From Elusimicrobiota bacterium (GTDB taxonomy: Bacteria > Elusimicrobiota > Elusimicrobia > UBA1565 > UBA9628), in contig JACRDN010000007.1 of assembly GCA_016218575.1 (NCBI GenBank), positions 1-52,673 of the forward strand: a stretch of 52,673 nucleotides of DNA, written 5' to 3'. Position numbers and translations under genes: made by a program. Every line of letters begins with the position of its first letter. Position 1 is the first letter of the stretch. Below are positions 1 to 52,673 of the stretch, piece after piece. The notes beneath the pieces are model-generated. The model searched no databases. It saw nothing but the letters and a program-made list of their open reading frames with translations, and had not been told where the DNA came from.

Positions 1-141
1 GAGATGGTGATGCCAGGCGACAACATAGACATAGAGGTAGAACTCATCGCCCCCATCGCCATGGAGAAGGGCCTGCGCTTCGCCGTCCGCGAGGGCGGCC
101 ACACGGTCGGCGCAGGCGTCGTCAGCGACATTATCGCGTAA
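1..141 (+). CDS. tuf: Elongation factor Tu, C-terminal end (partial)
   Basis: The first 46 codons of the window, in frame 1 to the TAA at 139-141, read as the end of the third (beta-barrel) domain of EF-Tu, including the family ending with [18 protein letters not shown]-Tu delivers aminoacyl-tRNA to the ribosome as a GTP complex. The 5' part lies outside the window. Its position directly before rpsJ is the classic str-to-S10 operon junction, with only 28 bases between them. Confidence 0.95.
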
Positions 142-159
142 GGAGCCGTCAATATAAGG

Positions 160-165
160 TATAAT
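160..165 (+). promoter_or_regulatory. TATAAT box just before rpsJ
   Basis: An exact TATAAT lies in an AT-rich stretch (151-170) between tuf and rpsJ, four bases before the rpsJ ATG. A Shine-Dalgarno-like AAGG (156-159) overlaps it. No convincing -35 is seen 17 bases upstream. It could be a secondary promoter giving a near-leaderless rpsJ transcript, or simply an A/T-rich translation start region. Read-through from tuf is equally likely. Confidence 0.3.
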
Positions 166-169
166 ATAT

Positions 170-490
170 ATGGAACAAAATAATCCGCAGCAGAGAATCC
201 GTATCCGCCTTCGCGCCTATGACCATCGCGTCTTGGACGCGAGCGTGGGCAAGATTGTCGAGACGGCGCAACGCACTGGGGCCGTTGTTTCGGGCCCCAT
301 TTTGCTGCCGACTCACATCAAGAAGTACACGGTGCTGCGTTCTCCCCACGTTGACAAGAAGTCGCGTGAGCAATTCGAGATGCGGATTCACAAGAGGCTG
401 ATCGAGCTTAACAGCACCACGTCGAAAACCGTGGACGAGCTCATGAAGCTGGATTTGCCGGCCGGAGTGGATGTCGAGATCAAGCTATGA
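170..490 (+). CDS. rpsJ: 30S ribosomal protein S10
   Basis: This 106-residue protein matches S10 along its whole length: [13 protein letters not shown] at residues 10-22, GPILLPT in the loop that contacts the 30S head, and the [17 protein letters not shown] segment typical of the family. S10 also serves as NusE in antitermination complexes. The ATG at 170 puts the family N-terminus at the right distance. The stop overlaps the rplC start (ATGA), so the two are translationally coupled. First gene of the S10 block. Confidence 0.98.
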
Positions 491-1290
491 CAGAAGAGCA
501 GGCGAAAACAGAGGTTAAATCCGAAGGCGACGGGCGCAAGCTCGCCCCCGCGACCTTTCGGAGCATTCTCGGGGAGAAGGTGGGCATGACCCAGGTCTTT
601 CACCCCAAGGATAGGCAGCTTTACGACGTGACCGTGGTCAAGGCCGGGCCCTGCCCTGTGGTGCGGGTCAAGGCCGCCGAGAGCCGCGACGGCTACTGCG
701 CTGTCCAGCTTGCCTACGGCGAAGCCAAGGAGAAGAGCGTTCCCCATTCCGTCCTGGGACAGTTCAAGAAGGCCGGAGTCTCCCCCCGGCGCTTCCTTCG
801 CGAGATCCGGGTTTCCGATGCCAAGGGCGTCGAGGCCGGGCAGGAAGTCGTGGTCGACCAGATATTCAAGATCGGCGACTACGTGGACGTGCGGGGAATC
901 TCCAAGGGCCGGGGTTTCGCCGGCGTCATGAAGCGGCACAATTTCCGCGGACTTCCCGGATCGCACGGCGCCTCCGACAAACAGCGCTCCCCGGGTTCGT
1001 TGGCCTCCCGCCGCTCCCTCGGGCGGGTGCTGCCGGGACAGCGCATGGCCGGCCACATGGGCCACGAGGCGGTTACCATGCAGAAGCTCGAGGTGATTAA
1101 GGTCGAGCCGGAGCATAACCTGATCTACATCAACGGCTCCGTGCCCGGCCCCAGGGGGGGACTGGTCACGATTTCCGAGACAGTCAAATCCAAGAAATTC
1201 CGGGTCGAAGCGGCCAAGCTCGCGGTGAAGAAGGACAAGATGGGCAACATCATCGGCAAGAAGCCGAGCAAAGCCGCCCCCGCGAAATAA
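487..1290 (+). CDS. rplC: 50S ribosomal protein L3
   Basis: A 267-residue L3, longer than the usual ~210. It has a ~25-residue charged N-terminal extension ([19 protein letters not shown]) before the conserved start [12 protein letters not shown], and a Lys/Ala-rich C-terminal tail. The family core [21 protein letters not shown], with the conserved Gln-loop region near residues 140-165, is intact. L3 is a primary assembly protein of the 50S near the peptidyl transferase centre. Overlaps rpsJ by four bases and precedes rplD by two. Confidence 0.97.
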
Positions 1291-1292
1291 CT

Positions 1293-1913
1293 ATGCAAGC
1301 ACCATTATTGAACGTCAAAGGCGAGGAAGTCGGGAAGATAGAGCTCAAGGAGGTCCTTTTCGGACAGAAGCCCTCGCGCGAGTTCCTGCACGAATACGTC
1401 ACCGTTTACCGCGCCAATCAACGGCAGGGAACGGCTCACACCAAGACTCGCGGCGAAGTCTCTGGCGGCGGAAAAAAGCCATGGAAGCAGAAGCACACCG
1501 GGCGCGCCCGCGCCGGCTCCAACCGTTCTCCGCTGTGGCGGCACGGAGGCACGACCTTCGGGCCCCGCTCCAGCAAGACCGCCCTGGACTTCCCGCGCCA
1601 GAAGGCGAAGCTCGCTTTGGCCCACGCCCTGGCCTCGCAGCACAGTCAAGGCCGCATGATCTTCATCGAGGCCATTTCCCTTGAGGAGCCTAAAACAAAG
1701 ATCGTGGCGAGGCTCCTCAAGACGCTCGGCTGCCAAGGCAGGACCTTGGTGGTGCTGGACGCTCCGAACCCGAAGCTGGCCTTGGCCGCGCGCAATATCC
1801 CGGGAGTGTCCATCCAGATGGCCGCGGACCTCAATGCCTACACCGTTCTCAACTGCAGGAAATTGGTGATGACCCAGCAGGCCCTCGAGAAACTGGGCGC
1901 GCGCTGGAATTGA
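1293..1913 (+). CDS. rplD: 50S ribosomal protein L4
   Basis: A 206-residue L4/L1e family protein. The exit-tunnel loop is recognisable as RQGTAHTKTRGEVSGGGKKPWKQK (about residues 43-66), followed by GRARAGSNRSPLWRHGG. L4 lines the polypeptide exit tunnel. In E. coli L4 also autoregulates the S10 operon, but no matching leader hairpin was recognised here. The ATG follows the rplC stop by two bases. Confidence 0.97.
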   Translation: MQAPLLNVKGEEVGKIELKEVLFGQKPSREFLHEYVTVYRANQRQGTAHTKTRGEVSGGGKKPWKQKHTGRARAGSNRSPLWRHGGTTFGPRSSKTALDFPRQKAKLALAHALASQHSQGRMIFIEAISLEEPKTKIVARLLKTLGCQGRTLVVLDAPNPKLALAARNIPGVSIQMAADLNAYTVLNCRKLVMTQQALEKLGARWN

Positions 1914-1932
1914 TCCACATGAGACAACAATT

Positions 1933-2232
1933 ATGACAGAGCAAGATATTTACGGAGTGATCGTCAGGCCCCTCTTGACCGAGCGCAGCACGATCATGAA
2001 GGAAAAAAACAACCAGTACGTATTCGAGGCCTCCCTGGGCGCCAACAAGGGCCAGATCAAGAGCGCCATAGAGCGGCTTTTCAAAGTCCAAGTGGAGGCC
2101 GTGCGCACCATGGTCGTGGGCGGGAAGTTCCGCCGTTTCGGCCGGGGGGGCAACTACAGGCCGGACTGGAAAAAGGCCGTCGTCACCTTGAAGCAGGGCC
2201 AGAAGATCGATTTCACGGAGCAGGCCGCCTAA
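1933..2232 (+). CDS. rplW: 50S ribosomal protein L23
   Basis: A 99-residue L23 with the N-terminal PLLTERST and [22 protein letters not shown], the alpha-beta fold that sits at the tunnel exit and docks trigger factor and [18 protein letters not shown] forms the conserved extended loop. The length is normal. It lies between rplD and rplB with short spacers. Confidence 0.97.
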
Positions 2233-2248
2233 AAGAGAGAATAGGACA

Positions 2249-3094
2249 ATGCCATCGAAAACTTTCAAGCCTTACACGCCTTCGCGCCGCCACATGACGG
2301 TCGCGGATTATTCCGAGCTGTCGGCCTGCGCCCCGGAGAAAAGCCTTTTGGCTCCCCTGCGCAAGACCGGCGGCCGCAACAACACCGGCACGATTATGGT
2401 GCGCCACCATGGCGGCGGCCATAAGCGGGCCTACCGCATCGTGGACTTCAAGCGCGACAAGACCGGGATCCCCGGCAAGGTCGCGACCTTGGAGTACGAT
2501 CCTAACCGCACCGCGCGCATTTGTCTGGTCAAGTATGCCGACGGGGAGAGGCGCTACATTCTCCATTCCGTGGGCCTCAAGATCGGGGACAGCGTGGTCA
2601 GCGGCCCCGGCTCCGACATCAAGGTCGGGAACGCCCTGCCGCTCAAGAACATCCCGGACGGAACCTTCGTGCACAACGTGGAGCTCATACCCGGAAGGGG
2701 CGGTCAACTCATGCGCGCGGCCGGCTCCCAGGCCCAGCTCATGGCCAAGGATGCCGGCTACGTCCAGCTCAAGATGCCCTCGGGAGAGATTCGCCTCGTC
2801 CCGGAGGCCTGCATGGCCACCATCGGGCAGGTTTCCAACACCGAGCACAACACGATCAATTTGGGAAAGGCCGGCCGCTCGCGCCACCGGGGCATCCGCC
2901 CGACGGTGCGCGGCGGAGCCATGAACGCCACCGACCATCCGCTGGGCGGCGGCCGCGGCAAATCCAAGGGAGGCAATCATCCCAAGTCCCCCTGGAATCA
3001 GCTGGCCAAGGGATACAAAACCCGCAACAAAAGAAAGCTTTGGAGCTGGATGATCATGGCCGACCGCCGCCAGTCCAAGCAGATGGCGTCATAG
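2249..3094 (+). CDS. rplB: 50S ribosomal protein L2
   Basis: A 281-residue L2 (normal ~275). The start [18 protein letters not shown] is typical. Diagnostic stretches include [20 protein letters not shown] and, near the C-terminus, [22 protein letters not shown], the segment that approaches the peptidyl transferase centre. L2 is needed for subunit joining. Confidence 0.98.
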
Positions 3095-3104
3095 AGGGAA
3101 TTCA

Positions 3105-3389
3105 ATGGGACGATCGACTAAGAAGGGGCCTTACGTGGAGCAAAACCTCCTCGAGAAAGTCCAGAAGCTCAACGCTTCCGGCGAGAAGAAGGTAATCAAA
3201 ACCTGGGCGCGGGCCTGCACCGTGACCCCCGAGTTCGTGGGGCACACCTTTGCCGTGCACAACGGACGCAAGTTCCTGCCCGTCTACGTCACGGAGCAGA
3301 TGGTGGGGCATCGGCTGGGGGAGTTCTCCTTCACGCGGTTTTTTAAGGGTCACGGGTCCACCCATAAAGAGTCCAAGGATCTCACTTAA
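3105..3389 (+). CDS. rpsS: 30S ribosomal protein S19
   Basis: A 94-residue S19 beginning [16 protein letters not shown], with [29 protein letters not shown], which places it unambiguously. S19 binds 16S rRNA in the 30S head with S13. It follows rplB by ten bases and precedes rplV in standard order. Confidence 0.98.
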
Positions 3390-3409
3390 ACGGTCAAGGG
3401 AAAATATTC

Positions 3410-3799
3410 ATGGAAGCTATCGCTTACGCTCGGTTTCAAAGGTACGGGGCCCGCAAGGTGGCCCAGGTGCTCAAGGAGATTCGCGGCAAGTCCGTCCTCG
3501 AGGCGGAGCAGCTTTTGCCGCTTTTGCCCAGGATTTGCGCCCCCATGGTCGCCAAGACCCTGAAGTCTGCGGCCGCCAATCTCGTGGTTAAGGCGCACCG
3601 GGCCGGAAAAACCGTGGTTCCCGCCCAAGTCTACATCAAGTCCTGCTGGGCCGGAATGGGTCCCATGGGGAACATGAAGAGAGTCCAGCCCGCCCCTCAA
3701 GGGCGCGCCATGACTTTCAAGCGCAAGGTGTGCCATCTGACCATGGTGGTCTCGGATGAGAGAGACCCCCGCAACGCCGCGGGGGTTTTCGGGGGTTAA
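3410..3799 (+). CDS. rplV: 50S ribosomal protein L22
   Basis: A 129-residue L22. KVAQVLKEIRGKSVLEAEQLL gives the N-terminal helices, and the tunnel hairpin lies around GPMGNMKRVQPAPQGRAM. The C-terminus HLTMVVSDE matches the family, with a short Gly-rich tail after it. L22 with L4 forms the tunnel constriction. Confidence 0.96.
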   Translation: MEAIAYARFQRYGARKVAQVLKEIRGKSVLEAEQLLPLLPRICAPMVAKTLKSAAANLVVKAHRAGKTVVPAQVYIKSCWAGMGPMGNMKRVQPAPQGRAMTFKRKVCHLTMVVSDERDPRNAAGVFGG

Positions 3800-3825
3800 G
3801 GGGTTTGCATATATGAGGAAAACAC

Positions 3826-4671
3826 ATGGGCAATAAAATTCATCCCAACGGCGTGCGCCTGGGCTACATCCATGACTGGGAGTCAAAGTGGTTTTCCCTG
3901 CGGGAGATGCCGGCGCTCATCGGAGAGGATTTCAAGATACGCACCTTGGTCAAGAACACTTTCAGGCAGGCCGCGGTGAGCTGGATCGGAATCGAGAGGG
4001 CCGGCTCCTACCTGCGGGTCAACATCCACACCGCCCGCCCCGGCGTCGTCATCGGCAAGAAGGGCGTCGATATCGAGGGCATCCGCAGCAAGATCGAGAA
4101 CATCACCTCCCGCAAGACCTTCATAAACGTCATGGAGATCAAGGAGCCTGAGCTGGATTCCAGGCTCGTGGCCGAGGCCATCGCCATGCAGCTTGAGAAG
4201 CGTATCGCCTACCGCCGGGCCATGCGCCGTGCCATGGAGCGGACCATGCAGTCCGGGGCGCTCGGCATCAAGGTCATGGTGGGGGGGCGCTTGAACGGAT
4301 CCGAGATCGCCCGCCGGGAGTGGGCGCGCGAGGGCCGCGTTCCCCTGCACACCTATTGCGCCGACGTGGACTACGGCACCGCGGAGGCCTTTACCACGGC
4401 GGGCCTGATCGGGGTCAAGGTCTGGATTTTCAAGAAGCAGCTTTTCGTCAAGAACCCCAAGGAGCTCCTGATGCTGGCCAAACGCGCGGAGCCCGCACCG
4501 GCCGCGGTGATCGCCGGAACGGGAATTACCGTCGCGGCTCCGGAAGCCGTCGCCCCCGCAGCCGCCCCCGTTCCCGAGGCCGTGGCCCTCGATGCGGACG
4601 CGGAGGGCCCCAGTACCATGGAAGAGGCCATGGAGGCCGTCGACGAACGGCTCCATGGCGCGAAGGAATAA
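3826..4671 (+). CDS. rpsC: 30S ribosomal protein S3 with long C-terminal tail
   Basis: A 281-residue S3. Residues 1-215 are the family core: [13 protein letters not shown], the KH-domain [17 protein letters not shown], and [23 protein letters not shown]. After about residue 220 there is a ~60-residue tail rich in Ala, Pro, Val and Glu ending in an acidic helix ([19 protein letters not shown]). The tail is beyond the usual bacterial length and probably disordered. S3 lines the mRNA entry site. Confidence 0.97.
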
Positions 4672-4680
4672 ACTATGTTG

Positions 4681-5091
4681 ATGCCTAAACGCGTTAAGTA
4701 CCGCAAACCGCACAGCCATCCTCGCATCAAGGGGCCGGCCAAGCGCGGGATCTCCATTGCCTTCGGCGATTACGCGCTCAGGGCTTTGGAGCCGAAGTGG
4801 GTGACGGCCCGCCAAATCGAGGCATCCCGCGTGGCCATCGGCCGCTACCTCAAGAAGGGCGGCAAGCTTTGGACCCGGGTTTTTCCGGACAAGGCCGTGA
4901 CCAAGCACCCTGCCGAGACCCGCATGGGAAAGGGGAAGGGCGCGCCCGACCATTGGGTCGCGGTGGTCAGGCCCGGCCGCATCCTTTTCGAGATCCAGGG
5001 AGTGGGTCATGAGGAAGCCGCCGCGGCGCTCCGGGCTGCCTCCTACAAGCTGCCGATCAAGACCAAATTCGTGACCCGGGAGTCCTTATAA
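4681..5091 (+). CDS. rplP: 50S ribosomal protein L16
   Basis: An L16 of 136 residues from the ATG at 4681 ([18 protein letters not shown]). An ATG two codons upstream at 4675 is also possible, but the family starts with MxPKR. The conserved [22 protein letters not shown] is present. L16 organises the A-site region of the 50S. The stop overlaps the rpmC start. Confidence 0.97.
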
Positions 5092-5294
5092 TGAAGGCCA
5101 ACGACCGCCAGGCCAAGAAGAATTTGTCCGTGGCTGAGCTTGGGGCAGAGCTGCACCAGGCCCAGGAAAAGGCGTTCAGGCTTGGCTTCAAGCACCAGGT
5201 GACGCCTCTTGCCAATCCCGTGGAGCTGCGCAGCCTGCGCCGGCACATCGCCCGGCTCAAGACTTGGATTCAAGAGAAGCAGGAGAAGAGATGA
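5091..5294 (+). CDS. rpmC: 50S ribosomal protein L29
   Basis: A 67-residue, mostly helical protein with [26 protein letters not shown] and a C-terminal helix [13 protein letters not shown] typical of L29. L29 sits beside L23 at the tunnel exit. ATG overlaps the rplP stop by one base (TAATG) and its own stop overlaps the rpsQ start by four. Confidence 0.95.
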
Positions 5295-5590
5295 CAAAGA
5301 CAGACCAAAACGGCGTCTCCGAACGCGCCAGCCGAAAGACTTTCGAGGGAGTCGTTGTCTCCGACAAGATGGACAAGACCAGGATCGTCAAGGTTCCCCG
5401 CCTGGTGAGGCATCCCTTTTATGAGAAAATCGTGAGGAAGGGGTCGAAGTTCAGCGCTCATGACGAGTCCAACGCCTCCCATCAGGGGGACCTCGTCGAG
5501 ATCATGAGCACCCGGCCTTTGTCCAAGACCAAGCGCTGGCGGGTGATCCGGGTCATCAAAGCCGCTCCCCGCGAGGGAGGGCGCTCATGA
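5291..5590 (+). CDS. rpsQ: 30S ribosomal protein S17
   Basis: From the ATG at 5291 the protein has 99 residues. The S17 OB-fold core begins at about residue 17 ([20 protein letters not shown]) and includes [19 protein letters not shown] and [20 protein letters not shown]. An upstream in-frame Met at 5264 lies inside rpmC and is rejected. S17 is a primary binder of 16S rRNA. Confidence 0.96.
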
Positions 5591-5955
5591 TACAGCTCAG
5601 GTCCATCATCAACGTCGCCGACAATTCCGGCGCCAAGAAGCTGCAGTGCTTCCATGTCATGGGGGGAAGCTACCGGCGCTATGCCGCCATAGGCGACATT
5701 ATCGTCTGCAGCGTCCGAGACGCCCTGCCCCACGGCCAGATCAAGAAGGGCGACGTGGTCAAGGCGGTGGTCGTGCGCGCCGTGCGCAATAAGAGAAGGC
5801 CGGACGGATCCTACATCAAGTTCGATGACAACGCCGCCTGCGTCATCGACGCCAACGGCGAGCCCAGGGGCACCCGCGTTTTCGGACCCGTGGCCCGGGA
5901 GCTTCGAGACAAGGAATACTTGAAGATCATTTCGCTGGCTCCAGAGGTCCTGTGA
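5587..5955 (+). CDS. rplN: 50S ribosomal protein L14
   Basis: A 122-residue L14 starting [22 protein letters not shown], with [11 protein letters not shown] and [24 protein letters not shown] as family signatures. L14 forms inter-subunit bridges. First gene of the spc block; starts inside the last codons of rpsQ (ATGA overlap). Confidence 0.98.
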
Positions 5956-6272
5956 TGCTGAAGCTGAAAATTCATAAAAAAGACAAGGTCCTGGTTCTGT
6001 CAGGGAAGGACAAGGGCAAGACCGGCGAGGTCGTCCGGGTCTACCCATCGGAGATGCGCGTGCTGGTCAGCAAGGTCAACATCGTGACCAAGCACAAGAA
6101 GGCCCGGCAGAACGAGCCGGGAGGAATCGAGAAAATGGAAGCGCCCCTGCCGCTTTCCAAGGTGATGCTGGTCTGTCCCAAGTGCGAAAAGGCAATCAAG
6201 CCGAAGCTGGACAAGCTGGCCACCGGAGAGCGGGTGCGCCTTTGCCGCGAGTGCGGCGAGACCATTTTATAA
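5955..6272 (+). CDS. rplX: 50S ribosomal protein L24 (with zinc ribbon)
   Basis: From the ATG at 5955, overlapping the rplN stop by one base, the protein has 105 residues. The KOW motif [18 protein letters not shown] is near the N-terminus. VCPKCEK and LCRECGE near the C-terminus supply four Cys of a probable zinc ribbon seen in many bacterial L24. An in-frame GTG at 5952 is less likely. L24 initiates 50S assembly. Confidence 0.96.
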
Positions 6273-6285
6273 GAGAGCATAAATC

Positions 6286-6975
6286 ATGGCGGAAAAAGAT
6301 CCGATAGCAGAGCAGAAAGCCAAAGAGAAGGCCGCGGCCGCGCGAAAGGCGGCCTTGGAGGCCAAGGCGGCCAAGGCCGCCGGCCCCACCATGGCTGTTT
6401 CCGACGGCCGCGAGGCGCCCCATCCCGTGCCGCGGCTTAAGAAGCGCTTCACCGAGAAGGTGATTCCCGCGATGATGGAGAAGCTGGACTTGAAGAACCC
6501 CATGCAGGCCCCCAAGCTCTCCAAGATCGTGGTCAACATCGGCGTTTCCGAGGCCCGGGAGAACATCCAGGCCCTGGACGGCGCGCGAGAGGAGCTGGCC
6601 ATGATCACCGGGCAGTGGCCCCAGCTGCGCAGAGCCAGCAAGTCCATATCTAATTTCAAGCTCCGCCAGGGCATGCCCATCGGCGTGCGGGTGACCTTGC
6701 GGGGCGACAGGATGTACGAGTTCCTGGACAGGCTCATATCCACGGCGATCCCCCGCATTCGGGACTTCCGCGGGCTCGAGCCCGCGGGCTTCGATGGCCA
6801 TGGCAACTACAATCTAGGCCTGCGCGAGCAGCTTATATTCCCCGAGATCAACGTCGAGAAGGTGTCCAAGGCCCGGGGCATGAACATTTCCATAGTGACG
6901 ACGGCTGGCAAGGACGATTTAAGCCTGGAGCTCTTGAGGCTTTTCGGGATGCCGTTCAAGTCGGGGAGGAATTGA
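6286..6975 (+). CDS. rplE: 50S ribosomal protein L5 with N-terminal extension
   Basis: A 229-residue L5; usual length is about 180. The canonical start corresponds to about residue 49 ([18 protein letters not shown]). The preceding ~48 residues are Ala/Lys/Glu-rich ([20 protein letters not shown]) and look like a single charged helix. The core includes [34 protein letters not shown] and [19 protein letters not shown]5 binds 5S rRNA and contacts P-site tRNA. No alternative start close to the canonical N-terminus is visible, so the extension is probably real. Confidence 0.95.
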
Positions 6976-7160
6976 TGGCCACAACTGCCTGGGCTGCGAA
7001 GATGCGCAAGCCCCAAAAATTCGCGACGCGCTACCGGAATCGCTGCCAGATCTGTGGCAGGCCCCGCGCTTATTACCGTGACTTCGGCCTTTGCCGCATC
7101 TGCTTCCGGAAAATGGCCCACATGGGCCAAATCCCCGGCGTGAAAAAATCTTCCTGGTAG
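6975..7160 (+). CDS. rpsZ: 30S ribosomal protein S14, zinc-binding type
   Basis: A 61-residue S14 from the ATG at 6975, overlapping the rplE stop by one base. The zinc knuckle is [20 protein letters not shown], four Cys in two CxxC pairs, followed by the conserved [18 protein letters not shown] end. This is the short zinc (C+) form, not the ~100-residue zinc-free form. A TTG at 6972 is an alternative start. Confidence 0.97.
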
Positions 7161-7166
7161 GTGATT

Positions 7167-7562
7167 ATGGATCCCATTTCAGATCTGATCTCAAGAATCA
7201 ACAACGCGAACATGAGGCTCAAGGACCGGGTGGACATGCCCTTGTCCAAGCTCAAGCTCGAGGTGGCGAGGATCCTGAAGGAAGAGGGGTTCATCGCCAA
7301 TTTCAAGTCCCTGTACACCAGTGGGAGCAAGCAGGGGACTCTGCGCATTTTCCTGAAGTACTCCCCCGCCAAGGAGGCCGTGATCCAGGGCATCCGGCGG
7401 GTGTCGAAGCCGGGCCTGCGGGTCTACCGCTCCTACGAGGAGATTCCCCTGGCGCGCGGCGGATTCCCCGTGACCATCGTTTCGACTTCCAAGGGCGTGA
7501 TGACTCATTCCCAGGCGAAGGAGAAGAAGATGGGCGGCGAGATTCTCTGCCAGGTTTGGTGA
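7167..7562 (+). CDS. rpsH: 30S ribosomal protein S8
   Basis: From the ATG at 7167 (MDPISDLISRINNANM) the protein has 131 residues. The C-terminal RVYRSYEEIPLARGGFPVTIVSTSKGVMT is the usual S8 rRNA-binding segment. The GTG at 7161 would add two residues and is less like the family. S8 in E. coli represses the spc operon; no operator was identified here. Confidence 0.96.
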   Translation: MDPISDLISRINNANMRLKDRVDMPLSKLKLEVARILKEEGFIANFKSLYTSGSKQGTLRIFLKYSPAKEAVIQGIRRVSKPGLRVYRSYEEIPLARGGFPVTIVSTSKGVMTHSQAKEKKMGGEILCQVW

Positions 7563-7569
7563 GGGTATC

Positions 7570-8145
7570 ATGAGCCGAATTGGAAGAATGCCTGTCTCAA
7601 TCCCGAAGGGAGTCGAAGTGAGCGTCGCCCAAGGCGTGCTCACCGCCAAGGGGCCCAAGGGCCAGCTCAAGCAGGTCTTGAACCCCCTGGTGACGGCCGA
7701 GATCAAGGACGGAGAGGTCTGTTTGAGCGCGGACCTGAAGGCCGCCAAGGACGCCTCGGCCATTTACGGCATGTCCCGCGCCCGGGTCGCCAACACCTTG
7801 CAGGGGGTGGCCGACGGATTTTCAAAGACCCTCGAGATCATGGGCTTGGGCTTCAGGGCCGAGGTCGCTGGGCAGAAGCTGACTTTGAGCCTGGGCAAGT
7901 CCCATCCCGTGGTTTTCGAGGCCCCCAAGGAGGTCGCGCTGTCCGTGGACGCCAAGAAGACCCAGATCACGGTGAGCGGTCCCGACAAGGACTTGGTCGG
8001 CGCCACGGCCGCCAAGATCCGCGAGCTGCGCAAGCCGGAGCCTTATAAAGGGACCGGCATCCGCTATCAGGGAGAATTCATCCGCAAGAAGGCGGGCAAG
8101 ACCGCGGCTGGAGCCAGCGGAGCGGCCGGCGGCGGCAAGAAGTAA
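7570..8145 (+). CDS. rplF: 50S ribosomal protein L6
   Basis: A 191-residue L6 beginning MSRIGRMPVSIPKGVEV, containing two repeated alpha-beta domains and the family C-terminus GTGIRYQGEFIRKKAGKTA. A short Gly/Ala tail follows. L6 lies near the sarcin-ricin loop and factor-binding site. Confidence 0.97.
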   Translation: MSRIGRMPVSIPKGVEVSVAQGVLTAKGPKGQLKQVLNPLVTAEIKDGEVCLSADLKAAKDASAIYGMSRARVANTLQGVADGFSKTLEIMGLGFRAEVAGQKLTLSLGKSHPVVFEAPKEVALSVDAKKTQITVSGPDKDLVGATAAKIRELRKPEPYKGTGIRYQGEFIRKKAGKTAAGASGAAGGGKK

Positions 8146-8161
8146 CCCGTGAGGATGACTC

Positions 8162-8512
8162 ATGAAAGATAAAGAGACTCGACTTCAGTACCGCAGGGAG
8201 AGAACCCGCGGCAAGATCCGCTTGAAAGCCGGGGATCGGCCGCGACTGACGGTATACCGCAGCCTGAAGCATCTCTATGCCCAGGTCGTGGATGACAATT
8301 CCGGCAAGACCTTGGCCTGCGCCTCATCCTCGTGCAAGGAGTTCAAGGCCGGCAAAGACCTCTCGGCGGCCAAGAAAGTAGGGGAGCTCGTGGCGAAGAA
8401 GGCCTTGGCCGCGGGCGTCAAGAAGGTCGTTTTCGACCGGGGGGCCTACATCTACCACGGCAGGATCAAGACCTTGGCCGAGGCGGCTCGAGCCGGAGGG
8501 CTGGAATTCTAA
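8162..8512 (+). CDS. rplR: 50S ribosomal protein L18
   Basis: A 116-residue L18 with the basic N-terminus [11 protein letters not shown], then [20 protein letters not shown] and a C-terminus [25 protein letters not shown]-type, all diagnostic. It binds 5S rRNA together with L5. Sixteen bases after rplF. Confidence 0.97.
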
Positions 8513-8530
8513 TTTTCTTGGAGACAATGC

Positions 8531-9082
8531 ATGGCAGAGATTGCGGCGGAAAATAAATCGTCCCAGACGGGGCACAGGCCCCAGCACGGGCCCAGGCGCT
8601 CGCGCTACGCCGAGGCCCGGGAGGAGGGCGGCTTCAAAGAGACCGTTGTTACCATCAATCGCGTGGCCAAGGTCGTCAAGGGCGGGAAGAGATTCTCTTT
8701 CAGCGCCTTGGTCGTGATCGGCGATGGCCTCGGCACCGTGGGGGCCGGGCTCGGCAAGGCCCGCGAGGTCCAGTCCGCGATCCAGAAAGGCAACGCCCAG
8801 GCCCGCAAAAGCCTGATACAATTTCCGCTGGTGGAGGGCACGATTCCGCACGAGATCATCGCCAAGTACCGGGCCGGCAAAGTCTGGATGAAGCCGGCGG
8901 CCCCGGGAACGGGAGTCATCGCTGGCGGGGGGGTGCGCGCGGTTTTGGAGGCGGGCGGAGTCAAGAATATCCTGACCAAGAGCTTGGGCAGCTCCAATGC
9001 CTTCAACGTTGTGGGAGCGACCTTGGAATGCCTGCAAAAGCTGCGCACCAGCGCTGACATCGCCAAGCTCCGGGGCAAATAA
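8531..9082 (+). CDS. rpsE: 30S ribosomal protein S5
   Basis: A 183-residue S5. [20 protein letters not shown] starts the double-stranded RNA-binding domain (about residues 36-55). [15 protein letters not shown] and [21 protein letters not shown] are conserved. S5 contributes to decoding fidelity. The gene is followed directly by rplO; the usual rpmD is missing between them. Confidence 0.97.
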
Positions 9083-9083
9083 C

Positions 9084-9548
9084 ATGGCTGATTCAAAGAT
9101 CGATTTAAGCGCGTTGAAATCCAAACCAGGGGCCCGCAGGGAGCGGCGCCGGCTGGGCTTGGGCGAGGGCTCTGGCCTCGGACAGACCGCCTCGCGCGGC
9201 CAGAAGGGCCAGCGCAGCCGCTCCGGCGACGGCAAGCTGGTGGGCTTCGAGGGAGGCCAGACCCCGCTCTTGCGGCGGGTGCCCAAGAGGGGATTCACCA
9301 ATGCCCCCTTTAAGGTCCGCTACCAGATCGTGTCCTTGGCCGATATCGAGCGGGTCTTCAAGAACCAGAAGGAAGTCTCCCTGGACTCCCTGAAGATACA
9401 CGGGCTCGTCCGCGGCCCGCGCCCGGTGAAAATCCTGGGCGACGGAGACGTGACCCGCGCTTACAAGATAGCCGCCCACGCCTTCTCGGCCAGCGCCCGC
9501 GAGAAGATCAAGAAGGCGGGGGGCTCGGCCGAAGAGGTGACGGGGTGA
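9084..9548 (+). CDS. rplO: 50S ribosomal protein L15
   Basis: From the ATG at 9084, one base after the rpsE stop, the protein has 154 residues. RRLGLGEGSGLGQTASRGQKGQRSRSG is the Gly/Arg-rich extended N-terminus of L15 and GFEGGQTPLLRRVPKRGFTN the family signature. The longer in-frame ORF from 8997 would lie inside rpsE and is rejected. Stop overlaps the secY GTG start. Confidence 0.96.
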   Translation: MADSKIDLSALKSKPGARRERRRLGLGEGSGLGQTASRGQKGQRSRSGDGKLVGFEGGQTPLLRRVPKRGFTNAPFKVRYQIVSLADIERVFKNQKEVSLDSLKIHGLVRGPRPVKILGDGDVTRAYKIAAHAFSASAREKIKKAGGSAEEVTG

Positions 9549-10876
9549 TCCAGAAGTTCACGGACATTTTCGACATCGCGGAACTGCGCAAGAAAGTCCT
9601 TTTCACCTTGGGGGCCATCGCGGTTTACCGGGTGGGCGCGGCCATTCCCATCCCCGGAATCAATGGAGACGCATTGAAGGCGATTTTCGACAGCCAGCGG
9701 GGCGGGATCCTGAGCTTCCTCAATATTTTCTCGGGAGGAGCCCTGTCGCGCTTCTCCATTTTCTCAATGGGGGTCATGCCATACATCAACGCCTCCATCA
9801 TCATGAGCCTGCTCCAGGGCGCGCACGTGATCCCGCACTTGGACCGTCTGCATAAGGAGGGCGAACTCGGCCGCCGCAAGCTCAATACCTACACGCGCTA
9901 CCTGACTTTGTTTCTGGCGGCTTTCCAGTCCTTCGGCCTCACCATCGCCATAACCAAGATGCCCACTCCGGGAAACATCCCCGTGGTCTCGAATCCGACC
10001 TGGTCTTTTTACTGCCTGACGGTCCTGACTCTGACCGCGGGCACGATTTTCATCATGTGGCTGGGAGAGCAGGTGACGGAGATGGGCATCGGCAACGGGA
10101 CCTCCCTCATTATTTTCGCCGGCATCGTGGAGCGGATACCGAGTGCCGCCCTCAACCTCATCAAGCTCGTTCAGGCCGAGGAAGTCGGGCTTCTCCAGGC
10201 CCTGGCCTTGGTGGGGCTCCTAATCGCGGTGATCCTGTCCGTCGTCTGGGTCGAGACGGCCCAGAGAAAGATCCCGGTCCAATACGCCAAGCGCGTCGTG
10301 GGCCGCAAGATGTACGGGGGAGCGCAGAGCTATCTCCCCCTCAAGGTGGACCAATCCGGGGTCATCGCCGTGATTTTTGCGGTCTCCCTCCTGGCCGTCC
10401 CGGTGACCATGGTCCAGTTCTTTCCGAGCGCGCCCTTAGCCCAAAAAATCATGGAGTTCTGGGGCCGCGGCAATTGGATATATCAGGTGATCTATGCAGG
10501 GCTCATCATCTTCTTCTGCTACTTCTACAATTCCGTGTCCATCAACCCCATTGACCTGGCCGAGAACATGAAAAAATCCGGGGGCTTCATCCCCGGCTAT
10601 CGCCCCGGCGACTCCACCGCCAAGTATATCGAGTGGGTCTTGGAGCGGATTACCTTGGGAGGGGCGCTGTTCGTGGCCGCGATCGCGGTCATGCCCGATT
10701 GGATGCGCAGCCATTTTAACGTGCCCTTTTTCTTCGGTGGGACCGCCCTCCTGATCGTGGTGGGGGTGGCCTTGGACACCATGGGCCAGCTGGAGGCCCA
10801 GCTCATCATGCGCCACTACGAGGGCTTTTTGAGAAAGGGCCGAATCCGCCAGCGCTGGTTCAACGTGGGGAGCTGA
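9545..10876 (+). CDS. secY: Preprotein translocase subunit SecY
   Basis: A 443-residue SecY, the channel subunit of the Sec translocon. Ten hydrophobic segments are visible. Typical motifs are YRVGAAIPIPGIN (TM1 and after), GGALSRFSIFSMGVMPYINASIIM, the TM5-6 region VQYAKRVVGRKMYGG (C4-type cytosolic loop), and the C-terminal GTALLIVVGVALDTMGQLEAQLIMR with FLRKGRIR. It starts with GTG overlapping the rplO stop. Standard place between rplO and adk. Confidence 0.98.
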   Translation: MIQKFTDIFDIAELRKKVLFTLGAIAVYRVGAAIPIPGINGDALKAIFDSQRGGILSFLNIFSGGALSRFSIFSMGVMPYINASIIMSLLQGAHVIPHLDRLHKEGELGRRKLNTYTRYLTLFLAAFQSFGLTIAITKMPTPGNIPVVSNPTWSFYCLTVLTLTAGTIFIMWLGEQVTEMGIGNGTSLIIFAGIVERIPSAALNLIKLVQAEEVGLLQALALVGLLIAVILSVVWVETAQRKIPVQYAKRVVGRKMYGGAQSYLPLKVDQSGVIAVIFAVSLLAVPVTMVQFFPSAPLAQKIMEFWGRGNWIYQVIYAGLIIFFCYFYNSVSINPIDLAENMKKSGGFIPGYRPGDSTAKYIEWVLERITLGGALFVAAIAVMPDWMRSHFNVPFFFGGTALLIVVGVALDTMGQLEAQLIMRHYEGFLRKGRIRQRWFNVGS

Positions 10877-10877
10877 G

Positions 10878-11531
10878 GTGATAGTGATCCTTCTAGGCGC
10901 CCCCGGTTCCGGCAAGGGAACCCAGTCCAAGGTGTTGAGCGCCAAGTACGGCTTCAGCCATTTGGCCACTGGAGACATTTTCCGCGGAGAGATCGCGGCC
11001 AAGACCCCCCTGGGGCTCAAGGCCGCCGAATACTTGAAGACCGGGAAGCTCGTTCCCGACCAGATCGTGACCGAGATGGTGGCGGGGCGTCTGGAATTCA
11101 ATGGCACTAAATACCTGCTCGACGGCTTTCCGCGGACCTTGGATCAGGCTCAGGCCCTGCATTCCCTCCTCGTGGCCCAAAAGGCGGGCATTGATTTGGT
11201 CCTGCATCTGGACCTCCCCCGGCAGGAGGCCATCAAAAGGCTGACCTCTCGCCGGGTCTGCGGCGGCTGCGGCGAGGTCTACAATCTGCTCTCCCGGCCG
11301 CCAGCGGTAGAAGGCAAATGCGACAAATGCCAGGGCTCCCTAATCCAGCGGGAGGACGATTCCGAGGCCACGGCCAATAAGCGCCTCATGGTTTTCGAGG
11401 ACTTGACCCAGCCCTTGGTGGCTTACTACAAGACGGAGCAGGTTTTCCGCGAGATAGACGCTTCGCGCGTCCCCGAGGCGGTGACAGCCGACATCTGCGG
11501 CGCCATCGACATGACCTTGGCGAAGATCTAA
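10878..11531 (+). CDS. adk: Adenylate kinase (zinc-LID type)
   Basis: A 217-residue adenylate kinase catalysing ATP + AMP = 2 ADP. The P-loop is GAPGSGKGTQ at residues 7-16. HLATGDIFRGEI and LLDGFPRTLDQAQAL are AMP-binding motifs. The LID has four Cys (CGGCGEVYN then CDKCQG), the zinc-binding form. It starts with GTG one base after the secY stop. Confidence 0.97.
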   Translation: MIVILLGAPGSGKGTQSKVLSAKYGFSHLATGDIFRGEIAAKTPLGLKAAEYLKTGKLVPDQIVTEMVAGRLEFNGTKYLLDGFPRTLDQAQALHSLLVAQKAGIDLVLHLDLPRQEAIKRLTSRRVCGGCGEVYNLLSRPPAVEGKCDKCQGSLIQREDDSEATANKRLMVFEDLTQPLVAYYKTEQVFREIDASRVPEAVTADICGAIDMTLAKI

Positions 11532-12302
11532 ATGGGAATGTTTTCGACCAAGACCATAGAGCTCAAAAGTCCTAAAGAAATCTCGGTGATGAGACAAGCG
11601 GGACGGATCGTGGCCCAGATCTTGGCCGTTTTGGCCGAGGCGGCTAAGCCCGGGACCAGCACGCTTGAGCTCGACCGGACGGCGCTCCATGAGCTCGACC
11701 GCCGCAAGGCCAAGCCCGCGTTTTTGGGCTACCATGGATTTCCGGCCTGCCTCTGCGTGTCGATCAACTCGGAGGTGGTGCATGGGATTCCATCGGCCCG
11801 GCGCGTCTTGGCGGAAGGGGATATAGTGGGGCTTGATTTTGGCTGTGTCGTGGACGGTCTTTACGCCGATGCGGCGGTGACGGTCGGCGCGGGAAAGGTC
11901 TCTGCCGCGGCCCAAAAGCTGATGGACGTGACCAGGCAGGCTTTGGAGAAGGGAATCTCCGCCATGGCGCCCGGAGGGCGCCTAGGCGACATTTCGAGCG
12001 CCGTCCAAAGCCATGTGGAGGCGAACGGATTTTCGGTGGTGCGCGATTTCGTCGGCCACGGCATAGGCCGGGCCCTTCACGAGGATCCTCCTGTGCCCAA
12101 TTACGGCAAGGCCGGGACCGGCCCACGCTTGAGCGAGGGGATGGTGCTTGCCATCGAGCCGATGGTCAACGCGGGCGGCCCGGAGGTGGAGACGTTGAGC
12201 GACGGCTGGACGGCGGTGGCCAAGGATGGAAGTCTTTCAGCCCATTTCGAGCATACGGTGGCCTTGACGGCGAACGGACCGGAGGTGCTGACAGTTGCCT
12301 AA
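11532..12302 (+). CDS. map: Methionine aminopeptidase, type I
   Basis: A 256-residue MetAP that removes N-terminal Met from nascent proteins. The five metal ligands are recognisable: Asp in [10 protein letters not shown] and [10 protein letters not shown], His in [13 protein letters not shown], Glu in LAIEPMVN, and Glu in FEHTVALT. The substrate His is in [14 protein letters not shown]. It follows adk with no gap. The end overlaps infA. Confidence 0.97.
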
Positions 12303-12510
12303 AGACGACAAAATCGAAGTGGAAGGGAGCATCGTGGAGGCCTTGCCCAACGCGATGTTCCGAGTTGAGATTCCGCCGGGGCGCATCGTGCTGGCCCATA
12401 TCTCGGGCAAGATGCGCATGCATTACATAAAAATTCTGCCCGGCGACAAGGTAAGACTGGAGCTGTCTCCGTACGACCTTACCCGGGGCCGGATCATCTT
12501 TAGGGAGTGA
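12295..12510 (+). CDS. infA: Translation initiation factor IF-1
   Basis: A 71-residue IF-1, a single S1-like OB domain that occupies the 30S A site during initiation. It reads [21 protein letters not shown] and [32 protein letters not shown]. The start is TTG at 12295, inside the end of map, with a strong GGAGGTG at 12280-12286. It is the only sensible start, since the next Met is mid-domain. Confidence 0.97.
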
Positions 12511-12512
12511 TC

Positions 12513-12626
12513 ATGAAAGTCAGAGCGAGCGTAAAGCCGATTTGCCAGAAGTGCAAGATAGTCAAGCGCAGCCGGGTGGTGCGCGTATTGTGCACAAACC
12601 CCAAGCATAAACAAAGGCAAGGATAA
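12513..12626 (+). CDS. rpmJ: 50S ribosomal protein L36
   Basis: A 37-residue protein ([19 protein letters not shown] then [13 protein letters not shown]). CxxC with the later Cys and His forms the zinc site of C+ L36. The length and sequence are standard. It lies two bases after infA and twenty before rpsM, the usual position. Confidence 0.97.
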
Positions 12627-12645
12627 GGGAACCAGGAGAGGAACA

Positions 12646-13035
12646 ATGGCACGCGTAGCGGGAGTGGATTTACCCAAGAACAAGCGCATAGACGTGGCGC
12701 TGAGATACGTCTACGGCCTCGGCAAGGCGAACTCCGCCGAGGTCCTGCAAAAGCTCAACGGAGCGGTCAAGCCCGAGACTCGGGTGAGGGAGCTGACCGA
12801 AAACCAGGTGGGCTTGCTGAACAATTTAATCACCAAGGAATACAAGGTTGAGGGAGAGCTGCGCCGGGAGCTGCAGGGGAACCTCCAGCGCCTCTACGAG
12901 ACCAATTCCTATCGAGGTTCTCGCCATCGCAAGAGTTTGCCTGTGCGAGGGCAGCGCACCAAGACCAATGCCCGCACCCGCCGCGGCCGCCGCAAGACGG
13001 TCGGCGCCGGCAAGGCGGAAAAGGCTGCGGCATAA
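12646..13035 (+). CDS. rpsM: 30S ribosomal protein S13
   Basis: A 129-residue S13 starting MARVAGVDLPKNKRIDVALRYVYG, ending in the basic tail RGSRHRKSLPVRGQRTKTNARTRRG that reaches P-site tRNA, then a short Ala/Lys extension. First gene of the alpha block, preceded by AGGAG at 12633-12637. Confidence 0.98.
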   Translation: MARVAGVDLPKNKRIDVALRYVYGLGKANSAEVLQKLNGAVKPETRVRELTENQVGLLNNLITKEYKVEGELRRELQGNLQRLYETNSYRGSRHRKSLPVRGQRTKTNARTRRGRRKTVGAGKAEKAAA

Positions 13036-13055
13036 TCGCACCGGGAGAATAGTTC

Positions 13056-13475
13056 ATGGCTGACGAGAAAACAGCGGCGGCGGGACCTAAGGCTCAAGCC
13101 CAAAGTCCCAAGAGGAAGAACTGGAAGTCCTTGACCTTCGCCAAGGTCTATATCCAGTGTTCGTTCAACAATACCATCGTTTCCCTGACGGACGAGCGCG
13201 GGGACGTGCTGGCTTGGGCTTCGGCCGGGGGCAGCGGGTTCCGCGGCACCAAGAAGGGCACCCCCTTCGCGGCCGGAGTGACGGCTGGGAAGGTGTCCAA
13301 GCGCGCCATAGAGCTTGGAGTCAAGCAGGTGGCCGTCTACGTCAAGGGGCCCGGGCCGGGGCGCGAAACCGCCGTCCGCTCGCTTGGCAATTCCGGCCTC
13401 ATGATCGTCAGCCTCAAGGACGTCACGCCGCTGCCCCACAACGGCTGCCGCCCGCCGAAAGCCAGGAGAGTCTAA
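13056..13475 (+). CDS. rpsK: 30S ribosomal protein S11
   Basis: A 139-residue S11. The first ~22 residues are a charged extension. The core contains [27 protein letters not shown], then [17 protein letters not shown] and [16 protein letters not shown], the usual C-terminus. S11 sits in the 30S platform. Confidence 0.98.
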
Positions 13476-13478
13476 TTT

Positions 13479-14105
13479 ATGTCCAGATACATCGAGTCGG
13501 TCTGCAAGCTGTGCCGCCGGGAACAGACGAAGCTGTTTCTCAAGGGGGACAAGTGCTACACCAAGTGCGTCTTGGAGAAGAGGCCCACGACCCCTGGAAT
13601 GGCCAAGCCCCAGAGGGGCAAGCCGTCGGCCTACGCCATCCGATTGCGCGAGAAGCAGAAGCTGCGGCGCATGATCTCCGTCAATGAGAAGCCCTTCCAA
13701 AGGCTGGTGGCGGCGGCGTCCAAGAGCCACGAGGCCTCCGGGGATCATCTCCTGCGCTCCCTGGAGATGCGCTTGGACAATATCATCCGGCGCATGGGGG
13801 TGGCCACTTCCCTCAACACCGCGCGTCAGCTCGTCCTGCACAACCACATCAAGGTGGCGGGCCGGGTCGTCAACATTCCCTCCTACAACGTAAGGGCCGG
13901 GGAGACAGTGAGTCTGAGCCCCAAACTCAAGGAGAACGTGGGAGTCAAGCTCAGCCTCGACACGGCCAAGCGGCTCAACAACAGGCCGGCTTTCCTGGAG
14001 TTCAACGAGGCTGATTTTTCCGCGAAGGTGCTGAGAAACCCCGAGCGCGCGGAAATGTCATTCCCCGTGACCGAGCAGCTGATCATCGAGTACTATTCGA
14101 AATAA
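13479..14105 (+). CDS. rpsD: 30S ribosomal protein S4 (zinc form)
   Basis: A 208-residue S4. The N-terminus has four Cys (CKLCRRE then KCYTKC) as in zinc-binding S4. The S4 RNA-binding domain is RLDNIIRRMGVATSLNTARQ followed by LHNHIKVAGRVVNIPSY (about residues 97-140). S4 nucleates 30S assembly and in E. coli represses the alpha operon; no pseudoknot operator was recognised. Confidence 0.97.
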   Translation: MSRYIESVCKLCRREQTKLFLKGDKCYTKCVLEKRPTTPGMAKPQRGKPSAYAIRLREKQKLRRMISVNEKPFQRLVAAASKSHEASGDHLLRSLEMRLDNIIRRMGVATSLNTARQLVLHNHIKVAGRVVNIPSYNVRAGETVSLSPKLKENVGVKLSLDTAKRLNNRPAFLEFNEADFSAKVLRNPERAEMSFPVTEQLIIEYYSK

Positions 14106-14129
14106 AACCTGGAGAGGGCGATAATAGCT

Positions 14130-15131
14130 ATGGCTTATAAAGAACTGATCCTGCCGCAGAAGCTGAGCGTCGACGAGAAGACGATGTCCGAGAATTACGC
14201 CAAGTTCGTGGCCGAGCCTTACGAGCGCGGCTACGGCCATACCGTGGGCAACGCCTTGCGCCGAGTGCTCTTGTCGAGCTTGGAGGGCGCGGCGGTGACC
14301 GCCGTGCGCATCGAGAAAGCCCAGCACGAGTACGCCACCATCCCAGGGGTCAGGGAAGACGTGATGAACATTCTGCTCAACCTCAAGAAGCTCCGGCTCA
14401 AGATTTTCTCTAATGGGCCAGAGACTATTTTCCTGACCGCGAGCAAGGAAGGGCCGGTCACGGCCGCCGCGATCCAGGAGAACTCCAACGTCGAAGTGGT
14501 GAACTCCGACCTCGTGATCGCCCATATGGAGGCCGGCGGCAAGCTTGACATGGAGATCGAGATCTCCAAGGGCCGAGGCTACGCCTCCGCCGAAGACTTG
14601 AGGGCGCAGAGCCATTGGCCGGCGGGATTCCTCCCGGTCGACGCCCTGTTCTCTCCGGTGCTCAAGGTCCACTATGACGTCGAAAACGCCCGCGTGGGGC
14701 AGGTCACGGACTACGACCGCTTGATCCTCGAGATTTGGACCGATGGTTCGTTGAACCCGGCCGAGGCCCTGATCCAATCCTCGAAGCTCTTAAGGGAGTC
14801 TCTCAACATCTTCATTCCCGAGGAGGAGGCCGCGCCGCAGGAAGGCGCCTACGGAGATGGGGAGGGCGCTGCCGCTGGGGATGGGGGCTCGCTTGACGTG
14901 AAGCTTAAGGAGATACTTTCCCAGCCCATCGAGATGATCGAGCTCTCCTCCCGAGCCTCGAATTGTCTCAAGGTCGCGCGCATCAAGACCATCGGAGAGC
15001 TCGTCTCCAAGCGCGACGAGGAGCTCCTGGCCGTCAAGAATTTCGGCAAGAAATCCCTCGATGAGATCAAGGACCGGCTCAAGGACATGGGCTTGTCCCT
15101 GGGCATGCAACTCGGGGAGAAGGTCGCTTAA
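14130..15131 (+). CDS. rpoA: RNA polymerase alpha subunit
   Basis: A 333-residue RpoA. The N-terminal dimerisation domain contains FVAEPYERGYGHTVGNALRRVLLSS, the classic alpha-NTD motif. A Gly/Ala/Asp linker (about residues 235-255) joins it to the C-terminal domain with IEMIELSSRASNCLKVARI and VKNFGKKSLDEIKDRLKDMGL, which binds UP elements and activators. The gene keeps the rpsD-rpoA-rplQ order. Confidence 0.98.
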   Translation: MAYKELILPQKLSVDEKTMSENYAKFVAEPYERGYGHTVGNALRRVLLSSLEGAAVTAVRIEKAQHEYATIPGVREDVMNILLNLKKLRLKIFSNGPETIFLTASKEGPVTAAAIQENSNVEVVNSDLVIAHMEAGGKLDMEIEISKGRGYASAEDLRAQSHWPAGFLPVDALFSPVLKVHYDVENARVGQVTDYDRLILEIWTDGSLNPAEALIQSSKLLRESLNIFIPEEEAAPQEGAYGDGEGAAAGDGGSLDVKLKEILSQPIEMIELSSRASNCLKVARIKTIGELVSKRDEELLAVKNFGKKSLDEIKDRLKDMGLSLGMQLGEKVA

Positions 15132-15181
15132 AAAGATTGAAAAGGCATTGTCTAAATGTGTTTAATGAGGTGTAAGCGGTT

Positions 15182-15526
15182 ATGGTAAAGCAATTGGGCG
15201 GACGCAAGCTGGGAGTCACCAGCTCCCATCGTAAATTTTTGCTCAGGAACATGGCCACGAGCCTATTCCTGCACGAAAAAGTCGAGACGACCTTGGCCAA
15301 GGCCAAGGAGCTCAGGCCCTACGCGGAGCGGATCATCACTTCCGCCAAGAGGGGCAAGCACTACCTGGTGCGCCGCCAGATACAGGATAAGATGGTCTAC
15401 AAGAAGCTCTTCGAGGTGCTGGCCCCCCGCTACGCTCAGCGCCCCGGAGGCTACACCCGCGTCCTTCGCCTGGCCCCCAGGTCCGGAGACAACGCGACCC
15501 GGGGACTCGTGTCTTTGGTCTCTTGA
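15182..15526 (+). CDS. rplQ: 50S ribosomal protein L17
   Basis: A 114-residue L17: [34 protein letters not shown] and [18 protein letters not shown] are diagnostic. It follows rpoA after a 50-base A/T-rich spacer containing GAGGTG (15167-15172) as ribosome binding site. Its TGA overlaps the mreB ATG by one base, which links the ribosomal cluster to cell-shape genes. Confidence 0.97.
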
Positions 15527-16578
15527 TGTTCGATTTCCTCTTCAGCCTGTTCTCCAACGACATGGGCATTGACCTTGGAACGGCCAATACCCTTGTCTAC
15601 GTGAAGAACCAGGGAATCGTCCTGCGCGAGCCTTCCGTGGTCGCGATAGATCGGGAGAGCCGCCGAGTCTTGGCCATCGGAGCCGAGGCCAAGAGAATGC
15701 TGGGCCGCACCCCGTCATCCATCATCGCCGTGCGCCCCTTAAAGAACGGAGTCATCGCCGACTTCGAGGTGACGCAGGAGATGATCAAGTATTTCATCCG
15801 CAAGGTGCACAATCGGCGCTCCCTTCTCCATCCCCGCATCGTGATCGGCATCCCCTCTGGAATCACCGAGGTGGAGCGCCGCGCGGTCCAGGAGTCGGCA
15901 GAGCAGGCCGGAGCTCGCGAGGTGTACCTCATCGAGGAGCCCATGGCCGCCGCCATAGGGGCGGACCTGCCCATCTCAGAGCCCCACGCCAACTTCATCG
16001 TGGACATCGGCGGGGGAACCACGGAGGCCGCCGTGATATCCCTGGGCGGGCTCGTGGTCTCCAAGTCCATCGACATCGCCGGAGACGAGATGGATGAGGC
16101 GGTCATGATGCACTTCCGTCGCAAGTACAATCTTTTGATCGGCGAGACGACCGCCGAGGACGTCAAGATTCAAATCGGTTCCGTCTTCCCCTTGAAGGAG
16201 GAGAAGACGATGGAAGTCAAAGGCCGGGATCAAGCCACCGGCCTGCCCAAAACAGTGCTGATCACATCCGAGGAAATCCGCCAGGCTCTGATGGAGCCGG
16301 TGCAGTTGATCCTGGACGTGATCAAGAATACGCTGGAGGAGACTCCGGCCGAGTTGGCTGCGGATTTGGTGGACCGCGGAATCATGTTGGCGGGGGGAGG
16401 CTCGCTCCTTCGGGGGCTGCCGGACCTCATCCGCCAAGAGACGGAGCTTCCGGTGCACCGCTCCGCGGATCCTTTGAGTTGCGTGGCGATGGGGACAGGC
16501 AAATTCCTAGAGGAGCTCGATCATATCATGGATCGCCGCCCGGATTTTGTCACCTCCTACCGCTATCGCGGCTCTTAA
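15526..16578 (+). CDS. mreB: Rod shape-determining protein MreB
   Basis: A 350-residue bacterial actin from the ATG at 15526. It polymerises under the inner membrane and guides the elongasome. Phosphate-1 loop [20 protein letters not shown], phosphate-2 [19 protein letters not shown], and adenosine motif [16 protein letters not shown] are all intact. The N-terminus MFDFLFSLF is an amphipathic, hydrophobic stretch that could bind membrane. First of mreBCD-mrdA-rodA. Confidence 0.98.
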
Positions 16579-16627
16579 CGCGCCGTTTCTTCCCCAGCCC
16601 GCTCCTAACTAAATTAGCTGGTCGCCC

Positions 16628-17455
16628 ATGCAGCGCGAAGCGCGAATCGCAAACTACTTTTTAGCCGTTTTCGGCATTATTTCCCTGACTCTGCTTTCCC
16701 TGCCCTTGTCGGGCCCGGTCCGGGTTTTTAAGGCCTGTCTCGTCTATTTGTCGGATCCGGCGGCCTACCGGGGAGCCAAGGGGGTCGAGAAAATCGCCGA
16801 TGTTCCCGACCGCATCCGCGGGCTCTTGGCCGCCGACATAGAAAACCGCCTCATGCGCGAGGAGGTCAAGGAGGCCTCCTGGGCCCGGGCCGAGGCCCAG
16901 GCCTTGAAGGCGGAGAACGAGCGCCTGAGGGCCGTCTTGGGCCTCAAGGCTTCCCCCGGATACACCTCCATTTGGGCGCGCGTCCTGGAGCGCGACCCCC
17001 TGCATTGGTACCACAGCTTCATGGTGGACGCCGGGCAAAAGGACGGTCTCGCCCTCAATGCCCCGGTTTTGGGAAAAGGAGCCGAGGGCCTCTCCGTGAT
17101 CGGCCGAGTGGTGGAGGTTCGGCCGCGCTCCTCCTTGGTCCTTCTCGTGACAGACGAGCTCTCCTCGGTGGCCGCGCATCTCTCCTCGAGCACGGTCGAG
17201 GGCTTGGCGCAGGGCCAGGGGGGGGCCAGGCTCATCATGAACTATCTTTCCGAGGACGCTTCGCTCACCTTGGGGGACTTGGCCTACACCTCAGCCACCA
17301 GCGCCACGTTCCCGCCAGGCATCTTGATCGGCCGGGTGGCCCGGGTCTTCCCGCGGGATCCATTTCTCACTTTCCAGTCCGTGGAGATATCCCCGGCCTT
17401 GGACAGCGGAAGGCTCAGTGAGGTGTTGATTCTCAAAAGGCAGGGCTCCCCATGA
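16628..17455 (+). CDS. mreC: Rod shape-determining protein MreC
   Basis: A 275-residue MreC. A single N-terminal transmembrane segment (about residues 7-25, FLAVFGIISLTLLSLPLSG) is followed by a coiled coil (AEAQALKAENERLRAVLGL, about residues 82-102) and the periplasmic beta domains containing DGLALNAPVLG, GLSVIGRVVEV and SVEISPALD. MreC scaffolds the elongasome in the periplasm. It overlaps mreD by four bases. Confidence 0.95.
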   Translation: MQREARIANYFLAVFGIISLTLLSLPLSGPVRVFKACLVYLSDPAAYRGAKGVEKIADVPDRIRGLLAADIENRLMREEVKEASWARAEAQALKAENERLRAVLGLKASPGYTSIWARVLERDPLHWYHSFMVDAGQKDGLALNAPVLGKGAEGLSVIGRVVEVRPRSSLVLLVTDELSSVAAHLSSSTVEGLAQGQGGARLIMNYLSEDASLTLGDLAYTSATSATFPPGILIGRVARVFPRDPFLTFQSVEISPALDSGRLSEVLILKRQGSP

Positions 17456-17925
17456 GCTACATCCTGCTATTTTTCTCCGCCATGGCCGCGCAATGGCTTT
17501 GGAGCAGTCAATTCGCCTTTTGGGGGTTGGCTCCCCAGCTTCTCCTGGTGCTTACCGCCCTGGTGGCCGCCTACCGCGGCCCGATCCTGGCCATGTGCCT
17601 GGGTTTCTTCTGGGGGTTGTTCTTGGACGTCTCGAGCCCCCATCTTTTCGGAGCCAACGCTTTGGCCCTCACCATGGTGGGCTACGGGACCGGTTCGGTG
17701 CGCCGGCAGATCGACGTGACCGGAGCGGGTTCCTTGAGCGCGGTCGTATTCCTGATGACATGGGCCTATTTTCTGCTCCTGGGGGTTCTGGGGCTTGTTT
17801 TCATGGAAGGCTTTCTATGGATCGGCTGGCCCTCGTTCTTGGCCTGCCCTTTTTATAACGTGATTCTGGTATGGGTCGTTGCCGTTGCTCCTCCTTTTAT
17901 TTTTTTAGGAAAAAGTAGAAATTAG
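17452..17925 (+). CDS. mreD: Rod shape-determining protein MreD
   Basis: A 157-residue polytopic membrane protein, five or six hydrophobic segments, matching MreD in size, place and the stretch GLFLDVSSPHLFGANALALTMVGYGTG. MreD is the membrane partner of MreC. Sequence conservation in the family is weak, so context carries much of the weight. Confidence 0.9.
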   Translation: MSYILLFFSAMAAQWLWSSQFAFWGLAPQLLLVLTALVAAYRGPILAMCLGFFWGLFLDVSSPHLFGANALALTMVGYGTGSVRRQIDVTGAGSLSAVVFLMTWAYFLLLGVLGLVFMEGFLWIGWPSFLACPFYNVILVWVVAVAPPFIFLGKSRN

Positions 17926-17945
17926 CATCTGACACCGGCTCTTAC

Positions 17946-19736
17946 ATGAATCATCAAAGGCTTTTTAATCGCCTCAACATGCTCTGGTTTTTCATCTATA
18001 TGGGCGGCGCCATCTTGGGCGCAAGGCTCTTCCAGCTTCAGATCATCCAGAACGTGGAGTATCAGCGCGCGGCCGAGCGCAACCGCAGCCAGATCATTTA
18101 CAAGACCGCGCCCCGCGGACGCCTATACGACCGCAAGGGCGCGGTCCTGGCTACCAATCGCCCGGCTTTTTCCCTCATCTACCTGCCGCCTGGCCGCGGC
18201 CAGGAGCGGTCGGATTTGAAGTCGTTGGCTTCGGCCCTGTCCCAGCAGCTCCACAAGGACCCCGATGATCTTCTGGAAAACCTGGAGCAGGCCGTGCGCG
18301 AGGAGACGGCGATCCGGCTGGCCGAGAACCTGCCCATGGAGACGATGTTCAGGCTCTCGGAGCTTAAGACCGTCTACCCGGGCGTGGAGCTCATCGTGGA
18401 GGCCCGGCGCTATTATCCCTTCGGACGCTTCGCCAGCCACCTCGTCGGCTACATGGGCAAGATGGATCAACGCAGCTGGAAGGACTTGAAGAACAAGGGC
18501 TACCGCATAGACTCCAGGGTGGGAAAAATGGGGGTGGAGAGGATGTTCGAGGCGGAGCTCCGCGGGCAGGACGGAGGCATCCGCATGGAAGTGGACGCCC
18601 AAGGCCGTCTCAAGAGGATCTTGGAGAAAATTTCCTGGGAGCCGGGCAGCAACATCACGCTGACCTTGGACGCGGCCATGCAGAAGGCGGCCGACGAGGG
18701 CTTGCGCAAAAGCCCGACCGGGCGCGGGGCCGTGGTGGCCCTGGATCCCTCGACCGGCGCCATCCTGGCGCTGGCCTCCTCGCCCGACTTCGATCCCAAC
18801 GCTCTTCTTTCCACCAACCCCCAGGAGGTCAAGCGGACCATCGAGGACCTTCCGGAGTTCAACCACGCCATCGCGGGAGTCTACCCTCCGGGTTCTGCCT
18901 TCAAGCTCGTGGTGGGGGCTGCGGGCTTGAACGAGGGCAAGTTCAGCACCCGTGAAACGGTTTTCTGCCCGGGCTATTTCGAGCTGGGCCGCAGGATATT
19001 CCTCTGCTGGGATCATAAAGGGCACAAGACCGTGTCCTGGAGCATGGGATTGGCCAGATCTTGCAACATCTATTTCAATCGCATGGGGCTTAAGACCGGG
19101 GGCGAGGCCATCGAGCGCTATTCCAAGCTCTTCGGCTTCGGGGCAAAGACCAACATCGCTCTGCCCGGCGAGCGCTCAGGACACCTTTTCGGCCCCGAGG
19201 CCCGCGCCTTGAGCCGCCACCCCTGGTACGATGGGGACACCGTGAACCTCTCGATCGGCCAGGGCGAGCTCCTCGTGACCCCCATTCAGCTCGCGGTTTT
19301 CGCCGCGGCTTTGGCCAACCGAGGGACTCTTTGGCGGCCGTACTACACGGCCCGCATCTCCTATGCCGACGGCCAGCCGGACTACGTCACCAAGCCAGAG
19401 CGCTTGGGCGCGGTGGCCCTCAAGGAATCGGTTTGGCGTGACCTTCATGAGGCCATGCAGCTCGTGGTTTCCTCCGGCACGGCCCGGGGCACTGGCATCT
19501 CCGGTCTCGACATCCTCGGCAAGACCGGGACCGCGCAGAACCCCGGCGGGAATGATCACGCCTGGTTCATCGCCTTCGCCGGACCCCAGGGCCAGACCCC
19601 TGGCGTGGCCCTGGCCGTCCTGGTTGAGAATGGGGGGCACGGAGCCTCGGTCGCGGCCCCCATCGCCCGCAATATTTTCCTGGCGGCATACGGCGACAAG
19701 CCCCAGCCTCCCGGAGGAGCGGCGCATGCCAATTAA
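17946..19736 (+). CDS. mrdA: Penicillin-binding protein 2 (elongasome transpeptidase)
   Basis: A 596-residue class B PBP. One N-terminal transmembrane helix (about residues 11-29) is followed by the dimerisation domain (APRGRLYDRKGAVLATNRP). The transpeptidase motifs are SAFK (Ser317, Lys320), SCN (372-374) and KTGTAQ (526-531). It cross-links peptidoglycan during elongation with RodA. A Pro/Gly/Ala tail ends the protein, and the gene overlaps rodA by 11 bases. Confidence 0.97.
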   Translation: MNHQRLFNRLNMLWFFIYMGGAILGARLFQLQIIQNVEYQRAAERNRSQIIYKTAPRGRLYDRKGAVLATNRPAFSLIYLPPGRGQERSDLKSLASALSQQLHKDPDDLLENLEQAVREETAIRLAENLPMETMFRLSELKTVYPGVELIVEARRYYPFGRFASHLVGYMGKMDQRSWKDLKNKGYRIDSRVGKMGVERMFEAELRGQDGGIRMEVDAQGRLKRILEKISWEPGSNITLTLDAAMQKAADEGLRKSPTGRGAVVALDPSTGAILALASSPDFDPNALLSTNPQEVKRTIEDLPEFNHAIAGVYPPGSAFKLVVGAAGLNEGKFSTRETVFCPGYFELGRRIFLCWDHKGHKTVSWSMGLARSCNIYFNRMGLKTGGEAIERYSKLFGFGAKTNIALPGERSGHLFGPEARALSRHPWYDGDTVNLSIGQGELLVTPIQLAVFAAALANRGTLWRPYYTARISYADGQPDYVTKPERLGAVALKESVWRDLHEAMQLVVSSGTARGTGISGLDILGKTGTAQNPGGNDHAWFIAFAGPQGQTPGVALAVLVENGGHGASVAAPIARNIFLAAYGDKPQPPGGAAHAN

Positions 19737-21066
19737 GGTCGAGTCGGCGATCAGGGGGCGGCTCGATTGGAGCTTTCTCCTGGCCATGGCGGGCCTCGTT
19801 TGTCTGGGCACCTTGTCCATGATCTCGGCAGCGAGCCCCCTTCCTTACTACACGCAGATACTCCAGCGTCATTTCATCGCCCTGGCCGTGGGGGCCGTTC
19901 TTTTCCTTATCGGGTTCAGCTTCAACTACCAAATTTTCCAGGATCAGGCCAAGGGTGTTTATGCCGTGATCTTGGCGATCCTGTCGGGAGTCCTCATGAT
20001 GGGCATCACACAAAGAGGGCATAAGGCCTGGTTCCACCTGGCTTTCCTGACCTTCCAACCCGCGGAGCTGGCGCGCCTGGCCATGATCCTCGTCATGGCC
20101 GCGTACTTGGATTTCTCGGCCCGCAAGATCACGGAGTTCTCGGCCGTGTTCTACGCCTTGCTCCTGGCCGCACCCATTATGATCCTCATCCTTAAGCAGC
20201 CGGACTTCTCGACCACTCTTACCTTCTTTCCTATCCTGATCGGGATGCTTTTTTGCGCGGGGGCGCGGTACGCTCATATCTTGACCGTGATGGGATACGG
20301 GCTTGTTTCCTTGTCCATGCCCATGCTCTACATTTTCTGCCAGGTGCGTTATCCCCAGGCCGGGCCCGGAACCTGGCCTTATTTCGTGCTCCAGACCTCC
20401 CGGATGGGCCTCACCACGGTCCTGGCCTTGGCGGCCTTGGCCGCCTTGAGCCTGGCGGCCTGGCGTTTGTGCGGCTGGCTGCGCCTCCAGGCCCGTCCCG
20501 TCTATTTCATCGGGGTACCCATGATCCTGGGAGTGGGGCTGGCCTCCGGGGTCATGGTCAACCGCCAGCTCAAGGGCTATCAGCGCAACCGCTTCGTGGC
20601 TTACGTGGCTCCCCAGTCTGACATCCAGGGCGCGGCCTACCACGTGCACCAATCCCAGATCGCGATCGGCTCCGGCGGGGTATTCGGCAAGGGACTTTTC
20701 GCCGGAACTCAGTCCAAGCTGGGGTTCCTTCCGGAGCGCCACACGGATTTCATCTACGCCGTTATCGGGGAAGAGATGGGATTCGTCGGGACGATGAGCT
20801 TGTTGGCCCTCTATCTTCTTCTCATAGGGCGCATCGTGGCCGCCGGCAGATCCGCCCGGGACCGCTACGGGTATTTGATCTGCTGCGGCCTGGCCGCCAT
20901 GTTCGCCTTCGAGCTGGTCTTGAACGTCGGCATGTGCCTGGGCCTTATGCCGGTCGCGGGGATTCCGCTTCCCCTGATTTCATACGGAGGCTCGAGCCTC
21001 GTCATCGCTTTGTGGTCGCTGGGCATCGTGGCCAATATTTATTCGCGGCGCTACGCGCTTTTGTAG
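19726..21066 (+). CDS. rodA: Peptidoglycan polymerase RodA (SEDS family)
   Basis: A 446-residue SEDS glycosyltransferase from the ATG at 19726, inside the end of mrdA; the longer ORF upstream is in the wrong frame for mrdA and rejected. About ten membrane segments. Family motifs include HKAWFHLAFLTFQPAELARLAMILV, LKQPDFSTTLTFFPI (catalytic Asp region), FLPERHTDFIYAVIGEEMGFVG and the ending GIPLPLISYGGSSL. It partners PBP2. Confidence 0.97.
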   Translation: MPIKVESAIRGRLDWSFLLAMAGLVCLGTLSMISAASPLPYYTQILQRHFIALAVGAVLFLIGFSFNYQIFQDQAKGVYAVILAILSGVLMMGITQRGHKAWFHLAFLTFQPAELARLAMILVMAAYLDFSARKITEFSAVFYALLLAAPIMILILKQPDFSTTLTFFPILIGMLFCAGARYAHILTVMGYGLVSLSMPMLYIFCQVRYPQAGPGTWPYFVLQTSRMGLTTVLALAALAALSLAAWRLCGWLRLQARPVYFIGVPMILGVGLASGVMVNRQLKGYQRNRFVAYVAPQSDIQGAAYHVHQSQIAIGSGGVFGKGLFAGTQSKLGFLPERHTDFIYAVIGEEMGFVGTMSLLALYLLLIGRIVAAGRSARDRYGYLICCGLAAMFAFELVLNVGMCLGLMPVAGIPLPLISYGGSSLVIALWSLGIVANIYSRRYALL

Positions 21067-21086
21067 CGCGCGCGCGGAGGATTCAC

Positions 21087-22793
21087 ATGAACGAGAACAT
21101 TGAAGGGGAAACGGCTCCCCGGGACGCGAAGCCGGAAACTGTCCCGGCCGAACCCCAAGGCGCGCCGGCGCAGCCTGCCGGCGAGAACCGCCAGCACGAT
21201 GGCCGGCGCCGCCGCAGGCGGGGCGGGCGCGAGCGCGATGGAGGCAGGGGCGAGAGACAGCCCGGCCAGCATCAGGGCCAGCACCAGCGCCAGGAAAGGC
21301 CCCATCATGAGGGCGGAGGCAGGCCCCATGAAAATCAGCACCAGCACCGCTCCGCCAAGAAGGTCAAGCGCGAGGTTTTGGCCAATACGAGCTTCGAGGA
21401 GACGCGCATCGCGATCCTCGAGGACGGCCGGCTTTCCGAGCTTCTTTGGGAGCGCAAGAGCGAGGCCAGCATCGTCGGAAACATTTATAAAGGCGTGGTG
21501 GAAAACGTGCTTCCCGGAATCTCCTCGGCCTTCGTCAACATCGGCTTCGAGAAGAATGCCTACCTTTATATATCGGACGTTCTCGGCCAGCGCGGGGCCG
21601 CCATAGACGCCACGCTCAAGAAGGGCCAGCAGATCATGATCCAGGTGGCCAAGGAGGCCATCGGGACCAAGGGCATGAAGGTGACGATGGATGTCTCCCT
21701 TCCCGGGCGCTACCTCGTGTTCATGCCCTTTCAGGACACGGTGGGCATCTCCAAGCACATCGAGGACGCCCATGAGCGCAAAAGGCTCCAGACCGTGGTC
21801 GAGGGCCTGGCCGCGGCCCACCTGAGCGGCACAGGGGTCGTGGTGCGCACCGAGGCCGAGGGGGCCAGCGCCGAGGAGCTGGAGCGCGAAGTCAAGTACC
21901 TTTTCGCCACGTGGAGCGCCATCCAGAAGAAATTCGAGACCCAGCCGGGCCCAGCGCTTCTGCACAAGGACTTGGATCTGACCCTCCAGGTGGCCCGGGA
22001 TATCCTCTCGGACCAGGTCTACGTCTACCTTCTCGACAACAAGGAGAACCACAAGAACGTCCTGGACTTCGTGCGCGAGATCTCCCCGGACCTCTGCGAG
22101 CGGGTGCGCTGTTACGACGCCAAGACGCCGATTTTCAAGGCCTTCAACCTGGAAGGTGAGATCGAGAATCTGCGCAAGATCAAGGTGGCTCTCCCGAACG
22201 GCGGCTCCATCGTGATCCAGGAAGCGGAGTCCCTCTGCGCCATAGACGTCAATACCGGGCGCTTCACGGGGTCTAAGTCCCAGGAGGAGACGGTCACCCA
22301 GACCAACATCGAGGCGGCCCACGAGATCGCGCATCAAATCCGCCTGCGCAACATCGGCGGGATCATCGTCGTGGACTTCATCGACATGAGGAAGGCCTCC
22401 AACCGCAATAAGGTCATGGAGGCCTTCGCCCAGTCCGTGAGGTCGGACCGGGCCAAGATCCGGATCCTCCCGATCACGAGGCTGGGCCTTATCGAGATGA
22501 CGCGCGAGAGAAAGCGCGAATCTACGGTGAGCCTTATCACCGACGAGTGCCCGCAGTGCAAGGGTGCTGGCCGGGTCCTTTCGAGCGAGACCTTGCGCAT
22601 CCGCATCCAGCGCGAGATCTACGAGATGACCGCGGGCCGCCCCGGCGGCCAAATACGCCTCCAACTCCATCCGGGCCTGGCCGAGGTGTTCCGGTCCCAG
22701 CAGGCCCTCATCGAGAAGAACATCCAGCGCTCGATCAAGATCAACGGCGAGCCCATGCTGCCCTGGGAGGAGTACCGCATCGTTCTCGAATGA
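21087..22793 (+). CDS. rng: Ribonuclease E/G family endoribonuclease with R/Q/H-rich N-terminal tail
   Basis: A 568-residue RNase E/G. Residues 1-95 are low complexity, with an Arg run (GRRRRRRGGRER) and Gln/His-rich segments (QHQGQHQRQERPHHEGG). The S1 domain follows at about 125-190 (IVGNIYKGVVENVLPGISSAF). The catalytic Mg-binding Asp residues are D387 (AIDVNTGRFTG) and D430 (VVDFIDM). The Zn-link CPQC is at 488-491. It lacks the long C-terminal degradosome scaffold of RNase E, so it is closer to RNase G in length; the tail is instead N-terminal. Linked to rodA as mreB-rodA-rng clusters often are. Confidence 0.95.
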   Translation: MNENIEGETAPRDAKPETVPAEPQGAPAQPAGENRQHDGRRRRRRGGRERDGGRGERQPGQHQGQHQRQERPHHEGGGRPHENQHQHRSAKKVKREVLANTSFEETRIAILEDGRLSELLWERKSEASIVGNIYKGVVENVLPGISSAFVNIGFEKNAYLYISDVLGQRGAAIDATLKKGQQIMIQVAKEAIGTKGMKVTMDVSLPGRYLVFMPFQDTVGISKHIEDAHERKRLQTVVEGLAAAHLSGTGVVVRTEAEGASAEELEREVKYLFATWSAIQKKFETQPGPALLHKDLDLTLQVARDILSDQVYVYLLDNKENHKNVLDFVREISPDLCERVRCYDAKTPIFKAFNLEGEIENLRKIKVALPNGGSIVIQEAESLCAIDVNTGRFTGSKSQEETVTQTNIEAAHEIAHQIRLRNIGGIIVVDFIDMRKASNRNKVMEAFAQSVRSDRAKIRILPITRLGLIEMTRERKRESTVSLITDECPQCKGAGRVLSSETLRIRIQREIYEMTAGRPGGQIRLQLHPGLAEVFRSQQALIEKNIQRSIKINGEPMLPWEEYRIVLE

Positions 22794-24349
22794 GGCGCAT
22801 TCTCCTCCTGCCGTTGCTGCTGCTTATCGGGGCCGGTCTTTCCTGGGCCGAGACCTTGTCCGTGACCGTTTCCGGGCATAGGCGGGATCCCCTCTCGGCC
22901 CACAAGGTGGGCTCGGCGCATTACATCGGAGCCAAGCAGGCCGCCCGGCTTTACGGCGCCCAGGTCTACTGGTATCCGGTTTCCGGCCGGGTCCAAATGA
23001 GCTTGAGGGGCAAGCCCCTGCTCTTCCTGGTCGAGTCCAAGACCGCTCGCCTGAACGGCCAAGAAGTCCGGCTCGAGGCCCCGGTGATCGTGCGCGGCTC
23101 CCAGGCCATGGTGCCCCTGTCGTTCTTTCTCTCCGAGGAGTTCGCCTCCTGGTCAGGCTTTGAGACCTCCTTCAACCCCCGGACGCGCCTTGTCGCCGTG
23201 GACCACGAGAGCTCGATCGGCCCCCTGCGCTGGTTCTCCTACAAGGGCTATACCCGAGTGGTCCTCGAGCTGTCGCAGAAGCTGCGCTACAACGTGGCCC
23301 CCCGCGGGGTCGGGGGCCTCGAGCTCAGCATTCCTTTCGGCGCTCTGGAAGGTCCGGAGGAGGCGAAGATCGCGGATGGGATCGTGGACTCGGTCATTCT
23401 TAAGCCCGGCTCCAAGGCCGCCGTGCTCTCGGTCAAGACCGCCGGAGCCCAGGTGCGCTGGAAGATCCAGGAGCTCGAGCGGCCGCGGCGGGTGGTGATT
23501 GACTTTAGCTCCGATGGAGTCCAGGCTTCTGCTCCAAATCCCCCACGTGAAGCGTCCGACTACAAGCCCGAGACATCCATGGAAGGGCTCTCGACAGCGG
23601 CGTCTCCTACGGCCGCCAAAGGGAGACGCCGCATAGTGATAGATGCGGGACACGGGGGAAAGGACTCCGGAGCCACCGGCCGGCGCGGCGTCCAGGAGAA
23701 GGACATCAACCTTCTCGCGGCCCAGGAGCTGGCGGCTCTCTTGAACGAGGAGGGCCATTTCGATGTGCTCATGACCCGCAACGACGACACCTTCATCCCC
23801 TTGGCCGAGCGCTCGCGCCTGGCCAACGAGTTCGGGGCGGATCTCTTCATCTCCGTCCACTGCAACGCCTCCCGGAGCTCCGGAGACACCGGTTACGAGG
23901 TCTACTTCCTGTCCGAAAAGGCCTCCGACCCGGAGGCCGAGCGCCCAGCCGAGTTCGAGAACTCGGTCCTGAAGTTGGAGGACCACGCCCCCCAGGACGG
24001 CCAGGCCTCAATTCTCCTGGGGGAGCTCAGCAAGACAGAGAACATCAACGCCGCCTCGGAGCTCGCGGCCCTGATTGCGCGCTCGCTGTCGCGGCGAGTG
24101 GCTCTATTCAACCGCGGGGTCAAGCAGGCCGCCTTCTACGTTTTGCGCGGGACCCACGCCCCCTCGATCCTGGTCGAGATGGCCTATCTGACCCACAGGC
24201 AGGATGAGAGAAAGCTCGAATCCCGCAAATTCAGGCGCAAGATCGTGGACGGCGTTTACGCGGGCCTGGTCGAGTACTCCAAACGCCAGGGCTGGTTCGC
24301 GAATTCGGAGGGGGAGGCCCATGGGCAGGCTGCCGCCGGCCGTCACTGA
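22790..24349 (+). CDS. N-acetylmuramoyl-L-alanine amidase (Amidase_3)
   Basis: From the ATG at 22790, overlapping rng by ATGA, the protein has 519 residues. A signal peptide (about residues 1-19) ends in GLSWAE. A copper-amine-oxidase-N-like and an AMIN-like region cover residues ~30-270. The catalytic Amidase_3 domain starts at ~282 with RIVIDAGHGGKDSGATG (zinc His), a Glu in QEKDINLL, the second zinc His in ISVHCNAS, and the catalytic Glu in ILVEMAYLTH. It cleaves the amide bond between MurNAc and the stem peptide in the periplasm, consistent with its place among wall genes. Similar to AmiC or AmiB. Confidence 0.93.
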   Translation: MRRILLLPLLLLIGAGLSWAETLSVTVSGHRRDPLSAHKVGSAHYIGAKQAARLYGAQVYWYPVSGRVQMSLRGKPLLFLVESKTARLNGQEVRLEAPVIVRGSQAMVPLSFFLSEEFASWSGFETSFNPRTRLVAVDHESSIGPLRWFSYKGYTRVVLELSQKLRYNVAPRGVGGLELSIPFGALEGPEEAKIADGIVDSVILKPGSKAAVLSVKTAGAQVRWKIQELERPRRVVIDFSSDGVQASAPNPPREASDYKPETSMEGLSTAASPTAAKGRRRIVIDAGHGGKDSGATGRRGVQEKDINLLAAQELAALLNEEGHFDVLMTRNDDTFIPLAERSRLANEFGADLFISVHCNASRSSGDTGYEVYFLSEKASDPEAERPAEFENSVLKLEDHAPQDGQASILLGELSKTENINAASELAALIARSLSRRVALFNRGVKQAAFYVLRGTHAPSILVEMAYLTHRQDERKLESRKFRRKIVDGVYAGLVEYSKRQGWFANSEGEAHGQAAAGRH

Positions 24350-25163
24350 AATGGCTTTGAAAAGCTTGGCGGCGCGGCCCATCGGGATATTCGACTCTGG
24401 CTTGGGGGGGCTTACCGTCTTCCAGGCTTTAAGCCGCCGCATGCCCCATGAAAATTTGGTTTATTTCGGCGATACGGCCCGCGTGCCCTACGGCTCAAAG
24501 TCCAGGGAGGCGGTGACGCGCTACTCCCTGCAGGTGGCCGAGTTCCTGGCCGGGCGCGGGATCAAGGTCCTGGTCGTGGCCTGCAACACCTCCTCAGCTT
24601 TGGCCCTGGAGGCGATCAAAAGGAGGCTGTCGATTCCCGTTCTCGGGGTGATCGAGCCCGGGGCCCGGGCCGCGGCCCGGGCGACACGGCGTGGCACGGT
24701 GGGCATCATCGGCACCGAGGCTACGATCGCCTCCGGGGCCTACGAGCGCGCGCTCAAGGCGCGCTCGCCCCGGGTCAAGGCCGTGAGCCGGGCCTGTCCC
24801 CTTTTCGTGCCCTTGGTCGAGGAGGGCTGGTGGGCGCACCCGGTGGCCGAGGCCGTGGCCAGGGAGTATTTAGGGTCCTTGAAAAGGGCGCGGGTAGATT
24901 CCGTTATTTTAGGGTGCACCCATTATCCTCTGTTGAAGAATATCTTGGGCCAAGTTCTCGGCCCCAGGGTCAATCTTATCGACTCGGCCGAGCAAACCGC
25001 TTTGGAGACGGAAAATCTGCTGGAGAATCTCAATCTGAGAAAGAAGACGGGCAAGGCCGCGCGGGCGTTCTACGTTTCGGACTCCCCGGAGCGCTTCCTG
25101 AAGCTAAGCAGGCGCCTCTTGGGGGTCAAGGTGGGACGGGTCGTTCGGCATCCGTTGGATTAG
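24321..25163 (+). CDS. murI: Glutamate racemase
   Basis: A ~280-residue glutamate racemase that makes D-Glu for peptidoglycan. Motifs: IGIFDSGLGGLTVFQAL, YFGDTARVPYGSKS, first catalytic Cys in VVACNTSSALAL, second in VILGCTHYPLL. The ATG at 24321 is chosen because GGAGG lies just upstream, giving a 29-base overlap with the amidase gene; the ATG at 24351 (MALKSLAARPIG) is the alternative. Confidence 0.95.
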   Translation: MGRLPPAVTEMALKSLAARPIGIFDSGLGGLTVFQALSRRMPHENLVYFGDTARVPYGSKSREAVTRYSLQVAEFLAGRGIKVLVVACNTSSALALEAIKRRLSIPVLGVIEPGARAAARATRRGTVGIIGTEATIASGAYERALKARSPRVKAVSRACPLFVPLVEEGWWAHPVAEAVAREYLGSLKRARVDSVILGCTHYPLLKNILGQVLGPRVNLIDSAEQTALETENLLENLNLRKKTGKAARAFYVSDSPERFLKLSRRLLGVKVGRVVRHPLD

Positions 25164-25186
25164 GTCGGGCTAAAAGAGGTACAGGT

Positions 25187-26227
25187 ATGAACGAGGAAAG
25201 GCCGGGACAGGGCGGACAAAACCAGAGGCCGTTCAAGAGATACGGCCGGCCCCAACATCAGCATCACAAGGGCCAGCATCATCACCATCCCAATCATCAC
25301 CGCCGGGATGGGGGAGGTCCGCCCCGAGACAACCGCGGCGGGGGCCCGAGGCCCTATGTCCAGAGCGAGGCCGAGAAGCTTTTCATGGGCAAGACCCCGG
25401 TGGATCCCCACCAGTGGATACAGCTCGAGAAGGGCTCCACCGACCCCTCCATGAGGGCCATGGACCTCCTCTGCCCCATCGGGCGCGGCACCCGCGGCCT
25501 CATCGTGGCCCCGCCTAAGGCCGGCAAGACTACCTTCCTCAAGCAAATCTCCAACGCGGTGGCCGGGGTGGACCCCAAGATCAAGCAGTTCTGCCTTCTC
25601 ATAGACGAGAGGCCCGAGGAAGTCACTGACTTCAAAAGGAGCGTGCCGGCCGAGGTCGTCGCCTCCTCGAGCGACCAAAGCTATGACCGGCACGTGGCCG
25701 TGGCCGAGGGTTTGATGCGCCAGGCCGTAGCCTTGGCCTCCCAGGGCGAGGACGTCTTCATCCTCCTCGATTCTCTGACGAGGCTTGCCCGGGTGCACAA
25801 CCAGTTCGCCACGGGATCGCGCACCATGACCGGCGGCTTGGATTCCCGGGCCATGGAGGTGCCGCGCCGCTTCTTCGGCGCGGCCCGCAAGCTCGAGGAG
25901 GGGGGCTCGCTCACGATTCTGGCCACCATCCTGGTCGAGACCGGGAGCAAGATGGACGAGGTCATCTTCCAGGAGTTCAAGGGCACCGGAAACATGGAGC
26001 TCGTGCTGTTCCGGCAGGCCGCGGAGATGCGCATCTTCCCGGCCTTGAAGGTCCGCGACAGCGGGACCCGCAAGGAGGAGAAGCTCCTGCCGTCCGAGGT
26101 CCTGGAGGGGGTCTGGAAGCTGCGCCGCCACATGGCGGGCCTGGGCGACATCGAGGCCATCCGCGCCTTCAACGAAATGCTCCGCGTCCAAAAAACCAAC
26201 AAAGCCTTATTGGCGGCCTTGCGCTGA
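25187..26227 (+). CDS. rho: Transcription termination factor Rho, lacking the N-terminal RNA-binding domain
   Basis: A 346-residue Rho; the family is usually about 420 residues. Residues 1-57 are Gln/His/Gly/Arg-rich (HQHHKGQHHHHPNHHRRDGG). The ATPase starts at about 64 (KLFMGKTPVDP), with Walker A APPKAGKTT (108-116), CLLIDERPEEVTDFKRSV, Walker B VFILLDSLTRLAR, the arginine-finger region and the R-loop FKGTGNMEL. The helical and cold-shock-like primary RNA-binding domains of canonical Rho are not visible, and upstream in-frame sequence inside murI does not supply them. The motor and secondary RNA site seem intact, so it should still be an RNA-dependent hexameric ATPase; how it loads RNA is unclear. 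Confidence 0.93.
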   Translation: MNEERPGQGGQNQRPFKRYGRPQHQHHKGQHHHHPNHHRRDGGGPPRDNRGGGPRPYVQSEAEKLFMGKTPVDPHQWIQLEKGSTDPSMRAMDLLCPIGRGTRGLIVAPPKAGKTTFLKQISNAVAGVDPKIKQFCLLIDERPEEVTDFKRSVPAEVVASSSDQSYDRHVAVAEGLMRQAVALASQGEDVFILLDSLTRLARVHNQFATGSRTMTGGLDSRAMEVPRRFFGAARKLEEGGSLTILATILVETGSKMDEVIFQEFKGTGNMELVLFRQAAEMRIFPALKVRDSGTRKEEKLLPSEVLEGVWKLRRHMAGLGDIEAIRAFNEMLRVQKTNKALLAALR

Positions 26228-26249
26228 ATTCGGTGACAGTTACCGAATT
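26227..26249. promoter_or_regulatory. Inverted repeat between rho and the RidA gene
   Basis: Arms AATTCGGTGA (26227-26236) and TTACCGAATT (26240-26249) match at 9 of 10 positions around a 3-base centre. The repeat begins on the last base of the rho stop and ends six bases before the RidA ATG. It could be an operator for a dimeric regulator. It lacks a T-run, so a terminator is less likely. Confidence 0.45.
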
Positions 26250-26255
26250 ATCCCG

Positions 26256-26603
26256 ATGGCAACGCCGATAGGGCCGTATTCCCCCTTCGTGGCGCGAGGG
26301 GGCTGGGTTTTCGTTTCCGGCCAGATCGGAGCGGACGCCGAGGGCCGGCTCGCCCCCGGGATAGAAGCTCAAACCGAACAATGTCTGAGAAATCTAGAGT
26401 CAGTTCTTGCCGAGGCCGGGCTTAACGCCTCGTCCGTGGTCAAAACCACGGTTTTCATGGCGGATTTGACCCAGTTCGCGTCCATGAACGAGGTCTACGC
26501 CCGCCATTTTAAGCCCCCCTTCCCCGCCCGGGCCACGGTCGGGGTCGCGGCCTTGCCCAAGGGGGCCTTGGTGGAAATCGAGGCGGTGGCGGTTGCAGGG
26601 TAG
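26256..26603 (+). CDS. RidA/YjgF family reactive-intermediate deaminase
   Basis: A 115-residue RidA-like protein. Family motifs IGPYSPFVARGGWVFVSGQIG, GIEAQTEQCLRNLESVLAEAG and PARATVGVAALPKGALVEIEA are present, including the Arg (in PARATV) and Glu (in VEIEA) of the trimer active site. RidA hydrolyses 2-aminoacrylate and other enamine/imine products of PLP enzymes. It converges on the regulator gene that follows. Confidence 0.92.
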   Translation: MATPIGPYSPFVARGGWVFVSGQIGADAEGRLAPGIEAQTEQCLRNLESVLAEAGLNASSVVKTTVFMADLTQFASMNEVYARHFKPPFPARATVGVAALPKGALVEIEAVAVAG

Positions 26604-26605
26604 GA

Positions 26606-26947
26606 TCAGTCCCGCTTCTTGGACAACGTCCGCACCACGTCCAGTATATGCTCCCTTTCGCGGGGCTTCTTGTCGCGGATGAGCTGGGTGAATTGCTGGG
26701 CCGCGTCGTAGAGCTCGTCTTTGGGTGGTGCCGGCTCGTCCTTGAACAGCTCCGCCACGGGAATCCTCAGGGCTAACGCCAGCTTGTGGATGGTGTCTAG
26801 GCTGGCCGGCTTGCCCCTATTCTCTACGTAGCTTAAAAAACTGGTGCTGATTTGTGCCAATCCCGCCAGTTGCTCGATGGTCAGCTTGGCCCTGAGCCTT
26901 TCCTGCCGCACCCTCTGGCCCACCATGACGTGAATGCTCTTGACCAT
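26606..26947 (-). CDS. XRE-family transcriptional regulator
   Basis: A 113-residue protein with an N-terminal Cro/C1-type HTH (about residues 8-62: VRQERLRAKLTIEQLAGLAQ, ISTSFLSYVENRGKPASL) and a charged helical C-terminus. It is transcribed away from hsdM, 85 bases apart, the arrangement seen with controller proteins of restriction systems. A perfect palindrome in the shared space (26998-27015) is the obvious candidate operator. Role as regulator of the hsd genes is inferred from position. Confidence 0.85.
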   Translation of the reverse strand: MVKSIHVMVGQRVRQERLRAKLTIEQLAGLAQISTSFLSYVENRGKPASLDTIHKLALALRIPVAELFKDEPAPPKDELYDAAQQFTQLIRDKKPREREHILDVVRTLSKKRD

Positions 26948-26997
26948 AGCCTTTTCCCATTGTAGGGGTTACAAAAGGCCTCGGCCATTATCTGTAG

Positions 26998-27015
26998 GTC
27001 AAATATGTATTTGAC
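26998..27015. promoter_or_regulatory. Perfect palindrome, probable operator at the hsdM promoter
   Basis: GTCAAATATGTATTTGAC is an 8-base perfect inverted repeat with a 2-base centre. It lies where the -35 element of the hsdM promoter should be, given the TATAAT at 27022-27027, and within the divergent space shared with the XRE gene. This geometry suits repression of hsdM and autoregulation. Confidence 0.6.
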
Positions 27016-27021
27016 TATTAG

Positions 27022-27027
27022 TATAAT
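27022..27027 (+). promoter_or_regulatory. -10 box of hsdM (TATAAT), probably leaderless transcript
   Basis: An exact consensus TATAAT ends five bases before the hsdM GTG (27033). Transcription would begin at or within a base or two of the start codon, giving a leaderless mRNA. No Shine-Dalgarno sequence is seen before 27033. No consensus -35 is present, and the palindrome occupies that place. Confidence 0.5.
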
Positions 27028-27032
27028 ACGCC

Positions 27033-28574
27033 GTGGCCATCGCCAAAAAAGCTGCGGTTTTAGGCTTCGAGGCCAAGCTCTGGCAGGCCGCCGACAAACT
27101 GCGCAACAACATGGACGCGGCCGAGTACAAGCACGTCGTCCTTGGCCTCATCTTCCTGAAGTACATCTCCGACGCCTTCGAGGATCTGCACGCGAGGCTC
27201 TCGGCCGACAAGGGCTCCGATCCCGAGGACAAGGACGAATATCTGGCGGAGAACGTGTTCTGGGTGCCCAAGGAGGCCCGCTGGAGCTTCCTTCAGGGCC
27301 GGGCCAAGCAGCCGGGCATCGGGAAAGTCCTCGACGACGCCATGGTCGCGATCGAGCGGGACAATAAGGTCTTGAAAGGCGTGCTCCCCAAGGATTTCGG
27401 CAGGCCCGCCCTCGACAAGCAGAGGCTGGGAGAGCTCATAGACCTTGTCGGCACGATCGGTCTTGGCGACAGGGAGAGCCGGTCCAAGGACGTCCTCGGC
27501 CGGGTCTATGAATACTTCCTCTCGGAGTTCGCGAGCGCCGAGGGAAAAAAAGGCGGACAATTTTACACTCCCCGGTCGGTGGTCCAGCTCCTAGTCGAGA
27601 TGCTGGCGCCCTACAAGGGGCGGGTTTACGACCCGTGCTGCGGCTCCGGAGGGATGTTCGTCCAAAGCGAAAAGTTCATCGAGCAGCATGGCGGGCGGGT
27701 GGGAGACATCAGCGTTTACGGGCAAGAATCAAACCACACGACCTGGCGCCTGGCCAAGATGAACCTGGCCATCCGCGGGATTGACGCCAATCTAGGCCCC
27801 GAGCACGCGGACAGCTTCCACCGGGACCTCCACCCCGATCTCAAGGCCGACTTCATCCTGGCCAATCCCCCGTTCAACGACAGCGATTGGAAGGGCGAGC
27901 TCGTGCGCGAGGACAAGCGCTGGCAATTTGGGACCCCGCCCGCCGGAAACGCCAACTACGCCTGGATCTCCCATTTCATCCACCATTTGGCTCCGGGCGG
28001 CCTGGCGGGATTTGTGCTTGCCAACGGCTCCATGTCCTCCAACACCTCCGGCGAGGGCGATATTCGCAAGGCGATCATAGAGGCGGATCTCGTGGACTGC
28101 ATGGCGGCCCTGCCGGGCCAGCTGTTCTACTCGACCCAAATCCCGGTGTGCTTGTGGTTTCTGGCCCGCGACCGCAAGGGCGGCCGGCTGCGGGACCGCC
28201 GCGGCGAGGTGCTTTTCATTGACGCCCGCAAGCTCGGCTTCATGATAGACCGCGTCCACCGTGAGCTTGCCGACGCCGACATCAAAAAAATCGTGGGCGC
28301 CTACCGTTCCTGGCGCGGAGACAAGGACTGCAAGGCGAAGTACCAGGACGTCCCCGGCTTCTGCAAGTCCGCCAAGCTCGAAGAAATCCGCCAGCACGGT
28401 CACGTCCTCACCCCCGGCCGCTACGTGGGAGCAGAAGCGGCGGAGGACGACGGCGAGCCATTCGACCAGAAGATGAGACGCCTCACCGCCCAGCTCAGGG
28501 AGCAATTCTCCGAATCCTTAAAGCTCGAGCGCGCCATCAGGGAGAATCTTAAGAAGGTGGGGTATCCGTTGTGA
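27033..28574 (+). CDS. hsdM: Type I restriction-modification system, methyltransferase subunit
   Basis: A 513-residue N6-adenine methyltransferase. The N-terminal HsdM domain begins [33 protein letters not shown]. The SAM-binding motif I is DPCCGSGG starting at D200, and the catalytic motif IV is NPPF (278-281). With HsdS it methylates the target and with HsdR it forms the restriction complex. The start GTG fits the family N-terminus; no other Met precedes the conserved region. A 3' hairpin pair follows the stop. Confidence 0.97.
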
Positions 28575-28587
28575 TGGCAGGGGTCAT

Positions 28588-28614
28588 GAACTTATCACAA
28601 TTTGTGATAAGTTC
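28588..28614. repeat. Palindrome, copy 1 of a 27-base tandem pair
   Basis: Arms GAACTTATCACAA and TTGTGATAAGTTC form a perfect 13-base inverted repeat around a single T, 13 bases after the hsdM stop. A second, diverged copy (22 of 27 bases) starts 34 bases later. It may act as operator or as an hsdM 3' hairpin, and it contains the last codons of the ORF6N gene on the other strand. Confidence 0.7.
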
Positions 28615-28858
28615 GGTCATTGAACCGGTCACAAATTGTGATCAGTTCCCGCAGTTCTTTCGACGTCAAGCGGAACATGAACCCGTCCGGGAAGCGCTCT
28701 TGATTGCGGAGAACCGCCTGGTTCAGGACTTTCGTAGGGACCTGATAAAGCTCCGCCAAATCCCTGTCGAGCATAACCTTAAGTCCCCGGATCAGGAATA
28801 TCCGTTTCTCTATGGAGTCCCCCAGGGCGAAATCGGCCATATTAGTTATACGATTCAC
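28595..28858 (-). CDS. ORF6N-domain protein, truncated
   Basis: An 87-residue protein on the opposite strand between hsdM and hsdS. Residues ~18-72 match the ORF6N DNA-binding domain: IFLIRGLKVMLDRDLAELYQV, KVLNQAVLRNQERFPDGFMF. Family members usually continue for another 80 or more residues; here the reading breaks off after ITICDRFN with NDRTYHKL and stop. The break coincides with a 34-base tandem duplication. ORF6N genes are known companions of phage and type I restriction loci; function uncertain. Probably a remnant. Confidence 0.7.
   Translation of the reverse strand: MNRITNMADFALGDSIEKRIFLIRGLKVMLDRDLAELYQVPTKVLNQAVLRNQERFPDGFMFRLTSKELRELITICDRFNDRTYHKL
28622..28648. repeat. Palindrome, copy 2 of the 27-base pair
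   Basis: GAACCGGTCACAA plus ATTGTGATCAGTTC, an imperfect inverted repeat that is 22/27 identical to the copy at 28588-28614 and offset by 34 bases. In the ORF6N frame this copy encodes ELITICDRF; the other copy is out of phase, since 34 is not a multiple of three. Confidence 0.65.
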
Positions 28859-28901
28859 CCACCGAAAAAGTTCCCTGTTTTATGTTCCGCAAGTAAATGG
28901 C

Positions 28902-30104
28902 ATGGCTGATAATTGGCCTTCACATTGGCAGCGGTCATCACTTGGGGATGCCGCAGACGTGAATTGGGGCGATACCTCTACGACAAAAGCTGCCTATGTT
29001 GATGCAGGGTTTACAGCCTACAGCGCATCCGGTTCGGATGGATTCCTGCCATATGCAGATTTTGATCGAACCGGGGTAGTTCTTAGTGCCATTGGAGCTA
29101 ATTGTGGACGGACCTGGCTGGCTCAAGGTAAATGGTCCTGTATTAAAAATACGATCCGATTTTGGTCGAAAGATCCAGAGGTGGACACGGAGTTCCTGTA
29201 TTGGGTTACGCGAGATCCTTTAATTTGGCCGAAACGTGGATCCGCTCAGCCATTTATTTCGCAGGGGGATGCTCGAAAGCTGAATATCGCTTATCCAGCT
29301 CTTCATGAACAGAAAGAAATCGCGAATATGCTTGGAGCGCTAGAACAAAAAATTGAGAGTAGCCACCGCCTGAATAAGACCTTGGAGGCCATGGCCCAGG
29401 CCATTTTCAAGTCCTGGTTCGTGGACTTCGATCCCGTCCGGGCCAAGGCCGAGGATCGGGATACGGGGTTACCTAGGGACATCGCAGACTTGTTTCCGGA
29501 GCGGTTCCAGGAATCTGTATGGGGTTTGATCCCAAAGGGCTGGTGTGTTGGAAAATTTGGAGATTTATTGGAATTTGTTAAGGGCCGCAAACCTTCTAAA
29601 ACTATGGATTCTCCAGAGGGAGGACTTCTGCCCGTGATTCTCATTGAGTCTCTTAACTCTGGCAGGTCTCAATATGCCGTACCTGACGAAATGATTGAAG
29701 TAAATGGGGATGACGTGCTTATGGTAATGGATGGCGCCAGCTCTGGTCGTGTCGATACCGGGTTGGGCGGCTTGGTTGGTTCAACACTGGCGAAAATATT
29801 GCCCAAACAGAAAGTCCCAGGTAAGAGTTTTCTGTATGCCGCATTGAAGTACCTGGAGCCGGAAATCCGGCAACATTTAACCGGAACTTCAATCCCCCAT
29901 GTAGATAAGGGCTGGATTGTCCGACAATGTGTTTGCATTCCCGGTAATGAGCTGGTGGAACGTTTCCAGGTGATAGCCGCGTTGATTAAGGAGGAAATAA
30001 TACGGACCAAAAACGAGATCCGTTGCTTAGCCAACCTCCGGGATACATTGCTACCCAAAATGATTCGCGGAGAACTCCGCATTGTGGAGGTGAACTATTT
30101 GTGA
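28902..30104 (+). CDS. hsdS: Type I restriction-modification system, specificity subunit
   Basis: A 400-residue HsdS from the ATG at 28902. Two variable target-recognition domains (about residues 1-125 and 205-350) are separated by the conserved helical region (HEQKEIANMLGALEQKIE, LNKTLEAMAQAIFKSWFVDFDPVRAK). A second helical region ends the protein (IKEEIIRTKNEIRCLANL, RDTLLPKMIRGELRI). The two domains bind the halves of a bipartite target. Base composition is clearly lower in G+C than hsdM and hsdR, in keeping with separate exchange of specificity genes. Confidence 0.95.
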   Translation: MADNWPSHWQRSSLGDAADVNWGDTSTTKAAYVDAGFTAYSASGSDGFLPYADFDRTGVVLSAIGANCGRTWLAQGKWSCIKNTIRFWSKDPEVDTEFLYWVTRDPLIWPKRGSAQPFISQGDARKLNIAYPALHEQKEIANMLGALEQKIESSHRLNKTLEAMAQAIFKSWFVDFDPVRAKAEDRDTGLPRDIADLFPERFQESVWGLIPKGWCVGKFGDLLEFVKGRKPSKTMDSPEGGLLPVILIESLNSGRSQYAVPDEMIEVNGDDVLMVMDGASSGRVDTGLGGLVGSTLAKILPKQKVPGKSFLYAALKYLEPEIRQHLTGTSIPHVDKGWIVRQCVCIPGNELVERFQVIAALIKEEIIRTKNEIRCLANLRDTLLPKMIRGELRIVEVNYL

Positions 30105-30433
30105 ATCCACTGAAATATTCAGACCTGCGCAGCAAGGACAAGAACTATTTGATTGCGCAGCATGATGCATTTGCAAAGCCGGACCGGGTGGTTCCCGCTG
30201 ATTTCTTTCTTGAAGAAATCTATCGCCGGGACAGGGAGGAACACGATCAGAAGTTAATGCAGATTAATAGGAGAATGTATTGCTTCACCGTTATCATCCT
30301 TATCTGCACTGTCATCCAAACGTTTTTAGCAACTCTGCTATGGATTAAATCCATAAAAAATGGTGATGCTATCCACAAAACTTCGCAGCGAAGTTCGGTG
30401 GATAACTCGGCCATGGGGAATGCGATTGGCTAG
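30101..30433 (+). CDS. Small membrane protein of the hsd locus, unknown function
   Basis: A 110-residue protein beginning with GTG at 30101, overlapping the hsdS stop by four bases, with a strong GGAGGTG at 30086-30092. It has a charged N-terminal half (KDKNYLIAQHDAFAKPDRVVP, EEIYRRDREEHDQKLM) and one transmembrane segment (about residues 62-83, CFTVIILICTVIQTFLATLLW). The last ~20 residues are encoded by a palindromic repeat (30370-30404), so the C-terminus may be acquired. I recognise no family. Translational coupling to hsdS suggests it is expressed with the restriction system. Confidence 0.65.
   Translation: MNPLKYSDLRSKDKNYLIAQHDAFAKPDRVVPADFFLEEIYRRDREEHDQKLMQINRRMYCFTVIILICTVIQTFLATLLWIKSIKNGDAIHKTSQRSSVDNSAMGNAIG
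30370..30404. repeat. Dispersed palindrome, copy 1 (before hsdR)
   Basis: Arms TATCCACAAAACTTCGC and GCGAAGTTCGGTGGATA pair at 15 of 17 positions around a single A. The right arm is identical to that of the copy at 33744-33792. The arms contain DnaA-box-like words (CTATCCACA, and TTATCCACC on the other strand). It lies in the 3' end of the small membrane protein gene. Confidence 0.75.
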
Positions 30434-30442
30434 GGCTAGGGC

Positions 30443-33607
<3,165 letters not shown>

Positions 33608-33618
33608 GAGGCAAAAAC

Positions 33619-33735
33619 ATGGCAAATAAAGAACAAGCGGCAGGCTCTTCATTCTTCGAATGGTTTGGACCTCTTCTGGACGCGTTGCGCAACCTGGGCG
33701 GCTGGTCTGCTTGCGCTGTATTGTTGGCTGTTTAA
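33619..33735 (+). pseudogene. Remnant of an Mrr-type winged-helix N-terminal domain
   Basis: A 38-codon reading frame starting ATG at 33619 with GGAGG eleven bases upstream. FFEWFGPLLDALRNLGGW resembles the start of Mrr_N winged-helix domains (the LLxALxxLGG pattern), then runs into hydrophobic nonsense (SACAVLLAV) and a stop. A long palindrome follows nine bases later. I read it as the 5' fragment of a lost gene rather than a functional peptide. Confidence 0.5.
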
Positions 33736-33743
33736 GGGTTGAG

Positions 33744-33792
33744 TCCGACTTATCCACCAAACTTCGCTGCGAAGTTCGGTGGATAAGTCGGA
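33744..33792. repeat. Dispersed palindrome, copy 2 (after hsdR)
   Basis: A 49-base element with 24-base arms around a central T and a single mismatch. Core arms are TTATCCACCAAACTTCGC and GCGAAGTTCGGTGGATAA, extended by TCCGAC and GTCGGA. With copy 1 it brackets hsdR and the wHTH remnant. As RNA it would form a very stable hairpin between the remnant and the first Mrr gene. Confidence 0.85.
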
Positions 33793-33800
33793 GATGAGTG

Positions 33801-34793
33801 ATGATTAACGGGGGAAAAATGACCAGCGTCTACTGCGTACGGGCGGATTCGGGGAATTACACCCGGGATTTTCTGGAGGGCGGGTACGCGGCGATCGGGT
33901 GGTCGGCGATTGTAGCCGATCTCTCGGGGGTGAAAGACATAGACGAGCTCTACGGCCTCTTCAGGGCGGCCTACCCGAAGGTCGCGAGCAAGCTGGTGGT
34001 GGGGCAGAACGTCGGGCAGGTGGCGAGGTTCCTCCTCGACATGAAGGCCGGGGACTACGTGGTGACGCCGGCTGCGGATACGGAGTTTCTGAATTACGGC
34101 ACAGTGGGGCCGGCCCCGTCCTATTACTACCAGAAAGAGGCGGACTCCTGCCCCTACCGGCACCGCCGGGAGGTGGAATGGGCCAAGGAGCCCATCAAGA
34201 GGGGGGATTTTTCGGTTCCCTTTCAAAGTGCCATTCGCTGTGCCTTGACCGTATTCACCATTTCACAGTCCGAGGAATTCCTGGAGGCGATCGGGATCAA
34301 AGACGCCGCCCCGAAAGCGGCTTTCGACCACTATGACCCCTACCGCGCGGTCTTGCAGCAGATTCTGAAGCTCGATGACAAAGAGTTCGAGATATTGGCG
34401 GGGCACCTTCTGACCGCTCTGGGCTTCGAGGGCTCGGAGGTAGTGGGAAAAAGCGGCGACGGGGGAGTGGATGCCAAGGGTGAGCTCAACATCGCCAACT
34501 TGGCCAAGATAAAGATTTTCGTCCAAGCCAAGCGCTATCAATTGGGCGCGAAGGTCTCGGCCAATGTGGTCAAACAATTGCGCCAGGCCGTCCCTCGGGA
34601 CGGGCAGGGGGCTTTCATAACGACGGCGGACTACCAGGAAGCCGCGGCCGAGGTGGCCCTGGATCCCAATTTCCCACGCATCGGTCTCATTAACGGCCGA
34701 CAGCTAGTGGACCTCTTGATCGAGCATTGGGACGCGATCCCGAGGGAGTTCCGGGACCAGCTGGGCCTCAAGCCCGGACTGGTCAGGGCGTGA
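33801..34793 (+). CDS. Mrr-like restriction endonuclease with distinct N-terminal domain
   Basis: About 330 residues from the ATG at 33801 (GGAG seven bases upstream); ATG 33819 (MTSVYCVRADSG) is an alternative close to the likely domain start. The N-terminal ~160 residues (YCVRADSGNYTRDFLEGGY, YAAIGWSAI) form a module common to restriction system proteins. The C-terminal PD-(D/E)XK nuclease has FEILAGHLLTALGFEGSEVVG, D224 (GGVDAKGE) and Q242-A-K244. Mrr-family enzymes usually cut modified DNA. Followed by a second Mrr gene after 12 bases. Confidence 0.88.
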   Translation: MINGGKMTSVYCVRADSGNYTRDFLEGGYAAIGWSAIVADLSGVKDIDELYGLFRAAYPKVASKLVVGQNVGQVARFLLDMKAGDYVVTPAADTEFLNYGTVGPAPSYYYQKEADSCPYRHRREVEWAKEPIKRGDFSVPFQSAIRCALTVFTISQSEEFLEAIGIKDAAPKAAFDHYDPYRAVLQQILKLDDKEFEILAGHLLTALGFEGSEVVGKSGDGGVDAKGELNIANLAKIKIFVQAKRYQLGAKVSANVVKQLRQAVPRDGQGAFITTADYQEAAAEVALDPNFPRIGLINGRQLVDLLIEHWDAIPREFRDQLGLKPGLVRA

Positions 34794-34805
34794 GGAGATG
34801 AAATC

Positions 34806-35723
34806 ATGGCTATTCCCGACTTTCAAGAAATCATGCTGCCTCTTCTGCAGCTTGCCGCGGATGGAAACGACCACGCCGTGCGGGAGGCCATTGACAACCT
34901 AGGGCGCGCTTTCAAGCTCAGCAATGAAGAGTGCCGAGAGCTTCTCCCGAGCGGCTTCGAAGCGCGTTTTGACAACCGTGTCCATTGGGCGCGGTCCTAT
35001 CTCAAGCAGGCCGGACTGCTGCAAAATCCAGCTCGGGGATCCTTCCGGATTACGGATGACGGCCGCAAGGTCTTGGATTCGAAGCCCAAGAGAATCAACA
35101 TCAACTTCCTGATGCAGTTCCCGAAATTTATGGATTTCAGGAATCGGTCCTTGAGGGGCAACGCGGGAAAGAAAGGCGAGGCCGTCGCGGTCGCGGAAGC
35201 CGCCGGGACGACCAAGGAAATCCTAGAGGAATGCTACCAAAAATTGCGCAACGAGCTCGCTGGAGACTTGCTGGAGGCGATCAGGCAGAGCTCTCCGAGG
35301 TTTTTCGAAAATCTTGTCGTGGACCTTCTAGTCAAGATGGGCTACGGCGGTTCTCGCAAAGAAGCCGCCCGGGTGGTGGGTGGGAGCGGGGACGGAGGCA
35401 TTGATGGCATTATCAACGAGGATCGCCTCGGGTTGGACGTGATCTATGTCCAGGCTAAACGCTGGGACGGGACCGTGGGTGAGGTTGATATCCGAAATTT
35501 CGTCGGAAGTTTGTCGGGCCGCAAGGCGAGCCGCGGGGTATTCATAACGGCTTCCAGCTTTACCAAGTCCGCGTTGGAGTTCGTCGCCCGTATAAAGGAA
35601 ACCGTCATATTGATAGACGGGGAGAAGCTCGCCCAGCTCATGATCGAGCACGGCGTGGGCGTGAGCAAGGTCGCTTCCTACGAGATCGGCAAGGTTGACG
35701 CCGATTATTTTAGCGAGGAGTGA
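34806..35723 (+). CDS. mrr: Mrr restriction endonuclease
   Basis: A 305-residue Mrr, the same length as E. coli Mrr and collinear with it. The N-terminal winged helix covers ~1-100 (PDFQEIMLPLLQLAADG, LLPSGFEARFDNRVHWARSYL). The PD-(D/E)XK nuclease contains FFENLVVDLLVKMGYGG, SGDGGIDGII (D200) and Q216-A-K218, then GVFITASSFTKSAL. It ends VGVSKVASYEIGKVDADYF as in Mrr. It restricts methylated DNA. Confidence 0.95.
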   Translation: MAIPDFQEIMLPLLQLAADGNDHAVREAIDNLGRAFKLSNEECRELLPSGFEARFDNRVHWARSYLKQAGLLQNPARGSFRITDDGRKVLDSKPKRININFLMQFPKFMDFRNRSLRGNAGKKGEAVAVAEAAGTTKEILEECYQKLRNELAGDLLEAIRQSSPRFFENLVVDLLVKMGYGGSRKEAARVVGGSGDGGIDGIINEDRLGLDVIYVQAKRWDGTVGEVDIRNFVGSLSGRKASRGVFITASSFTKSALEFVARIKETVILIDGEKLAQLMIEHGVGVSKVASYEIGKVDADYFSEE

Positions 35724-36316
35724 GACGACACTTTCCAAAAAGGATAACTCTGCCGCAGCGCGCCTTCCCCTGTGATCTCGCAGAAGAAATTCTGCTTGTC
35801 GTCGAATACGATCCGGATGTCGGTCGAGCCGTCCTTTAGGAGGAGCTCGTAGGTCGCGGTTTTGCGTCCGACCCTGACGACCATGGTGCCCGAAGGTTCC
35901 AGTGGAATGGAAAGCCGGACCATGTAGCCATCCGGGATGCTGCGGCCATTTTCGTATTCCAGATAGCCGCTGCCGTCGCGCAGGGTTCTCCCGCTGGGGT
36001 AGTCCATGGAGCCGCTGCCGTCGCGCAGGGTTCTCCCGCTGGGGTAGTCCATGGAGCCGCTCTCATAGCGCATGGTCTTCCCATTTGGGTAATCCATGTG
36101 CCCGCCTTCGTAGCGCATGGTGCCGCCATTGGGATAATCCATGTGGCCGCCCTCATAGCGCAGGGTTGCGCCGTTGGGGTAATACATATGCCCGCCGTCA
36201 TAGCGCAGCGTCCTTCCGCTGGGGTAGTTGCGAGGACAGTCTATCTCCGCCCGCGCTGGCCCGGAGAAGGCGTTCAAGGCGGCGATAAAAGCGGCGGTTC
36301 GAAGCAAAGTTCTCAT
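35705..36316 (-). CDS. Secreted protein with tandem 15-residue YPxG repeats
   Basis: From the ATG at 36316 the protein has 203 residues. A signal peptide (MRTLLRTAAFIAALNAFSG, cleavage near ARA) is followed from residue ~30 to ~126 by six to seven units of the pattern (D/Y)YP(N/S)GxT(L/M)RYEGGHM, then a ~75-residue C-terminal domain without recognised family. The repeat recalls MORN strips but has a different spacing. The longer start at 36346 would precede the signal peptide and is less likely. The 3' end overlaps the convergent mrr gene by 19 bases. Confidence 0.8.
   Translation of the reverse strand: MRTLLRTAAFIAALNAFSGPARAEIDCPRNYPSGRTLRYDGGHMYYPNGATLRYEGGHMDYPNGGTMRYEGGHMDYPNGKTMRYESGSMDYPSGRTLRDGSGSMDYPSGRTLRDGSGYLEYENGRSIPDGYMVRLSIPLEPSGTMVVRVGRKTATYELLLKDGSTDIRIVFDDKQNFFCEITGEGALRQSYPFWKVSSHSSLK
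35940..36229 (-). repeat. 45-base tandem repeats in the YPxG gene
   Basis: Six to seven in-frame units of 45 bases encode the 15-residue repeats. Two neighbouring units within about 35980-36065 are identical at the nucleotide level, which points to recent duplication; the others have diverged. Copy number variation by slippage is likely. Confidence 0.85.
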
Positions 36317-36364
36317 GGCAAATCCTCCATGAGCGGCATTCTCCAACTTTTGCCGAGGCGGGTC

Positions 36365-36404
36365 CTGGGCCTTTCGGCCTAAATCGGCCTAGGCAAAGGG
36401 CCTA
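36365..36404 (-). promoter_or_regulatory. GGCC-rich upstream element of the YPxG gene
   Basis: In gene sense it reads TAGGCCCTTTGCC, then GGCC words, then CCGAAAGGCCCA, 49-88 bases before the ATG. The two outer boxes recur with almost the same sequence and spacing upstream of the CPBP-HtrA gene (50672-50709). GGCC-GAAA-GGCC can form a hairpin with a GNRA loop. Possible RNA leader or protein site. Confidence 0.5.
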
Positions 36405-36893
36405 ATTTTTACCGGCGACGGTCCCCGCCAGAGTTCCGGTTCCGGTCAATCGGATCCAGTTGCCGGTGATCCAGCCGGAAACGTGGACGGAGCCGCTTAC
36501 GGGAAAGGCGCCGATGGAGGCGCCGTCCTGGAAGAAGGAGGGATAGGCGGTCACGTAGACGTAGTTGGAGACCCAGGCTTGATTGGCCCAGAAGCCGTGC
36601 ATGACATGGATGTAGGCGGGGTGGCTCGTGATTCTTCCCGAGGAATCCTTGAAGTAAGCGAATCCGGTCAAGGTGACCGTGACGTAGGACGATCCGTTCG
36701 GAACGTAGGCCGAGCCGCTCAGGGAAACCTGGCCGGAGACCGGGACGTAGCTCTTGACTTGCAGGTGGGTCTGGGGCTGGGCCAATATTTTCTGGAACGA
36801 GGCGGCGGAGCCGGAGGCCAGGGACTCTAGGCCCGCGGCCGCGGAGCCGGAGGCCATAAAAATACAAAGAACTGCCGGGATGATCTTGGTCAT
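36402..36893 (-). CDS. Small secreted protein, unknown function
   Basis: A 163-residue protein with a signal peptide (MTKIIPAVLCIFMASGSAAAG). The mature part is rich in Ser, Thr, Gly, Tyr and Val with alternating patterns (YVPVSGQVSLSGSAYVPNG, FPVSGSVHVSGWITGNWIRL) that suggest a beta-sandwich or beta-barrel fold. Few charged residues. I recognise no family. Same strand as the YPxG gene, 85 bases upstream of it. Confidence 0.75.
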   Translation of the reverse strand: MTKIIPAVLCIFMASGSAAAGLESLASGSAASFQKILAQPQTHLQVKSYVPVSGQVSLSGSAYVPNGSSYVTVTLTGFAYFKDSSGRITSHPAYIHVMHGFWANQAWVSNYVYVTAYPSFFQDGASIGAFPVSGSVHVSGWITGNWIRLTGTGTLAGTVAGKN

Positions 36894-36927
36894 GGCCGCA
36901 TTCTAGCACAACGGAGCCGCCATGCGA

Positions 36928-36985
36928 CCTTTGGCCCAATTGAGCCTGGGCCCAAAGCCCAGGGCCTCCTGGGCCTAAAGGACGG
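36928..36985. promoter_or_regulatory. GGGCC-rich region in the divergent spacer
   Basis: The 127-base space between the small secreted protein gene and the giant gene contains TTTGGCCCAATTGAG, TGGGCCCAAAGCCCAGGG and CTCCTGGGCCTAAAGG, several overlapping inverted repeats of GGGCC words. They resemble, more loosely, the elements at 36365-36404 and 50672-50709. It probably holds the promoters of both divergent genes; no clear -10 is seen apart from GATAAT (37009-37014). Confidence 0.4.
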
Positions 36986-37020
36986 GGCTCCCCCCGAAGA
37001 CAGATTGCGATAATCCGGTC

Positions 37021-40000
37021 ATGCTGCCGCGCAAAGCGATAGCCGGGATGCTGGCTTTCTCCCTGGCCTTCCTGTCTCCCGGCGTGCCCTGCTATCAGGC
37101 CCTGGCCGCTCAAGTCGGCGCGGCGCCGAAGGCTGTCGTCGTTCTCCAGCCGGCCGCGCCCATGAAGCGGAGCGCGGCCTTCGTGGCGCGCCTCAAGCGC
37201 GGCGCAGCACCCCTCCTGCGCGTTCTCGCAAGATCGCGCCAAGCCCCGGAAGCCCTTCCAGTTCAGGCCGAGGCTTTGCTCGGCCCTAGCGCGGTCGTGA
37301 TGCGGCAGGAGCTAGAGGCTCCGCCTCGGGAGGGAGTCTCTCCCCAAAAATTCCTATCGAGGACGCTGGTCGCTGCGGCATTAGGGCTCTCCTTGGCCCT
37401 AAGCTCCGCTCCGGGCCCTATTCGAGCCGAGCCCACACCGCCCCCGTCGCCCGCCGCCCGCGCTCCCGCGGCCGCGACTCTTCAGCCGGCCTCGGCAGGA
37501 ATGACCGCGCGGGTCGAGGGGACGCCCCTGGAATTGGGCGGACGCGGGCGCCTGGTTTTGACGGTCAGAAACGGCGGGAAGGCTCCCATGAGGCTCAACC
37601 TGTCCCGGGCGGCCCTGGCCGGCCTTTTCCCGGAGGAACTCGAGCTTCAAGGGCAAGCCCCCGATCCCATCGTGTTGAGCCCCGGCCAAACCCGGGAGCT
37701 GTCCTTCGAGTTCATCGCCTTCGGCTCGGGAGAGCTCAAGATCGGGGGGGAGCTCCTGGGAACGGCGGTCGCTCCGGTCTCGGTGGCGGTGAAGTCCCCG
37801 CTCACCCCCGACTGGGAGCAGAAAGGCTTCCGCGGCCCCAAGGACGTGGTCCAGAAAAGCGAGCCGGAATGGTCCTGGGCGTTCGCCCTGCCTTTGCTCG
37901 TGCTCGCAGTTCTGGCCGCGGAGCGATTTTTAAGGAGCGCGCCCGCCCCGGCCCAGCCCTTCCCGGAGAAAGAGCCGGTCCTCTCCCGCGCCGAGGCCGG
38001 GATGGCCGTTCTCGAGGACAACCTTGAGAGCCTGCCGGACCGGGAATTTTACGCCGAGTACTACAAAATATTGAGCTCCTTCCTGGTGGACTACCACGGC
38101 CTCCCGGTCAAGGAGCGCCACGCGGCGGGGCTTGCCGCGGACCTCAAGGCCTCTCGAAAGCTCGGCTCGGGCCAGCTCGAGGTGGCCGCGGGCTTGGCCC
38201 GGCGGGCCGAGATGGTCCGCTTCGGAGGGGGGGACGCGTCCGCGGACCGGCGGCGCCGGGATTTGCGATCGCTCGGGGACTTGACGCGCAGCGTGGCGGG
38301 TCGTCCCGGAGGCGAAGCCCCTAGGGGGGCTTCGGGGCTCTTGGGAATATTGGGCTTTCTCCCAATTGAAGCGGCTTCATTGCATTTCGGCAACCCCTGG
38401 GCCCTCATTCTCTTCGTGCCGCTGACCGCCTTCATCCTCTGGAAATGGCGCGGGCGCCCTGCCGGGCTTCTCATGCCCCAGGCCTTGCCCGCGGCCCTCC
38501 GCCCCAGCTTGCGCCAGAGGCTCGCCTTCCTGCCGAACGCGCTCCGGGTCGTGGTTCTCGGGCTTTTGATCTTGTACATGGCCCAGCCCCAGCTGGGAGT
38601 CGTCCGGCAGGAGGCCTTCATCGCCTCGACGGACACGATTCTCGAGATAGACAGTTCCGGCAGCATGGCGTCGCCCTACAGCGCCCAGGGGGGCAAGAGC
38701 CGTCTGCAGGCCGCCAAGGAATCCGCCAAGGCCTATGCCGTGGAGCAGCGCCGTGGAGGCGGCAACCGTCTGGGTCTATTCAGCTTCGCGGAGAACGCGG
38801 AGTTCGAGGTGATGCTGACCTTTGACACGGACGCCTTCCTCGCCCAATTGGAGGGGGTCGCCGTGCGGGGCGGCACGGCCATAGGCCGGGCCGTGCTCGC
38901 GGGAGCGGCCCAATTCGTCGAGGACGACCTCAAGAATCTCGACGACTCCGGCGATCCGCGCGTCAAGGAGGCAAAACGGATATTGGCCGGCCGAGGCCTT
39001 CGCAAGGCCTTGGCTTACCTCAACGCCCAGCCCGACTTGGCGGCGCGCGTTCTGCGTTCCGAGCGCCAAAAGGTCTTGGTGGTATTCAGCGACGGCGATT
39101 CCAACGTCGGGATCAGCCCCTTGGAGGCGGCCCGGATCGCGAAAAAGCTCGGCATCAAGATTTACACGGTCGGAATCGCCAGCGATGCCGGCGGGCCCGG
39201 CGTGGACGAGGCCACGCTCAAGAAAATGGCGGAGATCACGGGGGCCCGCTATTTCCGCGCCGCAGACGCGGAGGCCTTGACGCAGGCCCTCCTTGAGATC
39301 AACGCCTTGGTCAAAATCCCGTCCAAAGTCCTGGCCGTGCCCATGGTGAGGGATCTAAGGCAGGAGCTGGCGATCCTGGCGTTACTTTTGGTGGGGCTCG
39401 AGTTGACGCTTTCCAGCACCTGGCTGCGCGTCCTGCAGGGGCTGGCGTTTCTCTCCCTGCCTCTGATGTCGCAACCTGCCGCGCTTTCGGACGGCAATCT
39501 TCTTTTCCACCAGGGGCGCTACGGCGAGGCCGCGGTCCGCTACGCCCGGGCCTTGGAGCGGTACCCGGACATGGCCGAGCTCTACTTCAACATGGGAAAC
39601 GCCTACCTGAGCCTGGGCGAGGCCGAGAAGGCGGCGCGGTGCTACCAGGAGTTCCTGGCCCGCTCCGGGGATTCCGAGCTCGCGGCCCAGGCCCATTACA
39701 ATAGGGGTCTGGCGGCTCTCCTGCAGAAGGACTTGGCCGCGGCCCGCGACGCCTTCAAGCAGGCCCTGCGCTTGAACCCCGGGGACGCCGACGCGCGTTG
39801 GAACCTGGACTTGGTCAACCAGCTGCTAAAGAAGAAGCAGAAGAATCATGACGGAAAGAAGAGGGATGGAGAGAATAGAGAGGGCGAAGACGGCCGCAAT
39901 CGAAGCTCTCAAGAGCATCCCGATCCGCGCAAAGGCGAGCCCTCGGCCCAATCCGCCGCCAAGCCTTCCCAGGACCAGGGAAAGACGGGCCTTGAGGACC

Positions 40001-43000
40001 TCCAGAAAGGCCTCCAAGATCAGGAGAAGGACGACTCCAAGCCCTGGAAGAAGGGCGGTATTCCCACCGAGGCGCCGCCGAGCCTTTGGGGACTGCTGGC
40101 CTTGCCCCTTCTGGCTCCCGGATTTTTGGGCTCGGGAGTGGCCTTGGCCTCCCCGGCCTGGCTTTGGGCGGCGGCCATCCTCCTGCCCATAGTGGCCTGG
40201 CTTCTGGCCTACGGGATACACAAGAAAATCCAGGCGGCCAAGTCCGCGGCCCCGGCCGTGGCCCCCGCGAGCTTCGGCGCCTGGAGGGGGGCGAGGTTGT
40301 ACAAAAACAAAGCGGCTCTCCTCCTGCTTGGCGTTGGGCTGCTATGTCTGGCGGCCGCGCGCCCCATGGGCGGCCAGCAGGACGTGGCCGTGAGCTTCGG
40401 AGGAAACGACGTCCTGCTCGACTTCGACCTTTCCCTGAGCACGCGCCGTTCTGAGCTAGGGCATTTCAAGGCCCACGGCGAGGGCTTAACGCGCTTCGTT
40501 TCCCGCCTGCAAGGCGCTGACCGCGTGGGGCTTATCCTGTTCTCGGGCACGGCCAAGACCGCGGCTTCCCTTTCCATGGACTACGGCACCCTGCAATACC
40601 AACTCCAGCATTTGGAGAGCGAGGCCGAGCGCCTCGAGGACGGCTCCAAGCTCAGCGCGGCGGTGCGCCAAGCCATTGCCGCGTTCGTGGCGGCCAAAGA
40701 CCTGGGAGACAGGGAGTGGATTCTGGTCCTGATCTCGGATGGGGACGTGCCGGACTACGATGTCGAGGCCGCCCTAAAATCCGTCCGCCACGCCTCGAGA
40801 TTGGTGATTTACACGATAGGGATGGGGTCCCCCGAGGGCAGCCGCATCAAGGTCCCGAGCCGCGATGGGAAATCGCTCCAGGATCTCGTGGACTCCACCA
40901 CGGACAAGCCCGCCGTGACCTTTCTCAACGAGAAAAACCTGCGCCGCCTGGCCGAGTCCACCGGAGGGGCCTATTTCCGCGCCGAGGGCGAGGGCTCCAT
41001 GGAGCGGATTTTGGCCCAGGTGGCCGGCCGTCACGAGGGCCGGCAATGGAACGTCCTGCGCTCTCCCCGGGACATCGGGGTCTGGCTCGTGGCGCCGGCC
41101 TTTCTTCTCTTGCTGCTTGAAAGCGTCCTAGGGACGAAGCTCAAGGGCGAGGACGACTCGGCGCAAGATAAAAACTCCCTTCTGCACGGGGGAGTTTTGC
41201 TCGGGCTGGGGACTATTCCCCTGCATTTCTGGCCCATGATTTTCCCCTTCGCGCTTCTCACCGCCGCCCTGGGAGTCCTGCTTTGGCTGGATTGGCGCGG
41301 CGGGGGTTCGGTGATGCGCGGCCTGCGCCGGGCCTGGCAGAGGCGCCGGAGCGGGGCCGAGGGGGCCCTCCTCAAGGACCTGGAGCATCTCTTCGACATC
41401 CGCGAGGCCGACATCCCTTCCTTGGCCGCGTTCATGAAGGCTTGGTCCCAAGCGGGCGGGAGCCGCCGGGGAGAGCTCGCGGCCGAGGCCCTGGAGGATT
41501 CCCAGCTTTGGCGCGAGAAGCTCGTCGCGGCCTGGCTTTACGGCAGTTCGGACGAGTCCCAGGAAAAGATTCTCGCGGCGCTTGAGGCTGGGCATGCGAG
41601 GTATCTCCAATCTCCGCAGGCGGTCTGGGAGAGGCTTCTTGAAAACCGCGCGCGTTTTACCTGGCTTGAGGACGGCGCCATGCCCGCGAGGATGATGGCA
41701 TTGTCGCGGGCCTTGGGAGCCGCCGAGGCGCCCGCCGCCCCTCCGCGCCTTCCCTGGGGCCGGCGCTTGGCTCTGCTCGCGGCCGCCCTTATGCTCGTCC
41801 CGGTCCTGGGCTTGGCCGGCTTGTCCGGCGCCAAGACCGTCCAGTATTTCCAGGACAGGGCCATGGCGGCGCGAGGCGCGGTCCGGATATTTTACGGGGA
41901 GGACGCTTACGCTCTTTACGACCGTTACGCCGACCCGCGCATCGGCAGGCTGGTCCTGCCGGCCCTCTCGCGCTGGCCCCTGGGTGTGGCGGCCGGGGAC
42001 ATGGAGGCCGCGGTCGAGGCGCTTTCCCATTCCAGCGATCCCAAGGCCGAGAACCTGATGGAACTCATCTTCAAGCACGCCTCGGAGCTGGGGCTTTCCC
42101 TCCGGGCCCGCGCGCTCATGACGGCGGCCTTGGTGCGCTGGAAAAACGACGGAGTTTGGGCCGTTCTGGTCGAGGCGACCGCCGGGGAAAATCCCGATCC
42201 CCGCAGGCTGGAGCAGGCCGCTGAGATGCTGGAGGCCGCCGCGGCCATGGGAGGGCCCGCAGCCGAGCGTCAGATCCTGAACTTCTTGATTCGCGCCGAG
42301 GAGCCCGGCCTCCAGTCTCTGGCCGCCGAGGCCCTGTACCGTGTCCTGTGGTCCGCGGGCAAAAGAGACCAATTCTTTCCAGAGCTCATTGGCCTCCAGC
42401 GCGAGTTCGCGGACAAGGGCCTGGCCAATCTGTGGCTCGAGAAGATTCTTCTCAAGCGTTTGAGCTCTGCCCCCATGGAGGAAGAAGAGCTTTTCAAGGC
42501 TCAGGACCTGGTCCAGATTTTCATTAACAAGGCTTCTTCGTTGGATGCGGCGCGCCGTAAGAATCCATCCAGTCTGCTCGAGACCGCGCTCGAGCTGTTC
42601 CGAGAAGAGATCTCGGCGGTGGGGGGAGCCGCCAAGGCCCCGGCCCCGCTCTTGGCGGCGGCCAGGAACGCCTTCAACATCGCGGCCAAGGACCTGGTAA
42701 GCGAGGGCGAAACGGAGTTCTCGGGCCTGCACGCGCGCCTGCTCAAGGGGAAAGTGGTTCTGCCGGACGCCTTGGACTCGGGCTTCGTGGATTACGAGGC
42801 GAGCCCCGCCGCGGCCGCTCCCGGGGCCGGCGTTCCCGTCTACAGGGACGCCTACAAGCTCGGGCATCTGAAAAACCTGCGCCGCGCCGTCGCCGCGGAG
42901 GTCAGGGCCGCGGTCTCCGCCAAAAGCATGACTTCCCGACGTTGGGAGTACGCGCGCCGCTCCTTGGGCGGTCTTAGGGCCCTTTTGGCCTTGGGTTCGG

Positions 43001-45282
43001 CTTTGGGGGTGAAAGAGGGAAACCTCGCCGAGGACTGGGCGGCCGACGATTTCAACCGGGCCCTTTCCCAGAGCTCGCACGCCTTCCGCTTTCCGGCCAT
43101 GCTCCTGGCGGCCCTGCAGAGCGAGGGCCTCGTCGCGCGACAAGGTCTCGACCGCTCGGCCGGGGAAGCCCTTTGGCCCCAAGCCTACGGCCCGAAGGAC
43201 CTGGCGAGATTCGAGGCGTTTTTCCGCAAGCTCGCGGCCTCGGGCCGGGCCTGGGGTCGCGGCGGCGAGTCATCGGCCCTTTCTTGGGACGAGAAGAAAT
43301 ACTTGAGCTATCTATTGGACGCGGTTGGCAGCGCGCGGGCGCGGCATTTCCCGGCGGAGGGCCCCGCCCGTCCGGCGGATTTCTGGGAGGGCCTCGAGCG
43401 CGCCGGCGAGGAGAGCCTGGCCTTGGCCCGCCTCTCCGTCGCCTGTCAAATTCGCAAGAAGGACGCCGCGTTCCAGGGCCAAGCCCTGCGTTGGGCGATG
43501 GGCTGGGCGGGCAAGCCTCAGGCCCGTCCGGCCTTGGGAGACCTCGAGCCCTTCCTCGACGACTTGTTCAACGCAGCGGAGTACGAGGAGCAATTGGCCC
43601 TACTGGCCGAGGCCGGGCGTCTGGGGCCGGGCGGCAGGCCCGCCGCGCTTCTGCGCAAGAAGCTCGATGAAGCCGTGGCCAAGGCTTTCAGCGATGCGGC
43701 CTTCTATTTCCCGGCTCACTCCTTGGAGGCTCTGGCCCGGAAGCAGCACGGCTACACCAGACTGCAGATACGGATATTCATGACTAGGCTCCGGGAAGCG
43801 GCGGATGCGCTCGCGCAGGAGCAGGGGCGCTTGAGCCAACTCCAAGCCGATGAGCTCCGGCGCATGGAAGGCTTGGCCCCCAGGTTCCTGGAACTGGGCG
43901 CTCAATTAGGGATGCCCGCGGGAGATACCGCGCCGGAGCTCACGGCCGAGGAGATCAACGAGCTTCTGGCGGCCGGTTCGGCCGCGCTTTCCTTCGAGTT
44001 TTTCAAGGCTCTGCACGAGGAGGGCCTGATCCCGGCGCAAAACTCGGACGCGGGCTCGGCGGACAATTTGCCGGGAGCCTACTCGCGGGAGGACCTGGTA
44101 AATCTCCGCGCCTTCCTGGCCCGGACCTTGGCCGCGGGCAAGGGTTGGAACTATGACGGGAGCCGGCCGCCGCTCGAAGCGAGCCAGAAAGCGTATCTCG
44201 AGGCGGCTATAAAGACGGTGGAAAGGCTCATCGAGCGCCCGCGCTCGTCTCCGTTGTATGGTCTGGCGGGCATGGGCTTTGGTATTCTCCAGGGCGCGGC
44301 TTGGGGCGCCTCGGCGTGGCTGGCGCTCGCCGCGGCGACGGTTTATCTCCTGTGTCGCGCTTACGCGCGGTGGAAGGCGAGCCGTCCCGCGTCCCTCGCG
44401 AGCTTCGCGGCCAAGAGGTCGCCGGCCCAAATCGAGAAGCGCGCCGGGTCAATCGAGCTCGCGGCCCGGCGTTTGGCCGACTCCATGTCCTGGGGCTCGG
44501 CCCTCTCCGCCTTCATCGGGCTCGGGGGAGTGGACGTCGCCGACTCTCGGCCCTACGAGAACGGGGAAGATGCCCGTTTCCTGGACGTGAAAACCACGGC
44601 CCGGCTCGATACTCCTTACCTCAAGCAGACCGGGCTTGAGAAGGACATGCCGGTCGTGGTCATCGCGGACCGAAGCCGCTCTTCTATGGTCTGGGCCCTG
44701 GGAGCCCGGAAATCCCAGGTTATCGAGGAGCTCGCCGGGGCCCTAATGCTCGCGGCCGCGGCCGCGGGGCGCAAGGCGGGTTCGGTCGTTTTCTCGGATA
44801 AAGTCGAGTCCTGGGTGCTCCCCCGGCAAGGGGAAGACTCGGCCCGGCTCATGATCCGGAGGCTTTTGGCGGCAGAGCCCTCGGGGAAAGGCACCGATTT
44901 GAAGGCGGCCCTTGAGCTGGCCCTGAGCCGGCTCGGCTCGCGCAGCACCGTGGTCGTGGTCTCGGATTTCCTGGCCGAGGGGTTCGCAAGCGCGCTCATG
45001 GCGCTCGGCGAGCGCCATGACGTGCGTCTGGTGCGGGTTTTTGACCCGGCCGAGCTCAAGCCCTTGCCGGACGTGGGCCTGGTCCGGGTCCAGGACCCGG
45101 AGTCGGGGGCGGTCCGATTGGCCGATACTTCCGATCCCGCCTGGCGCGCGGCCGAGGCCGCGGCCTTGAGCCGGCGCGAAGACAATCTGAAAAGAATTTT
45201 TTCCCGGACCTCGGCCCGGGTCGCCGCGGTTTCGACCGCAGGCGACTATTGGGCCGCATTCTTAAAGGAGTTTTCAAAATGA
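37021..45282 (+). CDS. Giant BatD-like/BatA/TPR/BatB/DUF58 fusion protein
   Basis: A single 2753-codon frame. Order: signal peptide (1-31), second hydrophobic stretch (~115-130), a BatD-like beta domain (~160-265), transmembrane helix (285-302), a helical DUF4381-like part (~325-420), then BatA with two membrane helices (~456-528) and a vWA domain with MIDAS DSSGS (D544). TPR repeats follow (~823-930), a Lys/Glu/Gln-rich linker (~940-1010), BatB membrane helices and a second vWA (DLSLS, D1136). A ~1000-residue mostly helical part of unknown type follows (1370-2400, one helix at ~1586-1610). A membrane segment (~2413-2440) precedes DUF58 (RPYENGEDARFLDVKTTAR at 2510; vWA DRSRS at D2550). In other bacteria these are five separate genes beside moxR. 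The role of such systems is membrane- or periplasm-linked chaperone-like assembly or stress resistance. The end overlaps moxR by ATGA. Confidence 0.9.
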   Translation: MLPRKAIAGMLAFSLAFLSPGVPCYQALAAQVGAAPKAVVVLQPAAPMKRSAAFVARLKRGAAPLLRVLARSRQAPEALPVQAEALLGPSAVVMRQELEAPPREGVSPQKFLSRTLVAAALGLSLALSSAPGPIRAEPTPPPSPAARAPAAATLQPASAGMTARVEGTPLELGGRGRLVLTVRNGGKAPMRLNLSRAALAGLFPEELELQGQAPDPIVLSPGQTRELSFEFIAFGSGELKIGGELLGTAVAPVSVAVKSPLTPDWEQKGFRGPKDVVQKSEPEWSWAFALPLLVLAVLAAERFLRSAPAPAQPFPEKEPVLSRAEAGMAVLEDNLESLPDREFYAEYYKILSSFLVDYHGLPVKERHAAGLAADLKASRKLGSGQLEVAAGLARRAEMVRFGGGDASADRRRRDLRSLGDLTRSVAGRPGGEAPRGASGLLGILGFLPIEAASLHFGNPWALILFVPLTAFILWKWRGRPAGLLMPQALPAALRPSLRQRLAFLPNALRVVVLGLLILYMAQPQLGVVRQEAFIASTDTILEIDSSGSMASPYSAQGGKSRLQAAKESAKAYAVEQRRGGGNRLGLFSFAENAEFEVMLTFDTDAFLAQLEGVAVRGGTAIGRAVLAGAAQFVEDDLKNLDDSGDPRVKEAKRILAGRGLRKALAYLNAQPDLAARVLRSERQKVLVVFSDGDSNVGISPLEAARIAKKLGIKIYTVGIASDAGGPGVDEATLKKMAEITGARYFRAADAEALTQALLEINALVKIPSKVLAVPMVRDLRQELAILALLLVGLELTLSSTWLRVLQGLAFLSLPLMSQPAALSDGNLLFHQGRYGEAAVRYARALERYPDMAELYFNMGNAYLSLGEAEKAARCYQEFLARSGDSELAAQAHYNRGLAALLQKDLAAARDAFKQALRLNPGDADARWNLDLVNQLLKKKQKNHDGKKRDGENREGEDGRNRSSQEHPDPRKGEPSAQSAAKPSQDQGKTGLEDLQKGLQDQEKDDSKPWKKGGIPTEAPPSLWGLLALPLLAPGFLGSGVALASPAWLWAAAILLPIVAWLLAYGIHKKIQAAKSAAPAVAPASFGAWRGARLYKNKAALLLLGVGLLCLAAARPMGGQQDVAVSFGGNDVLLDFDLSLSTRRSELGHFKAHGEGLTRFVSRLQGADRVGLILFSGTAKTAASLSMDYGTLQYQLQHLESEAERLEDGSKLSAAVRQAIAAFVAAKDLGDREWILVLISDGDVPDYDVEAALKSVRHASRLVIYTIGMGSPEGSRIKVPSRDGKSLQDLVDSTTDKPAVTFLNEKNLRRLAESTGGAYFRAEGEGSMERILAQVAGRHEGRQWNVLRSPRDIGVWLVAPAFLLLLLESVLGTKLKGEDDSAQDKNSLLHGGVLLGLGTIPLHFWPMIFPFALLTAALGVLLWLDWRGGGSVMRGLRRAWQRRRSGAEGALLKDLEHLFDIREADIPSLAAFMKAWSQAGGSRRGELAAEALEDSQLWREKLVAAWLYGSSDESQEKILAALEAGHARYLQSPQAVWERLLENRARFTWLEDGAMPARMMALSRALGAAEAPAAPPRLPWGRRLALLAAALMLVPVLGLAGLSGAKTVQYFQDRAMAARGAVRIFYGEDAYALYDRYADPRIGRLVLPALSRWPLGVAAGDMEAAVEALSHSSDPKAENLMELIFKHASELGLSLRARALMTAALVRWKNDGVWAVLVEATAGENPDPRRLEQAAEMLEAAAAMGGPAAERQILNFLIRAEEPGLQSLAAEALYRVLWSAGKRDQFFPELIGLQREFADKGLANLWLEKILLKRLSSAPMEEEELFKAQDLVQIFINKASSLDAARRKNPSSLLETALELFREEISAVGGAAKAPAPLLAAARNAFNIAAKDLVSEGETEFSGLHARLLKGKVVLPDALDSGFVDYEASPAAAAPGAGVPVYRDAYKLGHLKNLRRAVAAEVRAAVSAKSMTSRRWEYARRSLGGLRALLALGSALGVKEGNLAEDWAADDFNRALSQSSHAFRFPAMLLAALQSEGLVARQGLDRSAGEALWPQAYGPKDLARFEAFFRKLAASGRAWGRGGESSALSWDEKKYLSYLLDAVGSARARHFPAEGPARPADFWEGLERAGEESLALARLSVACQIRKKDAAFQGQALRWAMGWAGKPQARPALGDLEPFLDDLFNAAEYEEQLALLAEAGRLGPGGRPAALLRKKLDEAVAKAFSDAAFYFPAHSLEALARKQHGYTRLQIRIFMTRLREAADALAQEQGRLSQLQADELRRMEGLAPRFLELGAQLGMPAGDTAPELTAEEINELLAAGSAALSFEFFKALHEEGLIPAQNSDAGSADNLPGAYSREDLVNLRAFLARTLAAGKGWNYDGSRPPLEASQKAYLEAAIKTVERLIERPRSSPLYGLAGMGFGILQGAAWGASAWLALAAATVYLLCRAYARWKASRPASLASFAAKRSPAQIEKRAGSIELAARRLADSMSWGSALSAFIGLGGVDVADSRPYENGEDARFLDVKTTARLDTPYLKQTGLEKDMPVVVIADRSRSSMVWALGARKSQVIEELAGALMLAAAAAGRKAGSVVFSDKVESWVLPRQGEDSARLMIRRLLAAEPSGKGTDLKAALELALSRLGSRSTVVVVSDFLAEGFASALMALGERHDVRLVRVFDPAELKPLPDVGLVRVQDPESGAVRLADTSDPAWRAAEAAALSRREDNLKRIFSRTSARVAAVSTAGDYWAAFLKEFSK

Positions 45283-46775
45283 AACAAGAGATGCCGCGCA
45301 AAATCCTTGCCTTGTCCTTGACTCTCTGCTTGGCCTGCCCCGCTCCCGGATCTGCCGCCGGATTTCTCTCTTGGAGAGGCCAATCCGCCTCCATAGGAGA
45401 AGTCTTGACCATGCTTGGGCGCTCCAAGACCTCTGAAGGCGCCGCGCAGAGCGCCCTCGTTCTTGAGGAAACCTTGACGGGCGGGCCTCGGGGAAGTTCT
45501 CCCGATTTGGCGATTCCTCGAATCGCGGCAGCCACCTCGCGGGAACTTCCAAAATTCTCCCTTCTGAGGGCGAAGCCTCTTGAAGCGCGAAGGACATCTC
45601 CACGACTCGCTCATCCGCCGCTCTGCTCCGTGGGGAAAGGCTTTCTACGCGCCGCCTACTCCACCCCGGCCTTGGTATTCGGAGGGCTGCTCGCCATGGG
45701 CATTTTAGCCTTGAACGCCGCGGGGCTCCTGCCGGATCTCGGCCTAGGCGCGGGTGCGGTCTTCGCGGCGGCTGGCATTCTGGGCGCTTCCTCCGCGAGG
45801 GAATTGCCCGGCGAGGGGGATGATGATCTGAAGGCCGCGCATGAGACCATTCAGAGGATCCGCGCCGAGGTGGGGCGCGCCATCATCGGCCAACAGGAGC
45901 TCGTGGACTCCCTCATCATGGCCGTGGTCCTGCGCGAGCACGTGCTGGCCGAGGGAGTTCCCGGCGTGGGCAAAACCGCGGCGATCAAGGCCTTGGCCAA
46001 GGCGGTGAGGGCTTCCTTCAATCGCATCCAGGGAACCCCCGACCTTCAGCCGGCCGACATAACGGGTTCGGAGATACTGCAGGAGAATCCCGACACCGGC
46101 AGGAGGGGCATGGATTTCAGGCCAGGCCCGATTTTCGCCGAGTTCGTGCTCTTCGACGAGGGCAACCGAGCCACGCCGAGAGCCCAGTCCGCGCTCTTGG
46201 AAGCCATGCAGGAAAGGCAGGTGACCGCGGGGGGAAGGACTTATCCCTTGCCCTTGATTTCCGTTCTCTCCACGCAGAACCCAATCGAGGAGAAGGGCAT
46301 CAACCCTCCTTCCGAGGCCCAGATAGACCGCTTCATGTTCTGGGTCATGGTGCCCCAGCCGGGCCGGGAGGAGCTGGGCCGGATCGTCAAGCTCAACGAA
46401 TCGCCCGGGTCTCTGCCGGAGGTCGGGCCGGTGGCGAGCTTGGAGGAGCTCGACAAGATCCGCGGGCTTTCCGAGCGCGTGAAAGTGGACCAGGCCCTGG
46501 AGGAGTATATCCTGTCCCTCATTTATGCTTTCGAGAGTAAAGAGATCAAACCCCTCCTGAAGCACTACTTTTACACCCGGGCGGCCATCCACATCAGGCG
46601 CGCCGCGCGTCTTCAGGCCCTGTTCCAGGGGCGGGGCTTCGTCCTGCCCGAGGACATCGAGGCCGTGGCGCACCGGGCGCTCCGGCACCGCATGGCCTTG
46701 ACCTACGAGGCCGCGATCGTTCACACTCCCGACAGCCTCATAGACCTGGCGCTTGGAATGGTCCGGATTCCGTGA
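45279..46775 (+). CDS. moxR: MoxR-family AAA+ ATPase with N-terminal signal/membrane extension
   Basis: A 498-residue protein; typical MoxR is ~320. The AAA+ core begins at about residue 185: Walker A GVPGVGKTAAI (226-236), Walker B VLFDEGNRA (290-298; DEINRA is usual), STQNPIEEKGINPPSEAQIDRF (331-352). Residues 1-28 look like a signal peptide (ILALSLTLCLACPAPGSA) and residues ~130-172 contain two hydrophobic segments (ALVFGGLLAMGILALNAAGL, then GAVFAAAGILGA). So the ATPase seems membrane tethered. MoxR ATPases act on vWA partners; here the partner domains are in the preceding fused gene, with which it is translationally coupled. Confidence 0.93.
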   Translation: MKQEMPRKILALSLTLCLACPAPGSAAGFLSWRGQSASIGEVLTMLGRSKTSEGAAQSALVLEETLTGGPRGSSPDLAIPRIAAATSRELPKFSLLRAKPLEARRTSPRLAHPPLCSVGKGFLRAAYSTPALVFGGLLAMGILALNAAGLLPDLGLGAGAVFAAAGILGASSARELPGEGDDDLKAAHETIQRIRAEVGRAIIGQQELVDSLIMAVVLREHVLAEGVPGVGKTAAIKALAKAVRASFNRIQGTPDLQPADITGSEILQENPDTGRRGMDFRPGPIFAEFVLFDEGNRATPRAQSALLEAMQERQVTAGGRTYPLPLISVLSTQNPIEEKGINPPSEAQIDRFMFWVMVPQPGREELGRIVKLNESPGSLPEVGPVASLEELDKIRGLSERVKVDQALEEYILSLIYAFESKEIKPLLKHYFYTRAAIHIRRAARLQALFQGRGFVLPEDIEAVAHRALRHRMALTYEAAIVHTPDSLIDLALGMVRIP

Positions 46776-46788
46776 GTATAATTGACGG

Positions 46789-48243
46789 ATGCGCCGGCTA
46801 GCGCGGTTCCTTGTCGCGGCCGGCGTTTTGTCGGCCGCGGCCGTCCCCGCGCGGGCCGCTTTTCAGGTTCGCGTGGACGCGAGCTATGCGGCCAGCCTCT
46901 TCTACCTCCTCGACAACCTTTCCGGGGCCCAGCCCCTGGAGACCAGCGCCTATTACCGCGAATTTTGGAAAGAGAAATTCGGGCTCGACGCCGAGGACGA
47001 GGCCTTCTTGGCGAGATACGCCGCCCTGCGCAAGGCCCATGACCGGGACTCGGACGAGAAATGGCCCCTGATGTTCATCGGCGCTTCGAGCGTCGCGCAA
47101 GCCCGGGAAAGAGCTGCGGCCGCGCTGGAAGCCGAGGAGGCCCAAGACCTGTTCCAGGCCCTGGCGCATTTCGGCCGGAAGTTCCAGCCCCTGTGGGAGA
47201 GCCGTTCAGGCCATTTGACCCAGGCCGTGGCGGATTTCTCGAAAGGAGGCTGGGACGTTCGAATCGAGGAGTACCTGGCCGGGGTCTCGCGGTTCTTTGA
47301 ATTGGATCCGGCTCTTTCCAGGGACTTCAAGATCGCCTTGCTCTGGCATCCCGGGCTCAAGGCCTCGGCCGGGCACTCCCACGCCGTGCGCAAGGGGACG
47401 GTCATGCTGGTCGAGCTTCCCGAGGATTTGCGGCTTTTGGACCAGATAGACGTCATCGTCCATGAGTGCGTCCACGATCTGTTCGCGGCGATCCCGGAGA
47501 AAGCCAGGGCCGGCCTCGCCAAGGAGTTGTTCAAGATCGACCGCCGGGCCGGGCTGTTCTTCCTGCAGGACATGAACGAGGGCCTGGCCACCGCCCTCGG
47601 GCAGGGCTTGTTTCTATTCCGCCATGTCCCCGAGAAATTCAAGGCCGATGGAAACTGGTACTCCACGAGCGTGGACGCCTTCGCCAAGTCAGTCTTTCCG
47701 GAGGTGAGGCGGGCCATGGACGAAAGCGGGACCTTGAGCTCTCGCGCCCCGCGCTGGGCCGCGGCGGTGCGCGCGCTCGCGGCCCAAGCCAAGCTCTGCC
47801 GATATTTCAGGAACCAAGTGCTCTTGACCGACCCCGGCACGATGGAACTGGCCGAGCCTTTGTTTCAAGCCATGGACATCTCGAACGCGGTCCAGCTGCG
47901 CGTGGCGGACGCCGCGGCGGAGCGCGAGAGCGTGCGGCGAGCCGTCTTGAAGGATTCCCTAAGGCCGGTAGTCGTCATGTTGAGCCCTGCTTCCTTGGAA
48001 TCGTTGCGGGAAGCCTTGGACTGGTCCCTGCGCTCCGAGCAGGTGGGTAGGCTCGTCGGCCTGTCTTCCGGCGGACCCCTGGCCGTTATTTCCTGGTCGG
48101 ATGCGGGGCGCCCCTACTTGCTTCTCCTTGGCGAGCCCGGGGCGCTTAAAGCCGGGTTCGCGGCCCTTCCCCGCTTGGACTTCTCGTCCGAGGCCATGGC
48201 CGTGCGGCTTAGGGACGGTTCGCGGCTGCTGGTCCATTATTAA
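46789..48243 (+). CDS. Exported HEXXH putative metallopeptidase
   Basis: A 484-residue protein with a signal peptide (MRRLARFLVAAGVLSAAAVPARA). VIVHECVHDLF gives an HEXXH zinc site (H225, E226, H229), and MNEGLATALG 35 residues later supplies a likely third ligand (E264), the gluzincin layout. The family is not recognised. It starts 13 bases after moxR, so it is probably the last gene of the MoxR/Bat operon. A hairpin follows the stop. Peptidase activity is inferred from the motif only. Confidence 0.8.
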   Translation: MRRLARFLVAAGVLSAAAVPARAAFQVRVDASYAASLFYLLDNLSGAQPLETSAYYREFWKEKFGLDAEDEAFLARYAALRKAHDRDSDEKWPLMFIGASSVAQARERAAAALEAEEAQDLFQALAHFGRKFQPLWESRSGHLTQAVADFSKGGWDVRIEEYLAGVSRFFELDPALSRDFKIALLWHPGLKASAGHSHAVRKGTVMLVELPEDLRLLDQIDVIVHECVHDLFAAIPEKARAGLAKELFKIDRRAGLFFLQDMNEGLATALGQGLFLFRHVPEKFKADGNWYSTSVDAFAKSVFPEVRRAMDESGTLSSRAPRWAAAVRALAAQAKLCRYFRNQVLLTDPGTMELAEPLFQAMDISNAVQLRVADAAAERESVRRAVLKDSLRPVVVMLSPASLESLREALDWSLRSEQVGRLVGLSSGGPLAVISWSDAGRPYLLLLGEPGALKAGFAALPRLDFSSEAMAVRLRDGSRLLVHY

Positions 48244-48250
48244 GGCGGAC

Positions 48251-48287
48251 TTATCCCCAAAACTTTCCCGCGAAGTTCTGGGGATAA
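48251..48287. repeat. Dispersed palindrome, copy 3 (after the HEXXH gene)
   Basis: Arms TTATCCCCAAAACTT and AAGTTCTGGGGATAA pair at 14 of 15 positions with a 7-base loop. It is a diverged relative of the palindromes at 30370 and 33744 (same TTATCC...AAACTT...GAAGTTC...GGATAA layout). It lies seven bases after the stop of the preceding gene and could also work as a hairpin that ends or protects the operon mRNA. Confidence 0.65.
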
Positions 48288-48398
48288 CTTTGATAAATCA
48301 CCGCTGGCATGCGCCGGTTAAAAATGCAGACTCTTTTTAGAGGCCGTCATGTATAGTAATGGCAACTGTGGGCGCCCACGGTTGGTCGCGGAGAAACA

Positions 48399-48527
48399 AT
48401 GAATCTCAAGCAATCGGATGACGCGGCGCTTCTGAAGCAATTGAAGGCCATTGTCCGAAAGAAGCGGGACAGAATTATCCGGCCGCTTCCGACGGTGGAA
48501 GCTGGCCAACAGACGTTTTCAGGTTAG
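48399..48527 (+). CDS. Possible 42-residue basic small protein
   Basis: MNLKQSDDAALLKQLKAIVR then KKRDRIIRPLPTVEAGQQTF and a stop. GGAG (48390-48393) is at a suitable distance from the ATG and a TATAGT box lies at 48352-48357. The composition is helical and basic. No family is recognised. It could be a real small gene or the 5' stump of a lost one in this 290-base gap. Confidence 0.35.
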   Translation: MNLKQSDDAALLKQLKAIVRKKRDRIIRPLPTVEAGQQTFSG

Positions 48528-48533
48528 ACTCTC

Positions 48534-50636
48534 TCACCGCTCTCCCAGAACGGCTTCCTTTTCAAAAATTGCGCCTTGACGGGCGATCCTGAGGGACAAC
48601 TTCTCTCCCGGCTGGAGACGGCTCAAGGCCTGCTCGAGAGCCTCGAAATCCGTTCCGAGGAGGACATCCCCGGACTCTATCCCGGCCCGGGCCGCGGGCG
48701 AGCCGGGCCGGACCGCCTCCACGGCGAGGCCCTTGTCCTGGGCCGTGTCACCGCCGCGGTCCAATACGATGCCGAGCCAAGGGGAGCGCAGATGGCCGAG
48801 CTTCCCATATTGCGCCAGGGCCCTTGCCAAGTCCTCCGAGGAAATGGCCATGTTGAGGCCTTCGGCGCCGGCTATGCCCATGGTGTTGAGGCCGACGATC
48901 TCTCCTTTGTTGTTGATGAGAGGGCCGCCGGAATTGCCGTGGTTGACGGCCGCGTCGGTCTGGACATAGCTTACGTGGCCGTTGCTTCGCTCCCCGATGC
49001 CGCTGATGATTCCCGCGCTCGCCGAAAAGGGCTGGAATTGAGGGTAACCCAAGGCCAGGACTTTCTGCCCTTCGGCCAAGGACGCGGGCTCGGCCAGGGG
49101 AAGCAAGGCCCAGCCCCCGAGGCGGGCCGGGAGCTGAATCAACGCGATATCTTTGTCCGGGTTGATGTCTAGGACGAGCCCCTTCATTTGCCGGCCGTCG
49201 GTAAAGTCTACCTGGACTTGTCCGCCTCGGCCTGCGGCCGCGGCTACGTGGGCGTTGGTGAGGACGAGGCCTTCCGCGGTAATAATGACGCCCGAGCCGA
49301 TCCCCTCGTCAGTGATTATGCGAAGCACGGAGGGCTTGGCCGAGGCTATGGCCGCCTCGTCCGTGAGGATAGGCCTCGGCGCTGGTGAGGTCGGTTTAGG
49401 AGCTAGCGTTGCGGGCTGAGCGGTGCTAGCTACGCGCGGGGCCGGAGCCGCGGGCGCGAGTGCGGGTGCGGCGAATCGAGGGGCCGAGAAAGCGAGAAGC
49501 CCGAAGAAGGCCGCGGCTAAAACCTTGCGGGCCAATCCCGGGGCGCCGGCCTTTTGGCTCGCGCGGGTAAAATAATAGAGATGGGCCAAGGCCCCGATGC
49601 CTATGAGCTGCTTCAAGGCCGGATCCAGCGGGAGGAGGGATATAGCGTTGTAGGCCGCGTGGGCCGCGATCGGGGCGATGAGGCTCCTGGTGCGGTAGGC
49701 GGCATGCGCCAAGGCCAGGCCTAGGATAAGATGCTGGGCCATAAACACGGGTTCTACTCCCCAGCGAGGGAAATGAGCCGCCGTGAATCCCAGGGCGGAA
49801 AGACCGGCCGCCAAGGGGAAGGCCTTCCTTGACAGGAAGGTCGCCAGGGCGAGGGCATTCCTTGCCAAAGGCCCCCAGCTGAAGAGCTCCGGCAAGGCTT
49901 CGAGAACGCGGGAGGCCTTGTTGGAGAGCGGTCCGAGCGCCGCCAATGCGTAGAAGGCGAGCCCGAATTCGACGCCCCGAAAGAGGACTTCCTCGAGGGC
50001 CGCCAGGGCCGGGATCCCAGCCAAGAAGAAGAGCCAAGGGTGCGTTTCGAGGATGCGGGAGGTATCCGCCGGCCCCAGGAAAGCCATGAGCTCGGCGCGG
50101 CCGAGGGCGTCCAAGAATTGGGACGGGACGGCGAGCGGCCAATGATAGAGACGGCAGAGGGCTTCCACGCAGACCTGGGCCAGGGCCCCCAAGCCCGCGA
50201 GGTTGATCCCCCATTGGAGTCCGTAGAGGGCCTGCCTCGGGCGGCTCAGCTCGAGGTGAGGCGGCCCGCCGTTGCGGTCGCGGCGGGCCGAGGGCTTGGG
50301 CTTTGCAAGCGGTTTGGAGAGCTCCAGCCTCAGCGCCGGGGCGGCCGGAAAGGACGGCGGGAGCGTGAGGCCTTGCGTTGAGCTCTCGGCCTCGAAGACT
50401 TGGGCCCCTTGGTCCTTGTCGAGCTCTATTGCGCGGGCCGCGTCTTTGGCGCGCAAGGCCAAGAGCCGTACTGGAAGCCGCGCGGCCAGGGCCGCGACTA
50501 ATTTCTGGAGCCTCGGCCCCGGCCGCGCCGCGCGCGGCGCGGCGGAAAGCGCTTCAGGCGGGAAAGAGGCTAGAAGCAAGGACGCGGACAGGAGCAGGGA
50601 AATCAGCCTCATTGGAAATTGACGCGACTCCGCCAT
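48534..50636 (-). CDS. CPBP intramembrane protease fused to HtrA-type serine protease with PDZ
   Basis: A 700-residue protein. A signal-like segment (MRLISLLLSASLLLASFPPEA from residue 9) is followed by an Ala/Arg-rich linker. Residues ~135-385 are a polytopic CPBP/Abi domain with its three motifs: EEVLFR (215-220), FTAAH (284-288) and HAAYN (326-330). After an Ala/Pro linker (~385-425) comes a trypsin-like HtrA domain (~428-610): H463 in LTNAHV, D496 in DKDIALI, S569 in GNSGGPL. A PDZ domain closes it (~617-695). Both active sites appear complete. HtrA is a periplasmic protein quality-control protease; CPBP enzymes cleave within membranes. The start at 50636 or 50612 is uncertain. Confidence 0.92.
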   Translation of the reverse strand: MAESRQFPMRLISLLLSASLLLASFPPEALSAAPRAARPGPRLQKLVAALAARLPVRLLALRAKDAARAIELDKDQGAQVFEAESSTQGLTLPPSFPAAPALRLELSKPLAKPKPSARRDRNGGPPHLELSRPRQALYGLQWGINLAGLGALAQVCVEALCRLYHWPLAVPSQFLDALGRAELMAFLGPADTSRILETHPWLFFLAGIPALAALEEVLFRGVEFGLAFYALAALGPLSNKASRVLEALPELFSWGPLARNALALATFLSRKAFPLAAGLSALGFTAAHFPRWGVEPVFMAQHLILGLALAHAAYRTRSLIAPIAAHAAYNAISLLPLDPALKQLIGIGALAHLYYFTRASQKAGAPGLARKVLAAAFFGLLAFSAPRFAAPALAPAAPAPRVASTAQPATLAPKPTSPAPRPILTDEAAIASAKPSVLRIITDEGIGSGVIITAEGLVLTNAHVAAAAGRGGQVQVDFTDGRQMKGLVLDINPDKDIALIQLPARLGGWALLPLAEPASLAEGQKVLALGYPQFQPFSASAGIISGIGERSNGHVSYVQTDAAVNHGNSGGPLINNKGEIVGLNTMGIAGAEGLNMAISSEDLARALAQYGKLGHLRSPWLGIVLDRGGDTAQDKGLAVEAVRPGSPAARAGIESGDVLLGTDFEALEQALSRLQPGEKLSLRIARQGAIFEKEAVLGER

Positions 50637-50671
50637 GCCTAGATTCTAAAACCGACCGGAGAAGGCCGGCA

Positions 50672-50709
50672 TGGGCCTTTCGGGCTTCGGCGGCCGGGCA
50701 AGGGGCCTA
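50672..50709 (-). promoter_or_regulatory. GGCC-rich upstream element of the CPBP-HtrA gene
   Basis: On the plus strand TGGGCCTTTC (50672-50681) and GGCAAGGGGCCTA (50697-50709) match the boxes at 36366-36375 and 36392-36404 (10/10 and 12/13) with start-to-start spacing of 25 versus 26 bases. In gene sense: TAGGCCCCTTGCC ... GAAAGGCCCA, 36-73 bases before the start codon. Shared regulatory site or structured leader. Confidence 0.55.
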
Positions 50710-50724
50710 TGGAGAAATTAGGCC

Positions 50725-51278
50725 CTATTTCTTGATTATTGAACCGTTGATAACGCATTCCCCGCTGGAGAAGCAGGCGATATCCGGATGGATTTCGATG
50801 GATCCCGCGACGTGAAGCGAGCCGTCGCGCCGGACGGCCGCATTGATCTGGAACGTGTTGTGGTGGTGGGGGAATTGGAACTCGTTGTTTGACGCTTCCC
50901 GGACGATGTAAAGGATCGTTTCGTCCGGATTTATGGAAAACCAGCCGCGTACGGCTCTCTCGACTAAAGCGCCGTTGGATTGGAAATATTTTTTCAAAGC
51001 CGCTTGGGCGAAGGCGGAAATGCTTGGACCCCAGGAAAACTCGGGCAGAGGATTGGTTTCCTCCTGAGGATAATCCCAAATGACGGGAAGCGAGTTGTAA
51101 TGATAGAGGGAGAGCTCTTCTTGGAGTGGTCGTTCATGGGCGGTCCCGGCGATGGGATGAAGGGACCCGTCTATCGCGGCCGCGTCGTGAGTTTCCAGAG
51201 AGAGAGTCGGAGTGAATAGATTCAAGGCCTTTTCGACGTCCGCGAGGCCGCGTCCCGTTTGATGGAGAAAAAGCAAAA
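50725..51278 (-). pseudogene. Unknown gene, 5' end removed by the IS256-family element
   Basis: Reading on the minus strand from the IS junction, about 183 residues of open frame end at 50725. There is no Met in this part, so the start was lost at the insertion. The sequence includes LSLYHYNSLPVIWDYPQEE, FAQAALKKYFQSNG, GWFSINPDETILYIVREASN and ends CFSSGECVINGSIIKK. I recognise no family. The apparent start further upstream lies within the transposase gene and is an artefact of the junction. Confidence 0.6.
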
Positions 51279-51309
51279 AGCGTAACCTTTGGTTGAGGAA
51301 ATCAAAAGA

Positions 51310-51327
51310 GGCCAGCTTGAACTGGCC
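51310..51327 (+). other. Hairpin at the left end of the IS
   Basis: GGCCAG-CTTGAA-CTGGCC forms a 6-base stem inside the IS, six bases before the transposase ribosome binding site (AGGAGG, 51333-51338). Such stems near IS ends can limit translation from transcripts entering from outside. Confidence 0.4.
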
Positions 51328-51348
51328 CACCAAGGAGGTTACGCTCAA

Positions 51349-52605
51349 ATGAAGAATAGCAAAGAGGTGGTCACCCAGGGAAATGCAATGAGCATGCCGT
51401 TCGGGGGAGATCTTCTCAGCGAGGCGATTCGGCTTCGGATTCGAGAGGCGATGACGCAGATCGCCAACGAAGAAATGGACGCCGCGTTGGGAGCCAGGCT
51501 TCACGAAAGAACGGAGAACCGTCGAGGATACCGGCACGGGAGCGAGGAGAGAACGTTAACGACGGGTTCTGGCAAGACGACGTTCAACATGCCGCGTGCG
51601 AAGATATTTGCGGCCGGGGGCGTTGAGCAAGAATGGCAGTCGACGATGATCCCGCGCTACGCCCGTCGCTGTCGCGCGGTGGACGCGGCGCTGTTGGGGA
51701 TGTATTTCGGCGGCGTGAACACGCGCAAGGTGAAACAGGCGATCCGTCCGTTGCTGCGCAATTCGCCGCTGTCGAAGTCGGCGATCTCGCGGCTGATCGT
51801 GAGGCTGAAGGAATACTTCGAGGCTTGGCGCCGGCGGAGTTTGGCTGGGGAGGACGTCCGCTATGTTTACCTTGACGGCATTTGCGTGCGTGTGCGCTGC
51901 GGGGGCAGGACGGAGAGTCTGCCCGTGTTGGCGGTCGTGGGCGTGCGAGCCGATGGGGAGAAGGTCCTCTTGGCTCTAGAGCTGTGTGGTGCGGAGAGCA
52001 CGTCGTCTTGGAAGGGCCTCATCGAGAGCTTGAGTGGGCGAGGCCTGCGTGCCCCGCGGCTGGCGATCATTGACGGCAACCCCGGGTTGACGCAGGCTCT
52101 GGCGCAGACATGGCCCAAGACGCAGCGGCAGCGATGCGCCGTTCACAAGCTGCGCAACCTTCATGACCACGCTCCGAAACGGCACTACGACGAGATCAAA
52201 GACGATTTTCATGCCATCGTCTACGCCGAGAACTATGCCGCGGGTCAGGCGGCCTACGAAGTCTTCCTTGGGAAATGGAAACGCTCGTGCGAAGGCGTCG
52301 CCCGATCGCTGGAGGAAGCCGGCCCGGAATTGCTGGCTTTCTATCGCTATCCACAGAGCCAGTGGAAATCGCTGCGGACCACGAACATCATCGAACGCAT
52401 CAACGGGGAGTTTAGACGGCGGATCAAGACCCAAAGCTCGTTTCCCTCGGAGCAATCCGTTTTAGTCTTGTTGTTTGGGCTGATGGCCTCGGGAATGATT
52501 CGGATGCGGCGCATCGAAGGGCACGCGGATATGAGCAATGTTCCTGCGCTGGCCGCGATTGGAACCGAAGAGCAAGCGGAGGTGAGGCAACTAGTCGCGG
52601 CCTAA
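51349..52605 (+). CDS. IS256-family transposase
   Basis: A 418-residue DDE transposase from the ATG at 51349, preceded by AGGAGG. Catalytic residues lie in VYLDGICVRV (Asp), AIIDGNPGLTQAL (Asp) and TTNIIERINGEFRRR (Glu). RCAVHKLRNL is the conserved CxxH region of the family. It moves the element by copy-paste through a circle intermediate in known members. The frame is intact, so the element may still be active. An upstream in-frame start at 51289 would lie in the terminal repeat. Confidence 0.95.
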   Translation: MKNSKEVVTQGNAMSMPFGGDLLSEAIRLRIREAMTQIANEEMDAALGARLHERTENRRGYRHGSEERTLTTGSGKTTFNMPRAKIFAAGGVEQEWQSTMIPRYARRCRAVDAALLGMYFGGVNTRKVKQAIRPLLRNSPLSKSAISRLIVRLKEYFEAWRRRSLAGEDVRYVYLDGICVRVRCGGRTESLPVLAVVGVRADGEKVLLALELCGAESTSSWKGLIESLSGRGLRAPRLAIIDGNPGLTQALAQTWPKTQRQRCAVHKLRNLHDHAPKRHYDEIKDDFHAIVYAENYAAGQAAYEVFLGKWKRSCEGVARSLEEAGPELLAFYRYPQSQWKSLRTTNIIERINGEFRRRIKTQSSFPSEQSVLVLLFGLMASGMIRMRRIEGHADMSNVPALAAIGTEEQAEVRQLVAA

Positions 52606-52673
52606 AAAGTTAGAATGAATCCCTCACCAATTAGGTTACGCTACGCAATTTCCCCGGACATCGGGGCACGGCC

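Follow-up and report, generated by a model that had tools for sequence, protein, structure and literature searches.

Site-1 and site-2 proteolysis are normally split between separate enzymes, and it is not yet clear how the second enzyme receives the product of the first cut. In the stretch of Elusimicrobiota DNA analysed here (52,673 nucleotides, hereafter the window), one gene appeared to encode an intramembrane protease of the CPBP type together with an HtrA serine protease and a PDZ domain, which raises the question of whether this is a genuine gene and, if so, what two such proteases could be doing in one chain.

Domain architecture and predicted topology

The initial annotation had claimed that CPBP, HtrA and PDZ are joined in a single chain, and the open reading frame, strand, frame and Pfam matches bore this out (Table 1). 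The Rce1-like/CPBP family PF02517 matched residues 199–332 (37.8 bits against a cut-off of 22.4, E 2e-9) and Trypsin_2 (PF13365) matched residues 447–583 (109.7 bits, E 2.8e-31). In the window protein alone the Pfam match to PDZ (residues 620–689) was weak and close to the cut-off; PDZ models were matched by all 12 aligned members of the family. The two catalytic sets, described earlier as complete, were indeed found in full, with E215-E216-x3-R220, F284-x3-H288 and H326-x3-N330 in the CPBP half and H463/D496/S569 in the HtrA half. Translation may begin at Met9 (50612) instead of Met1 (50636).

Table 1. Positions in the window of the fusion gene, its parts and its recurring neighbours
Feature	Position	Strand	Remarks
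CPBP-HtrA-PDZ fusion gene	48534..50636	minus	700 aa; start Met1 at 50636 or Met9 at 50612
Signal-peptide-like N-terminal segment, residues ~7-31	50543..50618	minus	in all members with a complete N-terminus
Ala/Pro/Arg-rich extension, residues 32-117	50286..50542	minus	poorly conserved, pLDDT <50
First transmembrane helix, residues 132-161	50154..50243	minus	conserved GGP motif (123-125) before the helix
CPBP/Rce1-like catalytic core	49641..50042	minus	EExxxR 215-220, FxxxH 284-288, HxxxN 326-330
Extra last transmembrane helix, residues ~368-386	49479..49535	minus	after strongly basic loop 355-368
HtrA serine protease domain, residues 431-605	48822..49346	minus	triad H463/D496/S569, GNSGG 567-571, very short LA loop
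Single PDZ domain, residues 620-692	48561..48779	minus	conserved LGI carboxylate-loop-like motif (G622)
MoxR-type AAA ATPase	45279..46775	plus	signal-peptide-like N-terminus; recurring neighbour
Giant Bat-system fusion	37021..45282	plus	2753 aa; two VWA, TPR, DUF58 and other regions; recurring neighbour

The CPBP half was modelled with AlphaFold2 at a pLDDT of 81 and a pTM of 0.76. A fold search of the PDB with this model gave no significant match (the presence of MmRce1 in the library being unconfirmed), and no close solved structure was found for this half by sequence or fold, so that its membership of the CPBP group rests on the Pfam match and the motifs. Like the intramembrane glutamyl proteases MmRce1 and the myxosortase MrtX, it carries EExxxR, FxxxH and HxxxN on membrane helices and scores above the PF02517 cut-off, but it has fewer helices before the core and one extra after it, and an HtrA-PDZ part is attached.

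The fold of the HtrA half matches DegP, DegQ, DegS and AlgW. With DegS and AlgW the fusion shares a trypsin-like domain that is predicted to lie on the outer face, a single PDZ domain, a transmembrane tether and practically no LA loop, whereas those enzymes have one anchor only and lack a second protease. The score against the NCBIfam DegS model TIGR02038 was 122.7 bits, far under the cut-off of 422.95, and the HtrA part thus falls outside the DegS equivalog. NCBIfam models of MarP (Actinobacteria) and MamO/MamE (magnetosome) also match it, and as in MarP and MamO the trypsin-like domain sits behind a multi-pass membrane part. The membrane parts of those proteins are not known to be proteases, in contrast to that of the fusion, a CPBP domain whose active site is intact.

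Net loop charges, averaged over 12 members, were +2.9 for residues 233–271, +2.0 for 314–319 and +5.8 for 355–368, while loops 289–295 and 336–338 and the linker were neutral. As the positive-inside rule places the basic loops in the cytoplasm, and the extra helix at about 368–386 then leads outward, HtrA-PDZ is predicted to lie on the outer face of the membrane; the suspicion that this part is exposed outside was thus supported, at the level of a topology read from loop charges. AlphaFold2 placed helices at matching positions, the last one with low confidence. The linker (residues 387–425) that follows is Ala/Pro-rich, poorly conserved and disordered. At the other end of the protein, the extension has a mean net charge of +6 and the loop charges imply that it lies inside, which conflicts with a cleaved signal peptide, as would be expected from the signal-peptide-like start of every member with a complete N-terminus.

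The extension contains a short family motif, (L/V)F(D/E)(G/N/A), at F81. The related pattern (R)(L/V)(F/Y)(D/E)(G/N) was also seen in three unrelated extended proteins (L130, L041:11353-12105 and L169). A role of FD(G/N) as a lineage-wide tag was considered and rejected, as the enrichment came mostly from the fusion family and only these three cases were seen outside it. Signal-peptide-like starts followed by long Ala/Pro-rich extensions were also observed in this lineage on proteins expected to be cytoplasmic or ordinary membrane proteins, namely MoxR, a second Lon protease, HATPase kinase-like proteins, an AAA-WD40-VWA giant and an MFS transporter (window 45279-46772; contig C17 of genome G000, 73355-76558, i.e. 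L069:13355-16561; L079:6830-8092 and 8089-9273; L129, L131, L132 and L136-L143). The extended Lon recurs in several genera.

Distribution and conservation of the fusion

When 295 genomes of the phylum were searched with the CPBP half, matches were obtained in 24 other genomes, nearly all of the same order; the true relatives of the fusion have frames of about 520 to more than 1000 aa, nearly all of them with the HtrA half. With a profile of the full-length protein, 24 of the 56 genomes of the order, spread over three families, proved to carry the whole fusion in one frame. Three more have it in broken form, interrupted by contig ends in two and, in a complete chromosome, by a linker frameshift in the third. 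All 12 members scanned have the complete architecture, with matches to PF02517 (at E 0.01 or better in each), PF13365 and PDZ models. The recurrence of the whole architecture in many genomes that were assembled separately excludes chance and misassembly, so that the fusion is a genuine gene and no assembly accident.

Both active sites have been retained. E215, E216, R220, F284, H288 and H326 of the CPBP half were identical in 23 of 23 members and N330 in 22 of 23, and the HtrA triad was identical in all 21 members compared. In close pairs, dN/dS was 0.26–0.47 for HtrA, 0.40–0.84 for CPBP and 0.56–1.3 for the linker, which as a rule is less constrained than both protease domains. Trees of the two halves were concordant in their supported groups, which suggests that the CPBP and HtrA halves have been inherited jointly. 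In an HtrA tree that included paralogues the fusions clustered, with a resolution insufficient for a single origin to be concluded; one sequence within the fusion group that counted as a paralogue (L114) probably represents the latter half of a fusion divided between two contigs.

A scan of named genome contigs with the family alignment returned 13 loci, 11 labelled as Elusimicrobia/Elusimicrobiota MAGs and two only as 'bacterium', and a scan of such contigs with the whole window protein found no relative. The former relied on peptide patterns specific to this family, so independent CPBP-HtrA fusions may exist elsewhere. No description of a CPBP protein fused to HtrA or trypsin/PDZ was found in the literature searched. 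The earlier impression that the combination is unusual is supported. Both enzymes are of known kinds, and what is new in the fusion is their combination.

Several other proteases accompany the fusion in its own genome. These comprise a separate M50 (RseP-type) site-2 protease, other HtrAs and six further CPBP proteins, and the genome also encodes several Sigma70_r2-family sigma factors. On contig C11 (L002:398-2469), stand-alone genes for HtrA and CPBP lie on the same strand, with CPBP 266 bp downstream of HtrA. This pair was considered as a precursor of the fusion and rejected, as its CPBP gene, apart from one weak match, lacks a close counterpart in the 119 other genomes of the phylum compared. 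Another CPBP protein of 587 aa (L169:1411-3174) begins with a signal-peptide-like segment and a long extension but lacks HtrA, and a protein of 630 aa (L161:1450-3342), judged by eye, combines two cyclic-nucleotide-binding-like regions with an M50-type membrane metalloprotease.

The MoxR-Bat neighbourhood

In the window, the fusion gene is convergent with the MoxR gene and the Bat chain. An orthologous long MoxR or Bat giant was found within about 8 kb of the fusion at nine of 25 loci, which belong to four genera (g1, g4, g9 and g11), a count in which several loci end too near the fusion gene for judgement and from which the MoxR near the fusion at L119, a shorter paralogue, was excluded. At one locus the fusion abuts the Bat giant on the same strand. 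The genomes, of 2–4.6 Mb, hold one to five MoxR genes each, from which the probability of chance proximity is estimated at about 2% per genome. The link was not seen in genera g2, g8, g12 and g13. To our knowledge, the Bat clusters described so far have no CPBP or HtrA component. From the recurrence of MoxR-Bat systems, the commonest neighbours of the fusion, we infer a functional tie between the two. Gene fusion is a feature that the Bat chains here share with those of spirochaetes, in which Bat gene fusions are known (PMC3557215). Related Bat giants also occur at other loci, and the chain in the window has the appearance of a whole Bat operon. Just upstream of the fusion gene, at the contig end, a transposase-like ORF was seen by eye (51289-52605).

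Possible modes of action

The reading we favour, with a probability of about 45%, is that of a membrane-embedded bifunctional protease, in which a DegS-like HtrA is coupled covalently to an intramembrane glutamyl protease and serves envelope quality control together with MoxR-Bat. On the outer face of the inner membrane, the HtrA-PDZ part would be suspended from the last transmembrane helix, in a build like that of DegS and AlgW, and would probably bind the exposed C-termini of misfolded envelope proteins. HtrA would then trim the outer part of membrane-anchored clients, and the attached CPBP domain could subsequently cut the membrane segment left over. The setting would be envelope-protein stress and quality control, alongside the adjacent chaperone-like MoxR-Bat system. 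As the fusion and all catalytic residues are kept in about half of the related genomes, one machine that cuts in two steps appears probable, and sequential cutting of one substrate is plausible; the order of the cuts, a shared substrate and sensing by the PDZ domain are what we purely infer.

The same two steps could in principle be those of regulated intramembrane proteolysis, as was first proposed for this locus. That the single polypeptide performs both, with an outer-face cut by the DegS-like HtrA followed by a cut by the attached glutamyl protease, seems unlikely to us, and the full signalling scheme, in which a membrane-bound anti-sigma or transcription factor is cut at site 1 by HtrA and at site 2 by CPBP and a signal is released into the cytoplasm, we hold to be quite unlikely. 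It would fit the predicted outer position of a DegS/AlgW-like HtrA with one PDZ domain next to an intramembrane protease with all its catalytic residues, as well as the sigma factors in the genome. DegS and AlgW are, moreover, established site-1 proteases, and DegS and RseP likewise pair an outer-face serine protease with an intramembrane one (PMC7593790), though as two genes and with an M50 metalloprotease, instead of one chain with a glutamyl-type enzyme. However, the flanking genes examined included none recognisable as an anti-sigma gene, and the recurring neighbourhood is MoxR-Bat instead. The RseP-type protease and the other HtrAs, CPBPs and sigma factors already in the genome also mean that the fusion is not needed for ordinary regulated intramembrane proteolysis, which leaves an anti-sigma signalling role speculative.

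Two further explanations treat the halves as separate workers. The chain could be polyprotein-like, its CPBP and HtrA parts being parted after synthesis by a cut in the linker, possibly by HtrA itself; the disordered and nearly unconstrained linker would suit this, and the lineage also fuses genes that are normally separate into other giants, the neighbouring Bat chain among them. We consider it doubtful, since the fusion is kept across three families with agreement between the half-trees, and since the last helix and linker look like a DegS-like tether for HtrA, which would be useful only uncut. Alternatively, CPBP could be a protease for processing or sorting, or do no more than anchor the chain in the membrane, while HtrA alone acts on other substrates. 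For the former there is a precedent in MrtX, which illustrates that bacterial CPBP proteases can serve as C-terminal sorting enzymes (PMC11980579), and for the latter in the trypsin-like proteases carried by the non-protease multi-pass domains of MarP and MamO. The conservation of every CPBP catalytic residue in 22–23 of 23 members makes a mere anchor unlikely, no sorting-tag family was noticed (though without a systematic search), and taken together this explanation appears distinctly improbable.

A natural covalent fusion whose two active sites have been preserved across an order would allow the hand-over between the two cuts to be tested in a single molecule. It would, in addition, represent a CPBP enzyme linked to envelope stress, as opposed to bacteriocins or prenylated proteins, and perhaps a new component next to the MoxR-Bat system, which is itself poorly understood.
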